A stretch of 58,283 bases of DNA from Nanobdellota archaeon (GTDB taxonomy: Archaea; Nanobdellota; Nanobdellia; Parvarchaeales; Parvarchaeaceae). A program made the translations under genes and the position numbers. The notes under the pieces are model-generated. The model did no database searches, was not told where the DNA came from, and worked only from the letters and a program-made list of their open reading frames with translations. This document shows positions 1-58,283 of this stretch, one piece after another. The first letter of the stretch is position 1, and every line of letters begins with the position of its first letter. The DNA is taken from contig JAJYRE010000019.1 in NCBI GenBank assembly GCA_021794235.1, forward strand, positions 1-58,283, given 5' to 3'.

Positions 1-7
1 CCGATCT
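1..7. other. Probable sequencing-adapter remnant at left contig edge
   Basis: The first seven bases are CCGATCT, which are the last seven bases of the standard Illumina adapter. The other edge carries the complementary AGATCGG. Having both matches in the right orientation is unlikely by chance, so bases 1-7 are probably not genomic. Confidence 0.7.
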
Positions 8-22
8 TTTTTCCAGGACGTC

Positions 23-1354
23 TCAGTTTATTTCCGGAACCTTGAAATTTTCCTTTCCCTTGAATATGTCTATCTCAGACAGCAGTTCCTTTGCCTTCTG
101 TTTGTTGTCCTCAACTTTGATGTTTTTATCATCCTTCATAAATTCTTCGATTGTACCGTCCGTGCCGTTGACAGTCATCTTGAATCCGTCCTTATAAACG
201 GCTTTTCTGAGTTTCTCGTACGTATTCTTTACGTATTCCTCCCTGTGCTTGTATCCGCCGGGAAGAACTATGACTGCGCCGTAGGCTTCTGCAAAAGTCG
301 TTTCGGAATAAAGCCGGGTGTCATCGCCCCCCTGTACTATGTCTTCTATAAACTTTGGCAGATAGACCAGATTCTGATATCCTTTCTTTTTCTCGAATTT
401 TTTACCGTTGGGATACTTTATTATCATAGGTATTCTGGAAAGTTCGTCATACAGATATGTGCTGTGCAGCATGTAACCGTGTTCGTTTATCGCCTGGCCG
501 TGGTCAGAGGTTATTATTATCATCGTGTTGTCGTACTTGCCGGCTCTTTTGAGCGTGGATACGAGCCTGCCTATCTGCTCGTCCAAGTACTCCATCTCCG
601 CGATGTACTCGCTTCTTACGTTATTTATCCCGGCCTGACTCATCTTTTTTATCCCGGTTACATTATCCCATACCTCCTTCGAATTATAGTTTCGGTATGG
701 TTCGTGAACTTCAAGGAAATTTACGAATCTGAAGAATTTTGACTCCCAGTTTCCGTTAGCAAGTATCTTATTTGTCAGGTCAGCTCCCTTGTCCATCGGG
801 AAATTGAGAGCGGTGCTTATCAGCTTCTCTCTCTTTCTAAGCCTGGCAAACTCCCTTATCTTACCGAACTTTCCCTGCTTTATCAGCTTTATCGCGATCT
901 CCCTCGGACTGGCTCCCAGTCTTCTGGCTTCCTGAAAAGTCTTGTCTTCCTTGCTTACGGGGAAGGGGTCGAGTGTGAAGAAAAAATCGAATCCGATATC
1001 GAATGCCGTCTGCGGAGACACCATTGGGTTGTTGGATATACCGAACGTGTTGTAGCCCATCTTAGAAAGACGCTCCGGAAGCCTCTCCTTCTGAAGGTTG
1101 ATGTTGAATTTTGTCAGGTCCAAAAGCTTGTCCTTCTCGGTTTCGTGCACACCGTGCTCATTAAGATACATCCCGGTGAACATTGAAACGTGCGAGGGGA
1201 ATGTCCAAGGTGAAGGCGCTATCGCATTATCGTATACTACGGAATCCTCGGCCAGTTTGATGAGATTTGGAGTCCTCGCCTCCCCTCCATATATCTGCAT
1301 TATATCCTTTCTCAGGCTGTCGCAGACAATGAGTAAAACATCAGGTTCCATCAT
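23..1354 (-). CDS. Sulfatase / alkaline-phosphatase-fold hydrolase
   Basis: A 443-aa protein of the alkaline phosphatase superfamily, sulfatase branch. Visible marks are the metal-site Asp in LLIVCDSLRKD (D12), the nucleophile region SPWTFPSHVSMFTG with Thr51, a VHEPY segment near 216-220, and the second metal site SDHG (D284, H285) followed by NEHG. Classical sulfatases have a Cys or Ser modified to formylglycine at the nucleophile; here it is Thr. It may therefore act as a phosphodiesterase or phosphotransferase on a glycan, but this is inference. No signal peptide is seen, so it should be cytoplasmic. Its own TATA-like AAATAATC lies inside the end of the upstream glycosyltransferase gene about 25 bases before the ATG, suggesting leaderless transcription. 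The second Met at residue 2 is an equally possible start. Confidence 0.8.
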   Translation of the reverse strand: MMEPDVLLIVCDSLRKDIMQIYGGEARTPNLIKLAEDSVVYDNAIAPSPWTFPSHVSMFTGMYLNEHGVHETEKDKLLDLTKFNINLQKERLPERLSKMGYNTFGISNNPMVSPQTAFDIGFDFFFTLDPFPVSKEDKTFQEARRLGASPREIAIKLIKQGKFGKIREFARLRKREKLISTALNFPMDKGADLTNKILANGNWESKFFRFVNFLEVHEPYRNYNSKEVWDNVTGIKKMSQAGINNVRSEYIAEMEYLDEQIGRLVSTLKRAGKYDNTMIIITSDHGQAINEHGYMLHSTYLYDELSRIPMIIKYPNGKKFEKKKGYQNLVYLPKFIEDIVQGGDDTRLYSETTFAEAYGAVIVLPGGYKHREEYVKNTYEKLRKAVYKDGFKMTVNGTDGTIEEFMKDDKNIKVEDNKQKAKELLSEIDIFKGKENFKVPEIN

Positions 1355-1372
1355 CTAATACTAACTAATAGA

Positions 1373-2404
1373 TTATTTAACGTTTTCATTGATGAGCGAC
1401 TTGTAAATGCCTTTCACAGCTTCTCTGTTGCCGTCCCATGTAAACTCTTTCTTGATTTTTTCGCTTTTTTCCAGATATTCCTTCTTAAGCTCCTTATAAT
1501 CCATAGAATCTATGTCATCTATTCTGTCTATCTCCATTGCGTATTTCCTGACTTCTTCAGGTATAACCGAATCCTTGTAGACGAAAGCAGGTACGCCACA
1601 GGCAATGGCCTCAACAAGCGGCAGCCCGAAACCTTCGTAAGAGGTGGGATACACGAAGTATTTGAACTTGTTTATAGTCTCGACCAGCTTGTCCTCCGCT
1701 ATTTTCTCCTTGAATATTATGCTTCCGAACTTCTCATACCTTTTCTTCAGTGACGGATAGTCTCCAATATTATCACCGTATATAACAAGGTGCACCTTGT
1801 TGCTAATGGCAGATGCTATGAAATCGTCAATCAGCTTTCCAACCCTCTTTCTTCTGTTGAAGCCTCCGAAGTATCCTATGTCTTCACCGTCTCCCTTGTC
1901 CTTGCGCGGCTTAAACTTCTCGTCTATGCCGAAATTTGTGACTGTTATTTTTTTGCTGTTTATGTCCAGTATAGATACCAATTCGTCCCTGGTCTGCGAA
2001 CTGTTTGTAAGTATTGCGTCCGCTCTCTCCACGGCATATCTGAACTGCGATCTGAATGCGGCCCCCCTGATTGTACCGTAAGCCCCCTTAATCCTCATCG
2101 TTCCAAAGACTGCCAGATCGTGGACCGTGAGCACTATCTTTTTTCCGTCCAGAACGTTGGTTTTTGGCATTACCTCCGGCTGCGTAAAGTGTAGGACCTC
2201 TCCAAGATTCGAGGAGTTTTCCTCCAGATACTTCCTTCTGCGGTAGAGTCTATTAAGCACCCTGTCAGTAGCAGTACGATTTTTCAGTTTCTCGGAAAAG
2301 TTGATTATGCTCTTAAACTCCTTTATCTTGCTTATCTCATAGTTATATCTGGGGATTCCCCCGTTGCTAGGGTCAAGAGTCTCAACTATCAGAGTCACAT
2401 CCAT
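1373..2404 (-). CDS. GT4-family glycosyltransferase (group 1)
   Basis: A 343-aa GT-B glycosyltransferase. The N-terminal domain opens with a beta strand and a glycine-rich GGIPRY loop (residues 15-20). The C-terminal donor-binding domain shows GYFGGFNRRKR (178-187) and the E-x7-E signature EGFGLPLVE (E257 and E265), typical of retaining GT4 enzymes that use nucleotide sugars. No membrane segment is evident. It lies 18 bases upstream of the sulfatase-fold gene on the same strand, so the two may act on the same cell-surface or protein glycan. Acceptor and sugar cannot be told from sequence. TATA-like elements lie between 2418 and 2440. Confidence 0.88.
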   Translation of the reverse strand: MDVTLIVETLDPSNGGIPRYNYEISKIKEFKSIINFSEKLKNRTATDRVLNRLYRRRKYLEENSSNLGEVLHFTQPEVMPKTNVLDGKKIVLTVHDLAVFGTMRIKGAYGTIRGAAFRSQFRYAVERADAILTNSSQTRDELVSILDINSKKITVTNFGIDEKFKPRKDKGDGEDIGYFGGFNRRKRVGKLIDDFIASAISNKVHLVIYGDNIGDYPSLKKRYEKFGSIIFKEKIAEDKLVETINKFKYFVYPTSYEGFGLPLVEAIACGVPAFVYKDSVIPEEVRKYAMEIDRIDDIDSMDYKELKKEYLEKSEKIKKEFTWDGNREAVKGIYKSLINENVK

Positions 2405-2462
2405 ACAATTTCATTGTTTATACGTCAATATATAATTTGGTTGTAGTGTCCTCTTCATAAAT

Positions 2463-2529
2463 CCGTATATCCCCCATATACGGTAATGTGGTCTTGTAAG
2501 GGCCTTTGTATGGCTGGCACCCTACAAAG
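2463..2529. other. Two adjacent hairpins, candidate structured RNA
   Basis: Arms CCGTATAT (2463-2470) and ATATACGG (2476-2483) form a perfect 8-bp stem around a CCCCC loop. A second stem of CTTTGTA (2504-2510) and TACAAAG (2523-2529) follows 20 bases later. They sit between divergently transcribed genes, upstream of the Nudix promoter. This could be a small RNA, a regulatory site or chance. No tRNA or clear box motif is present. Confidence 0.3.
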
Positions 2530-2593
2530 TCGTACAATCAGCGTATAACAGACCGTTCTTTTTCGGAAAGTGAATATCCACAGGCGCAGCAAA

Positions 2594-2603
2594 GTTTTTT
2601 AAG
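2594..2603 (+). promoter_or_regulatory. TATA element for Nudix gene
   Basis: GTTTTTTAAG is centred about 23-28 bases before the ATGs at 2621 and 2627. That is the usual archaeal TATA-to-start distance and implies a leaderless mRNA. Confidence 0.55.
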
Positions 2604-2620
2604 CCGGTTTTGGTTTGTTA

Positions 2621-3043
2621 ATGATTATGAACAGGAAAGTCCAGGTGATAGTTTTCAGGAGAACCCCCGAACTCGAGATACTTGTCCTGCACAAGACTCC
2701 GGAATCCGGCGGGATATGGCAGCCTGTTACGGGCAAAGTAGAGGAGGGCGAATCGGATAGGGAAGGTGCGCTCAGGGAACTTATGGAGGAGACTGGAATA
2801 TCGGGTGAATCAATAAGAGCTGTCATCGAACACGTTTATTCTTTCGATTATACCGGCAAGAACGGCGAAAATCATGAAGAAGTTTTCGGAGTGGAAGTTA
2901 CTCCGGATACCATTGTGGACATGTCAAAAAACGTCTACGTTGAGCACGATAAGTTCGAATGGGTCAATCCTGAGACCGCAAAGAAAATGATACACTGGGA
3001 CACTAATAGGATCGCACTAGCGGACCTTCTCAAGAAGGTATAA
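2621..3043 (+). CDS. Nudix hydrolase
   Basis: About 140 aa. The complete Nudix box spans residues 38-60, starting GKVEEGE and ending RELMEETGI, and matches G-x5-E-x7-R-E-U-x-E-E-x-G-U. The box binds the metal that drives hydrolysis of a nucleoside diphosphate linked to another group. The GIWQPVTGKVE lead-in resembles dihydroneopterin-triphosphate or dATP pyrophosphohydrolases, but the substrate is not certain. The start was set at ATG 2621 (or 2627) rather than the upstream TTG, because the TATA element places transcription initiation there. It converges with the ABC permease gene nine bases away, with a short T run at the junction. Confidence 0.9.
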   Translation: MIMNRKVQVIVFRRTPELEILVLHKTPESGGIWQPVTGKVEEGESDREGALRELMEETGISGESIRAVIEHVYSFDYTGKNGENHEEVFGVEVTPDTIVDMSKNVYVEHDKFEWVNPETAKKMIHWDTNRIALADLLKKV

Positions 3044-3052
3044 AATAGTTTT

Positions 3053-3961
3053 TTATCCCTTTAGCAGCTTCCAGGACAGTACTATACTGATTGCACCCAG
3101 TATCGCTGCGAACAGCCCCAGATAAAGGAAATCGTACATAAACGGCACCGCAGGAGTTATTCCGAGCAAAGCACTTCTACCTATCTCTATAGTGAAGCTT
3201 ATCGGGTTTACGTTTGCTATCGCGCTAAGCCAGGATGGCATAGCTGATACCGGGAAAAATGCGTTGCTCATGAATAGTAGCGGTAGGCTAAGCAGGTTTG
3301 CCACGGCCATCTGCGACTGCCAATCCGTAGATCTTAATCCAAGAGCCACAAACAGTGACGACATTCCGAAAGCTAATAGGAACAGTGCACCGAATGTATC
3401 CAGCACCCCTACTAGTGTAAAGTTCGCCACGCTCATACCGAGCACTATGGCTATGATAAGCACCACAAGCGCCTGTACAAGCGCCCTTACGACGGAATTA
3501 ATTATCTTACCTAGCACTATCGATCCGCGTGATACGGGGGTGGTCAAAAGCTTGTCCAGGAACCCGAACCTCCTGTCCCAAACAACGGACATACCAGAAA
3601 ACATCGCCGTGAAAAGGACTATAAATGCCAGCATACCGACTGCTAAGAACGAGAAGTAACTGGTTGTTCCAAAACTGTTCAGAAGGAAAGTGTTTCCTAT
3701 CGTGTCAAGCACGCTTTTAGGTATGTTCAGACCTGGTATGTTAAAAGAACTGTTTGTAAATATTCCTGCGAGGTTGAATGCCTTTCCGAACAGGCCGAGC
3801 CAAACCACTGGCTGTATGAGCGAGATTATAAGTAGAACAGGCGCAAGGTACCACTTCTTAAGGTCCCTGTTCGCCAGCGACCACACACTTTTGAAAAAGT
3901 AAGCGACTTTGTGCTTTCCTATGTACTCTACACTGAAATTTTTGACAGACGTCCTTTTCAT
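3053..3961 (-). CDS. ABC-2 type exporter permease (DrrB-like)
   Basis: A 302-aa integral membrane protein with about six hydrophobic segments (roughly residues 40-60, 100-130, 155-175, 185-205, 220-240 and 275-298). The cytoplasmic loop WDRRFGFLDKLLTTPVSRGS is characteristic of ABC-2/DrrB permeases. It begins four bases after the stop of the ATPase gene, so the two form one transcription unit and one exporter. Family members export drugs, lipids or polysaccharides, and the cargo is unknown here. A second, less similar ABC-2 pair lies at 13980-15788. Confidence 0.88.
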   Translation of the reverse strand: MKRTSVKNFSVEYIGKHKVAYFFKSVWSLANRDLKKWYLAPVLLIISLIQPVVWLGLFGKAFNLAGIFTNSSFNIPGLNIPKSVLDTIGNTFLLNSFGTTSYFSFLAVGMLAFIVLFTAMFSGMSVVWDRRFGFLDKLLTTPVSRGSIVLGKIINSVVRALVQALVVLIIAIVLGMSVANFTLVGVLDTFGALFLLAFGMSSLFVALGLRSTDWQSQMAVANLLSLPLLFMSNAFFPVSAMPSWLSAIANVNPISFTIEIGRSALLGITPAVPFMYDFLYLGLFAAILGAISIVLSWKLLKG

Positions 3962-3965
3962 ATTA

Positions 3966-4964
3966 TCAGCTCCTACTTAGCCTCATAGTTCTTCTGCTGT
4001 TCATCAAGTCTTCACCGCTACCTTGTTCCTCTCTCAATGATCTGCCGGTGTATTCCAGATAGACCTCGTCCAGTGTCGGTTTTGTAAGTGACAGCTTTGT
4101 TACCTTATAGCCTTTCCTGTTAACCAGCGATATCAGTATAGGTGCCAGAGTGTCCGCAGATTTGGCCTTTATCCTGTATTCTCTGCCGTTTTTCTTTACG
4201 TTTTTTACGTTTTTGACCTTCTTGATCATAGCGGTTATATCCGCTTTTTCATTGTCTATTGTCAGGGTTATTATGTCCCCGCCAACACTCTCCTTCAGCC
4301 TCTCCGGCGTGTCTATCTTTATTATCTTTCCGTGATCTATTATCGCTATCCTGTCACACAGTGAGTCTGCCTCATCCAGATAGTGGGTTGTCATGAAAAG
4401 CGTCATCTTATAGTCTTTCTTAAGTTTTTTTATGTAAGTCCAGACCGCACTTCTCGTTTGTACATCCAATCCAAGTGTAGGCTCGTCAAGAAAGAGCACC
4501 TTCGGATGGTTCACAAGGCCTATCGCGAGTTCCAGCCTCCTTCTCATTCCTCCAGAATATGTCTTTACCTTTCTTTTCGCCGCCGCACCGAGTTCCACAA
4601 GCTGCATCAGTTCGGCAATCCTATTTTTTGAGACAGAACGCGGTATATTGTACAGGTCTGCCAGTAGCAGCATATTATCGTACCCTGTGAGGTCTTCATC
4701 CGCTGTAAACTCCTGCGGAACTACGCCTATTATCGATCTTATCTCCGCCTGATTACGCACGATGCTCTTACCAAAGATTCGTGCATCGCCACTGGTCGGA
4801 GATATCAGAGTCGTTATCATCTTTATGGTCGTGGTCTTGCCGGCGCCGTTGGGCCCCAGGAACCCGAAGATTTCCCCCTCGTTTACCGAGAAGGACACCC
4901 CATTTACAGCTTTTGTTTTTCCGCCAAAAATCTTTGTGAGTTTGTTTACTCGTATGACTTCCAT
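3966..4964 (-). CDS. ABC transporter ATP-binding protein (DrrA-like)
   Basis: 332 aa starting at MEVIRVNKLT. Motifs in order are Walker A GPNGAGKT (37-44), Q-loop VVPQEF (81-86), signature YSGGMRRR (136-143), Walker B LFLDEPTLGLD (157-167), and an H-loop in MTTHYLDEAD. The C-terminal ~90 residues form the accessory domain seen in DrrA-type exporter ATPases. The reading frame stays open for 37 codons upstream, but those residues are not family-like and MEVIRV matches the usual beginning. It powers the permease encoded just downstream. Confidence 0.9.
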   Translation of the reverse strand: MEVIRVNKLTKIFGGKTKAVNGVSFSVNEGEIFGFLGPNGAGKTTTIKMITTLISPTSGDARIFGKSIVRNQAEIRSIIGVVPQEFTADEDLTGYDNMLLLADLYNIPRSVSKNRIAELMQLVELGAAAKRKVKTYSGGMRRRLELAIGLVNHPKVLFLDEPTLGLDVQTRSAVWTYIKKLKKDYKMTLFMTTHYLDEADSLCDRIAIIDHGKIIKIDTPERLKESVGGDIITLTIDNEKADITAMIKKVKNVKNVKKNGREYRIKAKSADTLAPILISLVNRKGYKVTKLSLTKPTLDEVYLEYTGRSLREEQGSGEDLMNSRRTMRLSRS

Positions 4965-5138
4965 GAATCTACAGTGTAATACGTATCCTGCTAAGCGTGT
5001 ATAATCCGCCCATATTTTATATTCTCCTTTATCATTTATACAGTTTATATCTTTGCTAAGTAACAGAATAATCATTGGCCGCTAAATTTCCTTTAACGCC
5101 GTATCAATCCCGTATTCTTTCCAGAAAATCACAAAAAG

Positions 5139-5148
5139 TTTATATAAG
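5139..5148 (+). promoter_or_regulatory. TATA element that fixes the start of the next gene
   Basis: TTTATATAAG is centred about 27 bases before ATG 5170. The in-frame ATG at 5149 touches the TATA element and should not be in the transcript, so 5170 is the likely leaderless start. Confidence 0.65.
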
Positions 5149-5169
5149 ATGTTTATTCTTTATAGTGGC

Positions 5170-5673
5170 ATGAAAGATGAAAATTATAAATTTTTTACCG
5201 GCGGTAAATCTAATGTTCTGGCCGTGCGGAGCGCAAGAAAGAACCTGGACAGCGTTTTGGACGATATAAAGTCGGGCGACATACAGGAGTCTTTCAGATT
5301 CCAACACGGGACATCGGATTACTTCAGAGAGATGGTGTTTCACAAGGCATCGGATCTTAGAGACTCGGGAAAGTTCCCCTTAGACAGGAAGACTTTCCAT
5401 GTCGGCCGTGCGCTGGATAACCAGATGATGTGGAGTGATGCACCTAAAGCCTTTTACTCCAGGCACATCTATGTAGAGCGGCCGCCATACCACCTGGGTG
5501 TGATATCAATAGGTGTAAAGGGAAACCGCGGCATTATTAGCTGCGCAGAGATTGACTATGCAAGAAATAAGATCCTAGTCGATTCTAGTTTCCTTAATAC
5601 AGCAAACTACGACAGAATAAAGGACGTAATAGTTGTTGCCAGCATGGTATACTCCGACAATGTAAGAGGCTAA
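5170..5673 (+). CDS. Conserved-looking protein of unknown function
   Basis: 167 aa, start chosen from the TATA spacing. Soluble and mixed alpha/beta in appearance, with no signal peptide or membrane segment. The middle part is rich in aromatic and charged residues (FRFQHGTSDYFREMVFHK), and HIYVERPPYHLGVISIGVKG looks like a beta hairpin leading into a core strand. I recognise no family. It precedes the pseudokinase-like gene by 77 bases on the same strand. A separate TTAAATTC element before the latter suggests separate promoters. Confidence 0.65.
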   Translation: MKDENYKFFTGGKSNVLAVRSARKNLDSVLDDIKSGDIQESFRFQHGTSDYFREMVFHKASDLRDSGKFPLDRKTFHVGRALDNQMMWSDAPKAFYSRHIYVERPPYHLGVISIGVKGNRGIISCAEIDYARNKILVDSSFLNTANYDRIKDVIVVASMVYSDNVRG

Positions 5674-5750
5674 TCCTATACACCAGGCAATGTATTTTAA
5701 AAGTATTTATACTATTATTTGTCTTAAATTCTAATTAAAAAAGAGTCCTT

Positions 5751-6605
5751 ATGAGTAAGAAAAAAATTGAAGATTTGATAAGTTCGGTAAAAAGCGTACA
5801 CACCAATGGAGGTGACGTTGCACTATACAAAGAGGCACTCGATAAAGTCCCTAACATCGATCATTACGGAGTCGTTATGGTAGATAGACTGGTGAATGAC
5901 AATTACCCGAACGGAAACAAAGCCGGTAGATTCCTATATAATGATCTTTATCACAGCGGGGTTTTCGACCTTCATTTTAAGCGTCAATATGATCTAGTCA
6001 AGACTATAAATTCGATAATACCTGAGAACTCACAAAAACCGATAGCTGTACTGCATAATTCTGCCGATAAATGCGTAGGATACCTGGTCTCCGAAGTTCA
6101 CGGAATGCCGTTGGACGTATATCTGGAGTCGGGAGAGCTCATGGACATGTTAGCGATAGAAAGAAGAATGCAGTCGGTTTCTAGGGTCGAGAGCTTCCTC
6201 AGCGAGTCCGAAGTCTATAATATCCTTGCAAAGAGGGAACCATCGTATCTGGCAAGAACTTTTGACGATATCAAGAAATACAAGATATCATCCCAGGTAT
6301 ACAACGAAAGGAGGGCGGAGCTCAGTCAGGTTCTGACTAACCTGCGGAAAAGCGTAAACACACTCCACGGAAAGAACATTCATCATAACAGGATATCCCC
6401 AAGTAACATAATCGTCGACTACGACGGCAGGGAAACACCTGCAGTTTACCTTATAAACCCCCTTAACGGCGTGGACGCAGAATCTACGGCTGATAAGGAC
6501 GTATCAGATATGAAAGCTGTTGAGAAATTGATACTAAGGGAAATAGAAAAATCAAATTCAAAGGCAAACAAATACGAAGCGAAGTTAAAGCATCTTATAA
6601 AGTAA
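5751..6605 (+). CDS. Protein-kinase-like fold protein, probable pseudokinase
   Basis: 284 aa, no signal peptide. Residues 78-120 (RQYDLVKTINSIIPENSQKP, then KCVGYLVSEVHGMPL) resemble the helix-C to hinge region of kinase-like and phosphotransferase folds. Residues 206-222 (HGKNIHHNRISPSNIIV) line up with the catalytic loop H-x-D-x4-N, but the Asp is Asn213 while Asn219 is kept. The DFG position reads INPLNG (235-240), again Asn for Asp. DVSDMKAVEKLI after it resembles helix F. Both catalytic aspartates are thus replaced, which argues for a regulatory or binding role. A related protein is encoded at 27926-28597. The family assignment rests on motif reading only. Confidence 0.5.
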   Translation: MSKKKIEDLISSVKSVHTNGGDVALYKEALDKVPNIDHYGVVMVDRLVNDNYPNGNKAGRFLYNDLYHSGVFDLHFKRQYDLVKTINSIIPENSQKPIAVLHNSADKCVGYLVSEVHGMPLDVYLESGELMDMLAIERRMQSVSRVESFLSESEVYNILAKREPSYLARTFDDIKKYKISSQVYNERRAELSQVLTNLRKSVNTLHGKNIHHNRISPSNIIVDYDGRETPAVYLINPLNGVDAESTADKDVSDMKAVEKLILREIEKSNSKANKYEAKLKHLIK

Positions 6606-6611
6606 AACAGC

Positions 6612-8978
6612 CTAAAAATTCAGATCTTTGTCCTTCTTTACAGACCCCGTGGCCGCTTCCAGTTCTATGCGCCTTTCCACCGATGCAACAAGTTCCCTGA
6701 CGTGCACGGCAGAATCGGGATTTACGGAGATGTCATCTATATCAGCCCTAACCAGAAATTCTACTATCTCATCGTACTGTGATGGTGCCTGTCCGCATAT
6801 CGATACTGTCTTTCCATCTTTGTGGGCCGTCTTTATCAAGTGATTTATGAGCCTCTTTACGGCGAGGTTTCTTTCGTCGAATATCTCGCTCATCAGACCG
6901 TTGTTCCTATCTGCTCCTAATGTCAGCATAGTCAGGTCGTTTGATCCTACCGAATAACCGTCTATATATTCATTGAATTTGTCCGCCAGAATTATGTTGC
7001 TGGGGATTTCAGCCATAAGGAATATCTTAAAGTCTTCCGTCCTCTCAAGGCCGTTCTCTTTCATTATGGCCAGGACCTTCTTCAGTTCGTCAACTGTTCT
7101 TGTGAATGGTATCATAACCCAGAGATTCTTCAGTCCGCTGCTCTCTCTGACCTTCTTTACCGCTTTCAGTTCCAGGATGAAAGCCTCCTCGTAACCCTTA
7201 TGGTAATAACGTGAAGCCCCTCTCCATCCGAGCATCGGGTTGGATTCATCCGGTTCGAACTCCTTTCCCCCCTTTAGATTCTTATACTCGTCGGTTTTGA
7301 AATCGCTGAATCTGAGTATAACTGGCCTTGGATTGAACGCTGAACACACTTTTCCTATCCCTTCCGCCAGCGTATCGATTATCTTCTGGCTTTGACCGTT
7401 CTTTATCATAGACAGAGGGTGTTCCCCTATCTGGGCCCAAAGAAACTCCTCTCTCATCAGTCCCACTCCATCAACCGGCAGGCTCGCAGATTTTTCCGCC
7501 ATGCCTGGTTCTGAAAGATTGACAAATATCTTGACGCCGGTTATTATCTCGGAAGCTTGTACACCAGCGGCAGCCCGGTTGGCCTCCTTTGGCTGCTCCA
7601 TGTTTATGTTTCCCCTGTACACCGTTCCATCCCTTGCGTTAACAGTGATCATCTCGCCGTTTTTTATTACCTCGGTCGCTTTTTTCTCAACCGAAGCAGT
7701 GCCGACTATACATGGTATACCGAGTTCTCTTGATACTATTGCCGCGTGGCAGGTCATGCCCCCCTCGTCTGTTACTATGGCAGAGGCTTTCTTCATCACC
7801 ATCACCCAGTCCGGTGTAGTCATTTTTGTGACCAGAACTTCCCCCTCCTTGAATTTGTCTATTTCATTCAGGTCCAGCAGCACTCTTGCGGTTCCGCTGC
7901 CTACGCCGGGCGAAGCCGGCAGACCCTTGGTTATCAACTCGGCGTTTTCCGTATTCCCCTTCTTTTCCGTGGCAGCGCCCTTAGACGCCCCTTTGCCGGA
8001 CCATGCCGTTTCACTTCTGGCCTGCACTATGAACAGCCTATTATTTCTTTCATCCAGCGCCCATTCTATATCCATGGGGTGCCCGTAGTGATCTTCTATT
8101 CTCTTACCGTATCCTGCTAGCTCCTTTATCTGTTCATCGCTCAGACACTGCTTCGACGCCTCATCAGGGCCAATCTCAACTTCCGATACTCCTCCGTCCT
8201 GTTTTCTGACCAATTTTTTGGATTTCTCTTTCGATATTATCTTTCTTGCAATTTCTCCATCCTTTTTACCTGTGTAATAAGTGTCTGGTGTAACGACTCC
8301 CTGAACTACATACTCTCCGAGTCCGTAACTGGCCTCTATCATTATTACAGACCTGTCGCCGTTCGATACATCGAGTGTGAACATCACTCCAGAGGATTTC
8401 GAGAACACCATCCTCTCCACAGCTACAGCCAGCGATATCTTTACATTCTTGAATCCCCTCTTTATCCTGTAGTATATGGCTCTGTCGGTGAAAAGGCTGG
8501 CGTAGCATTCCTTGACCTTCTGCAGGACGTCCTTGTCGCCCTTGACATTCAGGAAAGTCTCCTGCTGACCCGCGAAGCTCGCTTCGGGCAAGTCTTCGGA
8601 AGTCGCGGATGACCTTATCGCCACGAACTCCTCTTTTTCGTCCTCTACTAATTTGTGATAGTGTTCTATTATCTCCTTTTTTAGCTGTTCCTGCAGGTTT
8701 GCGGCAAGAACCATCGCCCTGATTTTTTTTCCGGCGTCATCCAGCGCGTTTACATCCTCCTCGTCTACGCCTTCGAGCGTCCCGCTTATCCTTTCCTCAA
8801 GGCCGTTATTTTGTATAAACTGATCGAACGCGAAGGCAGTGGTCGAGAAACCTCCAGGTACAGGTACATTAACCGACGATATCATCTCTCCGAGGTTTGC
8901 GGATTTTCCTCCGACGATATTTACGTTTTCTTTTTTTATGTCCTTCAGCCAGATCACTAGAGAATTTTCTTTGTTCAT
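6612..8978 (-). CDS. ppsA: Phosphoenolpyruvate synthase
   Basis: 788 aa, full length for the family. It converts pyruvate, ATP and water to phosphoenolpyruvate, AMP and phosphate, feeding gluconeogenesis in the cytoplasm. The N-terminal ATP-binding domain (about 10-325) shows VGGKSANLGEM and AIRSSATSEDLPEASFAGQQ. The swivelling phosphohistidine domain carries GGMTCHAAIVSREL with the catalytic His411. The C-terminal pyruvate-binding barrel (about 485-770) has GLMREEF, RFSDFKTDEY, SVGSNDLTM and the catalytic-Cys motif SICGQAPS. A TATA-like ATATTTAAG near 9012-9020 leaves a short leader. It converges on the pseudokinase-like gene with six bases between the stops. Confidence 0.97.
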   Translation of the reverse strand: MNKENSLVIWLKDIKKENVNIVGGKSANLGEMISSVNVPVPGGFSTTAFAFDQFIQNNGLEERISGTLEGVDEEDVNALDDAGKKIRAMVLAANLQEQLKKEIIEHYHKLVEDEKEEFVAIRSSATSEDLPEASFAGQQETFLNVKGDKDVLQKVKECYASLFTDRAIYYRIKRGFKNVKISLAVAVERMVFSKSSGVMFTLDVSNGDRSVIMIEASYGLGEYVVQGVVTPDTYYTGKKDGEIARKIISKEKSKKLVRKQDGGVSEVEIGPDEASKQCLSDEQIKELAGYGKRIEDHYGHPMDIEWALDERNNRLFIVQARSETAWSGKGASKGAATEKKGNTENAELITKGLPASPGVGSGTARVLLDLNEIDKFKEGEVLVTKMTTPDWVMVMKKASAIVTDEGGMTCHAAIVSRELGIPCIVGTASVEKKATEVIKNGEMITVNARDGTVYRGNINMEQPKEANRAAAGVQASEIITGVKIFVNLSEPGMAEKSASLPVDGVGLMREEFLWAQIGEHPLSMIKNGQSQKIIDTLAEGIGKVCSAFNPRPVILRFSDFKTDEYKNLKGGKEFEPDESNPMLGWRGASRYYHKGYEEAFILELKAVKKVRESSGLKNLWVMIPFTRTVDELKKVLAIMKENGLERTEDFKIFLMAEIPSNIILADKFNEYIDGYSVGSNDLTMLTLGADRNNGLMSEIFDERNLAVKRLINHLIKTAHKDGKTVSICGQAPSQYDEIVEFLVRADIDDISVNPDSAVHVRELVASVERRIELEAATGSVKKDKDLNF

Positions 8979-9068
8979 AGCCAGTCTATACTAAAGAATG
9001 TAGTTTATGGCTTAAATATTAGGATTTCTTTTCAAAAAAGTTGTAATAATTCCAGAAATTCACGTAAA

Positions 9069-9108
9069 CTTTATAAGTGTAAAGCGTTCACTATAGAATA
9101 TAAGGAGG
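9069..9108 (+). promoter_or_regulatory. Promoter and Shine-Dalgarno of superoxide dismutase
   Basis: TATA element CTTTATAAG lies at 9069-9077, and a strong ribosome-binding site AAGGAGG at 9102-9108, seven bases before ATG 9116. A leadered mRNA with a strong site contrasts with the leaderless genes around it and suggests high expression. Confidence 0.7.
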
Positions 9109-9115
9109 TTTTTTT

Positions 9116-9733
9116 ATGTCAAACTACGATGAACAATACGATGTCAAGGAAATAAAATACAAAGAGCTACAGGGGTTCTCGGAGAAGCAGATAAGCTTCC
9201 ATCACAATATACACTACGCCGGTTACGTAAAGAAGAGAAACGAAGTCCATAACAAGCTTAAAGGAGTCGACAAGGCTTCTGCCAACGCAAATTACAGCGA
9301 GTTCAGGGCACTCAAGAGGGAGGAGACATTCAATGCCAGCGGACAGTTGCTTCATGAGAGCTATTTCAGTACATTCGGGGGAGACGGTAAATACGCGGAG
9401 GACATGGATGTGATTAAAAAAATAACCGACGACTTCGGGAGTTTCGATAATTTCAAACAGGATATGATTGCTACGGCAAAGGCCGCGAGAGGCTGGGCAA
9501 TACTCGCCATAGACCCGACGGATGGCAGACTTAGAAACTTCCTGGCCGACGCACACAACGACGGCGCTGTCTGGGGTGCGATACCGCTCATAACACTGGA
9601 CGTGTACGAGCATGCATTCTACGTGGATTACGGGCCCGATAAGGCAAAGTATCTGGAACCTTTCTTTGCAAATCTGGACTGGAAAATAATAAACGAGCGC
9701 TATAATAAAGTCAAGGCCGTTTACTCAAAGTAG
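9116..9733 (+). CDS. sod: Fe/Mn superoxide dismutase
   Basis: 205 aa. It dismutates superoxide to oxygen and hydrogen peroxide. The four metal ligands are visible as His29 (ISFHHNIHYAGYV), His80 (LLHESYF), Asp162 and His166 (LDVYEHAFYVDY). The active-site Tyr of the HYAGYV segment is kept. The GGDG segment and the AIDPTDGRL stretch are typical of the C-terminal domain. Metal preference cannot be decided by eye. No signal peptide, so cytoplasmic. Two small unknown genes follow closely and may be co-transcribed. Confidence 0.95.
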   Translation: MSNYDEQYDVKEIKYKELQGFSEKQISFHHNIHYAGYVKKRNEVHNKLKGVDKASANANYSEFRALKREETFNASGQLLHESYFSTFGGDGKYAEDMDVIKKITDDFGSFDNFKQDMIATAKAARGWAILAIDPTDGRLRNFLADAHNDGAVWGAIPLITLDVYEHAFYVDYGPDKAKYLEPFFANLDWKIINERYNKVKAVYSK

Positions 9734-9755
9734 ACTCCGGAATAACATTTCAAAC

Positions 9756-10091
9756 ATGGAAAAAACACTGTACGACTTTGCACCTAAGGTGCTGATGCCG
9801 AAGGAAGGCGATGCACTGAGCTGGGATATACTCTTTATGGGCAGACACGAGTCGCCAGTAAGAGCCGCCGGCGAAAAAGTCAGACAGAAGCTGCAGTCGA
9901 TACTGGACAATTCCGTAAGGAAAATGCAGGTGTGTGTGGAGGAGTATCCGGATAAGCACAAGTATTCCTTGATATTTGAGACCAGCCTTTCTTCATACGA
10001 GATAAAAGACATGATTAATAAGGCGGCGACAGAAAATAACCTCTGCCTGTACTCCAGGTCAAAACTAGTACAGGATGAGTACAATCTCTGA
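9756..10091 (+). CDS. Small protein of unknown function, downstream of sod
   Basis: 111 aa, beginning 22 bases after the sod stop and without its own clear TATA element, so probably part of the sod transcript. The predicted protein is soluble and charged, alternating helix and strand (ALSWDILFMGRH, then VRQKLQSILDNSVRKMQVCV, and SLIFETSLSSYEIKDMINKA), like a small alpha/beta sandwich. One cysteine (VCVEEY) is near the middle. I recognise no family. Confidence 0.6.
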   Translation: MEKTLYDFAPKVLMPKEGDALSWDILFMGRHESPVRAAGEKVRQKLQSILDNSVRKMQVCVEEYPDKHKYSLIFETSLSSYEIKDMINKAATENNLCLYSRSKLVQDEYNL

Positions 10092-10127
10092 AGATTGTCC
10101 CATCCGGTAAAAATTTACTATACACTT

Positions 10128-10463
10128 ATGAAATTGAATGAACTTATTGAAGCAAAAACAGTGAAGGGGGAGAAACCGAAAGCCATATGGAGAAACCTGT
10201 ATGACACAGTTATGGAATCCAGAAAGAAGCTAAAATGCGCCGATGGCCTGGAGAACCTTAACTACAACTCAAATCTTATCTGGAGCGAATACGGGGACAA
10301 ACAGCCAGACGCCATAAAAAGATTCGTAGATTCTTCGATAAGAAAGATGGGCCTTAAGTATCACTTTAATTTTGACCCTGGCGTGGAGGAAGAAGCCAAG
10401 ATAGCGGTTTACGGCTACGCCGTTCTATATACTTCCATGCACACGGATATGAGCGGATGCTGA
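10128..10463 (+). CDS. Small protein of unknown function
   Basis: 111 aa from ATG 10128 (MKLNELIEAKTVKG). The frame is open back to a TTG at 10095, but the ATG gives a more natural start. Mostly helical and charged, with YDTVMESRKKLKCADGLENL and AIKRFVDSSIRKMGLKYHF. It may be third in a run with sod and the 111-aa protein before it, 36 bases downstream. Convergent with the next gene, three bases apart. No family recognised. Confidence 0.55.
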   Translation: MKLNELIEAKTVKGEKPKAIWRNLYDTVMESRKKLKCADGLENLNYNSNLIWSEYGDKQPDAIKRFVDSSIRKMGLKYHFNFDPGVEEEAKIAVYGYAVLYTSMHTDMSGC

Positions 10464-10466
10464 TCG

Positions 10467-10967
10467 TCAGCTGTGTCTTTTTAGTACGCTTCCATACATG
10501 CTCCAAAGGTCGTTTGATGGGTCGTAATCAAACACCTTGAAACCATCCTGGCTTTTCAAAAGGTCATCGTGGAATCTGTTCAGTTCCTTGAGAGTATCTC
10601 TGTAATCTATAAGTTTCTTTTTCAAAAGTATCTCGAACATGTCCGGAGTCGACAGTTCCAGGTGCCTTTTTAGCAGTTTTATAATCGTAGGAAAAGGCTG
10701 TAGCTTTCTTACCCTAGTTTTGGTTAGTTCTTCCACCTCAGACTCCTTTTTCGCGTATACGGATTTTACGATGCGAACCTTTGTTTTTCTTTTCTTTACC
10801 AGTTTGAGCTGCTCGCATGCGGAAAGCATCGAGGCTGAAGGAGGGTTGTGTGATTTCATCCCGCTATTTATGGCTCTTATGCTTGCCTCCCCACCGTTCT
10901 CTTTAAGGAATGACAGAAACATGTGGATATCCTGCATCGATACGTTGACCGGAAATCTCCTGACCAT
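10467..10967 (-). CDS. Possible winged-helix DNA-binding protein
   Basis: 166 aa. Residues about 10-60 (MQDIHMFLSFLKENGGEASI, then a helix and a SASMLSACEQLKLVKKRK segment ending in basic residues) read like a winged-helix domain with a basic wing. A second basic patch (VRKLQPFPTIIKLLKRH) follows, and the C-terminal half is helical. Transcriptional regulation is a guess from this layout. The start at 10967 is about 25 bases downstream of a TATA element at 10987-10997, implying a leaderless mRNA. Confidence 0.5.
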   Translation of the reverse strand: MVRRFPVNVSMQDIHMFLSFLKENGGEASIRAINSGMKSHNPPSASMLSACEQLKLVKKRKTKVRIVKSVYAKKESEVEELTKTRVRKLQPFPTIIKLLKRHLELSTPDMFEILLKKKLIDYRDTLKELNRFHDDLLKSQDGFKVFDYDPSNDLWSMYGSVLKRHS

Positions 10968-10986
10968 ATCAATACTAGCTGTCTTC

Positions 10987-10997
10987 TTTATAAAAGG
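10987..10997. promoter_or_regulatory. TATA element usable in both directions
   Basis: TTTATAAAAGG contains the palindrome TTTATAAA. On the minus strand it is about 25 bases before the ATG at 10967. On the plus strand it would start transcription near 11017, giving a 20-base leader before ATG 11037. Confidence 0.45.
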
Positions 10998-11036
10998 TTA
11001 AAACAAAGCACGGATAGATTTGTTTGATCGAGGCGG

Positions 11037-11216
11037 ATGGATAAGAAATTTTATGTGATGGTTTTACCGCCGATAGTTGCGATGTCCGTGCTTTTCGGCG
11101 CGATAACAATCTATAGTCTTGGCAGCGGGTTCTACCCTACGATATTTGCAGTATCCGTTGAAATAGCAGTATACGGAATACTTTTCTACCTGTTTTTCGG
11201 ACATACACTTTCATAG
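11037..11216 (+). CDS. Small membrane protein, 59 aa
   Basis: MDKKFYVMVLPPIVAM begins a 59-aa frame of two hydrophobic segments (residues about 5-26 and 35-54) joined by a short SLGSGFYP loop, ending in GHTLS. It is below common length cut-offs, but has a promoter-like TATA element at 10987-10997 and a GAGG Shine-Dalgarno-like stretch just before the ATG. Function unknown; a small helical hairpin of this kind could be a subunit or regulator of a membrane complex. Confidence 0.55.
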   Translation: MDKKFYVMVLPPIVAMSVLFGAITIYSLGSGFYPTIFAVSVEIAVYGILFYLFFGHTLS

Positions 11217-11248
11217 CTTTTCGGACCCCGGCCGAGCGGATTTTTCAG

Positions 11249-11287
11249 ACTTAAATACAGCCATAATCTCTAATTTTTAGGAGGTGG
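11249..11287 (+). promoter_or_regulatory. Promoter and Shine-Dalgarno of dodecin
   Basis: TATA-like ACTTAAATAC lies at 11249-11258. AGGAGGTGG at 11279-11287 is close to a perfect complement of the 16S tail, six bases before ATG 11294. Confidence 0.65.
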
Positions 11288-11293
11288 AACCTT

Positions 11294-11494
11294 ATGGGTG
11301 AAATAGGTAAGATAACAGAGTTTGTAAGCATTTCTAGGGTAAGCTTTGAAGATGCTATCCAGAAAGCAGCTGCACGTATCTCAAAAACCGAAGAAGACGT
11401 AAGGGGGATGAAGGTTAAGAACGTCTCCGTGAGAATGGAAGGCGGGAAGATAACCGAGTGGAGAGTAAACCTCAAGGCCTCTTCAAAGCTCTAA
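11294..11494 (+). CDS. Dodecin-family flavin-binding protein
   Basis: 66 aa, the usual dodecin length. The pattern KITEFVSISRVSFEDAIQKA, then AARISKTEEDVRGMKV, then GGKITEWRVNLKAS matches the beta-alpha-beta-beta dodecin fold that forms hollow dodecamers storing or quenching flavins. The position usually held by the flavin-stacking Trp is not Trp here, so the ligand may differ. The strong ribosome-binding site suggests an abundant product. Its neighbour downstream is an FMN-dependent reductase, which fits a flavin link. Confidence 0.85.
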   Translation: MGEIGKITEFVSISRVSFEDAIQKAAARISKTEEDVRGMKVKNVSVRMEGGKITEWRVNLKASSKL

Positions 11495-11596
11495 GCTGAT
11501 TCGTTTTAGGTTTGGATGCTGTTGAGTTCTTAGTCCTACTGCTTATCAAAAAGCCTACAAAGGTATAAATACTTTCTGGAACAAACTAACTAGTTT

Positions 11597-12175
11597 ATGG
11601 ATAAAATCAAAATAGTCGGAATAATCGGAAGCCTCAGGAAGGATTCCTACAACAAGATGCTTTTCAACGCATCCAAAGAATTGATACCTGATGGCGTGGA
11701 ACTGGTAGAGGCTAACATATCCGACCTTCCTCTTTACAACGATGACTTGATGGAAAATATTCCGGAAAGCGTAAAGAAATTCAAGAATGATATTAAGGAT
11801 GCAGATGCATTTCTGTTCGTAACACCCGAATACAACTATTCTGTGCCGGGGGTCCTGAAGAACGCCATAGACTGGGCTTCAAGACCATACGATGACAACT
11901 CACTTTACGGAAAACCGGCTGCTATGATGAGCGCATCGGTAGGCATGCTGGGCGGGGCCAGGGCGCAGTATCATCTGAGACAGAGCTTCGTGTTCCTGAA
12001 CATGTTCACAATCAACAGGCCAGAGGTCTTTATATCGTTCGCGCAGGACAAATTTGACAAAGCCGGAAACCTTACCGATGAAAAAGCCAAGGAAATAATA
12101 AGAAAGCTGTTCCTGAACCTGGTTGACCTAACGAAGATCCTAGAAAGCGGAAAGGATATATTCAACAGGATATAA
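11597..12175 (+). CDS. NAD(P)H-dependent FMN reductase
   Basis: 192 aa flavodoxin-fold enzyme. GIIGSLRKDSYNKML near the N-terminus is the FMN phosphate-binding loop. FVTPEYNYSVPGVLKNAIDW (residues about 74-93) is the signature of the NADPH-dependent FMN reductase family, which includes quinone and azo reductases. Likely role: two-electron reduction of quinones, metals or xenobiotics in the cytoplasm. TATAAATAC at 11564-11572 lies about 28 bases upstream of the ATG, supporting a near-leaderless start. Confidence 0.9.
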   Translation: MDKIKIVGIIGSLRKDSYNKMLFNASKELIPDGVELVEANISDLPLYNDDLMENIPESVKKFKNDIKDADAFLFVTPEYNYSVPGVLKNAIDWASRPYDDNSLYGKPAAMMSASVGMLGGARAQYHLRQSFVFLNMFTINRPEVFISFAQDKFDKAGNLTDEKAKEIIRKLFLNLVDLTKILESGKDIFNRI

Positions 12176-12220
12176 TCCGATATAAAAAAGGCTTTTATTC
12201 TGTTAATTTCTTACAGAGAT

Positions 12221-12457
12221 ATGGCCCTAAATCTATTTGGAAAAAAATTTAGATGCGAAGCATGTGGAGCAAAATTCAAGACGCAGGCCGAGCTTGATGA
12301 ACATGCGAAAGTCCACCAGGCTTCTATAAGTGCACCTGTACAGACTGAAACGTCAGAGGCGCAGGAAGTGGCTATGTTTGAATGTGAAACCTGCGGACAG
12401 CAGTTTAAGACTAAGCAGGAACTCGACGATCACATGAAGACCCATAGTGCGCAGTAG
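12221..12457 (+). CDS. C2H2 zinc-finger protein, two fingers
   Basis: 78 aa with two C-x2-C-x12-H-x3-H fingers: FRCEACGAKFKTQAELDEH through AKVH, and FECETCGQQFKTKQELDDH through MKTH. A Gln/Ser/Thr/Glu-rich linker of about 20 residues separates them. Each finger should bind one zinc and has the aromatic and leucine core of eukaryote-like C2H2 fingers. In archaea such proteins are thought to bind DNA, RNA or proteins; the target is unknown. A GATATAAAAA element lies about 35-40 bases upstream. Convergent with the helicase gene. Confidence 0.88.
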   Translation: MALNLFGKKFRCEACGAKFKTQAELDEHAKVHQASISAPVQTETSEAQEVAMFECETCGQQFKTKQELDDHMKTHSAQ

Positions 12458-12535
12458 CTGAAAGCACGTTTAATGTGTATATAATAACCGCCAGTATTAT
12501 CCTCTATAAACTAGTAAATTCATTCTGAGAATACA

Positions 12536-13834
12536 CTACTCGTTATCCTTGTTCCCGTATCCGGTGTGCCGTCCGTGGAATCCTCTGTTTCTTCCGAACC
12601 TGTGTCCGTTTCCGCCGTGGCTTCTGCCGTGTCCGCCCCTGTTGGAAAAACGGTGTCCGAATCCGCCGCCGTACTGGCTGCGTCTGTGAAGATCCTCAGG
12701 AGAAGGTTCAGCCGACGTTCTGTACTTCTCAACGTCAAGTTCTATCTTCTCCATCTTTATCTTGGCCATGTTTTCTATTTCCCATACCAGATATTTTTCC
12801 TTTGCTATGAATATTGTAAATGCCCTTCCGTTAGCGCCCATTCTGGCCGATCTACCGACCCTATGCACGTAAACTGCAGGGTCCTCGCTGGCATCGAAGT
12901 TGATAACATCGGAAACATCCCTTATATCCAATCCCCTTGCGGCTACGTTTGTCGCTATCAGGAACTGAGTTCCCTTACGGAAATCCGACAGAGAGTACTC
13001 TCTTCGTGATTGGCTCAGGCCGCCGTGCATAAGGACTGCGTCAAAATTGTTCTTTTTTAGTACGCTGTATATCATTTCTGCACCCCTCTGCGTCTGAGAG
13101 AAGATAATCGCCTTCTGCGGCTTGAATTCGTTTATGTATGCCAGTAGAGTCGCCAGTTTTGAACTTCTGTCGGATATTGCGTAGTAGTGTGTTATTGTAC
13201 TGACTACAACCTCCTCCTCTCCTATCTTTAGGTGAAGCGGATTCTTCATGTATTTGTTAGCTATCTCCACAACTTCCTTCGGCATAGTGGCCGAAAATAG
13301 CATGGTTTGTCTGTTCTGTGAGGTTTTTGATATTATGTATGTGATGTCGTCTATGAAACCCATATCCAGCATAATGTCTGCTTCATCAAGAACAAGGAAT
13401 TTTATCCTATCAAGGTGGAGTTCGTTTCGTTTTATCAGGTCTATAAGTCTTCCGGGTGTGCCTATCACTATATTAACGCCCCTTCTTATCTCATGTATCT
13501 GTCTCTCTATCGATGCTCCTCCGTATACTGTTGCAACCCTCAAGCCGGCGTCTGAAGACAGCTGTTTTGCGACCGTTGTGACCTGGAGGGCCAGCTCCCT
13601 CGTTGGAACTATAACTATCGCAGAAAGATAGTCCTCCCTGCCCAGATTCTGTACTATAGGTATAAGAAATGCCCCTGTTTTGCCGCTTCCAGTCTTGGAT
13701 CTTACGACTACGTCTTTTCCGGAAAGAACCTCCGGAATCGCCCTTTCCTGAACTTCTGTAGGCTTTTCAAAATTAATCTTTTTAAGTGCGGACAACAGTT
13801 CCGGCCTTAGATTCATTGATTCAAACTCTGTCAT
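12536..13834 (-). CDS. DEAD-box ATP-dependent RNA helicase
   Basis: 432 aa from ATG 13834 (MTEFESMNLRPELL). An upstream TTG extension is unlikely because a TATATATTTTT element sits about 30 bases before the ATG. Motifs in order: Q-motif region FEKPTEVQERAIP, Walker A SKTGSGKTGAF, PTRELALQV, VLDEADIMLD, LFSATMP, ATNVAARGLDI and HRVGRSARMG. The last ~50 residues are a low-complexity Gly/Arg/His tail resembling RGG boxes that bind RNA. Role: unwinding or remodelling RNA in ribosome assembly or decay. The His content of the tail is unusual. Confidence 0.95.
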   Translation of the reverse strand: MTEFESMNLRPELLSALKKINFEKPTEVQERAIPEVLSGKDVVVRSKTGSGKTGAFLIPIVQNLGREDYLSAIVIVPTRELALQVTTVAKQLSSDAGLRVATVYGGASIERQIHEIRRGVNIVIGTPGRLIDLIKRNELHLDRIKFLVLDEADIMLDMGFIDDITYIISKTSQNRQTMLFSATMPKEVVEIANKYMKNPLHLKIGEEEVVVSTITHYYAISDRSSKLATLLAYINEFKPQKAIIFSQTQRGAEMIYSVLKKNNFDAVLMHGGLSQSRREYSLSDFRKGTQFLIATNVAARGLDIRDVSDVINFDASEDPAVYVHRVGRSARMGANGRAFTIFIAKEKYLVWEIENMAKIKMEKIELDVEKYRTSAEPSPEDLHRRSQYGGGFGHRFSNRGGHGRSHGGNGHRFGRNRGFHGRHTGYGNKDNE

Positions 13835-13979
13835 GATATATCTTATAAGACACAAGAAAAATATATATTATTAATACTTATGTTCTGAATTCTTATGCTT
13901 ATCCTAGTATATATACATGATAATGGCTACTTTCCCATCCGTGTCAAAGCTATTAATACAATCCTAGTTTATCCAATAT

Positions 13980-14936
13980 ATGGCAGATATGGCAGAACCA
14001 TCTGTTCAGGCGATCGACCTGACGAAGAGGTACGGCCAGTTTACCGCCCTTTCAAAATTAAATCTGAAGATAGAAGGGTCAAAATGCGTAGGCTTCCTGG
14101 GACCCAACGGCGCCGGCAAGACCACGACACTTAAGATATTCACGGACATGATCAGACCTTCCGAAGGCAAGGCCCTTATAAACGGGATAGATGTCCACAG
14201 ACAGAAAAAGAAGGCCCTTGAGAACTGCGGGGCACTTATAGAAACCCCTGAGATATATCCATCTCTAACCGCAAAAGAGGCACTTATAATGATTGCAGAA
14301 ATAAAAGGCATTCCAAGGAAAAAAAGGGAGAGGGAGGCAGAGAGCGCACTTTCCCGAGTCAAGATGAGGGCCTGGGCCGATAAGACAGTGGGAAAATTCT
14401 CCAAAGGCATGAAGCAGAGGATCAATGTCGCGGCCGCCCTGCTAGGGGATCCGGAGGTCATTTTGCTCGATGAGCCTACGTCCGGTCTGGACCCGCGCGG
14501 CATGAGCGAGGTCAGGGATATCATAAAGAATCTCAAGCGTGAAAACAAACTGATATTCCTAAGCTCACACTTGCTCAATGAGGTTTCAGAGATATGCGAC
14601 GAAGTCGCTATGATAAATCACGGTAAACTCCTGGCTTACGGGAAGATAGAGGATATCGTCAAGAAGTTTTCAAAGGAATCTACAAACATAGTGGAAGTAT
14701 CATTCTCAAGGCCGCTTGCCAATTCCGTCCTGCATAAGATAAGAGGGATAAACGGAGTATCAAAAGTGGAAAGGTCAGGCCAAACAGATTTGAACATTAA
14801 TGTAAAGGGGGGAATACCCGGGCAGGAGAAGCTGCTTTCGAGACTTGTCTCAATGAAATGCGGAGTGATAGGGTTCAAACCGGCGTCATCGGCACTGGAA
14901 GAAACTTATCTGAATCTGTTCAAAGAGGTAACCTAG
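13980..14936 (+). CDS. ABC transporter ATP-binding protein
   Basis: 318 aa. Walker A GPNGAGKT (41-48), signature FSKGMKQR, Walker B VILLDEPTSGLD and switch SSHLLNEVSEICD are all intact. The C-terminal ~85 residues form an accessory domain as in exporter ATPases. The ATG at 13989 is an alternative start. The stop is followed immediately by the permease ATG with no bases between, so both subunits are made from one transcript. The pair is similar in kind, not closely in sequence, to the pair at 3053-4964. Confidence 0.92.
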   Translation: MADMAEPSVQAIDLTKRYGQFTALSKLNLKIEGSKCVGFLGPNGAGKTTTLKIFTDMIRPSEGKALINGIDVHRQKKKALENCGALIETPEIYPSLTAKEALIMIAEIKGIPRKKREREAESALSRVKMRAWADKTVGKFSKGMKQRINVAAALLGDPEVILLDEPTSGLDPRGMSEVRDIIKNLKRENKLIFLSSHLLNEVSEICDEVAMINHGKLLAYGKIEDIVKKFSKESTNIVEVSFSRPLANSVLHKIRGINGVSKVERSGQTDLNINVKGGIPGQEKLLSRLVSMKCGVIGFKPASSALEETYLNLFKEVT

Positions 14937-15788
14937 ATGAAAGCACAGCATACGTCAAAATCTGCGGCGAAGCTGCCGTCCGATGCGGCACAGGTTCTGA
15001 CTATAATAAAATACTTCTTCCTCGATTACTTCAGGTCCAGAAGATTTTTTGTTCTGCTCCTTATAACGATAGCAGTGGGTCTTCTGATAACAGGGGTAGT
15101 GGGATACTACAGACCCCAGAGTTTCCTTTCATCGGACCTTGCATTCCTTTCAAATTTCTGGGGCGAATGGGTTAGCTTTGTTATAGTTCTTTCGGCGGTG
15201 TTCTTCGGTGGGGACGCGATTTCGTCGGAATTTCAGAATAAGACAGGCTACTTCCTCGTCGGAAATCCGATAAGAAGATCTACAATATATATAGGAAAAT
15301 ACATAGCTGCGCTCCTTGGGTCAATAATAATCCTGCTGGTTTTCACTGCGATAACCGTCGGAAACAGCACATACTACTTCGGTTTCGGAGTCCCTTACGA
15401 ATTCTTTGAATCATTCCTGTTCTCCATAGTATACATTATCTCAGTCATGGGGCTGGCTTTCCTGTTCAGCTCCCTGTTTAAAAGCAACTCCGTCGCAATA
15501 ATAGTTACGGTTATACTGATGCTTTTTGTATTCTCACTAATCGAGACTCTGGTGGCCAATCTGGTTGTTACAGAACCGTGGTTCGTACTCACGTACGGGT
15601 CTGAGATAATACGGAACATCCTTATATCGCCCTATCCGCCAGCGCACACTTCATCCGCTCACGGCGTGCCTTTCTCAATAGCAACGTATAACGCGTCTGT
15701 TCCAGAGGGTCTAATCATAATGCTGGCATACTTTGTGGTTTCATTTATAGCGGGTCTTACAATATTCGAGAGAAAAGAATTCACTTAA
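14937..15788 (+). CDS. ABC-2 type transporter permease
   Basis: 283 aa with about six hydrophobic segments (roughly 38-60, 80-97, 128-150, 170-188, 193-213 and 258-277). The cytoplasmic stretch ISSEFQNKTGYFLVGNPIRR matches the conserved ABC-2 loop, where such permeases contact their ATPase. Together with the preceding ATPase it should form an exporter. Substrate unknown. Confidence 0.85.
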   Translation: MKAQHTSKSAAKLPSDAAQVLTIIKYFFLDYFRSRRFFVLLLITIAVGLLITGVVGYYRPQSFLSSDLAFLSNFWGEWVSFVIVLSAVFFGGDAISSEFQNKTGYFLVGNPIRRSTIYIGKYIAALLGSIIILLVFTAITVGNSTYYFGFGVPYEFFESFLFSIVYIISVMGLAFLFSSLFKSNSVAIIVTVILMLFVFSLIETLVANLVVTEPWFVLTYGSEIIRNILISPYPPAHTSSAHGVPFSIATYNASVPEGLIIMLAYFVVSFIAGLTIFERKEFT

Positions 15789-15825
15789 CTTTTATATCCG
15801 CCGATTACTTCTAAATCTCGAAACT

Positions 15826-16992
15826 ATGGCAAAGCACGATCGCTCTGGACTTGGGTCCTTGTTTACAACGGCATCGAACTACAAAAGCGTTGAACACAGC
15901 AGCGGTACCAAGGACAGATGCCGGAGAGTAATACTTCTAGTGGATATGGATTACTTTTTCGCAGCGTGCGAAGAACTGCGTCATCCCGAATTCTCAGGCA
16001 AGCCGTTGGTTGTCGGGGCCGATCCGGAGCACGGGACCGGCAGAGGGGTCGTAAGCACATGCAATTATACCGCCAGGAAATACGGGATACACAGTGCAAT
16101 GCCAATCTCCAGCGCTTACAAACTAAAGCCGGATGCGATATTCCTTCCAGTGGATTTTAGGTATTACAATAAAGAATCCGAAAAAGTCATGAGGATACTG
16201 AGAAGTCAGTGCGACAACTTTGAACAGATTAGTGTCGACGAGGCGTTTATGGATATATCGGGCAAATTCTCCTTTTACTACGAGGCGCTGGTATTCGCCC
16301 AGAAAATCAAGGACGAAATAAGGGAGAAGACTGGTCTGCCGTGCTCTATAGGGGTGAGTTTCAACAAGTTGCTCGCTAAGATGGCCTGCGAATCCGCAAA
16401 GCCGAACGGTATAAGGCTTGTTACAGAGAAGGATAAAAAAAGGTTCCTGTCCGGAATGCCGGTGGGTGAGCTATACGGAGTCGGACAAAAAACGGCAGCT
16501 CAACTGGAAAAGTCCGGGTTCAGGACAATAGGCGATATAGCGAAAACCGATAAGCAGAAACTGATCTCGAAGTTCGGAAAGTACGGACTCTCTTTATACT
16601 TCTCTTCAAATGGCATAGACGACAGCTCTGTGGAGGAGACCCGGGACATAAAGTCGGTTAGCCGTGAGACAACTTTCAAGAAAGATACCCTGGATAAAAA
16701 AACTCTGGATAGGACAATAAAGAAACAGTCCGTGGAAATAGTAAAGGAGCTAAATCAGTCACTGCTAAAGTTCAGAACCGTGTCTATAAAGATCAGGTAT
16801 TCGGATTTCTCGGAACATATCAGAAGTATAACGCTTAAGGAGGCTCTTAACGACCATACCATACTCTCTGAAACGGCAATCAATCTCTGCAAGGAATTCT
16901 TGCAACCGGGAAAGCCGGTAAGAAAAATAGGAGTCAGGGCATCCTGTCTGAGCGATGCAAAGGGAGATATAAAGCTGACCAGTTTTCAGTGA
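15826..16992 (+). CDS. dinB: DNA polymerase IV (Y family)
   Basis: 388 aa translesion polymerase. Catalytic carboxylates are Asp40 (LLVDMDYFFAAC) and Asp138-Glu139 (ISVDEAFMDIS). YTARKYGIHSAMP is the conserved finger segment, and IGVSFNKLLAKMACESAKPNG leads into the thumb. The helix-hairpin-helix YGVGQKTAAQLEKSGFRTIG and a little-finger domain follow. The first ~33 residues are an extra, polar N-terminal extension not usual for Dpo4-like enzymes. CTTTTATATCC about 30 bases before the ATG supports this start. No clear PCNA-binding box is seen at the C-terminus. Confidence 0.95.
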   Translation: MAKHDRSGLGSLFTTASNYKSVEHSSGTKDRCRRVILLVDMDYFFAACEELRHPEFSGKPLVVGADPEHGTGRGVVSTCNYTARKYGIHSAMPISSAYKLKPDAIFLPVDFRYYNKESEKVMRILRSQCDNFEQISVDEAFMDISGKFSFYYEALVFAQKIKDEIREKTGLPCSIGVSFNKLLAKMACESAKPNGIRLVTEKDKKRFLSGMPVGELYGVGQKTAAQLEKSGFRTIGDIAKTDKQKLISKFGKYGLSLYFSSNGIDDSSVEETRDIKSVSRETTFKKDTLDKKTLDRTIKKQSVEIVKELNQSLLKFRTVSIKIRYSDFSEHIRSITLKEALNDHTILSETAINLCKEFLQPGKPVRKIGVRASCLSDAKGDIKLTSFQ

Positions 16993-17033
16993 TCCTAAAA
17001 TATTAATACTAAATGTAGTCTTTGTTTTAAACT

Positions 17034-18281
17034 ATGGTAGACAGTTATTCGCAGCGGGTACCCAGCAAGGGGCTGCACGATCTCCACGCACACATAAGCG
17101 GAAGCGTATCTTCCAAGGATCTTTTCGATCTTATGGCCTCCAACGAAGGAAATCAGCAGTATCTGGAACGCCTCACCGCTTTAACCGGTAGTTTCTTTCC
17201 CGATTTTGCAAATTCTATCCTTACCTCCGGGTATACCGATAAACTACGACAGGAGTTTCATGAAAAATTTACATACGGCGAAGATAAGAAGCGCCTGGAT
17301 AAGGGCAACAGCTTTGTGAATATACTATCAAGATTTCCACTTATAAATTTTGTTTTGGAAAACGGAGATACAAGATCCGCAGCGGCAGAGAAGATATGTT
17401 ATACCGCCGTATCCGAAGGCGTATCCTACATCGAGCTCAGGGCTGATCCATTTTCACCCGTCAGGGCAGGCACTGCCAAAAATCCCGTTGACGTTATTAG
17501 ACAGTATGTTTCCGGTATAAAATCCGCAGTGGACAGCACGGATGGATTCGAAGCCAACCTTACCCTGTCCATCGCAAAGCAGCACTACGTCGACACCTCC
17601 GGCAGCCCGGACCAGAAAAGACTCTCAGAACTGGAGAACGGCCTTTATACCATCGCAAAGACCATAAACAGGGATGACGATCTAAGCAGATTCGTAGTCG
17701 GCCTGGACGCTGTAAACAGAGAAGTCCTCCCTCTGGGTTATCTTAAGAAATCTTTCGATTTAATGAGAGACGAGTGCGGGTTAGTATCCGTACCGCATGC
17801 AGGAGAGTCTCCGCGTAGCATCGAGGAGGGTCTGGAAAACATACTCTCATCGATTTATGACCTCGGTGCACGCAGGATAGGCCACGCACTCGCGGCCGTT
17901 GTCGATCCGTATAACTATATAGGAAAGGTAGACGATTTCGGCGTAAGATACACGGAGAAGAGGGCTGACAGAATATACGAGCTGCAGCAATTGACACTTA
18001 TGGAGATGGTATCATCCGGCGTGGCGGTTGAAACAAATCCGACGGCAAATCTGATGGTCTCCGACATGAAAAGCCTTAGAGATCATCCGGTGGACAGATT
18101 CATACGCAAAGGTATCCCAGTGGTTATAGGCACCGATGACAAGGGTATATTCGGGAAGAGCCTGGCTGAGGAGATTTACTCGATATCAAAAGCCAAAGAC
18201 TTTTCGCAGGAGACAGTTTCATCCCTCGTAGAAAACTCGAAGAAGTATTCGATCAAATCTTTGACTCCCGGCAATAGATAA
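17034..18281 (+). CDS. Adenosine deaminase family protein
   Basis: 415 aa metal-dependent amidohydrolase of the adenosine/AMP deaminase family. It removes the 6-amino group of adenosine or a related purine. Metal and catalytic residues: His18 and His20 (LHDLHAHISGS), His255 and Glu258 (PHAGES), His284 (RIGHA), and Asp368-Asp369 (GTDDKGIFGKSLAEE). Slightly longer than the ~340 aa of typical adenosine deaminases, with extra residues at about 40-110 that could form a lid. Substrate could be adenosine, adenine or a nucleotide. AAATATTAATACT about 30 bases upstream is the likely promoter. Confidence 0.88.
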   Translation: MVDSYSQRVPSKGLHDLHAHISGSVSSKDLFDLMASNEGNQQYLERLTALTGSFFPDFANSILTSGYTDKLRQEFHEKFTYGEDKKRLDKGNSFVNILSRFPLINFVLENGDTRSAAAEKICYTAVSEGVSYIELRADPFSPVRAGTAKNPVDVIRQYVSGIKSAVDSTDGFEANLTLSIAKQHYVDTSGSPDQKRLSELENGLYTIAKTINRDDDLSRFVVGLDAVNREVLPLGYLKKSFDLMRDECGLVSVPHAGESPRSIEEGLENILSSIYDLGARRIGHALAAVVDPYNYIGKVDDFGVRYTEKRADRIYELQQLTLMEMVSSGVAVETNPTANLMVSDMKSLRDHPVDRFIRKGIPVVIGTDDKGIFGKSLAEEIYSISKAKDFSQETVSSLVENSKKYSIKSLTPGNR

Positions 18282-18295
18282 AGCCCTATACACCG

Positions 18296-19021
18296 CTAAC
18301 CCTGGTTTTTTAATAGCCCTACCCTGAGGCGATAGCTGTTAAGGTTGGTAAGTATGGATTTTGTCCCCCTTAAGTCGCCGCTGACGTATATCTCGTCTTT
18401 GTATATGTCAATAACTCTCGGCGATATGTACGTGTCGCCTTTTCCGGCGTTCGTCTCTACGATGATTCCGTTTGCGTTGTCCGGTATGAAATACATGGTC
18501 CATTCATTTACGCTTCCGTCCGATGAGGCATCCACGCTCTTGTGCATGAACTGGTATCCCGATCCTAGCAGGTTTTCATAATAGTCCACCTTCTCTTTTT
18601 TTGTCGGCTCTGCAAACATCGTCAGGTTTTTGACGTTATCATGGCTTTTTTTTGCCCACAGGACACTGTAAAGTCTTTTCTCGAGCGTAGAGATGTCGGA
18701 TAGATAATACTGGACGGAGTCATCTACATTAAATCCGCTGAATAGGAATTTTCCCAATCTGATGCTGTCACTGTTTTTGCTGGCCAACTTAATGCTCTTT
18801 ATATTAGACAGGTTACTGTCAGGATACTCGTGCGTAGTTACTATCAAATCCATTTTACTCATGTAGTTTGTTGTGCAGGCATAATCATTTGTTGTGTAGC
18901 ATCCGGTGGCCTTGGAACTTTTGATGGAACAATTACATCCATCCCCCTGTCCGCAGAGTATGGCTTCTATTCTGGCTTTCAATGGCTCCGGAAGGGCATG
19001 GGCCGTTTCATTCTTTGCCAT
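18296..19021 (-). CDS. Cysteine-containing protein of unknown function
   Basis: 241 aa. The N-terminal third holds six cysteines (LCGQGDGCNCSI, then GCYTTNDYACTTNY), which could bind metal or form disulfides. The rest looks like an alpha/beta domain with several short strands (DNANGIIVETNAGKGDTYIS near the end). No signal peptide or membrane segment. Convergent with the deaminase gene. TTAAATAT-type TATA about 27 bases upstream indicates a leaderless start. No family recognised. Confidence 0.6.
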   Translation of the reverse strand: MAKNETAHALPEPLKARIEAILCGQGDGCNCSIKSSKATGCYTTNDYACTTNYMSKMDLIVTTHEYPDSNLSNIKSIKLASKNSDSIRLGKFLFSGFNVDDSVQYYLSDISTLEKRLYSVLWAKKSHDNVKNLTMFAEPTKKEKVDYYENLLGSGYQFMHKSVDASSDGSVNEWTMYFIPDNANGIIVETNAGKGDTYISPRVIDIYKDEIYVSGDLRGTKSILTNLNSYRLRVGLLKNQG

Positions 19022-19072
19022 AAATATTATTATGGCTACAACAAGTTAAATATCTTAGAATGGCTGTCTGTT

Positions 19073-19651
19073 CTATCTCCTACTGAGCCATCTCATAAAA
19101 TTTTCTATGTTTCCGCCTCTTCCTACATCCTTCTGGTATGTCTTCCACTCATCCTCATTTAGCTCTGAAACTGCTCTCGGCATGTATTTTTCATACCCGT
19201 ATATGTTCATCAGGTCAGTCCAGCCGCGTTTGTTTCCGTCTCTGACTCCATCGACTACGAATCCGTGCTCTTCAGAAGTGAAAATCTTTGGTTTTTTCAT
19301 ACCCGGCTCTATAAACGCGAGACTCGATTTAAATTCAGCCCTCCTGTCTTTTTTCCCATCCATGAGCTTCATTATCCCGTCTACGCCGACATCATACAAA
19401 ACAAATTTGACCAGTGCGCCGGGGAATCCGTTTAACGCAGGGAGTGAAAACCCCCTGTCGTCTACGAACAGTGGCGCATTAATCCTTGAAAGAGCATACA
19501 GTGCCTTGGAACTTACTACCTGCCTTACGTCTTTGTCCTGCTTCTCATACAGCTCTAATTTCCTATTCTTGATCTTTATACCGTATTTCTTACCGTATTC
19601 CCTGGCCTGCTCTAGTTTGGCCTTGTTAGTAGTTACGAATGTCACTTCCAT
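19073..19651 (-). CDS. HAM1/RdgB-like non-canonical NTP pyrophosphatase, divergent
   Basis: 192 aa. VTTNKAKLEQA at the N-terminus matches the T-x-N-x-x-K loop that binds triphosphate. FVDDRGFSLPALNGFPGALVKF (residues about 61-82) matches the catalytic-Asp segment and the G-F-P-G turn of the family, which hydrolyses ITP, XTP and dITP to monophosphates. The usual C-terminal SHR motif is absent; instead the end reads GRGGNIENFMRWLSRR. The enzyme may have altered specificity. Its start faces the surface locus that begins at 19738. Confidence 0.75.
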   Translation of the reverse strand: MEVTFVTTNKAKLEQAREYGKKYGIKIKNRKLELYEKQDKDVRQVVSSKALYALSRINAPLFVDDRGFSLPALNGFPGALVKFVLYDVGVDGIMKLMDGKKDRRAEFKSSLAFIEPGMKKPKIFTSEEHGFVVDGVRDGNKRGWTDLMNIYGYEKYMPRAVSELNEDEWKTYQKDVGRGGNIENFMRWLSRR

Positions 19652-19698
19652 TCTGTATTATGCCTGGATTCAGATATATATGAATTTGCGGATATGTC

Positions 19699-19710
19699 AA
19701 CTTTTTATAC
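19699..19710 (+). promoter_or_regulatory. Promoter of the first surface unit
   Basis: A TATA-like stretch within ACTTTTTATACTTAAAA lies about 30-35 bases before ATG 19738, in the 86-base divergent gap with the pyrophosphatase gene. Confidence 0.45.
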
Positions 19711-19737
19711 TTAAAATAAATAATCTAATCATTAGCG

Positions 19738-22700
19738 ATGAAAGGAAAACGTAAAGTTTCGAAGAAAAGGGAAGAGTTTCACCAGCAGTCCGCCCTGGAA
19801 TACCTCATAAGCTGGGGCTGGATACTTATTATAGTTGCTGTATCACTTGCTATACTCTACAGTTTCGGAATATTCAGGGTTGGAGCACCACAGACTATAA
19901 TCAGCGGATTCCAGGGGTTATCCGTTACCAATGCGGAGATAAATTCGAGCATGTTTGTCATAGAGATAACCAACAATTTCGGTTCTCCTGTTAATATAAC
20001 TAACGTATCTGCTCAGATAGGAAGCTCAATATTCGATCATGCAGAGTGTGAACTGTCCATATTAACACAAGGCCGTACAACCTTTTGCAGACTGACGCTG
20101 GAAAATATATCAGGTACTGCCGTAACTTCAAGTGTAAATATTAATTTTGTCCCCTACCGTGCAAGGTTGGAACTTATATCCAACGGTACAGTAACCTCCG
20201 CCCTGATTACGGGTCCACTCGCCATCAATACACAGGTAACATACTTCATAGAGACCGGCCTTCCCGTCGGCAGCAATTTTTCCGTAACTTTCGGCGGTGC
20301 AACTGAATATCAACGTGTTTCCGCGGCAGGAGCAAACATAAGCTTTAACAAGCCATTCGGCACCTACCAATACGATGTCCCGCAGATAAATTATCAGGGG
20401 TGTGTAAGTGCGGCCACGCCATCATCTGGAAGTTCAGAAACAAGTACTGTAAATACCGTACCTTTCCTGTCAAACTGCACAACAACATTTATAGAGACTG
20501 GCCTTCCTTCGAGTCAGCAGTGGCATGTGGTGTACGGAGGGGTAAATTCCAGCGTTGCAAATACAGGTTCCAAAATACTTTTCACGCAGAACAAACTCAC
20601 CAGTGTCACATCCCCATCGGTTGTAGCATACAGCAATAATCTTGAGTGTTCATCTCCTACGAGTAATGTTCAGGAGGGCGCGACAGTAAGTTTGGGTTCA
20701 TGGACATGCACAACCACGTTTACAGAGTCCGGCCTTCCTTCGAGTCAGCAGTGGCACACGATATACGGAGGTACCAGCACAAGTAGCGTGAATACAAACT
20801 CGCCTATAACTTTTACACAGACTGGTGTAACAAACGTATCAAACTTTTCATCTACTGCGTACAGTAATTCTCTTTACTGCAATTCCTACAGTTCTCCGGT
20901 ACTATATCAGGGGGCTTCATACAATTTCGGAGCATGGAACTGTACTACAACTTTTACAGAATCAGGCCTTCTGTCAAATCAGCAATGGACTCTAAACTTT
21001 CTTGGAGCAAACTATACGGACAGCACAAATATCGCCAGTGGAACCCAGTCGGGTCCTATAACCATATTCCAGAGCGATATTTCATCCGTAGACACCACGA
21101 TCTCAACAAAAGCCTACAGCAACAGCCTTGCCTGTAATGAGGGACTGTCGCCGGTTTCGCAGGGCCAGACCCTTAATTTCGGCTCCTGGACATGCACAAC
21201 CACATTTACAGAGTCCGGAGTACCTCTCGGATCCAGCGGAAGCGGCATAAGCGGAACGTTAGGATGGTCAGGACTGCTTAACGGGAACAGTGTAGCCTCT
21301 TCAACATCCTCTTCCACTATAAGCTATGTACAGTCCGGTATAAGCACCATATCTTCACTAACAGCAGGAGCGGATACCAATGGACTTAACTGCGGAAGTG
21401 CGAACACCTATTCAATATACCCAGGAGGATCTGCTTCATTTTCCTCATGGAACTGTATAACATCTTTTTCAGAGTCCGGAGTACCTTTAGGATACTCCGG
21501 CGCGGGTTCCAGTACTACGGTTGGTTGGACTGCAGACTATCCCAGTGGAACGGCGATCAACTCTTCCACATCCAGCAGTTCTCTTACCTACAGAGAAAAC
21601 GGAGTTTCATCCATACTGTCCGCTAATTCGAATGCGGTAGTAAACGGTCTGAGCTGCAGCAGTTCAAACACCAACTCTCTTTACTACGGAGGGTCTACCG
21701 CCTTTTCTTTATGGAGCTGCGTGACAACGTTCGGATCGGGCATACCCTCATCGTACAATTCCTACACTTGGGGAATAAACTATGCTGGTCTTCCACCCAC
21801 TAGCGGAACCGGTGTCGGCAATGCAATATCGATTTCAACCACAGTCGGGACTTCAAACGGTCAATCCGCGACCATAAATAATCAACCAATCGATTCGGGA
21901 AGTCTTAGTGGTATAAGCTGCAGTTATAACGCTACAGGCAACTCGTACATGCAGGGTGGCAGTTTTACGCTTAGCGATAGCTACTGGGACTGTAAGACTA
22001 CATTTTCGGAATCGGGCCTCCCAAGTCCGAGTACATATTCGCCATACTATTGGAATATAACGTTCGGAAGCCAATTCCAGGGCGGGAATACCCCAACATC
22101 AAGCTTTACATTTAACAACATTCCTGCAGCAAGTGCAATAGGCTGGCGTACAGGGGGTACAAATTCACAGCTTGCACTTCAGACACAAGCTCCTTGGGTG
22201 GGTCCGATTAGCGGTACAGACGGCGCTGCATTTGGCGATACAAGCGGAACGCAGTCCATATCATTTACAGCTCCAACGTCAGCTGCGTACTACGGCCTTG
22301 TCGTTGTAATTGGTTCCGGTGTTCATGAGATAACCGCCGGATCCGAAAGCATAACTTCATCAGGGAGTACAAGCTCATGCTCTATCAGTTATATCAACGG
22401 TCCGACCGGAAGCATTTTCTCACCTTACGGTGAAACAGGGGCAGTTATCTGGTGCAACCCCGTTACAAACGGCGCGACTTACACTGTAAGCGTGACTGCA
22501 CACACCTCAGGCGCGTACATAGCAATTTCAGACTACTTTATACCCGAGTTAAACACCGCCCAGTATGATTACTTAAACTACTCCGGACAGGGCGGCCCCA
22601 CCGCAAACTGCGTCTCCGGCGGTACAGTGTGCCAGTATTACGCATACTCCGGAAGCACCATTACACCAGGAGGATTCACGAACACCGTTCAGTTCTGCGC

Positions 22701-23004
22701 CGGGGGCATCGGTGGAAACAGCGGTACCTACGAGACTAGCTTATCGATGTTCGCATTAAGCAGTCCTTATTACACTTACTCGATAGAGTCTGCAAACGGC
22801 AACTACGACGAGGCTATAACGGGACATTACAGCATAGGACCCGGTTCCCAATTGACCTGTTTTGCTAATGATGCGACGGAAAATACTGATACGGGGGAGG
22901 CAGTTGCCATGGTTGCGGCATATCCTCCGGGGTATCTAAGTTCAACTACAAGCGGGAGTTTGTATCCGGGGCAATCGACAACACTCTCATACGGACCGAC
23001 TTAA
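19738..23004 (+). CDS. Class III signal-peptide surface repeat protein, 1088 aa
   Basis: The N-terminus is basic (KGKRKVSKKREEFHQ) followed by QSALEYLISWGW and a hydrophobic helix. This is an archaeal class III signal peptide, normally cut before the Gln by a prepilin-type peptidase. Residues about 50-150 form an Asn-rich beta domain, then come about nine repeats beginning TTFTESGLPSSQQW and ending SWTC, in a 77-aa (231-base) register, each with two cysteines. The last repeat is interrupted by a ~240-aa domain without repeat character (about residues 800-1055). No C-terminal anchor. Likely a filament or surface adhesin with a tip-like domain. The next gene starts two bases after the stop. Confidence 0.85.
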   Translation: MKGKRKVSKKREEFHQQSALEYLISWGWILIIVAVSLAILYSFGIFRVGAPQTIISGFQGLSVTNAEINSSMFVIEITNNFGSPVNITNVSAQIGSSIFDHAECELSILTQGRTTFCRLTLENISGTAVTSSVNINFVPYRARLELISNGTVTSALITGPLAINTQVTYFIETGLPVGSNFSVTFGGATEYQRVSAAGANISFNKPFGTYQYDVPQINYQGCVSAATPSSGSSETSTVNTVPFLSNCTTTFIETGLPSSQQWHVVYGGVNSSVANTGSKILFTQNKLTSVTSPSVVAYSNNLECSSPTSNVQEGATVSLGSWTCTTTFTESGLPSSQQWHTIYGGTSTSSVNTNSPITFTQTGVTNVSNFSSTAYSNSLYCNSYSSPVLYQGASYNFGAWNCTTTFTESGLLSNQQWTLNFLGANYTDSTNIASGTQSGPITIFQSDISSVDTTISTKAYSNSLACNEGLSPVSQGQTLNFGSWTCTTTFTESGVPLGSSGSGISGTLGWSGLLNGNSVASSTSSSTISYVQSGISTISSLTAGADTNGLNCGSANTYSIYPGGSASFSSWNCITSFSESGVPLGYSGAGSSTTVGWTADYPSGTAINSSTSSSSLTYRENGVSSILSANSNAVVNGLSCSSSNTNSLYYGGSTAFSLWSCVTTFGSGIPSSYNSYTWGINYAGLPPTSGTGVGNAISISTTVGTSNGQSATINNQPIDSGSLSGISCSYNATGNSYMQGGSFTLSDSYWDCKTTFSESGLPSPSTYSPYYWNITFGSQFQGGNTPTSSFTFNNIPAASAIGWRTGGTNSQLALQTQAPWVGPISGTDGAAFGDTSGTQSISFTAPTSAAYYGLVVVIGSGVHEITAGSESITSSGSTSSCSISYINGPTGSIFSPYGETGAVIWCNPVTNGATYTVSVTAHTSGAYIAISDYFIPELNTAQYDYLNYSGQGGPTANCVSGGTVCQYYAYSGSTITPGGFTNTVQFCAGGIGGNSGTYETSLSMFALSSPYYTYSIESANGNYDEAITGHYSIGPGSQLTCFANDATENTDTGEAVAMVAAYPPGYLSSTTSGSLYPGQSTTLSYGPT

Positions 23005-23006
23005 TT

Positions 23007-24284
23007 ATGAAAACTAAATCAGCGGTAATCATTGCGGTGGCTATAGTATTACTGGTCGGGCTTTTCGCGTGCTATGCTATAGCGTACATGCCTTTCGGAG
23101 GAACTCCGGCCACGCCTCTGCTTACAACTACATTCCTTCAATCCGGTCTTCCGCAGGGAAGTTCCTGGTCTATTACATTCAACAACGTTACCAAAATTTC
23201 TTCATCTAATTCAATAACATTCAAAACCATAAACGGAAGTTTCAAATTTAACATGTATGCGAATGAGATAAACGTCACTCCCATCAAAAACATAAGTGTC
23301 GGAGTCAGTCCGATGTGGATGACTTACTACCAGAACCTTGATGAGCTTCTTGTAACCAACGATGGCAGCAATACGCTCAGTGTTATCAACACAACAACGG
23401 ATGCGGTAGTTAGGACCGTTAAGGTTGGCTTATTCCCGGCAATACCGATTCTGGACAGTACACTTGGAGTAATATATGTAACCAACATGCATTCGGACAG
23501 CGTCACAGTAATCAATGCATCTAGTTTTAGTGTCATCAAAAATTTATCTACAGGATCCCTTCCCCTTGGCATCGCCCTGGACCCATCGAACGGATATCTT
23601 TATATCGGAAATTCCGGTTCAGGAACCGTCAGTGTAATAGACAGCGTAACCGGCGCAAATGTAACGACAATCAATGTAGGCGGTGCACCAAGAGGCGTTA
23701 CTTACAACCCGGCGAACGGTCATATCTACGTTGCCAATTACGACGAGAACAAAGTAAACGTGATAAACCCCGCATTAAATTCATTTTACAACATAACAGT
23801 CGGCACTAACCCTATGTGGGTCACATACGATCCATATAATCAGTACATCTATGTCGACGATTACGGGTCCAGCAATCTAATGTACATCTCCAACAATAGC
23901 GTCTTGGGTACGATACCTACAGGAATAGATCCGGTAGGTGTGGTATACGCAGGAAATCACCTGATTATGGAGATAAACTACGGATCCGGAACTGTCGGAT
24001 TGATAAATGACACAACAAACAGCGTTATGGTAAATCTGTATGTAAGCCTCACACCTGAAAAGGTTATCGGTAACTACACCAACCAAAACGGTACCTTCTC
24101 ATTCGTCACATACAAGAAGAACCTACCTATGTGGGCGATATACAACAATAATACGGGCCTGTTGTACATGACTTACTTCAGGACTAACTTCGTAAGGACA
24201 TTCAACATGTCTGTACTCCCGGATATGTATATCGGGATTTTATCTGCAGGCTCAAGCAGACAGATAAATTTTAGAAAGCCTTAA
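23007..24284 (+). CDS. Membrane-anchored YVTN beta-propeller surface protein
   Basis: 425 aa. One hydrophobic helix at residues 6-28, then one GLP repeat (TTFLQSGLPQGSSWSITF), then seven YVTN-type blades of about 40 residues. Examples are GVSPMWMTYY then VTNDGSNTLSVIN, GGAPRGVTYNPANGHIYVAN and GTNPMWVTYDPYNQYIYVDD. Seven blades close a full propeller. Such propellers mediate protein or glycan binding on archaeal surfaces. Starting two bases after the 1088-aa protein gene, it is almost certainly co-expressed and may bind that protein. Confidence 0.88.
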   Translation: MKTKSAVIIAVAIVLLVGLFACYAIAYMPFGGTPATPLLTTTFLQSGLPQGSSWSITFNNVTKISSSNSITFKTINGSFKFNMYANEINVTPIKNISVGVSPMWMTYYQNLDELLVTNDGSNTLSVINTTTDAVVRTVKVGLFPAIPILDSTLGVIYVTNMHSDSVTVINASSFSVIKNLSTGSLPLGIALDPSNGYLYIGNSGSGTVSVIDSVTGANVTTINVGGAPRGVTYNPANGHIYVANYDENKVNVINPALNSFYNITVGTNPMWVTYDPYNQYIYVDDYGSSNLMYISNNSVLGTIPTGIDPVGVVYAGNHLIMEINYGSGTVGLINDTTNSVMVNLYVSLTPEKVIGNYTNQNGTFSFVTYKKNLPMWAIYNNNTGLLYMTYFRTNFVRTFNMSVLPDMYIGILSAGSSRQINFRKP

Positions 24285-24365
24285 GAATCAGGGTGTTCTA
24301 CCCACAGAACTTTCTTCTGTTTGTGCCCTATATAAACTTTTTAAGCGAAAATATGGTATATTATT

Positions 24366-27197
24366 ATGCAAATCATTCCATCTTCCCATAATTCCAAAAA
24401 AGGCAGGTCTTCCCAATCGGCACTGGAATACCTGATAAGCTGGGGCTGGATACTTATTATAGTTGCTGTATCACTTGCTATACTGTACGGCCTTGGAGTA
24501 TTCAACATTAATAGTCCTAGCACTCTGATTACAGGATTTCAGGGGGTATTGGTAACAGAATCTGCTATTAATTCCAGTATGTTTGTTATCCAGGTATCCA
24601 ACAATTTTGGGACCACAGTTAATCTTACAAACATATCAATACACATCGGCACCCAGACATTCTCTGATTTTTCCTGTGAGATATCCATCTTATCACAGAG
24701 TGGGCAAACACTCTGCAGAGTTAATAATATAACTGCAAATGGGGGCAGCGTTTCCTCCAGCGTCAGAATAGATTTTTTACCCTACAAGTCCCCGCTTGTG
24801 CTGACATCGAATGGAACCATAGTATCCTCACTAATACACGGGAAATTGGCCATAAATACGCAGATAACGTATTTCGTAGAAAACGGGTTACCTATAGGCA
24901 GCAACTTTTCCGCTACTTTCGGCGGGACAACCGGACATAGTGAAGTACTCGCATCCGGGGCAAACGTCAGTTTTGAAAAACCATTTGGAATATACAACTA
25001 TTACATCTCTGTCGTAACATACAAAGGTTGTGTAAGTGATCCGACACCTTCTTCCGGAAGCTCGCGGACTAGTATTGTGAATCAAATATACTTTTCATCA
25101 ACGTGCACAACTACCTTTTCAGAAACCGGGCTCCCGTCCGGCCAGCAATGGCATGTTAAATACGGCGGTTTAAACTCTTCTTCCGGAAACACTGGTTCTC
25201 CCGTATCATTTACACAGACAAAAATAAACCAAGTCTCTTCCCCAGCGGTTGTTGCGTACAGCAATAATCTGACATGCAGTTCCACTTCTCAGAATGTACA
25301 GCAGGGCGGATCGGCCACCCTCGGTTCATGGACATGCACAACATATCTTAATGAGGACGGGCTCCCGTCCGGCCAGCAATGGCATATGCAGTTCGATGGG
25401 ATTAATTCGATCGCTTCCAATACCGGCTCCCTAGCTACGGTAAGTCAATCGGGAATTTCGACAGTATCCGCATACTCCTCTCAGGCTTACGCTAATAATC
25501 TAAATTGTTATTCCTCGACCCAAAATGCGCTTCAGGGTAGTTCAAATGTAAGTCTCGGCAGTTGGACATGTATAACAACCTTCTCACAGTCCGGCCTGCC
25601 AAGTGGATCCTGGTATGCAACATTTGATGGCACTTTGCCGACAGTCAGTACATCGTCGGGAACGACAGTTACGCAGAGCGGTATAAGCACCGTATCAGAA
25701 TATGTTGCAGAAGGGTACCCTACCGGACTTACATGCAACTCATACAATACCCCTTCGCTATACCAGGGTTCTACGTACACATTCAACTCGTGGGACTGCA
25801 ATACCACATTTACCGAATATGGTCTTCCGTCGAGCGAGCAGTGGTATGCAGTGTTTGGCGGAACAAATTCAAACACCGTAGCTACGGGCTCTACAGCTAC
25901 CGTAACGCAATCCAACATAGCTACGATTTCTACTCTTTCCGCCACTGCTTACAGTAACACTCTTGACTGCGCATCTAATTCTAAAAACGTAGAGCAAGGC
26001 ACGGCATCCCAAACTCAACTCGGCACGTGGTCTTGCGTTACAGACTTCCAGCAGATAGGTATGAATTACGGATCCGGTACCTACTATGTTAACTTTAATG
26101 GAACCGACACATCATCTGTAGCGTATAACACCGTTACTAGCGCTGTATATATGAACAACATGAATGTGGTAAACGCCCTGCCGGCAACAGCCTACAGCAA
26201 TAACTACAACTGTTATACGCCCACAAGTAACGTTTACCCCGGATCGCCGCCTGCACCATACGGCCAGTTCCATGGCTATGTCGTCATGACGAATTGGAGG
26301 TGTATCACTACCTTTAATAGCGGATTGCCCTCCCAGTACAGTGGCCTGATCTGGCAAGTTTCAGACGGCGGGAACTCTGCATACGGCTCAGCTACCAGTC
26401 CACTCCAGTTAACATTCACATCCTCATCTTTTCCCGCGACTTATTCAGTATCAGTAACCGGTTCTTCAACCCAAGCATCCAGCGCCGGAAAAGCCTTTGA
26501 CTGTTCAACCTCGGCATCCGTGCCATCCGGTCAGACATACTCCTTTAGTTCAAGTGATTGGACTTGCTATGATAAGTTTTATGAAACGGGATTACCAACG
26601 GGTTACACATGGAGTCTAACATTCGGGGGCGTCACAGGATCCGCATCTTCTGGTAGTTCTATAACACTCACAACAAATGCTGGTTACTTTGGAGATTCAG
26701 CGAAGGCGCCAGGACTGTCGTGCTCGCCAGCAACCAGCTTTACGACTCCGGCAGGCACTTCAGGATTGAATTCAAGTTTTGGTGAAAGCGGTATAGATCA
26801 ATGGGACTGCACAAATTACCTATATTTGACATCCGGGTCCCCTTTCCCCTCATCAACTTACACGGAAACTGCCACTAACAATTTCGGCTTTTCCGGCGAC
26901 TCATGTTCTACGTCATACACATTGAATTGGCAGAATAATAGGACTACTCTGCCCAACGGCGATGCGGGTTTGATATTCCAATCATGTCCTATCTACACCT
27001 CAAATACATATTCATGGAGCATCTGTGGCAGCGGAGGAACCACAAGCGGATGTGCGACTACGATTTTAGGCACCTGTGGCGACGCAGGGCTATTTTCAAG
27101 ATACGAGTGGACTCCCAACGTATCAAGTGCTAGCGGGGAGCCTTTGGGAACAAGTGATTTAATCGGTTTCTCGGTAAGTACGGGAGGGTGTACTTAA
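24366..27197 (+). CDS. Class III signal-peptide surface repeat protein, 943 aa
   Basis: Paralogue of the 1088-aa protein. The same signal peptide (RSSQSALEYLISWGW) is followed by the same Asn-rich domain and then GLP repeats such as TTFSETGLPSGQQWHVKYGG. The C-terminal ~200 residues differ from the paralogue and carry about ten cysteines (for example DSCSTSY, SICGSGG, GTCGDAG, GGCT at the end). The DNA encoding the signal-peptide helix is identical to the paralogue over 50 bases although the rest has diverged. CTATATAAACTTTTTAAG about 25-35 bases upstream is the promoter. Secreted; likely filament or adhesin. Confidence 0.85.
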   Translation: MQIIPSSHNSKKGRSSQSALEYLISWGWILIIVAVSLAILYGLGVFNINSPSTLITGFQGVLVTESAINSSMFVIQVSNNFGTTVNLTNISIHIGTQTFSDFSCEISILSQSGQTLCRVNNITANGGSVSSSVRIDFLPYKSPLVLTSNGTIVSSLIHGKLAINTQITYFVENGLPIGSNFSATFGGTTGHSEVLASGANVSFEKPFGIYNYYISVVTYKGCVSDPTPSSGSSRTSIVNQIYFSSTCTTTFSETGLPSGQQWHVKYGGLNSSSGNTGSPVSFTQTKINQVSSPAVVAYSNNLTCSSTSQNVQQGGSATLGSWTCTTYLNEDGLPSGQQWHMQFDGINSIASNTGSLATVSQSGISTVSAYSSQAYANNLNCYSSTQNALQGSSNVSLGSWTCITTFSQSGLPSGSWYATFDGTLPTVSTSSGTTVTQSGISTVSEYVAEGYPTGLTCNSYNTPSLYQGSTYTFNSWDCNTTFTEYGLPSSEQWYAVFGGTNSNTVATGSTATVTQSNIATISTLSATAYSNTLDCASNSKNVEQGTASQTQLGTWSCVTDFQQIGMNYGSGTYYVNFNGTDTSSVAYNTVTSAVYMNNMNVVNALPATAYSNNYNCYTPTSNVYPGSPPAPYGQFHGYVVMTNWRCITTFNSGLPSQYSGLIWQVSDGGNSAYGSATSPLQLTFTSSSFPATYSVSVTGSSTQASSAGKAFDCSTSASVPSGQTYSFSSSDWTCYDKFYETGLPTGYTWSLTFGGVTGSASSGSSITLTTNAGYFGDSAKAPGLSCSPATSFTTPAGTSGLNSSFGESGIDQWDCTNYLYLTSGSPFPSSTYTETATNNFGFSGDSCSTSYTLNWQNNRTTLPNGDAGLIFQSCPIYTSNTYSWSICGSGGTTSGCATTILGTCGDAGLFSRYEWTPNVSSASGEPLGTSDLIGFSVSTGGCT

Positions 27198-27221
27198 AAA
27201 TGATAGACTATAAATACTGAA

Positions 27222-27833
27222 ATGGAACGAAGAAGCTTACTGATATCCAGTGTCATTATCGTGATAATCATCTTATTTGCGGCCTTTTATCTGGTCACAA
27301 CGCTAAATTCTAGCATTTATACAAGTAATAGCTCAAAAACATCCGAGTCCTATTACGCACCGTCTCTTCATTACTATAACAGTTCTTCGTTGGTGTTCAA
27401 CTCTACAAATCAGGTTTTTATAACAAATGTCACTAAACTGGGTGAGCAATTCCCTTATGACATTGCTGTTTTTATGTTGCCCAGATACGTGTATGGCAAC
27501 TATACAAATTCAGTTAATTTGAATGCGTCGAGCTACATAGAAGTTTTTCAAAATAAAACTAACGAAAGCATAGGGTATTACTACTCGGACATGATGCACA
27601 CATTAAGTTCATTGGGTATATCTAACTACAGCGTTAAAAATGGAACTACTTTAGGATACCCTTCTTTTTCTATGCATACATCGGTTAAGAACGCGCAGAT
27701 ATACCTAACCATAATAGGCGGACCGTATGGCAGATTTACATACATATCTATGAACAATCTGAATGCTTCGTTTTCATCTGAGATGAACAGTTCGCTGAAT
27801 CAAATTATGAGTTCACTTAACTTCTCGAATTAA
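27222..27833 (+). CDS. Anchored extracellular protein, sequon-rich
   Basis: 203 aa. One hydrophobic helix (residues about 6-27: SLLISSVIIVIIILFAAFY), the rest outside the cell. The outer part has more than ten N-x-S/T sequons (NSS, NST, NVT, NYT, NAS, NKT, NES, NYS, NGT and others), so it should be heavily N-glycosylated if exported. No family recognised. It follows the 943-aa protein by 24 bases, mirroring the 1088-aa/propeller arrangement. Confidence 0.7.
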   Translation: MERRSLLISSVIIVIIILFAAFYLVTTLNSSIYTSNSSKTSESYYAPSLHYYNSSSLVFNSTNQVFITNVTKLGEQFPYDIAVFMLPRYVYGNYTNSVNLNASSYIEVFQNKTNESIGYYYSDMMHTLSSLGISNYSVKNGTTLGYPSFSMHTSVKNAQIYLTIIGGPYGRFTYISMNNLNASFSSEMNSSLNQIMSSLNFSN

Positions 27834-27925
27834 GGTTAATACCAGGATATTTTGGCTTGCTATCCAACGAATCCCAAAAGCAAGAGCTTTAAAATATAAA
27901 TTCCATTTTCGAGAGTTACGGTTAA

Positions 27926-28597
27926 TTATGTCCTGTATGACTTTCTCTCGTACTTCGAGTGTAGTTTCTCCAGATAGTTCGTTGTTTTCGTCAGATTTCT
28001 ATCCAGAACCTTTCCATTGCCATCGCAGAACGTCATATTCTGATTTGAATAGAACAATAGAATCTTTCCATTATCAGTGATGTACATATTATCTACGTCG
28101 AAAGTCCCAGTCGGTAGTTTATCGTACTGCCCATTCTTTTTCAGCGTGTCCTTTACAGCATCTAGCTGCGAAATAACGTCTTCAATGAGTTTCAGTTTGG
28201 ACAGTAACGAGTCCCTAGTCTTTTTACCATATCCCAGATGCAAAACTTCCCTTACGGGTTCGGCATTTTTTTCGTTTATAAGATATCCCCTGATATACCC
28301 TTTTTCCACCCCTTCGTCCAGTACCATACCTACCGGCTTCGAAGTATTCTCCGGAAGCATCTTGTTAATCTGTTTTAAGTTCTGGTACTCCTCCTTCATA
28401 TCCCTTGCTGGGAACGGGTTAAAAAGCGAACCAAATACACTTGGAGAGGTTATGGACAGGTATTGCGAAACGCGAGCATTGTAAGTCAGTTCGTCGATCA
28501 TTTTGTACGGGATGTCAGATAGGTTAAGATCCTTCATCCTAATGGCAATATCCTCGTTTATTATGCTATCAAGCCCTTTATCAGTTTTTTTCACCAT
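27926..28597 (-). CDS. Pseudokinase-like protein, paralogue of the gene at 5751
   Basis: 223 aa. EEYQNLKQINKMLPENTSKP (69-88) followed by KGYIRGYLI (99-107) aligns with RQYDLVKTINSIIPENSQKP and KCVGYLVSEV of the 5751 protein, including the P-E-N-x-x-K-P core. The catalytic-loop region reads LPTGTFDVDNMYI (161-173): the His and catalytic Asp are gone but the Asn is kept (N170). The DFG position reads YSN (183-185). It is shorter than a kinase domain, so large parts of the C-lobe are missing. Its start overlaps the end of the upstream membrane protein gene by 17 bases, indicating coupled translation. Confidence 0.5.
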   Translation of the reverse strand: MVKKTDKGLDSIINEDIAIRMKDLNLSDIPYKMIDELTYNARVSQYLSITSPSVFGSLFNPFPARDMKEEYQNLKQINKMLPENTSKPVGMVLDEGVEKGYIRGYLINEKNAEPVREVLHLGYGKKTRDSLLSKLKLIEDVISQLDAVKDTLKKNGQYDKLPTGTFDVDNMYITDNGKILLFYSNQNMTFCDGNGKVLDRNLTKTTNYLEKLHSKYERKSYRT

Positions 28598-29486
28598 TTT
28601 TCTTCGCCTCCTTTCTTTTCATTGTCATAGAGTTCCATTTTGCCAGAACTCCAGCGAGTGCCAGTCTTCCTGCGTATGATGCGGTCTTTGAGGCCGATGT
28701 CACCTTTACTGCCATGGAACCGTAGTAATCTATGTAGTAGCCGCTTCCGAGCCTTGCCTGAAATTTGTACCAGTTGATTACATCAGTCGGATTTACAGAC
28801 ACGTGTCCCATCAGCATGCCTATAGGGTAATAGAAGATACTGTTAGCGGCCCATCCTACCAGACTAAGGCTGGCTAATGATTTCAGCGACCTTATCTTTT
28901 TGTTGAATATCATAGGTATCGCTGCGCCGGCGGCTAATACTCCAAATTTCCATATGCCGTAGCTGTGGCTCGTTGCCACAGGGCTGTTGTCAAGATATGA
29001 AAGAATAGTCGCCCCATACCCTGCAGTGAAGGCGTATGCCGGCAGGCTGCCAAGGTTGTTCTTTTTTATCTCAGGTAATCCGTCATTTTTTCCCGCGAAT
29101 TTGGAATTATATGCTTCCAGCAGCAAGTCAAAGACATTTTTTGATTTTACAGATACAGGTTTCTCTGGATAGTATTCTGTAAGTTTATCCTCTATGCTTC
29201 CTGCTCCTTTTTTGGAGTATTGTTCCACGTATATTCTCCAAGTCATTTCCTTTCCGTCGAGGGCGGTGTTCCTTAAGCCGATATAATAATAATTCCTGTC
29301 TTCCTTGTAAGCGCCAAGAACGATATCGATGCTGCTCGCATCGTCCAATCTAGCAGTGTATTCGAATCCTGCATCTCTGGCGCGTTTTAGAAATTTTTCT
29401 ACGTTTTTGTCAATCTTTGACTTGTCATGCATTTCTTTGTCGTCTGCATCTTTACCCAGATATGTCTCTAAACTTGTCGAATGCAT
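28581..29486 (-). CDS. Membrane protein of unknown function, coupled to pseudokinase-like gene
   Basis: 301 aa. The N-terminal ~140 residues are soluble and charged. About four hydrophobic segments follow between residues 148 and 285 (for example YGIWKFGVLAAGAAIPMIF and SLASLSLVGWAANSIF). The C-terminus is strongly basic (TMKRKEAKKNGEKN) and probably cytoplasmic. Because its end overlaps the pseudokinase-like gene by 17 bases, the two products probably act together at the membrane. Family unknown. Confidence 0.65.
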   Translation of the reverse strand: MHSTSLETYLGKDADDKEMHDKSKIDKNVEKFLKRARDAGFEYTARLDDASSIDIVLGAYKEDRNYYYIGLRNTALDGKEMTWRIYVEQYSKKGAGSIEDKLTEYYPEKPVSVKSKNVFDLLLEAYNSKFAGKNDGLPEIKKNNLGSLPAYAFTAGYGATILSYLDNSPVATSHSYGIWKFGVLAAGAAIPMIFNKKIRSLKSLASLSLVGWAANSIFYYPIGMLMGHVSVNPTDVINWYKFQARLGSGYYIDYYGSMAVKVTSASKTASYAGRLALAGVLAKWNSMTMKRKEAKKNGEKN

Positions 29487-29612
29487 ATATTATTACTGGG
29501 ATATTCCTATATAAACCTTTTACCATTAAGAAATAACTAATTTAGTGTATATTATGTCTTTCCGGTCTCTTTACGTTCTCCCAGTACGTCCGATTTTGTT
29601 GTCCGATTAAAA

Positions 29613-29623
29613 CTATAAATATA
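29613..29623 (+). promoter_or_regulatory. TATA element for the DUF4382 protein gene
   Basis: CTATAAATATA is centred about 25 bases before ATG 29643, giving a leaderless start. Confidence 0.6.
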
Positions 29624-29642
29624 CCAAATTTATCAATATTCT

Positions 29643-30941
29643 ATGAAAACTGCCCACGCAGCCGGGATATTAGTGATTGTCATCGCTGTTGTTGCTGTAG
29701 CAGTATTCTTCTTATACACACCAAGCGGTGCACAGAACAATGTCGTGGTTAGTCTTACAGACCCTGCAAACGTACCTTCTGGCACTCAGAGTCTTAACAT
29801 AACATATTCCAGCTTATCCGTTCACACTATAGGTGTTAACACAAGCGGCTGGACTAACTTTTCGAATACAGGTTCCGTCAATCTTTTGACGCTTGCAAAT
29901 TCAAGTATAACACTGGGTAGCTTTTCCGCTCCTAATGGCACTCTGATAAATCTGGTTAAGTTCAACGTTTCTTCCGCTAGCATAGCTATAAACAACACTA
30001 TATACCCGGTAACTCTTCCAAGTGGACAGATAGTGGCTCACATAAATGGTACTAAGATAGTAAACGGTACGGCAAAAGTGCTTATGGACCTTTCACCAAC
30101 CATCGTAACAATAGTCACGGCAAATTCAACCATATTCATAATGGTACCTTCGATAAGGGCGGTCTTGGTCCCCCATCCTGTAAGTGTAGACATAACGCCC
30201 GGTGCAATAGCGCAGCTGCATTCGCAGGATAGAATAAGACTTGAGGATATAACTCCTAATATCTCTATAACATCGGCATCTATATCCAATTTAAACAACA
30301 TCACAACCCTGCATGTGACTGTGAAGGACAACTCAAATACCAGCGTAGTTCTAAGGCACGTTTTGGTACTCGGTAACGAGTCATTGAATCTTCCAAAATT
30401 CAACATAACAGGAGTCCGTGAAGGATACAGGGGTAGCATAGAAGGCGGAGTCAGTATCGGACAGCCAAGCGGTATAACGATATCTGCTCGGGGTTACTCT
30501 TCAGATTTTACTAACGGCACGAATCAGACTTCTGGCAATCATTCAAATGAAACCATAGGAGCAACCAACGAAACCGAGATAGAGAACGAATTCATAAATA
30601 TGGGGCAGAACATTGCGAGAATGAGGACTCTAACATTCCAGATAAATTCAAACGGCACTCTTTTCATACCTTACCTGCAATGCACACAGCAAATTGGCGG
30701 AAATGGTGAGGACATAGGACCTACTCCTGCACATTCAGTGTGCCCTGCATACGTTAATTATTCTGCATTCAGGACAGGATTTGTTTTAAATTCCAATCAG
30801 AGTGTAACTCTTACATTCACCGGCTCACTGGTGCTCGGTGAAGGAAACTATCAGGTTAACGTAGTACCTGGAAACGCCTATAACCTAATAGTCCAGGGCG
30901 AAAACGGGGCAAGAGCCCAGACACTTGTCAACGCGACTTAA
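29643..30941 (+). CDS. Anchored surface protein with DUF4382-like domain
   Basis: 432 aa. One N-terminal hydrophobic helix (residues about 6-26) is followed by a domain (about 33-175) resembling DUF4382: VVSLTDPANVPSGTQSLNIT, then SLSVHT, GWTNFSN, VNLLTLAN and LGSFSAPNGT. The remainder is beta-rich with many N-x-S/T sequons, and a single pair of cysteines (YLQCTQQ and HSVCPAY) near residues 341 and 361 could form a disulfide. The fold family is found in surface proteins of bacteria and archaea; function unknown. Confidence 0.72.
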   Translation: MKTAHAAGILVIVIAVVAVAVFFLYTPSGAQNNVVVSLTDPANVPSGTQSLNITYSSLSVHTIGVNTSGWTNFSNTGSVNLLTLANSSITLGSFSAPNGTLINLVKFNVSSASIAINNTIYPVTLPSGQIVAHINGTKIVNGTAKVLMDLSPTIVTIVTANSTIFIMVPSIRAVLVPHPVSVDITPGAIAQLHSQDRIRLEDITPNISITSASISNLNNITTLHVTVKDNSNTSVVLRHVLVLGNESLNLPKFNITGVREGYRGSIEGGVSIGQPSGITISARGYSSDFTNGTNQTSGNHSNETIGATNETEIENEFINMGQNIARMRTLTFQINSNGTLFIPYLQCTQQIGGNGEDIGPTPAHSVCPAYVNYSAFRTGFVLNSNQSVTLTFTGSLVLGEGNYQVNVVPGNAYNLIVQGENGARAQTLVNAT

Positions 30942-31009
30942 GTAGATTACACCGGATCAAGAAATTTTCTGTTTTAACCTTTATATAGTGGTTCTAATCA
31001 TCTAATAAC

Positions 31010-31531
31010 ATGGCCGTTAAGATATCAGCTTACAGGATACTCATGGAGGAACTCCTCGATCTAACTAAGGAAAGGCACCCCATAAACATGTTTAATCCGT
31101 TCAGAAGCGACCATTCACCGCTTTCAGACAAGGAATACATTAAGATATCCGGCAGTGTCAACACCTTAAGGTCCTTCATGAAGGGCGGTGCAATATATGG
31201 AAAAGGAGAGCCGATAAATACGGGCAATCTTGCGATAAATAACGTTTATACCATTACGGACATTCTTACAGCAAGAAAAGATGAAGTTCTATCCGAGCTT
31301 GAAAACGTTCTTGATGTGTTTAAATCCCATAAAATAATGCCGGCGCTATACGACACTTTTAACAAGGTTTTTGACCAGATGGACCTCGTACCCAGCAAGG
31401 ACACAAAGGATGCGCTGGAATATTTTGATTCCATAACCGACGACAATGATCGGATACATAGATGGTGGCAATACTCCTGGGAAGACATAAAGGAGAAAAA
31501 GGCAGCCGGCAGCAACTGGCATTATCATTGA
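31010..31531 (+). CDS. Soluble protein of unknown function, 173 aa
   Basis: Mostly helical, charged and cytoplasmic in character, with no signal peptide. It opens MAVKISAYRILMEELLDL and ends in an aromatic tail (RIHRWWQYSWEDIKEK, then NWHYH). A run of helices lies between 75 and 150. CCTTTATATAG about 25 bases before the ATG supports the start. The gene converges with the next, 14 bases apart. No family recognised. Confidence 0.6.
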   Translation: MAVKISAYRILMEELLDLTKERHPINMFNPFRSDHSPLSDKEYIKISGSVNTLRSFMKGGAIYGKGEPINTGNLAINNVYTITDILTARKDEVLSELENVLDVFKSHKIMPALYDTFNKVFDQMDLVPSKDTKDALEYFDSITDDNDRIHRWWQYSWEDIKEKKAAGSNWHYH

Positions 31532-31545
31532 ACCTTGGCAACAGT

Positions 31546-32730
31546 TTACTGTTTGTAATCTGGAAAATCAGCAACCCTTATTGTGTGATACCTTTCATTA
31601 GGCATCTGCCATCTTCTAACTACATTTACGGAGGTGCTGTCCGCGTGTTCAAACGCCGGGTAGCCGAGTTTGAAGGTCCTTAGACCATCTTCGGTTCTTA
31701 TATTTAATCTTGTCCGTCTAGCTCCCAGCAGCGAAAAGAACTCCTCCGGTCCGGCACCGCCCAGCGTGAGGTAATCCGTGCCTATCTCTTTTGCCAAGTA
31801 TATATTGAAAAGAATGCCTGCCTTCAATGCACCTATATATCCGATAGTCGACCAGTCCATCAATCCGTGGTAATACCGCTTGTTTATGGTAACGCCCTCC
31901 AACAGTTCCATAAACAGGTGTGTGCTGCCCTGCCTGTCAACGCAGACAAAATCCCTGCCGAACCCAACAACTTCCTTATTCAGCGATACAGTATATACTA
32001 TGGTTCCGGAATTCTTTGTGAAGTCGTTGTAGGTGTTTATAGCGAGATTTTTTGCATCATCTTCTCTCCAGCAGATCCTGGATTTCTTTGCCATGTTCAT
32101 GACTTTAGTGTATTTATCCCTTGTCGATAGAACATTTATCTCATAGTTGTTGTAAGTTGCATCCAGTATTGCTTCCAGTTCCGGATCGTCCTTTGTATCC
32201 TGTCTTTTTATTTTTCCTGAAATCTCGGACAGCCAGTCGACTATATGCATCTCCGATTTCGGTATATTAAACATAGATAACTCCTTCAGCATCCTATCAG
32301 GGTAGCTCAGCATGCTTTTTTCATAGAAGTTAATCTTGTTGTTTAGGAGATTGTCGTATGCGACACCATCAACCGCGGATGTTACACCCGATTTTAACTT
32401 GGATATGGTATCCAGTGGCACCTCATCAAACAGGTATTCCGACGGTGTAAGGATGCGCATCGTCCATTTCTCATCGAATTTCTGCAGACTGGTTATCGGA
32501 AAGCCCTTTTTACCGAGTTTTTTGTACAGGTCAAGCACTTTGTCGGAAGAAGTGGATATGACCACGCCCTTTCGGTCCCCCATAAGCGCCAGTTCTCTGG
32601 AATCAGGAGAAACAAACAGTGATCTTAACCGGCTTCTTTTTCCCGAACTGTTGACTCTGAAATTCTCATCAATAAGAATACGTTCAAGGTCCTTTCTGAA
32701 CTTCTCTTTTCCGTCTGCGGATGAATACAT
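31546..32730 (-). CDS. Protein of unknown function, possible GNAT-like C-terminal half
   Basis: 394 aa, soluble. The C-terminal half (about 235-345) reads TIVYTVSLNKEVVGFGRDFV, later AKEIGTDYLTLGGAGPEEFF, then SLLGARRT. This resembles the strand-helix order of GNAT acyltransferases ending in an x-x-L-G-A/F segment, but the acetyl-CoA loop is not clear. The N-terminal half (LALMGDRKGVVISTSSDKVL) is alpha/beta. Treat the GNAT idea as a weak guess. A TATATATAG element about 33 bases upstream is the likely promoter. Confidence 0.55.
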   Translation of the reverse strand: MYSSADGKEKFRKDLERILIDENFRVNSSGKRSRLRSLFVSPDSRELALMGDRKGVVISTSSDKVLDLYKKLGKKGFPITSLQKFDEKWTMRILTPSEYLFDEVPLDTISKLKSGVTSAVDGVAYDNLLNNKINFYEKSMLSYPDRMLKELSMFNIPKSEMHIVDWLSEISGKIKRQDTKDDPELEAILDATYNNYEINVLSTRDKYTKVMNMAKKSRICWREDDAKNLAINTYNDFTKNSGTIVYTVSLNKEVVGFGRDFVCVDRQGSTHLFMELLEGVTINKRYYHGLMDWSTIGYIGALKAGILFNIYLAKEIGTDYLTLGGAGPEEFFSLLGARRTRLNIRTEDGLRTFKLGYPAFEHADSTSVNVVRRWQMPNERYHTIRVADFPDYKQ

Positions 32731-32826
32731 ACTTATGATACATCTGTTAGATTGGAAGGTCTATATATAATTTAGGCTTCACTTCAGACAAATTACTATA
32801 TAATATTCCAGTTACATCTAAATATA

Positions 32827-33045
32827 ATGATAACGGAGAAACTTACAAAATCCAAGAAAATAGCGCTGATGTCGGTAGTGATTACTTATTTTGTGGTCGG
32901 CTTTCTTCTGCTTGTAATATATCTAAGCTATCTTATCGGTGCAAATCTGGCCGGATTCGCATCCCTGATGTATCTTATACTCGGATGGTACATCATGATC
33001 AAGAAAAACGGCCTTTTTTACGTAATGAAAATAAAGCACGATTGA
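32827..33045 (+). CDS. Small membrane protein, 72 aa
   Basis: Two hydrophobic segments: residues about 13-35 (LMSVVITYFVVGFLLLVIYL) and 41-58 (LAGFASLMYLILGWYIMI), with basic ends (KLTKSKK and IKKNG), so both termini are probably cytoplasmic. ACTATATAATA about 28 bases upstream is the promoter. The glycosylase gene begins six bases after the stop, so the two are likely co-transcribed. Function unknown. Confidence 0.65.
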   Translation: MITEKLTKSKKIALMSVVITYFVVGFLLLVIYLSYLIGANLAGFASLMYLILGWYIMIKKNGLFYVMKIKHD

Positions 33046-33051
33046 GAGTTT

Positions 33052-34008
33052 ATGGAACTATCCGAATATTTTTCCTTTAAACTAAAGCCGAGACCACCCT
33101 ACAACGTGACCCTTACTATAAAGAAGCCTGCAGGATGGGATCTTTTTACCCCAGAAGAGATGATGGAAGGGGATTCTCTCTACACCGCCCTGTATGTAGG
33201 CTCAGTACCTGTTGGGCTGAGGATATACGGGAACACGAACGCCAGGGATCCCGTTTTGAAGATCGTCGCATACACACAAAAACGGGCGGACAGCAGACTT
33301 AGAAGGGAGATCAAGGAATCTCTTGCGTTCCGTCTAAATGTAAACGGAGACCTGTCAGAATTCTATAGGTTCGCATCTAAAGACAGCATACTAAGACATG
33401 CTGTAAAAGACCTGTACGGAATGCACGACACTATAATGGCAAACCTTTTTTCAGCCTGCATACTGGGAGTGTGTCTGCAGATGGCCCCCCTGAAGAGGTC
33501 ACAGCAGATGATGGAGAATATACTGACAAATTACGGAAAGACTCTAAAGTTTTGTAATAAGACAATGAGACTGTGGCCGCTACCTTCTGATATACGGAAG
33601 ATAGCGACTAGTACGCTCGCCAAAAAATGTAAACTCGGATACAGGGCAAAATTTATTACGGGCATTTCAAGAGTCCTTAGCAAGGGAGACTTTCCCCCGG
33701 TAGAAATAATCAGTCAAATGACTGGCGAAGAAGCGAAAAAGAAGGTTATGGAGCTCCCGGGCATAGGCGATTACGCCTCGGACATAGTCCTTCCCCACGG
33801 CGGTTTTCCCATAGACGCATGGTCGGTAGAGGTATTCGGAGAACTGTTCTTCGGCAAGAAACCTAGCGAGAACAGATCGGCTATAGAACGCGTCAAAAAT
33901 GCGGGAATAAAAAGATTCGGCGGGTGGAGCTGGATGGCTTTCTTCTACGTAGTAAACGACCTTGGAAATCTTTCCAAAAAACTGGGCGTTAATCTACGGC
34001 TGGAATAA
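33052..34008 (+). CDS. AlkA-like DNA glycosylase (HhH-GPD superfamily)
   Basis: 318 aa. The helix-hairpin-helix is MELPGIGDYASDIVLPHGG (about 233-251), followed by the catalytic Asp in FPIDAWSVEVF, the hallmark Gly/Pro-Asp arrangement. No Lys sits at the OGG/EndoIII position, so the enzyme should be monofunctional, excising alkylated or other damaged bases without cutting the strand. The N-terminal ~110 residues match the extra domain of AlkA/OGG-type enzymes. Start at ATG 33052, just after the small membrane protein. Confidence 0.85.
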   Translation: MELSEYFSFKLKPRPPYNVTLTIKKPAGWDLFTPEEMMEGDSLYTALYVGSVPVGLRIYGNTNARDPVLKIVAYTQKRADSRLRREIKESLAFRLNVNGDLSEFYRFASKDSILRHAVKDLYGMHDTIMANLFSACILGVCLQMAPLKRSQQMMENILTNYGKTLKFCNKTMRLWPLPSDIRKIATSTLAKKCKLGYRAKFITGISRVLSKGDFPPVEIISQMTGEEAKKKVMELPGIGDYASDIVLPHGGFPIDAWSVEVFGELFFGKKPSENRSAIERVKNAGIKRFGGWSWMAFFYVVNDLGNLSKKLGVNLRLE

Positions 34009-34047
34009 ACAATGAGATATTTAAGTTATAGACTCTTAATTAATAAA

Positions 34048-34770
34048 ATGAACACGAACGGGTTGGTCAGCCTTCACTTTGATATGGGAGGACTGCCAAT
34101 GACCGACAGCTCGACAGATAACCAGCGGCCTAATCCCGACATCTCAGAACACAGAAGAACCCTGGATATATTACTGATACATTCCATGTCCTCAACGAAT
34201 AAAGATCTGGGACAGTTATACAATGTGCGGCATTCGTACGCTTTCCGCGAGCCGAATCTTTACAACGGGGAAGTGTTCGACGACGTGCGTATCATAACAA
34301 GGCGTGTGAACAGAGTGTCTACTATGGAAAATTTTCTAGGCTACAAGTTTAATTTTATGGATAGTGTGAATGTAACAGCACCAGCCAATCACCTTATAAA
34401 ATCAGAATATCTGATGGGCGCTTTTCCTGTCGATACTTACAAGAATGGGCGCGAGATCGTAAAGAAGTACGTCCTATTAAGTCACTTCGGGCTTGAATTC
34501 AGTTCCATGGACGCGACTATGAAAACCCATGACATAGACGTGACACTGTTCTATAGAAGAACTGGAAACACGCTCATGGCAAGGGTTGTTTACGACAGTG
34601 AACTTGTCATAAATGTTGACAGCAGAGGGCGCTACAGCATACGAAAAGCCGGGTTGTCAGGCGTCTTTCACAGCGAGTCTAGTGGAAACCTACTTTCTGA
34701 AAAAGACCAAACGCTATCCGTGGACACCGCTACTCCGATAAGGATAAGCGCCGAACAGGACCGCCTTTGA
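34048..34770 (+). CDS. Protein of unknown function, about 240 aa
   Basis: Three in-frame ATGs compete. ATG 34012 lies upstream of a TATA-like ATTTAAG. ATG 34048 lies about 26 bases after that element and fits leaderless translation. ATG 34099 has GGGAGG at 34086-34091 before it. I chose 34048. The protein is soluble, with beta-rich central parts (MDATMKTHDIDVTLFYRRTG, then LMARVVYDSELVINVD) and no clear motif. The TauE/SafE gene starts four bases after the stop, so the two may be linked. Family unknown. Confidence 0.55.
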   Translation: MNTNGLVSLHFDMGGLPMTDSSTDNQRPNPDISEHRRTLDILLIHSMSSTNKDLGQLYNVRHSYAFREPNLYNGEVFDDVRIITRRVNRVSTMENFLGYKFNFMDSVNVTAPANHLIKSEYLMGAFPVDTYKNGREIVKKYVLLSHFGLEFSSMDATMKTHDIDVTLFYRRTGNTLMARVVYDSELVINVDSRGRYSIRKAGLSGVFHSESSGNLLSEKDQTLSVDTATPIRISAEQDRL

Positions 34771-34774
34771 ACCT

Positions 34775-35557
34775 ATGTTAATAGCGTTTGTAGTAATACC
34801 TCTTTTTGCAATGGCTGTTGCATTCATAAGCAACATGGCGGGACTCGGCGGGGGCGCACTGCTGGTTCTCTTTTTCCTGTACTACCTCGGACTCGGCTCC
34901 GTAGCCGCCGGCGGCCTCAGCCTTATCAGCATAGCGACCAGCTCCATAGTTGGATCTTCATCCAATATAAGACAGGGTCAGGTAAGCATCGGATTATTCA
35001 AGGTTCTGCTTGTATTCTCCTCGATAGGGATAGTACTCGGATCTGTACTCAGCCTAGTGGTCCCAACCGACATATTCAAGGGGATATTCGGCTTCATTCC
35101 GATATCCGTCGGGATAGCGTCAATCATTCTTATCCTAAAAGACAGGAAATTCAAAAAATATACAGAACCCAAGTCGTATTTTGACAGAGGTGTAACTTCG
35201 GCCGCTCTGGTCGCTGGAACTTTGTCCGGATTCACAGGACTGGGCATTGGAGGTATTACCGGGACTTACCTGACATCCATGCGCAGAATGAAGCCAAAAC
35301 TGGTATTTTCAACAATAGTCTTTACCATGATAATCACATCCATGCTCGGAGGGCTCATACATCTCGGGTCATTTAATTTTCCCCTGGACACAGTACAGTA
35401 TATACCTCTGCTTATGGCCGGCGCCGCAGCAGGCGGTTTCATAGGGGCAAGAGTGTCGGGAATCGTAAAATCTAAGTCCCTTAGGATGTTTCAGGCGGTA
35501 ACTCTTATAATTATCGGTATAATCGCCGTTTCCATATATTTGGTTACTCACATCTGA
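34775..35557 (+). CDS. TauE/SafE family membrane transporter
   Basis: 260 aa with about eight hydrophobic segments arranged as two halves. Each half starts with the family's glycine-rich motif: NMAGLGGGALLV near residue 20 and GFTGLGIGGITGTYL near 150. The family moves anions such as sulfite or sulfonates across the membrane. Substrate and direction are not known here. It may be co-transcribed with the unknown gene before it. Confidence 0.85.
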   Translation: MLIAFVVIPLFAMAVAFISNMAGLGGGALLVLFFLYYLGLGSVAAGGLSLISIATSSIVGSSSNIRQGQVSIGLFKVLLVFSSIGIVLGSVLSLVVPTDIFKGIFGFIPISVGIASIILILKDRKFKKYTEPKSYFDRGVTSAALVAGTLSGFTGLGIGGITGTYLTSMRRMKPKLVFSTIVFTMIITSMLGGLIHLGSFNFPLDTVQYIPLLMAGAAAGGFIGARVSGIVKSKSLRMFQAVTLIIIGIIAVSIYLVTHI

Positions 35558-35592
35558 CGTAGGCTGTTAAAAAATAAGTTATTTGGAAAACG

Positions 35593-35620
35593 TTATAAAC
35601 TAAAAAGTTGTATTTTTAGT
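35593..35620 (+). promoter_or_regulatory. Promoter with overlapping inverted repeat, giant surface gene
   Basis: TATA-like TTATAAAC (35593-35600) overlaps an inverted repeat with arms ACTAAAAA (35599-35606) and TTTTTAGT (35613-35620) around GTTGTA. The expected transcription start falls at the right arm, about 30 bases before ATG 35650. It could be an operator or a hairpin at the 5' end of the mRNA. Confidence 0.5.
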
Positions 35621-35649
35621 ATCATATCAATTATAATACAAATGATAAT

Positions 35650-38600
35650 ATGGCTAAACGCAGCAGACATAGTACTAAAAAACATTATAATGTGCATTTC
35701 ACAGCATTTTTGATAGTCCTTGTCATCATGTTTATTGCTTTGTTCTTTCTGGCTACTCAAAGCAATCTCTTGAACGTCAATGTACTCGGCCTTGTGACAC
35801 AGACTATACACAGCATTATCTCTCCACCGCAGAACATAAGCACTTCACCACCATCCAATACAACAAACACAACCCTAATCACCCCAAGGTTTACGCTTTT
35901 CTATGAAAAGGGTCTGCCATCATCCACATTATGGTCCATCTCCTCCGGTACAAACATCCAGTATTCCAACGTGAATCTGATAAACTTCTCTTCAACCGGG
36001 GCATTAGTATCGTTTACGGTCAATAAGGTAATAATAAACGGCTGCGTGTTTACACCAGTACCTTTTTCTGCAGCCACCGCGTCCGGCTCCACAAATCAGA
36101 TAGTCTTCTCATCCAGCTGTACAACTACGTTTACAGAGTTGGGGCTGCCGAATGATACTGCGTGGGGGATGTCTTACAGCAATCTAACCAGAAACAGTTC
36201 TTCGGATTCCATAGGCTTTGATACCGGCTATGGGACTTTCAATTTTAATGTATTCCAGTCATCAAATTCGAGTTGTGCGTATGCACCATATCCCTTATCC
36301 GGCAGTCTTCAGGCAGGATCGTCCAAAACAATAGTCTTCCTGTCTTTATGCGCAAATTCAACAAATAGCGGAGTAGTATTTGCAGAGACCGGCCTGCCAA
36401 CCGGATATAACTGGAGCGTTACTTATGATAACACAACTCTGAGTTCAGTTAATCCATTTATAAAATTCAGCACAGTATCAGGTCATATTTATCCCTTCTT
36501 CAACACATCATCAATCAATAGAAACGGCTGCGTGTTTACGCCAAGCCCTCAGAGCGGAGGAGCTATCCCAGGAGAAACTGTAGCAATAAACTTCACATCC
36601 GAGTGTAACACCTCATTTCAGGAGACCGGCCTGCCATTCGGCTTAAACTGGAAAGTGTCTTATAACGGCTTAACGGAATCTTCAAACAGTACCTCCTTAA
36701 ATTTCAACACATCCTACTCAACTTCTCCCGCAACAGTAAACAACGTAATCGTCGGTAACTGTACATACATCCCATCTTTGAATTATTCCGGTAGTATCGC
36801 ATCAGGATCGGCGGTCAGCGTACTCTTCAAATCCAGCTGTGTTTCAACTTTTACGGAGAAAAACCTGCCGAGCGGTCTATCTTGGACCGTAAATTATGAT
36901 AACAAGGTAGTAACATCATACTCTAACAAGATCCAAGTCATTACTCCCAACATAACAACTAACTTCACCATAGAAACAACTGTTAATGGCGGTTGCATAT
37001 ATACCCCTACTCCAAATAACGGGAACCTCAGCAGCGGTTCCGGACAAAGTGTAGTTTTCGCACAAGCGTGTCATACTGTTTTCACATCAACCGGTCTGCC
37101 ATCAGGAATTTCCTGGGCCGTAGAATACGATGGGAGCACAAGAGACGGCGGGTATAATTCTTCTATAGAATTTCCATACTACGCAAACACTACTTTTGGA
37201 TTCAATGTTTCTACAATACGCTTAGGCAACTGTACTTACACCCCTTCACCCCAGAATGGAACTATACAAGGGGGTGCACTCCAGAATATTGTATTCAGCG
37301 CGGCCTGCAGTACTAGTTTCTATGAGAGCGGCCTACCATCAGGGGACTCCTGGGCTGTAACATATGACAATAATACACTATCATCAACATCAACATCCGT
37401 TGTTTTCAATGGAATAAACGGATCCTATAAATACAATTTATCGGATGTCCCAATCTCTGGCGGCTGTTATTACGCACCAAGCCCTTCCTCCGGAACGCTT
37501 ACAGCAGGGTCGAATATTAGCATACTGTATAGTAACGTGTGTACTACTACCTTTATAGACCCTGGCCTCCCACAGGGGGCAAACTGGACGGTGACGTTTG
37601 CAGGCGCAACTAAACACACTTTGCAGCAGAATGTCTCATTTGTTCTATCACCTGGAAAGTATTATTATCAGATATCACAAACATCGTTCGGGGGATGTAC
37701 CTACGCACCAAATGAGACGTCCGGTTCCACGAGTGTCGGCCAGGATGTGCATGTTACATTCAACCTCACCAGCTGCGATACGGTATTTAGTGAGAGCGGT
37801 CTGCCTTCCGGTTCCTCATGGCAGGTGAAATATGACGGCAGCAGCGTTGACTCGCAGTCGAGTTCTATATCCTTCAACAATCTACCGGGCAATTACAGCT
37901 TCTCTATAAGTCCAATCGTGCTAGGAACATGTACCTTTGCGCCAAACGAGTCCAGCGGCGTCATCGGGGCGGGTTCAACGCCTGCAATTCATTTTAACAG
38001 TTCCTGCTACACTGATTTTTACGAGAACGGCCTACCATCAAAAAGCCTATGGACCGTAAACTATTCGGATAAAAACACATCATCAGTGGGTACCTCCATG
38101 TCAATAAGCACCCCTTACTCCACTTATCCATACTCTGTCTACAATATCAGCGCAGGCCCCGACTGCTATTACATACCACAACCTTCGACAGGAACGGATT
38201 CGGCCGGTACATCCGTAACAATAACCTATGTAAGGGAGTGCGTCTCTACCTTTAAGGAGACCGGACTCTACGCCGGAACTCCCTGGTCCGTTGTGTATAA
38301 CGGGATAAACGCATCTTCAAGGTCTTCCAGCATATCCATACTTGGGGTCCCAGGAAACTACTCGTATAAGATAGTAAATGCTTATGGCTACGGATGCGAG
38401 TTTGTCCCTAACGAGACCAGTTCATCACTCGTTTCTGGGAACAACGTCAGTCTGAGTTTCAACGCGACTTCGTGCACCACCACTCTAACTGAAAAGGGTC
38501 TGCCATCCGGACAGTCTTGGAATGCTACCTTTTTGGCATTTAATTCCACCAATAGCAATACAGTATCCTTTGTTACAGGAGCCGGTAATTACAGTCTTTT

Positions 38601-41600
38601 AGTTCCACACCTTAACCTCAGTAATTGTATATTCGAAGCCTCTCCCCCGTCTGTTATTAGGGCAGGCACATCACTCAATCTTCAATTCCACGCTACATGT
38701 TATTCGAATATAACAGAGAGCGGCCTTCCCAACGGAACCAAATGGACTCTGAACCTGACTCCATCGTACAACTCTCTCGGATATCAGACATATCCGGACC
38801 AGGTATACTCAACCCAAAAAAGTTATATAGAATGGATCTCGGTAAACAGCACAAGAAATTTTGTAATAGACACTATTCCTATAAATCAAAAGTGCCACTA
38901 TGAACCGCAGCCATCATCCGGAAGCGTCACTGCTGGACATAACATGCACATCTCGTTCTACAATAGTTGTATAACGAATTTCTATGAGAAAGGCCTGCCT
39001 TCAGGCTCAAAATGGGCCGTCGACTATAACGGGATAAACGCAACCTCAACCTCAACTATAATATCGTTTACTACAGCAGTCGGCGTCTATTCTTTCAGGG
39101 TATACGGCGTGATATTTGGCGGATGCTATTATCTGCCAAACATGACATCCGGAACGATAAATTCCAGTTCTACTATAGGGATAGGTTTTGTAAAAAAGTA
39201 TTGTACCACCCTCTTCACAGAGAGCGGCCTTCCAAGCGGATACAAATGGAATGTTACATATAATTCAACAGTGCTATCATCCACCTCCTCATCAATATCC
39301 TTTAATACAACGCCATCCTCTTCAGCATTGTCTTATGTAGTGTCACCTACACATCTCAGTTCTGGCAACTGCTACGTTAATATTACATCCGGAAACGGTA
39401 CGGCCGTTCCCGGTTCGACAGTGTCGCTGCAGTATATAAATTCATGTGAAACAACATTCACGGAGGCTGGGCTGCCTTCTGGTGATACCTGGACCGTAAG
39501 CTATGGAGGGTTCACTAACAGCTCATCCACTTCTTCCATTATAATATATGCACTGCCCGGTGCTCACACCTTTACCCCTTCCATCGTAGGTGCCGGCAGC
39601 GGATGCTTCTACCAACCCTCACCCGTTTCAGGCAGTCTGTCTGCAGGCAGTTCCTCTTCAATAACATACTCTTTGGAGTGCAATACGACATTCACTGAAT
39701 TGGGTCTTCCAGGATCTGCACGTTGGAGTGTGGACTTCGGAGGTTCTAACCATAGTGCGACATCTTCTTCGATAGTATTTACAACATCTACCGGCAGCAA
39801 CAGTTTTACCGTTCCAAGTGTAAATTTTGCTTCCTGTTCTTACCTGCCGTCCCCCTCATCCGGCACCAGTGTAGCAGGGGGCAACACTACAGTCTCGTTT
39901 ACAGAAAACACCTGCAATACTACATTTTATGAAAAGGGTCTGCCGACCAAAACTACGTGGACGATAAAATACGATGGTATACAGGTATCCCCTTCGAATA
40001 ATAATATCACACTGACGACACCTGCCGGCATATTCGTTTTGGACGCATACAAGGTAAAAATATCTGGATGTGTGTACTCTCCGAGTACCTATTCCAGTGA
40101 CATAGCTGCAGGATCGCAGTTCACTATCGACTTTACAGCTTCATGCTCGACAAACTTCACAGAGAGCGGCCTTCCTCCTTCAACATACTGGTTTGTAGAT
40201 TACAACGGCACATCAGTTTCATCAAATACATCTATGGTTTCAATACCCAGCCAGAACGGTATTTATTCATACAGCGTTGCATATGTCGGTAACTCCAGCT
40301 GCTACTATTCCCCATCACCGTCTTCCGGTAACCTGGTGGCAGGCTCGGCTCTCGGTGTAACGTATACCGGGGGATGTACGACAACTTTTTACGAGAATGG
40401 GCTGCCACTCAACACAAACTGGACCGTAAGCTATAATGGATCCTCCTTGCATTCAACTGCCAGAAGCATGCAGTTTGTAACGGGTCCTGGAAACCACTCG
40501 TACAGCATATCAAACATAACTGTAGACAACTGCCTATATGTCGGCGTGCCCTCATCCGGCAATGCATCGGCAGGATCAAGTATCACGGTGGTGTTCAATC
40601 AAACCGAATGTAGTACGGTATTCAAGGCCAGAGGCTTAGCCAGCGGACTTAACTGGACCATAAACTTTGGCGATTCCAATTACACACAGTCATCTTCATC
40701 AGTCACAGTGACAACAAGACCCGGTCCGGTTAATCTTACAGCATATTCGATAACTAGTAACAACTGTACATTCAACCCATCGCCATCGTCTGCCAAGATA
40801 GCTGCAGGATCATCGATATACATAAACTACACCTCATCCTGTATAACCTCTTTCGTAGAAAAGGGTCTGCCGTCAGGGATAACCTGGAGTGCCAAATACG
40901 ATGGAATTACAAACTATTCTTCTACAAGCGGCATTAGTATAACATCGATATATGGAAACTTCACTTTTAATATTCCGCGTATCCAGGTATCTGCTAACTG
41001 CTATCTGACTCCTAATCCGGATACCGGACATTTGGTTTCAGGAGGCGCCGTATCGGTCAATTTTTCTACGTATTGTCTTTCTCAGTTCTCGGAGAGCGGC
41101 CTTCCCACCGGTCTAAAGTGGTCGGTAACCTACGATAGCATTACAAACTCATCGAATTCTGCAGATATGTTGTTTAATGTACTGTCCGGAAATTATTCCT
41201 ATTCTATAAAAGCTATAAAGGATGGGAATTGCTTCTACACTCCTAATTCATCCAGCGGATATGTAAATGCAGGCGGATATACCAGTGTAAAGTTTACGGA
41301 ATCTGCATGTACCTCCTATTTCTCGGAGAGCGGCCTGCCTTCTGGAACTTTCTGGAATGTAACATTCGATTCGCTGATAAACACCTCCACAAAACCGATA
41401 ATACAGTTGAACACCTCCAATGGACAGTATCCGTTCTCGATACCAAGCCAGATAGTTGCGGGATGCACATACGTGCCTGTTCCAGCTTCTGGTGATATTG
41501 GTGCCGGTTCAAATACCTCTATTACATTCAATCGTGACTATTGCATTTCCCATTTCAATGAGATCGGGCTACCTAGCGGTTTTGACTGGAATGTTACATT

Positions 41601-44600
41601 AGGTCCATTCAATGAAGTCTCAAACACATCCGCGATTTCATTCAATACGACTTATTCCACTTATTCGTACTCTACCGCAACTATAAAATACGGGCAGTGC
41701 GAGTTTATACCAAACAGCACCTCCGGGTCTACCGCAGCCGGTTCCACCGTTAATATAGCTTTCCAGAGTATATGTAAGAACTATTTCTTTGAAAGCGGCC
41801 TTCCAAACGGTTACTATTGGCATGTTTCATACTACAATACCACTAAATTGCCAACCACATCAGAGGTTGAGTTTACAACGGCATACGGCAAATTCAATCT
41901 TTCCATATTACCCACTGTGGTAAGCAACTGCGGATTTACACCAAATGTTACTAGCAGATCTCTAGTGTCCGGATCAAACCTATCAGTTACTTTCGTTAAT
42001 TCGAGCTGTCAAGAACCTGTTGTCATCCCTATATCGTTTTACAACCAAAACAATGTAACCCTCCCCAATGGTTATCAGCAGAAACTTGTTTTCGATTCCT
42101 TTAATTATTCAAAATATGAAAACGCCAATCTGTCTAATATAATGTTTACTTATGCAAACGGTACCGTCGTACCATCCTGGCTGGAATCCGGCAACTCTAA
42201 CACCTCGAATGACACCGTATACTGGTTTAAGCTTGCAGGCATCCCATCGGAGCGGGGCCTAACCATACATATGATTCTCAACCAGTCCTTCAAAAAATAC
42301 GCAGTGGACTTTAACAACCGCACCACTGGAGAAGCACAGCAGCTCGCTCCTTCATATGTAAACTACAGTGATATACAAAACGTGATGAAAAGCGGCCTGA
42401 TTTACCAGATATACTACGATTCCGGAAGTACAAGCTCCGGTGTTAGCACCGCTCAGGAGTCAGCTCTTTATAATGCTTCGATATCTAGCAGTACTACCAT
42501 ATCAGTGGGGGGGCAGTCCTTTATATCATCCACTCCTCTGTTCGTCGTACCGGGATCTACAAGCTCCCAGAACGTAGATGGGACCACCAGGAATTATGTC
42601 ATCAACAACTTGCAGGGAGGGTATTCCGGAGGGGCAGGCTTTCCAAACCCTCCTGTTGCCAACTATGGAAATGCCTTTATGATAAAGGAAATAGGTTTCA
42701 TCGCTTTAAACAGGCCTATACAATTTTCCGTTGATATAGACGATGGAGGAGCACTGGGAATCTCTAATTCAACCGGCAATGCATATTCCTGGCTCGGAAG
42801 CAGTTCTGTAAATCAGGCAAATATCCTAAATGAATGGGTGTCAGAGAGTGCTACCGTCCATTCATCCAGCCCTGTCAAGACCGGCGATTATGGCCTTGAA
42901 TACAGCTATATAAACCAAGGAGGTCCAGGGTACTGGAGTCTTTGGTCAAACGCCTCTTTGGGCTATTATTATCCGCTTGTTTTGGTAGATAATCTATCGG
43001 CTGGAACTCTTGTTAATACCTCCCTTTACACTACAACTGTTACAGAGACTGGTCTCCCTGCAGGATATAACTGGACTGCCTCATACGATGGAATCAACAA
43101 ATCAACAACATCTGGTTCGATATCGTTCAGCACAGTTTCTGGCAGCCATAACCTATATATAAGAACATTATCAAATGCATCATCAACACCAAATTGCACT
43201 TCTACTTACACACCGAATATCACACATTCAACTGAAACTGCTGGTACTACTACTCAAATTAAATTCTTCTCATCGGAGTTTTGCACGACATTATTCTTAG
43301 AGAAAGGTTTGATAGGAAGCCCGGCAAGTAACTCATTTTGGTCTGTAGCTTTCGATGGTAAGAATATTAGCTCCGCTATACCCAAGGTCTCGGTTCCTAA
43401 GGATATAGAAAGCTACAAAATTTTAAAAATCAAAAATTTACAAAATGTCTCAACAGTTCCTCCTCTCCAGCAGATGGTCAATGTCAGTAACAACATCTAC
43501 TCAGGTCTAGCCGCATCAAACTTCCAGAACGTGGAATTCTTTTATATAAACGGTACAGTTATACCTAGCTGGCTTGAAAACTACAGCTACGGTAAATACT
43601 CTGTATACTGGCTTGACCTTGGCACTATACCAGCCAACTCATCTATCAGTATATATATGGGATTCGCCCCCAACTCAACAAACGTATTGAACAATCTTAA
43701 TACGAGTATATCCTCTCAGCTTGGCCCTTATCCGCAGCCTTCAACTGGTTCTCAGTTACCTGCACGGCTAAGTGAAAACTATACCTCTTGTGGTAATTTC
43801 TTTGATATGGAAGAGTACCCAAATGGTGGAGGTCCAAACCCTAGTCCGAACAATATGATATGCTCATGGGTCGGCGGGAATGTTAATATTTATATGGCAG
43901 GAGGGAGCGGTGGTTACTCAGGATTGGGTATAACCGGAGTTTCAAATGGGAAGAACTATTACAGTCATTTCTTTAATACGCCATATTGCCTTAGCTCTTA
44001 CGGTTCAGTTTATTTACCGCCCGGTCAGTATAAACTAACTACTTCTAGAGGAAATGGGGGCGGCAGTTGTGGTCCCGGTGGTTTCATACTCACGGCACCT
44101 ACTATACAGATTTCTTATCCCAACAATATCATGCCGACTGCATTATTCATTTATCCAACAGTGGCATTTGGTGATGGTGCAATAAATGGGGCAATAACTA
44201 TATCAGATACACCATATAGTAATTATACTGCTGCAGCGTCAACTAATCTGTCGTGCTCTATAGCACCTGCATCAGTTACGGCAGGTTCCACGTTTTTGTT
44301 TACTGGATGGAATTGTACGAGCACTTTTGTGACTTTGAATATTCCTAGTGGATATCATTTCTCCGTTACGTTTGATAATGTTACAAGAAGCGGCAGAACC
44401 GGATCACCCCTGAACTTATCTACAATATCGTATACCGGATTATACAACTATAATGCAAGCACGCCATCTATAGGGTATAACACTTCTGGAAAAACATATG
44501 CTGGTGTTACAACACAGTTGTCGGAATGGTCGGTAACCAAACAATTTATAGAGACTGGTTTACCTGTGGGGGCCACCTGGTACGTAAATTACAATGGAAC

Positions 44601-47600
44601 AAATAAATACAGTACTTCAGATTTAATAGATTTTATAGGATCTTCTCAAAACCTTTCATTTACAATACCTAGTGTAGTAACGGGTAGTGCTTACATATAC
44701 GTACCAAATATCAGCAGTGGATTTGGTCAATCCACTGAAAATACGAGTATCTCCTTCACCCGTGAGAACGCACTTACACCTGCAGCGGTAACATCATTTA
44801 TACCAATAAATATAACTAATTCTCAATCAACCGCAACTACTGCACCCTTCCAGCAGATGGTCAATTTATCTTATTCTACTTACAGTGCTTATGCAAATCT
44901 CTCAAGCGGCCACCAGTTCCAAAACGTTGAATTTTTCAATTTGACCTCCGGTACACTAATTGACTCCTGGCTGGAAAACTACACTAAGAATTATGCACTA
45001 TTCTGGATAAAGCTACCTAATGGCATACCATCTAAGCGTACACTTGATGATATGGCCGTCGGTTTTGCTCAAAAGAATGTTAGCTTATTCAATAAAATTA
45101 CAACAGGAGAAGCCCCGCAGCTGTCTTTGACAGGCAATTATACTCTCGGTCTCCCTGGCGGATCGTACGCGGAACAGACTAATGGATTCAAATGGATGAA
45201 TAATGCTACGCAGCCGTTTACACTATCGATATGGGTCAATCCCGCTTCTCCAAACGGTGTTATCATTGATGAGGCTAGTCCGACCGCCAGCTGGCATGAT
45301 AGCTGGGTAGAACTTGTAAACGGCAATATTGATATGAAAGTATGGAATTTAGGTTGCGTAAGCCTAGGGTCCATACCGCTTGATCAATGGTCAAACATAG
45401 TAATATCAGGTTCCTTGTCTGGAAGTACGATAAATTATTCTGGTTATGTAAATGGCGTTTATAAGGGTTCTGGGTCAGGTTCCAGGAGCGTGCCCGGTAG
45501 CACTAATTTAATGTACTATCCACTCGGTATATCCGACAGTACCAACTGCGGTTCTGCAGCATCTTTCGTTGGGAGTATGGAAAATTATCAGATATACAAC
45601 AAGTCATTAACTACGACTGCCGTTACAAAACTGTATTCCGAGGGAATATATGGTGCGCCTGTTAACTCATACGGCGTGTCTGCGTGGTGGCCCCTTAATG
45701 GCAGCGGTAATAATCTTATACAGAATAACTCCATAAAGCTATATGGTACTTCATCCTACCACAGACAGGATGGATACGCGAAATATGATAACGGCGGTGA
45801 TGTATTTACTAACTACTTTGACTTCAATGGAACCGCACTTCCGAACGGATGGACAAATCATAATGCCGGTTTGCTTTATCCAAGCGATGGATTATTCTGG
45901 GGGCAGGGTATCTCCGGATACAGCACAACAACTTTCAGCCCTCCGTATATAGCTGAGATGTATGTAAAGTCCACTTCATATTCCGGCGGTGACGATGGGG
46001 TTCTACTTATGGGTCCGAGTATAGGAAGTTCTAATTATTGGGTCGGATTTGGCGACGGAGGTTCAACAAATTCTCCTGTATACGGATACGGTGCAAACAA
46101 CGCATGGTTATCTAGCAACCTTCAAGCGCTCAGCTTAAATTTCCCGTATATATTTGGGTATGAGGCATTTAACACCAGCAAATCTCAATATTATTTGAAT
46201 TATGCACTGAAGGCGAGTGATGCAATAGCTGCAAATTCACAATATCTTGAATTATGGTCCAACACTGGCACCTCCTCAGTCTATAAAACTTACTGGATAC
46301 GTTTCAGACAGGTGCCTCCTAACAACGTTATGCCTGCGGTTTCTACCGGACAAAATTATACTGTACCTATCACTCTTGCTCTAAACGGCATTCGGAACGA
46401 GAATAGAACTTTATCATACGGGAATCAGAGCAATTTCACCGCCGTATTATCCAACACGTCCGAATACGTAAGACTTTGGAATAATATAAGTGGCGTGATA
46501 ACACCCCTTACCGGTTTTAGCAGGTCAAGATCTACGTATCTTGCAAATTTATCCGCAGGAACTATAACCGTTACTGCGGGAACAAATTCCAGCGGCATAA
46601 GAAACATCACCTATACTGAGACTATATCCAAAGCAACTCCGTTCTTAGCACTTTCAGTTTCACCGTCCATAAACTATACGTACAACGCAACCAATATAAC
46701 AGTGAAAGCAAAGGTTTCTACAATAAATAACCAGCTGAGTGCAGGACTTTACATAAACGGTAAGTTTAACCAAACCATAACATCCTTGAAAACAATAAAT
46801 CTTGGCAATTCACCCGGCGTTTATTCGGTAATTCTGAATATAAGTGGTAATGCGAATTATTCAAGCAGTTCAGTAAAAATTACAAGAGAGATCTACCCTG
46901 CTTCATCGCTCGTCAATTACTATATTCCTCTTAACATAACAAATAGCCAGCTTGCGGCGACACCGGCTCCTTTCCAGCAATTGATCAACTTGTCATATGC
47001 ACAGTACAAGGCATACATAAATTTGAGCAGCGACCACCAGTTCCAAAACGTTGAATTTTTCAATTTGACCTCCGGTACACTAATTGACTCCTGGCTGGAA
47101 AACTACACTAAGAATTATGCGCTATTCTGGATAAAGCTACCTAATGGCATACCCGCCTCAACAGAACTGAGCGACGTGGCAGTAGGTTTTGCCCCAAACA
47201 CCACCAACCTGTTCAATCAGAATACTGTGGGGGAAGCCCCGCAGCTTTCACCATCCTACGGACAGTATGATAACGGTGCGGGTATATTCAGTTATTATTC
47301 CAGATTCGGCGATATGTCTGTACTGCCACCGGGATGGAATGAGAACGGTTCGCCTACAACCTCTTTCGGCACTGACTACCTTAAATTGACTGAAACGAAT
47401 ACAGGTTCTTGGCAAGGCATATCCAAGCTCTTTCCTGCCGGCGTCAACAAAACCGCAGGAGTCTTTGAAATTTATGGGAATATATATAAATCTGGTACAG
47501 AGTCCAATTACCAGGTACTTGCTGGCGTAGGGGCAAGTATGCCTGCGGTGGCTGCTGCCGTGGGTGGATACGACGATGATACATCACAACATCCGTATTG

Positions 47601-49788
47601 GTTTACATCCTTACTATCGAATGTTAGACAAGGTGGTGCGAGCGGATCCGCACAGTTGTTAAATAATTCATATGTGTCTGGCATAGCTTACAACGGCTTA
47701 GGAACTACAAAGTCCAATGGTGTGGGGTACTTGAATTATCAGGGTCAGGGTACAGTTACTTCCACAACATCAGAAAACGTGGCTTACATAAGTGTAGGAT
47801 TATCTGGCTATGGATTGGAAAGCGTATATCTGTACTGGCTGAGATTGCGTGCCTATCCGCCGAATGGATCTATGCCTTCCGTTAGCTTCGGGCCCATCGT
47901 ACCGAAGAACATAACAAATTATGTAATGCTCACCATATCCAATAGTCAGAATAAAGCTACATCTTCTCCTTTCCAGCAGATGGTCAATGTAAGCAACAAA
48001 ATCTACGGTAAGATAGCTAATTCGAACTTCCAGAACGTGGAATTTTTCTACAAGAATGGAACGATAATTCCTTCGTGGCTTGAGAGCTATAAATATCAAA
48101 ATAGCGCGCTTTACTGGCTGAGGCTCGGTTCGATTCCTTCAAACGGCACCCAGATTGCATACTTAGGATTCGCATCAAACAGTACAGTTCTGTTCAATGC
48201 CAATACAGTCGGAGAATCCCCGCAGCTCTCCTCAACTTATGGCCAATATGACAACGGTGCAAATGTTTTCGTTGCTTATGATAATTTCACAAGATTAAAC
48301 TCGAGTATCGGATGGATAAACGCTATAGGAACCGTACCAAGCTACACTGTGAATGATGGTCTTACTCTACACTCTACATCTACAAATACATGGGAGGGGC
48401 TTGTTCTAAACACTACCTACAACGCGACAAAGTACGTTATGGATTCGTACGCCCACTTTAGCTCATTATCAGGAGTTGGTGAAGAAATTGACATGCAGAC
48501 CAACCAAAATAGCTTCTCTTCTTCTAGTACGCATCACATAGGCTTGACTGATGAAAATACCGTTTACGCTTCTCAGAATTATAACGGTTCCAGTAGCATA
48601 GTAAACACGCCTATAAACTCACTGAATTTCGGTGTTTGGTCTATATATGCCAATAACACCTATTCAAAGTTGTCTTTCAATTATACAAGTACAACAAATA
48701 ACGGTGTTGACTTGCCAGTCTTAAGTTCACTATACCCTAGTATGGAGAGCGCTCGTTCTAACATTAGCATACTTATTAGGTACATTCGTATACGAAACCA
48801 ACCCCCCAATGGAGTAATGCCGACTGTAAAATTTTCAACCCTAAAGTTGCCCAGTGGAATTACGAATTATGCTAAAATATCTATAGACAATGCGCAGCCA
48901 GTTTCTGAATCAAATTACCAACAGATGATTAATCTTTCAAGCAACACATTCAAGGGCTACGCAGCTTCAAACCTCCAGAACGTCGAGTTCTTCTACTCGA
49001 ATGGCACAGTAATACCTTCATGGCTGGAGAACTACACCTATTCAAAGAACGCGTTGTACTGGATAAAAATGAACATTAATGCCGATTCAATTGAAAACAT
49101 ATACGTGGGTTTTGCGTCAAACAGCACAAATCTGTTTAATTCAAACACGGTGGGCGAGGCTCCGCAGCTGTCTTCCACCTACGGACAGTATGACAACGGC
49201 GCAGACGTATTCCCTATTCTGTATCAGAACTTTGCCGGGACTTCGGTCCCGACCGGATGGACATCCACCGGCTCTATCACAATAAACAACGGCGTCACAT
49301 CCGCGTACTCATCTTTACTCACTACGAGCGCCTCCAGCTATGGGGATAACTCCAGCCAGATACTGGATTTTTACGGAAAGTTTCCAACACCAAGCCAAGT
49401 GGACAACCCTATGGCCGGATACGTATCAAGCAGCGGCTTTAGCAATAACAACAATCCGGGGTCTGGTTTTGATCTCAATACCAACATAGGCTCTGGTTTG
49501 GCTATAATCGTTCACACTTCCAGCTGCAATCCGTATATCAGCACTTCTTTCCCGCTAAACACAAATACGGTTTTCTCCATCCACACGGTCTCCGGCAGTT
49601 CAACGCAGTTTTCCTACAATTATGGTGCGGTCGACAGTTTGGCATGCGGTCAGACAACCCAAATAACAGTCGGTATTTCTAATGATGGGTCTACAGGACA
49701 GACGATTGGTCCATTTTACTGGTTTAGGATAAGGGTAAATCCTCCGAATGGAGTAATGCCTTCAATGATCTTTGGAGAGGTACAGTGA
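35650..49788 (+). CDS. Giant modular surface protein, 4712 aa
   Basis: Intact 14.1-kb frame. Residues 1-14 are basic, then one helix (about 17-38) anchors or exports the protein. From residue 81 come 26 tandem repeats of about 78 aa, with consensus F-x-E-x-GLPSG-x-x-W-x-V-x-Y, a middle C-x-Y-x-P-S-P-S-S-G and a closing cysteine. Then follow DUF2341-like modules starting near nt 42024, 43411, 44782, 46915, 47913 and 48859. Between or after these lie a PA14-like stretch, four further GLP repeats, a four-cysteine domain (43780-44103), a LamG-like domain (45139-45680), an Ig-like pair (46360-46900) and concanavalin-like modules ending PPNG-x-MP. Sequons are dense. No C-terminal anchor, so the lectin-like end points outward. 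Probable long adhesin or cell-cell contact stalk. Confidence 0.9.
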   Translation: MAKRSRHSTKKHYNVHFTAFLIVLVIMFIALFFLATQSNLLNVNVLGLVTQTIHSIISPPQNISTSPPSNTTNTTLITPRFTLFYEKGLPSSTLWSISSGTNIQYSNVNLINFSSTGALVSFTVNKVIINGCVFTPVPFSAATASGSTNQIVFSSSCTTTFTELGLPNDTAWGMSYSNLTRNSSSDSIGFDTGYGTFNFNVFQSSNSSCAYAPYPLSGSLQAGSSKTIVFLSLCANSTNSGVVFAETGLPTGYNWSVTYDNTTLSSVNPFIKFSTVSGHIYPFFNTSSINRNGCVFTPSPQSGGAIPGETVAINFTSECNTSFQETGLPFGLNWKVSYNGLTESSNSTSLNFNTSYSTSPATVNNVIVGNCTYIPSLNYSGSIASGSAVSVLFKSSCVSTFTEKNLPSGLSWTVNYDNKVVTSYSNKIQVITPNITTNFTIETTVNGGCIYTPTPNNGNLSSGSGQSVVFAQACHTVFTSTGLPSGISWAVEYDGSTRDGGYNSSIEFPYYANTTFGFNVSTIRLGNCTYTPSPQNGTIQGGALQNIVFSAACSTSFYESGLPSGDSWAVTYDNNTLSSTSTSVVFNGINGSYKYNLSDVPISGGCYYAPSPSSGTLTAGSNISILYSNVCTTTFIDPGLPQGANWTVTFAGATKHTLQQNVSFVLSPGKYYYQISQTSFGGCTYAPNETSGSTSVGQDVHVTFNLTSCDTVFSESGLPSGSSWQVKYDGSSVDSQSSSISFNNLPGNYSFSISPIVLGTCTFAPNESSGVIGAGSTPAIHFNSSCYTDFYENGLPSKSLWTVNYSDKNTSSVGTSMSISTPYSTYPYSVYNISAGPDCYYIPQPSTGTDSAGTSVTITYVRECVSTFKETGLYAGTPWSVVYNGINASSRSSSISILGVPGNYSYKIVNAYGYGCEFVPNETSSSLVSGNNVSLSFNATSCTTTLTEKGLPSGQSWNATFLAFNSTNSNTVSFVTGAGNYSLLVPHLNLSNCIFEASPPSVIRAGTSLNLQFHATCYSNITESGLPNGTKWTLNLTPSYNSLGYQTYPDQVYSTQKSYIEWISVNSTRNFVIDTIPINQKCHYEPQPSSGSVTAGHNMHISFYNSCITNFYEKGLPSGSKWAVDYNGINATSTSTIISFTTAVGVYSFRVYGVIFGGCYYLPNMTSGTINSSSTIGIGFVKKYCTTLFTESGLPSGYKWNVTYNSTVLSSTSSSISFNTTPSSSALSYVVSPTHLSSGNCYVNITSGNGTAVPGSTVSLQYINSCETTFTEAGLPSGDTWTVSYGGFTNSSSTSSIIIYALPGAHTFTPSIVGAGSGCFYQPSPVSGSLSAGSSSSITYSLECNTTFTELGLPGSARWSVDFGGSNHSATSSSIVFTTSTGSNSFTVPSVNFASCSYLPSPSSGTSVAGGNTTVSFTENTCNTTFYEKGLPTKTTWTIKYDGIQVSPSNNNITLTTPAGIFVLDAYKVKISGCVYSPSTYSSDIAAGSQFTIDFTASCSTNFTESGLPPSTYWFVDYNGTSVSSNTSMVSIPSQNGIYSYSVAYVGNSSCYYSPSPSSGNLVAGSALGVTYTGGCTTTFYENGLPLNTNWTVSYNGSSLHSTARSMQFVTGPGNHSYSISNITVDNCLYVGVPSSGNASAGSSITVVFNQTECSTVFKARGLASGLNWTINFGDSNYTQSSSSVTVTTRPGPVNLTAYSITSNNCTFNPSPSSAKIAAGSSIYINYTSSCITSFVEKGLPSGITWSAKYDGITNYSSTSGISITSIYGNFTFNIPRIQVSANCYLTPNPDTGHLVSGGAVSVNFSTYCLSQFSESGLPTGLKWSVTYDSITNSSNSADMLFNVLSGNYSYSIKAIKDGNCFYTPNSSSGYVNAGGYTSVKFTESACTSYFSESGLPSGTFWNVTFDSLINTSTKPIIQLNTSNGQYPFSIPSQIVAGCTYVPVPASGDIGAGSNTSITFNRDYCISHFNEIGLPSGFDWNVTLGPFNEVSNTSAISFNTTYSTYSYSTATIKYGQCEFIPNSTSGSTAAGSTVNIAFQSICKNYFFESGLPNGYYWHVSYYNTTKLPTTSEVEFTTAYGKFNLSILPTVVSNCGFTPNVTSRSLVSGSNLSVTFVNSSCQEPVVIPISFYNQNNVTLPNGYQQKLVFDSFNYSKYENANLSNIMFTYANGTVVPSWLESGNSNTSNDTVYWFKLAGIPSERGLTIHMILNQSFKKYAVDFNNRTTGEAQQLAPSYVNYSDIQNVMKSGLIYQIYYDSGSTSSGVSTAQESALYNASISSSTTISVGGQSFISSTPLFVVPGSTSSQNVDGTTRNYVINNLQGGYSGGAGFPNPPVANYGNAFMIKEIGFIALNRPIQFSVDIDDGGALGISNSTGNAYSWLGSSSVNQANILNEWVSESATVHSSSPVKTGDYGLEYSYINQGGPGYWSLWSNASLGYYYPLVLVDNLSAGTLVNTSLYTTTVTETGLPAGYNWTASYDGINKSTTSGSISFSTVSGSHNLYIRTLSNASSTPNCTSTYTPNITHSTETAGTTTQIKFFSSEFCTTLFLEKGLIGSPASNSFWSVAFDGKNISSAIPKVSVPKDIESYKILKIKNLQNVSTVPPLQQMVNVSNNIYSGLAASNFQNVEFFYINGTVIPSWLENYSYGKYSVYWLDLGTIPANSSISIYMGFAPNSTNVLNNLNTSISSQLGPYPQPSTGSQLPARLSENYTSCGNFFDMEEYPNGGGPNPSPNNMICSWVGGNVNIYMAGGSGGYSGLGITGVSNGKNYYSHFFNTPYCLSSYGSVYLPPGQYKLTTSRGNGGGSCGPGGFILTAPTIQISYPNNIMPTALFIYPTVAFGDGAINGAITISDTPYSNYTAAASTNLSCSIAPASVTAGSTFLFTGWNCTSTFVTLNIPSGYHFSVTFDNVTRSGRTGSPLNLSTISYTGLYNYNASTPSIGYNTSGKTYAGVTTQLSEWSVTKQFIETGLPVGATWYVNYNGTNKYSTSDLIDFIGSSQNLSFTIPSVVTGSAYIYVPNISSGFGQSTENTSISFTRENALTPAAVTSFIPINITNSQSTATTAPFQQMVNLSYSTYSAYANLSSGHQFQNVEFFNLTSGTLIDSWLENYTKNYALFWIKLPNGIPSKRTLDDMAVGFAQKNVSLFNKITTGEAPQLSLTGNYTLGLPGGSYAEQTNGFKWMNNATQPFTLSIWVNPASPNGVIIDEASPTASWHDSWVELVNGNIDMKVWNLGCVSLGSIPLDQWSNIVISGSLSGSTINYSGYVNGVYKGSGSGSRSVPGSTNLMYYPLGISDSTNCGSAASFVGSMENYQIYNKSLTTTAVTKLYSEGIYGAPVNSYGVSAWWPLNGSGNNLIQNNSIKLYGTSSYHRQDGYAKYDNGGDVFTNYFDFNGTALPNGWTNHNAGLLYPSDGLFWGQGISGYSTTTFSPPYIAEMYVKSTSYSGGDDGVLLMGPSIGSSNYWVGFGDGGSTNSPVYGYGANNAWLSSNLQALSLNFPYIFGYEAFNTSKSQYYLNYALKASDAIAANSQYLELWSNTGTSSVYKTYWIRFRQVPPNNVMPAVSTGQNYTVPITLALNGIRNENRTLSYGNQSNFTAVLSNTSEYVRLWNNISGVITPLTGFSRSRSTYLANLSAGTITVTAGTNSSGIRNITYTETISKATPFLALSVSPSINYTYNATNITVKAKVSTINNQLSAGLYINGKFNQTITSLKTINLGNSPGVYSVILNISGNANYSSSSVKITREIYPASSLVNYYIPLNITNSQLAATPAPFQQLINLSYAQYKAYINLSSDHQFQNVEFFNLTSGTLIDSWLENYTKNYALFWIKLPNGIPASTELSDVAVGFAPNTTNLFNQNTVGEAPQLSPSYGQYDNGAGIFSYYSRFGDMSVLPPGWNENGSPTTSFGTDYLKLTETNTGSWQGISKLFPAGVNKTAGVFEIYGNIYKSGTESNYQVLAGVGASMPAVAAAVGGYDDDTSQHPYWFTSLLSNVRQGGASGSAQLLNNSYVSGIAYNGLGTTKSNGVGYLNYQGQGTVTSTTSENVAYISVGLSGYGLESVYLYWLRLRAYPPNGSMPSVSFGPIVPKNITNYVMLTISNSQNKATSSPFQQMVNVSNKIYGKIANSNFQNVEFFYKNGTIIPSWLESYKYQNSALYWLRLGSIPSNGTQIAYLGFASNSTVLFNANTVGESPQLSSTYGQYDNGANVFVAYDNFTRLNSSIGWINAIGTVPSYTVNDGLTLHSTSTNTWEGLVLNTTYNATKYVMDSYAHFSSLSGVGEEIDMQTNQNSFSSSSTHHIGLTDENTVYASQNYNGSSSIVNTPINSLNFGVWSIYANNTYSKLSFNYTSTTNNGVDLPVLSSLYPSMESARSNISILIRYIRIRNQPPNGVMPTVKFSTLKLPSGITNYAKISIDNAQPVSESNYQQMINLSSNTFKGYAASNLQNVEFFYSNGTVIPSWLENYTYSKNALYWIKMNINADSIENIYVGFASNSTNLFNSNTVGEAPQLSSTYGQYDNGADVFPILYQNFAGTSVPTGWTSTGSITINNGVTSAYSSLLTTSASSYGDNSSQILDFYGKFPTPSQVDNPMAGYVSSSGFSNNNNPGSGFDLNTNIGSGLAIIVHTSSCNPYISTSFPLNTNTVFSIHTVSGSSTQFSYNYGAVDSLACGQTTQITVGISNDGSTGQTIGPFYWFRIRVNPPNGVMPSMIFGEVQ
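35890..42009 (+). repeat. Tandem array of 26 GLP repeats, about 78 codons each
   Basis: The array is 6120 bases, averaging 235 bases per unit. Each unit opens with FxExGLPxGxxW and holds two cysteines about 30 residues apart. Units differ clearly from one another, but short stretches such as GAGAGCGGCCT recur unchanged in many units. Confidence 0.85.
44910..45029 (+). repeat. Near-identical 120-base repeat, copy 1
   Basis: Matches 47034-47153 with a single mismatch (A at 44997, G at 47121), a silent change in an Ala codon. It encodes the core of a DUF2341-like module. Flanking parts of the two modules are much more diverged. Confidence 0.9.
47034..47153 (+). repeat. Near-identical 120-base repeat, copy 2
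   Basis: Second copy of the 120-base segment at 44910-45029, lying 2124 bases (708 codons) downstream in the same gene and in the same frame. Confidence 0.9.
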
Positions 49789-49956
49789 GCATCAAGTAAT
49801 GCACAAGACAGTCAGTAGCATGATGAATGCCGCCTGTAAAAATCTACAGCATACAACTAAATTTATTGCTTTCATCCTATGTTCTGAAAATTGCCCCCCA
49901 CGTATTCGATTTGATATTAATAAACTATTAATATAACTACTTTTTAATAATGATAA

Positions 49957-51222
49957 ATGTTTATAGAATTATTATCAGCTTTCGCGACCACTGCTTTCAC
50001 CGGGATCAATGCAGTCTGGGCTGGAAGCAATGTTTACAATTTCTACCCGTTGCTGAAGGTCCGTAAACTGGAGAAATCAGAGCATGTCGGAGTGGAAGAG
50101 AAACCAAAAGTGTCCGTATTGCTGCCAGCTTACAGGGAGGAGAAGGTCCTTCTGAACACCGTCAAAAGGATAGAAAGCAACAGATACAGCAATCTGGAAC
50201 TTATACTGATGACAGAAAAAGACGATTTCAAAACCGACAGGATGGCAGAATATCTTCATAGAAAATACAAAAATGTCATTCATGTACCGGTAGAGGACAA
50301 CGGAACGGCAAGAGGGAAGCCCAGAGCCCTCAACCAGGGCCTGAGCAAGGCGACCGGGGAGATCATCGGTGTTCTGGATGCGGAAGACTATGTATCCGAC
50401 GATCTCTTTGATACAGTCGCCTCATCGATAAAAGGCGAGGGATACGATGCGGTGCAGGGCCAGCTCAAGCTAAAGTCGGAAAAAGAGTCGTGGCTGGACA
50501 AGCAGTTCCGTGCTGAGTACGATTTCTTCTTCAGCGAGTACCTGCCTAGGTTATCAAAGCTGGATTATATACTGCCGTTTGGTGGCACCACAAACTTCTT
50601 CAGAAAAGAGCTTGTGGATGAGCTAGGTGGATGGAAAGAAGGCAATCTGACGGAAGATTATGAGCTGGCCGTGAGAGCAAGCATGAACTCGGCGAATACC
50701 AGCAAAAAATACAAGATAGGCATGATAGACGTCGTGACTACAGAGCAGACAACTCCGAATCTCAAGTCCTGGATGAAGCAGAGGACCAGATGGCAGCAGG
50801 GAAAACTACAGACAACAGTTGAGTATTCAAAGCGAAAATACGACCCCAAAAGCAAGGCAAAGATGTATATGGCAGGGTTAGGCGCGTTTTTCGGACCTAT
50901 AAACTTTACGGGTATCGGGATGAGTGCGTTATTTTACCTCGACCACCTGCCGGTTCCGCAGGTTATCAAACCGCTCGCATATTTCAATCTCTCATCCGCG
51001 GCTTTCTACTGCTATATACAGGGAAGATCCTACGAGAAGATTGCAAAGAAGGAAAATAGAAGCCACCCTTATCTAAAAGGGTTTCTGATCGGGGTTACAA
51101 CACCCGTCTACTGGGTGCTCCAGTGGGCCGCAAGCACAAGGGCCGTTTTCAGGGAACTGAAAAACATGAAGAACTGGGAGAAAACCGAACACACCCCTAT
51201 CGATTACTCAAAAAAGAACTAG
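49957..51222 (+). CDS. Membrane GT2 glycosyltransferase (cellulose/hyaluronan synthase-like)
   Basis: 421 aa. A hydrophobic N-terminal segment precedes the GT-A domain, which opens VSVLLPAYREE (52-62). Catalytic motifs: DAED (141-144, the D-x-D metal site), TED (232-234, base region) and QRTRW (275-279, the QxxRW acceptor site of processive synthases). Two or three hydrophobic segments follow (about 290-320, 325-350 and 370-390). Likely product: a surface polysaccharide or protein glycan. Placed directly after the giant sequon-rich protein, it may help glycosylate the surface. The start has no strong alternative. Confidence 0.9.
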   Translation: MFIELLSAFATTAFTGINAVWAGSNVYNFYPLLKVRKLEKSEHVGVEEKPKVSVLLPAYREEKVLLNTVKRIESNRYSNLELILMTEKDDFKTDRMAEYLHRKYKNVIHVPVEDNGTARGKPRALNQGLSKATGEIIGVLDAEDYVSDDLFDTVASSIKGEGYDAVQGQLKLKSEKESWLDKQFRAEYDFFFSEYLPRLSKLDYILPFGGTTNFFRKELVDELGGWKEGNLTEDYELAVRASMNSANTSKKYKIGMIDVVTTEQTTPNLKSWMKQRTRWQQGKLQTTVEYSKRKYDPKSKAKMYMAGLGAFFGPINFTGIGMSALFYLDHLPVPQVIKPLAYFNLSSAAFYCYIQGRSYEKIAKKENRSHPYLKGFLIGVTTPVYWVLQWAASTRAVFRELKNMKNWEKTEHTPIDYSKKN

Positions 51223-51329
51223 TTTTATCCGATGACTTTTACCCTGACAGTCTGGATAAGGCCAAGCCTTTCAGGAGGCTGGCTCAACAAGCCGATACCA
51301 CGTTATAAGGGCTTGAGAACCATAAAAAA

Positions 51330-51340
51330 CTTTAAATATA
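51330..51340 (+). promoter_or_regulatory. TATA element for the 422-aa surface protein gene
   Basis: CTTTAAATATA is centred about 26 bases before ATG 51361. This rules out the longer in-frame extension back to 51232. Confidence 0.6.
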
Positions 51341-51360
51341 ACAAGTTTAATTCATATAAA

Positions 51361-52629
51361 ATGAGCAATGGGGGCGACAATACTTCTATAAACCCTGCCG
51401 ATTCGGCCGAATCTGGTAAATTGCCGCCGGAATCTAAAATTAATACACAACTTATTGTATTGATAGGTATAATCATAGCGGCCGTGGCAATCCTGTATGT
51501 CCTATACCAGTTTAATGTAATCGCCGGGATAAGTTTTCTAGGCAACGCTCCGGTAACGACGTTTTCATCCGCCAATAGCTCATCACAGGCGACGTTTGAC
51601 GCGTCTAATATCTTTAAATCCAGCAGTAACTTCAATATAAGCTATAATTACTCTTCAACTGCGTACTCTTCTGTATTAGGCGTCAATCACAGTACCACTA
51701 CCTCTCAAAGTGCTTACATAAGCAAATACGGTGAATATTTTAAAAATGTAATAAATAATTCAGGAATCGTTAACACTACTGTCTATAACGGATCAGGCCT
51801 AACAGAATGCCTGAGTTTTCTAGGACTGCCAACCTGCACTTTTACCCCAGTTTCATCCGATGCTATAAATAAGTCAGGTATTTTTTCGCAGCTTTTCAAT
51901 AATAGCGCGACATCCAACTTAATGGGCTCTGTAAAAAATTCCAGTTTTAAAAATTTAGGTGAGAAAACCTACAACGGCAATAGGTGTACAATGTTTGGGC
52001 TGTCAACGGTCCTTAAAAACTACTCCGTGTCTTTCGGCATCTCATCCGCCATAAGCGGATACATAGACGAAAACATCTGCATCTCCGATGAGTTTGGCGT
52101 AATATTATACGGAAATATAGGTTATGAAGCCAAGGTAGTGACAAACTCGAGTTTTATCGGAACTGCAGTAACGGGCGGAGTCGTAGATATAACGTCAAAG
52201 TTAGGTCCTGCCCCCACCCAGTCTGAAGTCCTTAGTCTGCCTAATAGATCCTCATCCGGTTTCGGTACCGGCTCATATAACGGAACTATACCCGGCATAC
52301 CATCCAATCCGAATACCGTTGACGTTAACGGTACATCCTGCGGTAACTTTAGCACGTCAACATACCCTTCCAGTCATATTGAGGGAACCTGCAACTGGAC
52401 GGGTGGAATCATAAATATAAGCTACGCTGGAGGGACTGCAGGCTATGCTTCTGTGACGTTGACGGGAGAGAACAGTAAGGTATACTATTCCAACAGCACT
52501 ACACTGTGGTGCTCATCCGATCCTGCGTATTCCATCATAAATCTTCCAGCTCAGCAGTATACTGTCAGGCTGGGTGCAGGACGCGGCGGTGGAGACTGCG
52601 GTGACTCGTACGTTAAACTCAGCGGATAG
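51361..52629 (+). CDS. Anchored surface protein with shared four-cysteine C-terminal domain
   Basis: 422 aa from ATG 51361. A polar cytoplasmic tail of about 30 residues precedes one helix (QLIVLIGIIIAAVAILYVLY), and the rest is outside and rich in sequons. The last ~100 residues (nt about 52331-52626) contain SCGNF, TCNWTGG, WCSSDP and GGDCGD. They line up with SCGNF, ICSWVGG, YCLSSY and GGSCGP in the giant protein at 43780-44103. Both also share the AGG-x-x-GY segment and the PAQQY/PPGQY turn. The middle region has four more cysteines. Function unknown, but the shared module suggests a common partner. Confidence 0.75.
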   Translation: MSNGGDNTSINPADSAESGKLPPESKINTQLIVLIGIIIAAVAILYVLYQFNVIAGISFLGNAPVTTFSSANSSSQATFDASNIFKSSSNFNISYNYSSTAYSSVLGVNHSTTTSQSAYISKYGEYFKNVINNSGIVNTTVYNGSGLTECLSFLGLPTCTFTPVSSDAINKSGIFSQLFNNSATSNLMGSVKNSSFKNLGEKTYNGNRCTMFGLSTVLKNYSVSFGISSAISGYIDENICISDEFGVILYGNIGYEAKVVTNSSFIGTAVTGGVVDITSKLGPAPTQSEVLSLPNRSSSGFGTGSYNGTIPGIPSNPNTVDVNGTSCGNFSTSTYPSSHIEGTCNWTGGIINISYAGGTAGYASVTLTGENSKVYYSNSTTLWCSSDPAYSIINLPAQQYTVRLGAGRGGGDCGDSYVKLSG

Positions 52630-52638
52630 ACCCTTCCG

Positions 52639-53265
52639 CTAACCGAGTAGTTTCAGAATTTCATTCAGGTCGGTGATATTTGCGTTGGCTATGTCCAGTT
52701 TTTCGCCGTCTCTGGAGATAAATACGGTGAAGGAACCTATCTGCTTTCCGGGTATTATATCGTTGTAGCTGTCGCCAACCACCATTCCCTTTTTTGGATC
52801 AGTGCCTATCCTTCTGAATGCTTCTACAAAAATCGCCGGGTCAGGCTTTCCTCTTTCGACTATGTCTGAGCTGATTATCGAATCTGCTAATTTGTCTATG
52901 GAGGTTATCTCTATCACCTTTGTAAGCAGGTCCTGCCCAAGGCCGGTTGCAACGGCTATTTTTATGTGTCTTTTTCTTATATCCTGCAGCACCCCCACTG
53001 TTTCGGGGTAAAAAAGAGGGCTGTTTAGCAGTTTGACGGCTTCGTCCCTTCTTTTTGACACAAGCATTTTTGCTGTGGACTCATCTGCGCCCGGAAGGTA
53101 TTTTTTTATTATATCTCTTGACGAGACTCCTTTTGTTTTTTCGTATAGTTCATCCGCTGAAATCTGAAGACCGCCCTCCTTGAAAGCATTAGACCATGCA
53201 ATTGACAGTGTCCTAGCGGTATCTATAAGCGTCCCGTCAAGGTCGAACACTATGCCGTCAATCAT
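52639..53265 (-). CDS. HAD-family phosphatase (phosphoglycolate phosphatase-like)
   Basis: 208 aa. All four HAD motifs are present: FDLDGTLIDT (nucleophile Asp), VATG, the Lys of ERGKPDP, and VVGDSYNDI. A helical cap lies at about residues 15-80, as in phosphoglycolate phosphatase or beta-phosphoglucomutase. Likely to remove phosphate from a small sugar phosphate in the cytoplasm; the substrate is open. It converges with the surface protein gene nine bases away. Confidence 0.9.
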   Translation of the reverse strand: MIDGIVFDLDGTLIDTARTLSIAWSNAFKEGGLQISADELYEKTKGVSSRDIIKKYLPGADESTAKMLVSKRRDEAVKLLNSPLFYPETVGVLQDIRKRHIKIAVATGLGQDLLTKVIEITSIDKLADSIISSDIVERGKPDPAIFVEAFRRIGTDPKKGMVVGDSYNDIIPGKQIGSFTVFISRDGEKLDIANANITDLNEILKLLG

Positions 53266-53442
53266 ATAAGTTTCTATCCGTATAGGATTAAATAGTGTAG
53301 GCTTTTTGGATGCTTTCTACTGGAAACCATGCAATTAGAAGATCCGGCAATTTCTAAGTGGACATCCACCCATATGAGAGTGTAAGATGGAATAGGAAGC
53401 ATGGCTTAACTTTACAGATGTGTTGAGTTTGCATTATAAATA

Positions 53443-53469
53443 TTTATATATGGATATATCATATATAAA
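53443..53469 (+). promoter_or_regulatory. Inverted-repeat operator candidate over the MNT promoter
   Basis: Arms TTTATATATG (53443-53452) and CATATATAAA (53460-53469) are perfect complements around GATATAT. The left arm coincides with the expected TATA position, 26 bases before ATG 53473. The downstream gene carries a ribbon-helix-helix domain, a usual autorepressor fold. Confidence 0.55.
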
Positions 53470-53472
53470 AAT

Positions 53473-54060
53473 ATGGCAAAGAAGACCTATAAACCAACTA
53501 TGCTCACGCAGGAAGCCTATAACACATTGAATAACGCCAGAATATATCTGCAGAAACGAACTTCCAGCAGGATAACATTTAACGATACCATATCCGAGTT
53601 TATAGGCAAAAAGCTCGCTTTAATGGAGTTAGAACCGACTCTAAGGGAGTATATCTTCAGTTTCGTAGAACAAATATCGAAATCAAGTGAAATTCGTGGA
53701 GTTATCCTGTACGGTTCTGTAGCCAAAGGCACGTCCGGTAAATTTAGTGATATCGACCTCTTTATTATGATAGAAGGGGATGAACAAGCCTTTTATGAAA
53801 AAACCGCCAGGGCGGCGTTTGAAAATACCGAAAAAATCCACAAAGAACTGTTGTCAAAGGGGATTTACTCATCTATAAGTCCATTAATCCTGTCTTTGAA
53901 AAGATTATCAGAGTTCAGTCCGCTCTTCCTGGATATATTAGATTACGGAATAGTCCTTTACGATAGGAAAAATACTGCAGATGACTTTTTATCCTCGTTA
54001 AGAAAAATAAAACACAAGCGGCTAAAAATCGCAGGCGTGGAGGTTCTGGAATGGACGTAG
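53473..54060 (+). CDS. RHH-MNT fusion: minimal nucleotidyltransferase with DNA-binding domain
   Basis: 195 aa. Residues about 8-50 (MLTQEAYNTLNNARIYL, then SSRITFNDTISEFIGKKL) match the ribbon-helix-helix layout of CopG/VapB-type antitoxins. The MNT domain follows, with nucleotidyltransferase motif GSVAKGTSGKFSDIDL (G-S-x10-D-x-D). A third catalytic carboxylate is not obvious. In HepT/MntA systems the MNT protein modifies the HEPN toxin with AMP. Here the gene overlaps the HEPN gene by ten bases. The RHH domain probably binds the inverted repeat just upstream. Confidence 0.82.
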   Translation: MAKKTYKPTMLTQEAYNTLNNARIYLQKRTSSRITFNDTISEFIGKKLALMELEPTLREYIFSFVEQISKSSEIRGVILYGSVAKGTSGKFSDIDLFIMIEGDEQAFYEKTARAAFENTEKIHKELLSKGIYSSISPLILSLKRLSEFSPLFLDILDYGIVLYDRKNTADDFLSSLRKIKHKRLKIAGVEVLEWT

Positions 54061-54458
54061 AGAAAGTAAAAGCCGCCTTAGACAATTCGGATACGTGGTT
54101 GGGCTCCGCAAAAAGCAACTTCAGAGACGGTCAGTACAGTGCCGCCCTTTATAGTCTGGAAATGGCCGCTGAGATAGCCCTCAAATCTGTATTGCTGTCG
54201 ATAAATGTAAACGTTCCAAAGGTGCATGATATCTCTTCTTTAGTCGTAAAGTACGCGGAGGAAAATAAAAAGCTAAACATAATAAGGGAAAATGAGAAAT
54301 TCATAAAAGAAGTCTTCTTGGACCTTCTTACCTACAGGAATTCGGCCGGTTATATGTTTGAATACAGAAAATCCGAGAATGAATTTAAGAAATTGGTGAC
54401 GGAGTACCTGCCAAAAACAGAAAAGCTTATAGACATCTGTAGAAAGACAGCGCATTGA
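54051..54458 (+). CDS. HEPN-domain protein, catalytic His missing
   Basis: 135 aa, all-helical. AKSNFRDGQYSAALYSLEMA and the KVHDISSL segment match HEPN proteins paired with MNT enzymes. HEPN ribonucleases need R-x4-6-H; the matching segment here is YRNSAGYMFEY, with Tyr at the His position. It is therefore either inactive as an RNase or belongs to the non-nuclease, substrate-binding HEPN type. Its start lies inside the MNT gene, so translation should be coupled. Confidence 0.8.
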   Translation: MDVEKVKAALDNSDTWLGSAKSNFRDGQYSAALYSLEMAAEIALKSVLLSINVNVPKVHDISSLVVKYAEENKKLNIIRENEKFIKEVFLDLLTYRNSAGYMFEYRKSENEFKKLVTEYLPKTEKLIDICRKTAH

Positions 54459-54468
54459 TTAGAATTGT

Positions 54469-54660
54469 TTAATAGGAAGCTTCACAATGTGTTCGTTCTC
54501 TAGACGACAAATGAAGTTTGGATTGAAATTTGTAGATCGGTGCATTTCTCATATAATTTCTACATCGTAACACAGTTCGGGAACCGCATATTTTGTAAAA
54601 TTTAGGGTAGTTTGCGGCATTTGTAAATGCGGGTTTTGCGTATAATGTTTTCTTATCCAT
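54469..54660 (-). pseudogene. Decayed zinc-ribbon RNA-binding protein gene
   Basis: A 63-codon frame (MDKKTLYAKPAF) that follows the length and spacing of archaeal four-CxxC zinc-ribbon proteins of about 60 aa. FYKICG stands where F-C-P-x-C-G is expected, RCRNYMRNAPIYKF stands for R-C-x-x-C-x7-Y-x-C, and YAKPA for C-x-x-C-G. Only two of eight cysteines survive. Several changes (C to Y, C to F) are single-base steps. A TATA element (54679-54691) still lies 25 bases before the ATG. It could instead be a functional zinc-free derivative. Confidence 0.45.
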
Positions 54661-54691
54661 TTATAGTTAGTTAAGATGCCTTTTTATTTAT
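54660..54691. promoter_or_regulatory. Overlapping divergent promoters
   Basis: TTTATAG at 54660-54666 serves the plus-strand MFS gene (ATG 54697). ATAAATAAAAAGG on the minus strand (54679-54691) serves the zinc-ribbon frame (ATG at 54660). Each TATA element sits in or near the other gene's start, so the two would interfere. Confidence 0.45.
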
Positions 54692-54696
54692 GAAAA

Positions 54697-56127
54697 ATGT
54701 CCTATTCTATGCGAGGACGACAGGACACCAGCGGTATTACTGAAAGCATAAACAATGCTTCTCTGGGCCTTTTCCATTACAAGACGCTTCTTATATCCGG
54801 AATGGGCTTTCTGACGGATGCGTACGATCTTTTCATAATAAGTACAGTCCTTAGTCTACTACCCCTTGCAGGATGGAGTATCAGCGTAGGACAGACGGCT
54901 CTGATAGGCTCGATATCCCTTCTTTCAGCTGTCATAGGATCCTCAATGTTCGGAGTCTTCCTGGACAAATTCGGAAGGAAGTCCGTGTACGGCATAGAAC
55001 TTATACTTCTAATCGGCGGTGCTCTGGGCAGTGCATTCGCCACACCCTTCAATAACGTGTATATACTGGCAATCTGGCGTTTTCTACTTGGGTTAGGGAT
55101 AGGCGGGGATTACGCCGCAAGTTCCGTTATAATGTCCGAATATTCGAATACGAAGAACAGAGGAAGACTCCTCGGGATGGTATTTTCCATGCAGAGCATA
55201 GGTCTTGCGTTGGGCCCATTGATAGCTCTCGGGCTGATCTCTTCCGGTCTTTCCGCAGCTATAGTCTGGAGGCTGCTGCTTGCGATAGGGGCAATCCCTT
55301 CGGCGATAGTGATATACTACAGGAGGAAGATGCCGGAGACTCCAAAATATGCGGCTAGAGTAAAGGGAAACATAGGGCAGATAGCGGGAAAGCTAAAGAA
55401 CTACACAGGTCTGAAGATGGTTGCAAGATCAAGGAACTCCAAGCTTGTAAAGGCCAACTGGAAAACACTCTTTACGGACAGGCGGCTTCTTCTTATACTA
55501 CTGGCGACCGCAGGAACATGGTTTGCCATGGACTGGTCATTTTATGGGAATACGATAATGGGCGGAAATATCTATAAAGCGCTCATTCCAACAGGCCTGT
55601 CGGCGATTCAGGGATTGATACTGCACACAAAATACGAGGCGCTGATCTTCGGAGTCGGTGCCCTTCCAGGTTACTGGCTGGCAGCGTTTACAATCGACAG
55701 GCTAGGAAGGAAGTTCATACAGATGCTGGGATTTGCCATGATGGCTGTATTGTTTTTCATAATATACGCATTTCCTTTCCTCGCGGCTGCACAGTACATA
55801 TTCGATTTTATTATAATATACGGCTTGAGTTACTTCTTTGTAGAATTCGGGCCAAACATGACTACCTTTATCTACCCGCCGGAGGTCTTCCCGGTTTCTC
55901 TTAGAGGATTGGGTAGCGGATTAGCAGCGGCGGGTGGAAAAATAGGTGCGTTTATAGGAACGGCTGTTGATGCATTTCTTTTCGCACAGGCCGGTGGTAT
56001 AGGAAAGGTGATGCTGATATCGGTAATTCTTTCAATTATAGGGCTACTGTTGACGATATTCATCCTTCCTGAGACCAAGCAGAGAGATATAGAAGACACT
56101 TCTCAGGAGAGCCGTTTTCAGACGTGA
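54697..56127 (+). CDS. MFS transporter, phosphate/sugar symporter-like
   Basis: 476 aa with about twelve hydrophobic segments. The N-terminal half has GMGFLTDAYDLFIIS and GIGGDYAASSVIMSEYSNTK, a segment typical of the phosphate:H+ symporter (PHS) branch. MFS motif A appears twice, FLDKFGRKSVYG and TIDRLGRKFIQ, one per half. PPEVFPVSLRG near residue 390 is also family-typical. Phosphate or another small organic acid is the likely cargo. ATG 54709 is an alternative start. Confidence 0.88.
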   Translation: MSYSMRGRQDTSGITESINNASLGLFHYKTLLISGMGFLTDAYDLFIISTVLSLLPLAGWSISVGQTALIGSISLLSAVIGSSMFGVFLDKFGRKSVYGIELILLIGGALGSAFATPFNNVYILAIWRFLLGLGIGGDYAASSVIMSEYSNTKNRGRLLGMVFSMQSIGLALGPLIALGLISSGLSAAIVWRLLLAIGAIPSAIVIYYRRKMPETPKYAARVKGNIGQIAGKLKNYTGLKMVARSRNSKLVKANWKTLFTDRRLLLILLATAGTWFAMDWSFYGNTIMGGNIYKALIPTGLSAIQGLILHTKYEALIFGVGALPGYWLAAFTIDRLGRKFIQMLGFAMMAVLFFIIYAFPFLAAAQYIFDFIIIYGLSYFFVEFGPNMTTFIYPPEVFPVSLRGLGSGLAAAGGKIGAFIGTAVDAFLFAQAGGIGKVMLISVILSIIGLLLTIFILPETKQRDIEDTSQESRFQT

Positions 56128-56184
56128 GGGACCGGTTTTCGGCTATGGAAGCTTTAAATAGGGGCACACTTCATAAATATTAGA

Positions 56185-56631
56185 ATGGTAATGGATTCCA
56201 AAAACCTTGACAGCATTCTGGATAAACCAAAAACACTTCTTTCTAGGGTTTCAATAGCTAACAACGAAGAATTAAAATATCGTGGTTATAACGTTTCTCT
56301 AGCAAACGGTAAAAATTTGAAATATCAAGGTTCGTGGTTGTACTCGTCAAATGGCGAGAGCCCGTACACCGGAAAGAATGTAGAGGTTCTTAATCAGTAT
56401 ACTCACGAGAAGGAGACTGTTAGGCTAAACCTGCATCAAAGAGTAGCATTGGCCCTGGGTCGCCCTGTAAAAGAGAGTGTACGCAGATACGACGGTTGGG
56501 GGAAGGAGGGCCTAATATTTTATGTTTTTAAGTACAAGGACAAGGGGCATACATTTCTGATGCTTGATTATCCCCACAGTCATGACTACCATTTCCATAC
56601 CGATTACCGCGGTAGCGACGCAGTCCAGTAG
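56185..56631 (+). CDS. Soluble protein of unknown function, 148 aa
   Basis: Mixed alpha/beta with no signal peptide. The middle has two Tyr/Gly-rich strands (ELKYRGYNVSLANGKNLKYQ), and the C-terminus carries a His-rich stretch (LDYPHSHDYHFHTDYRG) that could bind a metal. GCTTTAAATAGG about 28 bases upstream is the promoter, and ATG 56191 is an alternative start. No family recognised. Confidence 0.6.
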   Translation: MVMDSKNLDSILDKPKTLLSRVSIANNEELKYRGYNVSLANGKNLKYQGSWLYSSNGESPYTGKNVEVLNQYTHEKETVRLNLHQRVALALGRPVKESVRRYDGWGKEGLIFYVFKYKDKGHTFLMLDYPHSHDYHFHTDYRGSDAVQ

Positions 56632-56712
56632 ATCTGATCGGGTTCTGAACGGTAATTTTTATCAGTCCTTCGCGGATAATTTCGCATTTTAGTCAGTTTC
56701 CCACTATTTTTA

Positions 56713-56735
56713 TATAATGATATTATATCATTATA
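56713..56735. repeat. Palindrome, 11-bp arms
   Basis: Arms TATAATGATAT and ATATCATTATA flank a single T. Confidence 0.85.
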
Positions 56736-56751
56736 AATAATATTATTTATA
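56732..56751. repeat. Perfect 20-bp palindrome
   Basis: Half-site TATAAATAAT followed directly by its complement ATTATTTATA. It overlaps the preceding palindrome by TATA. Confidence 0.85.
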
Positions 56752-56808
56752 TAAGTACTATATCACAAATTAAATTTAATATCGGAAATATACTATATGA
56801 TATTATTA

Positions 56809-56834
56809 TATAATTATTAAGTATAATAATTATA
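56809..56834. repeat. Inverted repeat, 10-bp arms
   Basis: Arms TATAATTATT and AATAATTATA around AAGTAT. Confidence 0.8.
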
Positions 56835-56941
56835 ATTATATAACATAATAAGCGCAATAGTTTGCGACGTTTTTCTTCTTTTTTATACAATATATATGGG
56901 AAAATGCCTAAAAATAAATAGGAAGAGACCCCTAATTAAAT

Positions 56942-57340
56942 ATGCGTCAGAAAAGAATGCACGGTAGCGACATAGAAAAAGGGCTGAATATGCTCGGCTT
57001 CCCGTTTAGAGTCATATTTTCATTCATATTGGTGATGTTCCTGATCCTTGTTTTTTTATCGCTTGTATCGCTCGGGTTTTACTATAAATTTAATACGCCG
57101 ATAAACTGGCTTGGGAACGCCTGGAGCGCCTGGGGCGGCCTTTGGGTCGTACTGGCGGTAATATTCATATTCTTCCGGCCATGGTGGAGATGGTCATACT
57201 ACTGGAATGATTACAGGCACAGGGGACTTGATGAAGGCATCTCCACGAACATCGCAATGCACAGGGCAAGGATGAGGTTTGCTTCCGGTGAGATCTCCGA
57301 AAAAGAGTACAAGAATATAATAAATAACCTTAAAAATTGA
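56942..57340 (+). CDS. Membrane protein with C-terminal SHOCT domain
   Basis: 132 aa. Two hydrophobic segments (about 20-45 and 62-80) are followed by a Trp-rich loop (RPWWRWSYYWNDY). The last ~30 residues, AMHRARMRFASGEISEKEYK, match the short C-terminal (SHOCT) domain, R-x-A-x-GEI-x-x-E-E-Y, which is linked to oligomerisation. The gene sits directly after the AT-palindrome region and has its TATA-like element in it, about 26 bases before the ATG. Confidence 0.75.
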   Translation: MRQKRMHGSDIEKGLNMLGFPFRVIFSFILVMFLILVFLSLVSLGFYYKFNTPINWLGNAWSAWGGLWVVLAVIFIFFRPWWRWSYYWNDYRHRGLDEGISTNIAMHRARMRFASGEISEKEYKNIINNLKN

Positions 57341-57364
57341 TAGCAATAATATTGTTATTCTAAT

Positions 57365-57874
57365 TTAATGTTTATAGTGCTCAGCAAAGTATCTTTTTTC
57401 GTAGTTTTGGTGGTTTTCAGCCATCTCTGCATGTGCGAGCGGTTGCGGGTATGCTAGTTCCTTTGTCCGATCATCGTAATAGTACAGCTGCTCCCTGGCC
57501 TGTCTTTCCACCCTCTCTAGGTTCCTTAGCCTGTTCTCTTGCTCCCGCTTTACCGATTCCCATGCACGCTTAAGGTCCTCCTCTTTTTCCTCTTTTCTGA
57601 TTAGGTGCATCCCCGCTAATCCGTAGGCTGCCATGATGGCTACACCGGTTATCTCTAGACCGTTTCCAAAGCCGGATGAACCGTTGCTATTCGCATACGC
57701 TCCTCCAAGAAACAAAGGGAGCCCATACAAAAACCTCATAAGAAAATTATTCGGAAAATCCTTTGATTTCCTGTTGCCTATGAATATATTTTGTAACCCT
57801 TCTTTTAGTTTGTAGAATCCACCGTTCGCGTCAGTTGTTACTGATAATTGCTCCTCTAATTTATGACTGGCCAT
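57365..57874 (-). CDS. Membrane protein with C-terminal coiled coil, unknown function
   Basis: 169 aa from ATG 57874 (MASHKLEEQLSV). The frame is open for 22 more codons, but TTATAAATTTAG about 24 bases before this ATG marks a leaderless start. Two hydrophobic segments (about 45-60 and 73-92) are followed by a long charged helix with heptad character (EEDLKRAWESVKREQENR, then LRNLERVERQAREQL), likely a cytoplasmic coiled coil. The C-terminus is rich in His, Tyr and Glu. No family recognised. Confidence 0.6.
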   Translation of the reverse strand: MASHKLEEQLSVTTDANGGFYKLKEGLQNIFIGNRKSKDFPNNFLMRFLYGLPLFLGGAYANSNGSSGFGNGLEITGVAIMAAYGLAGMHLIRKEEKEEDLKRAWESVKREQENRLRNLERVERQAREQLYYYDDRTKELAYPQPLAHAEMAENHQNYEKRYFAEHYKH

Positions 57875-57921
57875 TTTATTACTAATTCGGCTAAATTTAT
57901 AATCTTTATCGTATCCAAAAT

Positions 57922-57932
57922 CAACTATATAA
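57922..57932 (+). promoter_or_regulatory. TATA element for the last gene
   Basis: The stretch around CTATATAAG is about 27 bases before ATG 57955, favouring that ATG over the in-frame one at 57946. Confidence 0.55.
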
Positions 57933-57954
57933 GCGAACAAATACTTTGTATTTT

Positions 57955-58278
57955 ATGGTTGCGTTCATAGACGAACTGGCGTATTATCTGTTCGGTATAG
58001 CCTTCGCAGCCTTTTTACTTGCTTACTTAGCATCCGTAATGTACCTTTCCTACCGTAAGGATAGGATGGATATGCGCAGCCATCTGGAAGACATGTCTGT
58101 ACCTCTGGGATTCCTCGGCGGATATCTCCTGGTAATGGGTGCAATCTCCCAAATGACATGGTTCCTTCCGGGCGCGTATAATATATTGTTCTATGATCCG
58201 ATGGTATCATTGGGCCTTTTACTGTTGATATTTGCGTTTTCGATAAAGATGAAGTTTAAGCTGCAGTTTACCGGCTAG
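57955..58278 (+). CDS. Membrane protein, probably truncated by the contig end
   Basis: At least 107 aa with three hydrophobic segments (about 5-28, 49-68 and 78-98) and a basic loop (YRKDRMDMRSHLEDM) after the first. Family unknown. The apparent stop TAG (58276-58278) uses two bases of the terminal AGATCGG, which looks like adapter. The real gene probably continues beyond the contig. Confidence 0.6.
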   Translation: MVAFIDELAYYLFGIAFAAFLLAYLASVMYLSYRKDRMDMRSHLEDMSVPLGFLGGYLLVMGAISQMTWFLPGAYNILFYDPMVSLGLLLLIFAFSIKMKFKLQFTG

Positions 58279-58283
58279 ATCGG
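58277..58283. other. Probable sequencing-adapter remnant at right contig edge
   Basis: The last seven bases AGATCGG are the first seven of the common Illumina adapter read-through and the reverse complement of the left-edge CCGATC(T) remnant. Confidence 0.7.

What the first reader, a model, noticed from the sequence alone, without database searches (positions are those of the whole stretch)
5751..6605. Kinase-like protein with both catalytic aspartates changed to Asn
The catalytic loop reads HHNRISPSN instead of H-x-D-x4-N, and the metal-binding DFG reads NPL. The fold features around it are kept. Such paired Asp-to-Asn changes suggest a dedicated pseudokinase, little known in archaea.
Basis: partly seen in the sequence, partly recalled or inferred. 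Interest (0 to 1): 0.6.

Follow-up and report, generated by a model that had tools for sequence, protein, structure and literature searches.

The report
Archaeal pseudokinase with Asn-swapped active site
A gene in tiny acid-loving archaea makes a protein that looks like a kinase but has lost both of the acidic residues a kinase needs to work; related species keep it intact, so it probably acts by binding other molecules rather than by adding phosphate.

Summary
Confirmed. The ORF at 5751-6605 (+, 284 aa) is a kinase-fold protein. Its HRD-type Asp is Asn213 and its DFG-type Asp is Asn236; the catalytic-loop Asn219 is kept. AlphaFold2 gives a confident model (pLDDT 88.8) whose 50 best PDB matches all have a kinase-like fold, with JAK2/TYK2 pseudokinase domains on top, although the Foldseek E-values are weak. 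Ten full-length orthologues occur in 28 genomes of one genus (Ca. Parvarchaeota MAGs). Asn213 and Asn219 are invariant in all ten. Position 236 is Asn in eight, His in one, Asp in one. Fifty-two other kinase-like proteins of the genus keep HxD...N...D; profile alignment pairs their catalytic Asps with the two Asn (99.4%, E 1e-21). dN/dS of 0.06-0.12 argues against a decaying pseudogene. The gene has its own conserved TATA-like element and follows a conserved orphan gene (5149-5673). Three related genomes lack it, one with its promoter left behind, so it is dispensable. A second, independent pseudokinase clade is also in the window (27926-28597, minus). Best reading: a dedicated, lineage-specific pseudokinase acting by binding; partner unknown. 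Archaeal pseudokinases are rare but already reported, so this is a new family of a known kind.

The parts
5751..6605 (+). Pseudokinase gene (family A, 284 aa). Hinge-like GY...G at residues 110-118; degenerate catalytic loop HHNRISPSN at 211-219; degenerate DFG 'INP' at 235-237; invariant N239, D242 and D250.
   Evidence: ORF; homologues; alignment; profile match to intact paralogues; AF2 model and Foldseek
6381..6407 (+). Degenerate catalytic loop H211-N219: Asp to Asn at N213 (codon 6387-6389); catalytic-loop N219 kept (codon 6405-6407)
6453..6461 (+). Degenerate DFG-position motif I235-N236-P237: Asp to Asn at N236 (codon 6456-6458)
5704..5711 (+). TATA-like element TATTTATA, 40 nt before the start codon; the same word at a similar place in 7 of 8 upstream regions read, and a similar promoter and leader left behind in G003 where the gene is deleted
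   Evidence: read directly from the upstream sequences
5149..5673 (+). Conserved neighbour 'cl5', 174 aa, no known family or fold match; immediately upstream on the same strand
27926..28597 (-). Second, separate pseudokinase (family B, 223 aa) of the same superfamily: catalytic loop reads LPTGTFDVDN and the DFG site FYS

Best explanation
The protein is a dedicated pseudokinase: a RIO/Kdo/Bud32-like small kinase, duplicated inside one DPANN archaeal genus, that lost its catalytic base (Asp to Asn213) and usually its main metal ligand (Asp to Asn236) and was then kept for a non-catalytic job. Shown: predicted fold, homology to intact kinases, conserved loss of both acids, purifying selection, a conserved promoter-like element of its own, and conserved adjacency to an orphan gene (cl5). 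Inferred: that it cannot transfer phosphate, and that it works by binding. The most likely mode is as a binding or allosteric partner either of the cl5 product or of one of the intact small kinases that the same genome encodes, possibly still holding a nucleotide in the kept hinge without metal.
For: AF2 model with pLDDT 88.8, pTM 0.85; the best 50 Foldseek PDB matches all have kinase-like folds, including JAK2/TYK2 JH2 pseudokinases, Bud32, LanKC and NleH. Profile-profile match to intact paralogues, 99.4%, E 1e-21, with both Asn on the two catalytic Asps. The combined profile finds 641 distinct PDB chain sequences at E<=0.01, and the 60 shown are kinases or kinase-domain proteins. N213 and N219 invariant in 10/10. 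dN/dS 0.06-0.12 on pairs with dS about 0.8-1.3. Family A is one clade, 98/94 support. 52 other examined members keep both Asps. TATA-like element conserved. cl5 adjacent in most genomes where both sides are readable.
Against: No biochemical data. Foldseek E-values are weak (best 3e-3, TM about 0.3). The second acid is not lost in every orthologue (Asp in L007). No partner was identified: cl5 has no fold or family match, and three related genomes keep cl5 without the pseudokinase, so cl5 cannot strictly depend on it.
Confidence: 0.68

Rival explanations
1. A still-catalytic atypical transferase: the kinase fold was re-purposed for another reaction (as in SelO AMPylation), or for weak phosphotransfer, with Asn219/Asn236 and the invariant Asp242 arranged as an alternative metal or base site.
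For: N219, N239 and D242 are invariant in 10/10, so the region is under constraint; kinase-fold proteins with other activities are known (SelO, SidJ; PMC10211241).
Against: Both standard acids are replaced by neutral residues in 9/10 or 10/10; the region of the beta-3 Lys, kept in at least 90% of the intact paralogues, reads [N/V/H]-[E/D/Q]-R in family A (alignment uncertain there). No specific match to SelO or similar families was found.
Confidence: 0.12
2. A decaying gene: a duplicate kinase losing function by drift, with the Asn changes as early damage.
For: Lineage-specific; absent in three related genomes that keep the neighbouring genes; one orthologue (G011) has a frameshift near the N terminus in its assembly.
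Against: dN/dS 0.06-0.12, intact open frames in nine of the ten orthologues, Asn at the same position in all ten and a conserved TATA-like element.
Confidence: 0.05
3. A mobile, host-interaction or defence gene: part of a fast-changing island of orphan genes (cl5, pseudokinase, cl19, cl10, cl14), perhaps a decoy or immunity-like factor.
For: The island gains and loses members between close relatives, its genes have no family match above cut-off, and the pseudokinase gives a match to part of the MkoA defence model (E 5.6e-6).
Against: No relative found in viral contigs; no other defence family match; the MkoA match covers only the kinase-core stretch (residues 148-234); flanking genes include housekeeping genes (SOD, AdoMet decarboxylase, PEP synthase).
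Confidence: 0.12

Closest known systems
RIO1 / Kdo (WaaP) / Bud32-type small atypical kinases
   Same: Intact paralogues in the same genus match RIO1 (PF01163, 8.8e-7), Kdo (PF06293) and archaeal Bud32 (TIGR03724, 4e-8) models and align to the pseudokinase over hinge, catalytic loop and metal motif.
   Different: The pseudokinase lacks the catalytic Asp in all orthologues and the metal Asp in most, has an inserted helical region between hinge and catalytic loop (about residues 128-180), and passes no Pfam or NCBIfam cut-off.
JAK2/TYK2 JH2 pseudokinase domains
   Same: Best structural matches. By general knowledge (not tested here), JH2 also carries HGN in place of HRD.
   Different: No sequence kinship beyond the fold; by general knowledge JH2 keeps the DFG-position Asp; it is a domain of a eukaryotic tyrosine kinase.
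Bacterial pseudokinases (EssB/YukC and the families reviewed in PMC12599244)
   Same: Prokaryotic pseudokinases with conserved loss of catalytic motifs.
   Different: Different lineage; EssB is a transmembrane secretion component; RIO and ABC1 are not mentioned in that review and archaea only in a reference title.
Family B pseudokinases of the same genus (window 27926-28597, minus)
   Same: Same superfamily and genus, catalytic residues lost.
   Different: A separate clade (100/100) in which the HxD motif is gone altogether and the metal-motif Asp is also lost.

Membership tests
Protein kinase-like (PKL) fold superfamily | Two-lobed kinase fold | tested here: met
   AF2 pLDDT 88.8; the 50 best PDB matches have kinase-like folds, though Foldseek E is only 3e-3 at best and TM about 0.3
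Protein kinase-like (PKL) fold superfamily | Sequence homology to intact kinases | tested here: met
   hhalign 99.4%, E 1e-21 to 18 intact paralogues, of which tested ones match kinase Pfam models
Active RIO/Kdo/Bud32-type kinase | Catalytic Asp in HxD | tested here: not met
   Asn in 10/10
Active RIO/Kdo/Bud32-type kinase | Catalytic-loop Asn | tested here: met
   N219 invariant 10/10
Active RIO/Kdo/Bud32-type kinase | Metal-binding Asp (DFG/IDP) | tested here: not met
   Asn in the window protein and 7 others, His in L003, Asp in L007
Active RIO/Kdo/Bud32-type kinase | Beta-3 Lys | tested here: inconclusive
   Near-invariant Lys in intact paralogues; family A has [E/D/Q]-R46 there, but the N-lobe is outside the hhalign match
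Pseudokinase | Conserved kinase-fold protein lacking one or more of the Lys, HRD-Asp and DFG-Asp | tested here: met
Pseudokinase | No phosphotransfer activity | not testable with these tools
   needs purified protein
SelO-type AMPylating pseudokinase | Sequence match to the SelO family | tested here: not met
   no SelO match in Pfam or NCBIfam

The most novel reading that the evidence does not exclude
An Asn-based active site: the kinase fold in this archaeal family has been rebuilt around N213, N219, N236, N239 and D242 to catalyse a transfer reaction other than phosphorylation, or to sense nucleotides without metal, acting on an equally orphan partner (cl5).
Probability: 0.08. Interest if true: 0.75.

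Novelty: new member of a known kind. Interest (0 to 1): 0.4.

Why it matters
Pseudokinases are well studied in eukaryotes, barely in bacteria and almost not at all in archaea. Here one genus of reduced-genome archaea has a lineage-specific kinase expansion with two separate pseudokinase clades and intact paralogues alongside. That gives a small natural system for asking how and why a kinase fold becomes non-catalytic. The family passes no cut-off in the domain libraries searched, so annotation pipelines would call it hypothetical.

Tried and rejected
Single-sequence Pfam, NCBIfam and PDB searches gave only weak kinase matches, so membership rests on profiles and structure. A single-sequence scan of genome contigs found nothing; the alignment scan worked and gave organism names. 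Viral origin: no relatives in viral contigs. A fold for the neighbour cl5: AF2 model of fair quality (pLDDT 81), no PDB match. Idea that the pseudokinase is the positional orthologue of the intact kinase next to the DEAD-box helicase gene in G016/G024/G012: not supported, because G011 carries both a family A member and a kinase of that clade, and the tree separates them. Idea of a strict cl5-pseudokinase operon: weakened by the pseudokinase's own TATA-like element and by genomes that keep only one of the two. The sigma-70-type promoter scan is not relevant for archaea.

Full report
Observation. The reading frame at 5751-6605 (+) is real, starts with ATG and encodes 284 aa. Its catalytic loop is HHNRISPSN (residues 211-219) and its metal motif INPL (235-238). 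Both Asn are AAC codons.

Is it a kinase fold? On its own the protein only grazes kinase models (Pkinase E 0.033; Bud32 0.0055; part of MkoA 5.6e-6). With relatives the case is strong. The ten-member family profile finds kinases in the PDB (best E 0.0035). The profile joined with the intact and family B paralogues finds 641 distinct chain sequences at E<=0.01, and the 60 shown are kinases or kinase-domain proteins. AlphaFold2 gives pLDDT 88.8 and pTM 0.85. The 50 best Foldseek matches all have kinase-like folds, JAK2/TYK2 JH2 pseudokinases on top, then MK2, LanKC, NleH, Bud32 and APH. The Foldseek E-values (3e-3 at best) and TM-scores (about 0.3) are modest, which I attribute (inference) to a reduced N-lobe, an inserted helical region after the hinge and a short C-lobe ending in one long helix (247-283).

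Are the two Asn real replacements? Profile-profile alignment with 18 intact paralogues (99.4%, E 1e-21) puts N213 on the Asp of HGD, N219 on the catalytic-loop Asn and N236 on the Asp of IDP. In the ten orthologues N213 and N219 are invariant. Position 236 is Asn in eight, His in L003 and Asp in L007. N239, D242 and D250 are also invariant. By contrast, the 18 aligned intact paralogues all keep H, D, N and D, and of 36 further kinase-like proteins fetched from the genus 34 keep both Asps, the other two being family B (counts made by reading the motifs, and including Bud32/RIO-type members). The beta-3 Lys of the intact paralogues may have become E/D/Q-R46 in family A, but the alignment is not secure there.

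Who has it? Ten full-length orthologues are found in 28 genomes of the genus, plus contig-end fragments in G001, and none with a full-length match in the other genera among 280 genomes sampled from the class. Record titles name them Ca. Parvarchaeota / Nanoarchaeota MAGs. The tree gives family A as one clade (98/94) and family B as another (100/100), with the intact kinases around them (deep branching is poorly resolved and the root is arbitrary). No relative was found in viral contigs.

Is it functional? For close pairs with dS about 0.8-1.3, dN/dS is 0.06-0.12, against 0.01-0.03 for the neighbouring superoxide dismutase gene: faster evolving than a housekeeping enzyme but clearly under purifying selection. 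A TATTTATA element lies 40 nt before the start codon in the window and recurs at a similar place in six of the seven other upstream regions read.

Neighbourhood. The gene follows an orphan gene, cl5 (5149-5673), on the same strand in most genomes where both sides are readable; in G002, G020 and G001 contig ends separate the pieces, and in G026 cl5 is a remnant. In several relatives orphan genes cl19, cl10 and cl14 follow downstream. In G003, G005 and G009 the neighbours (AdoMet decarboxylase, cl5, cl14, SOD) are in the same order but pseudokinase, cl19 and cl10 are missing. In G003 a stretch like the pseudokinase promoter and leader is still present in the gap, which points to loss rather than never having had the gene. 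The gene is therefore dispensable over evolutionary time. The cl5 product has no domain match and no fold match.

Interpretation. The evidence supports a dedicated pseudokinase. That it does no phosphotransfer is inferred from the missing base and metal ligand. That it acts by binding is inferred from conservation without catalytic residues and from precedent (JAK JH2, EssB and others, known from the literature). Which partner it binds is open; cl5 and the three intact paralogues of the same genome (C15:39423-40025, C15:46970-47602, C22:40482-41117) are the candidates.

Novelty. A review states that about 2% of archaeal proteomes contain pseudokinases and that seven of eight kinases in one haloarchaeon are pseudokinases (PMC10211241). 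A recent review of bacterial pseudokinase families does not mention RIO or ABC1 and names archaea only in a reference (PMC12599244). A search for phrases such as 'archaeal pseudokinase' returned no paper in the held library, and the Parvarchaeales genome paper does not treat these kinases in the passages read (PMC10134863). I therefore rate it a new family of a known kind, with moderate interest raised by the two parallel pseudokinase clades in one genus.

Noticed in passing
window 27926-28597 (-): A second pseudokinase (family B, 223 aa) of the same superfamily with the catalytic loop LPTGTFDVDN; nine members seen in the genus, forming their own clade in the tree.
   Followed up: partly
L160 693-2129 and L161 695-2131 (G008, G005): Tandem protein of 479 aa with two kinase-like halves; the first keeps HGDIHPSN, the second reads YGDLNDRK, so its catalytic-loop Asn is Lys.
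   Followed up: no
L146 10128-10336 (G003): A stretch like the pseudokinase's promoter and leader survives although the gene is gone: a likely relic of a deletion.
   Followed up: partly
L002 about 1420-1560 (G011): The closest orthologue (47% identity) has a frameshift near its N terminus, an assembly error or early damage.
   Followed up: no
L074 6493-7925: Orphan genes cl19, cl10 and cl14 follow the pseudokinase in several relatives and come and go between close relatives; no family match above cut-off.
   Followed up: partly
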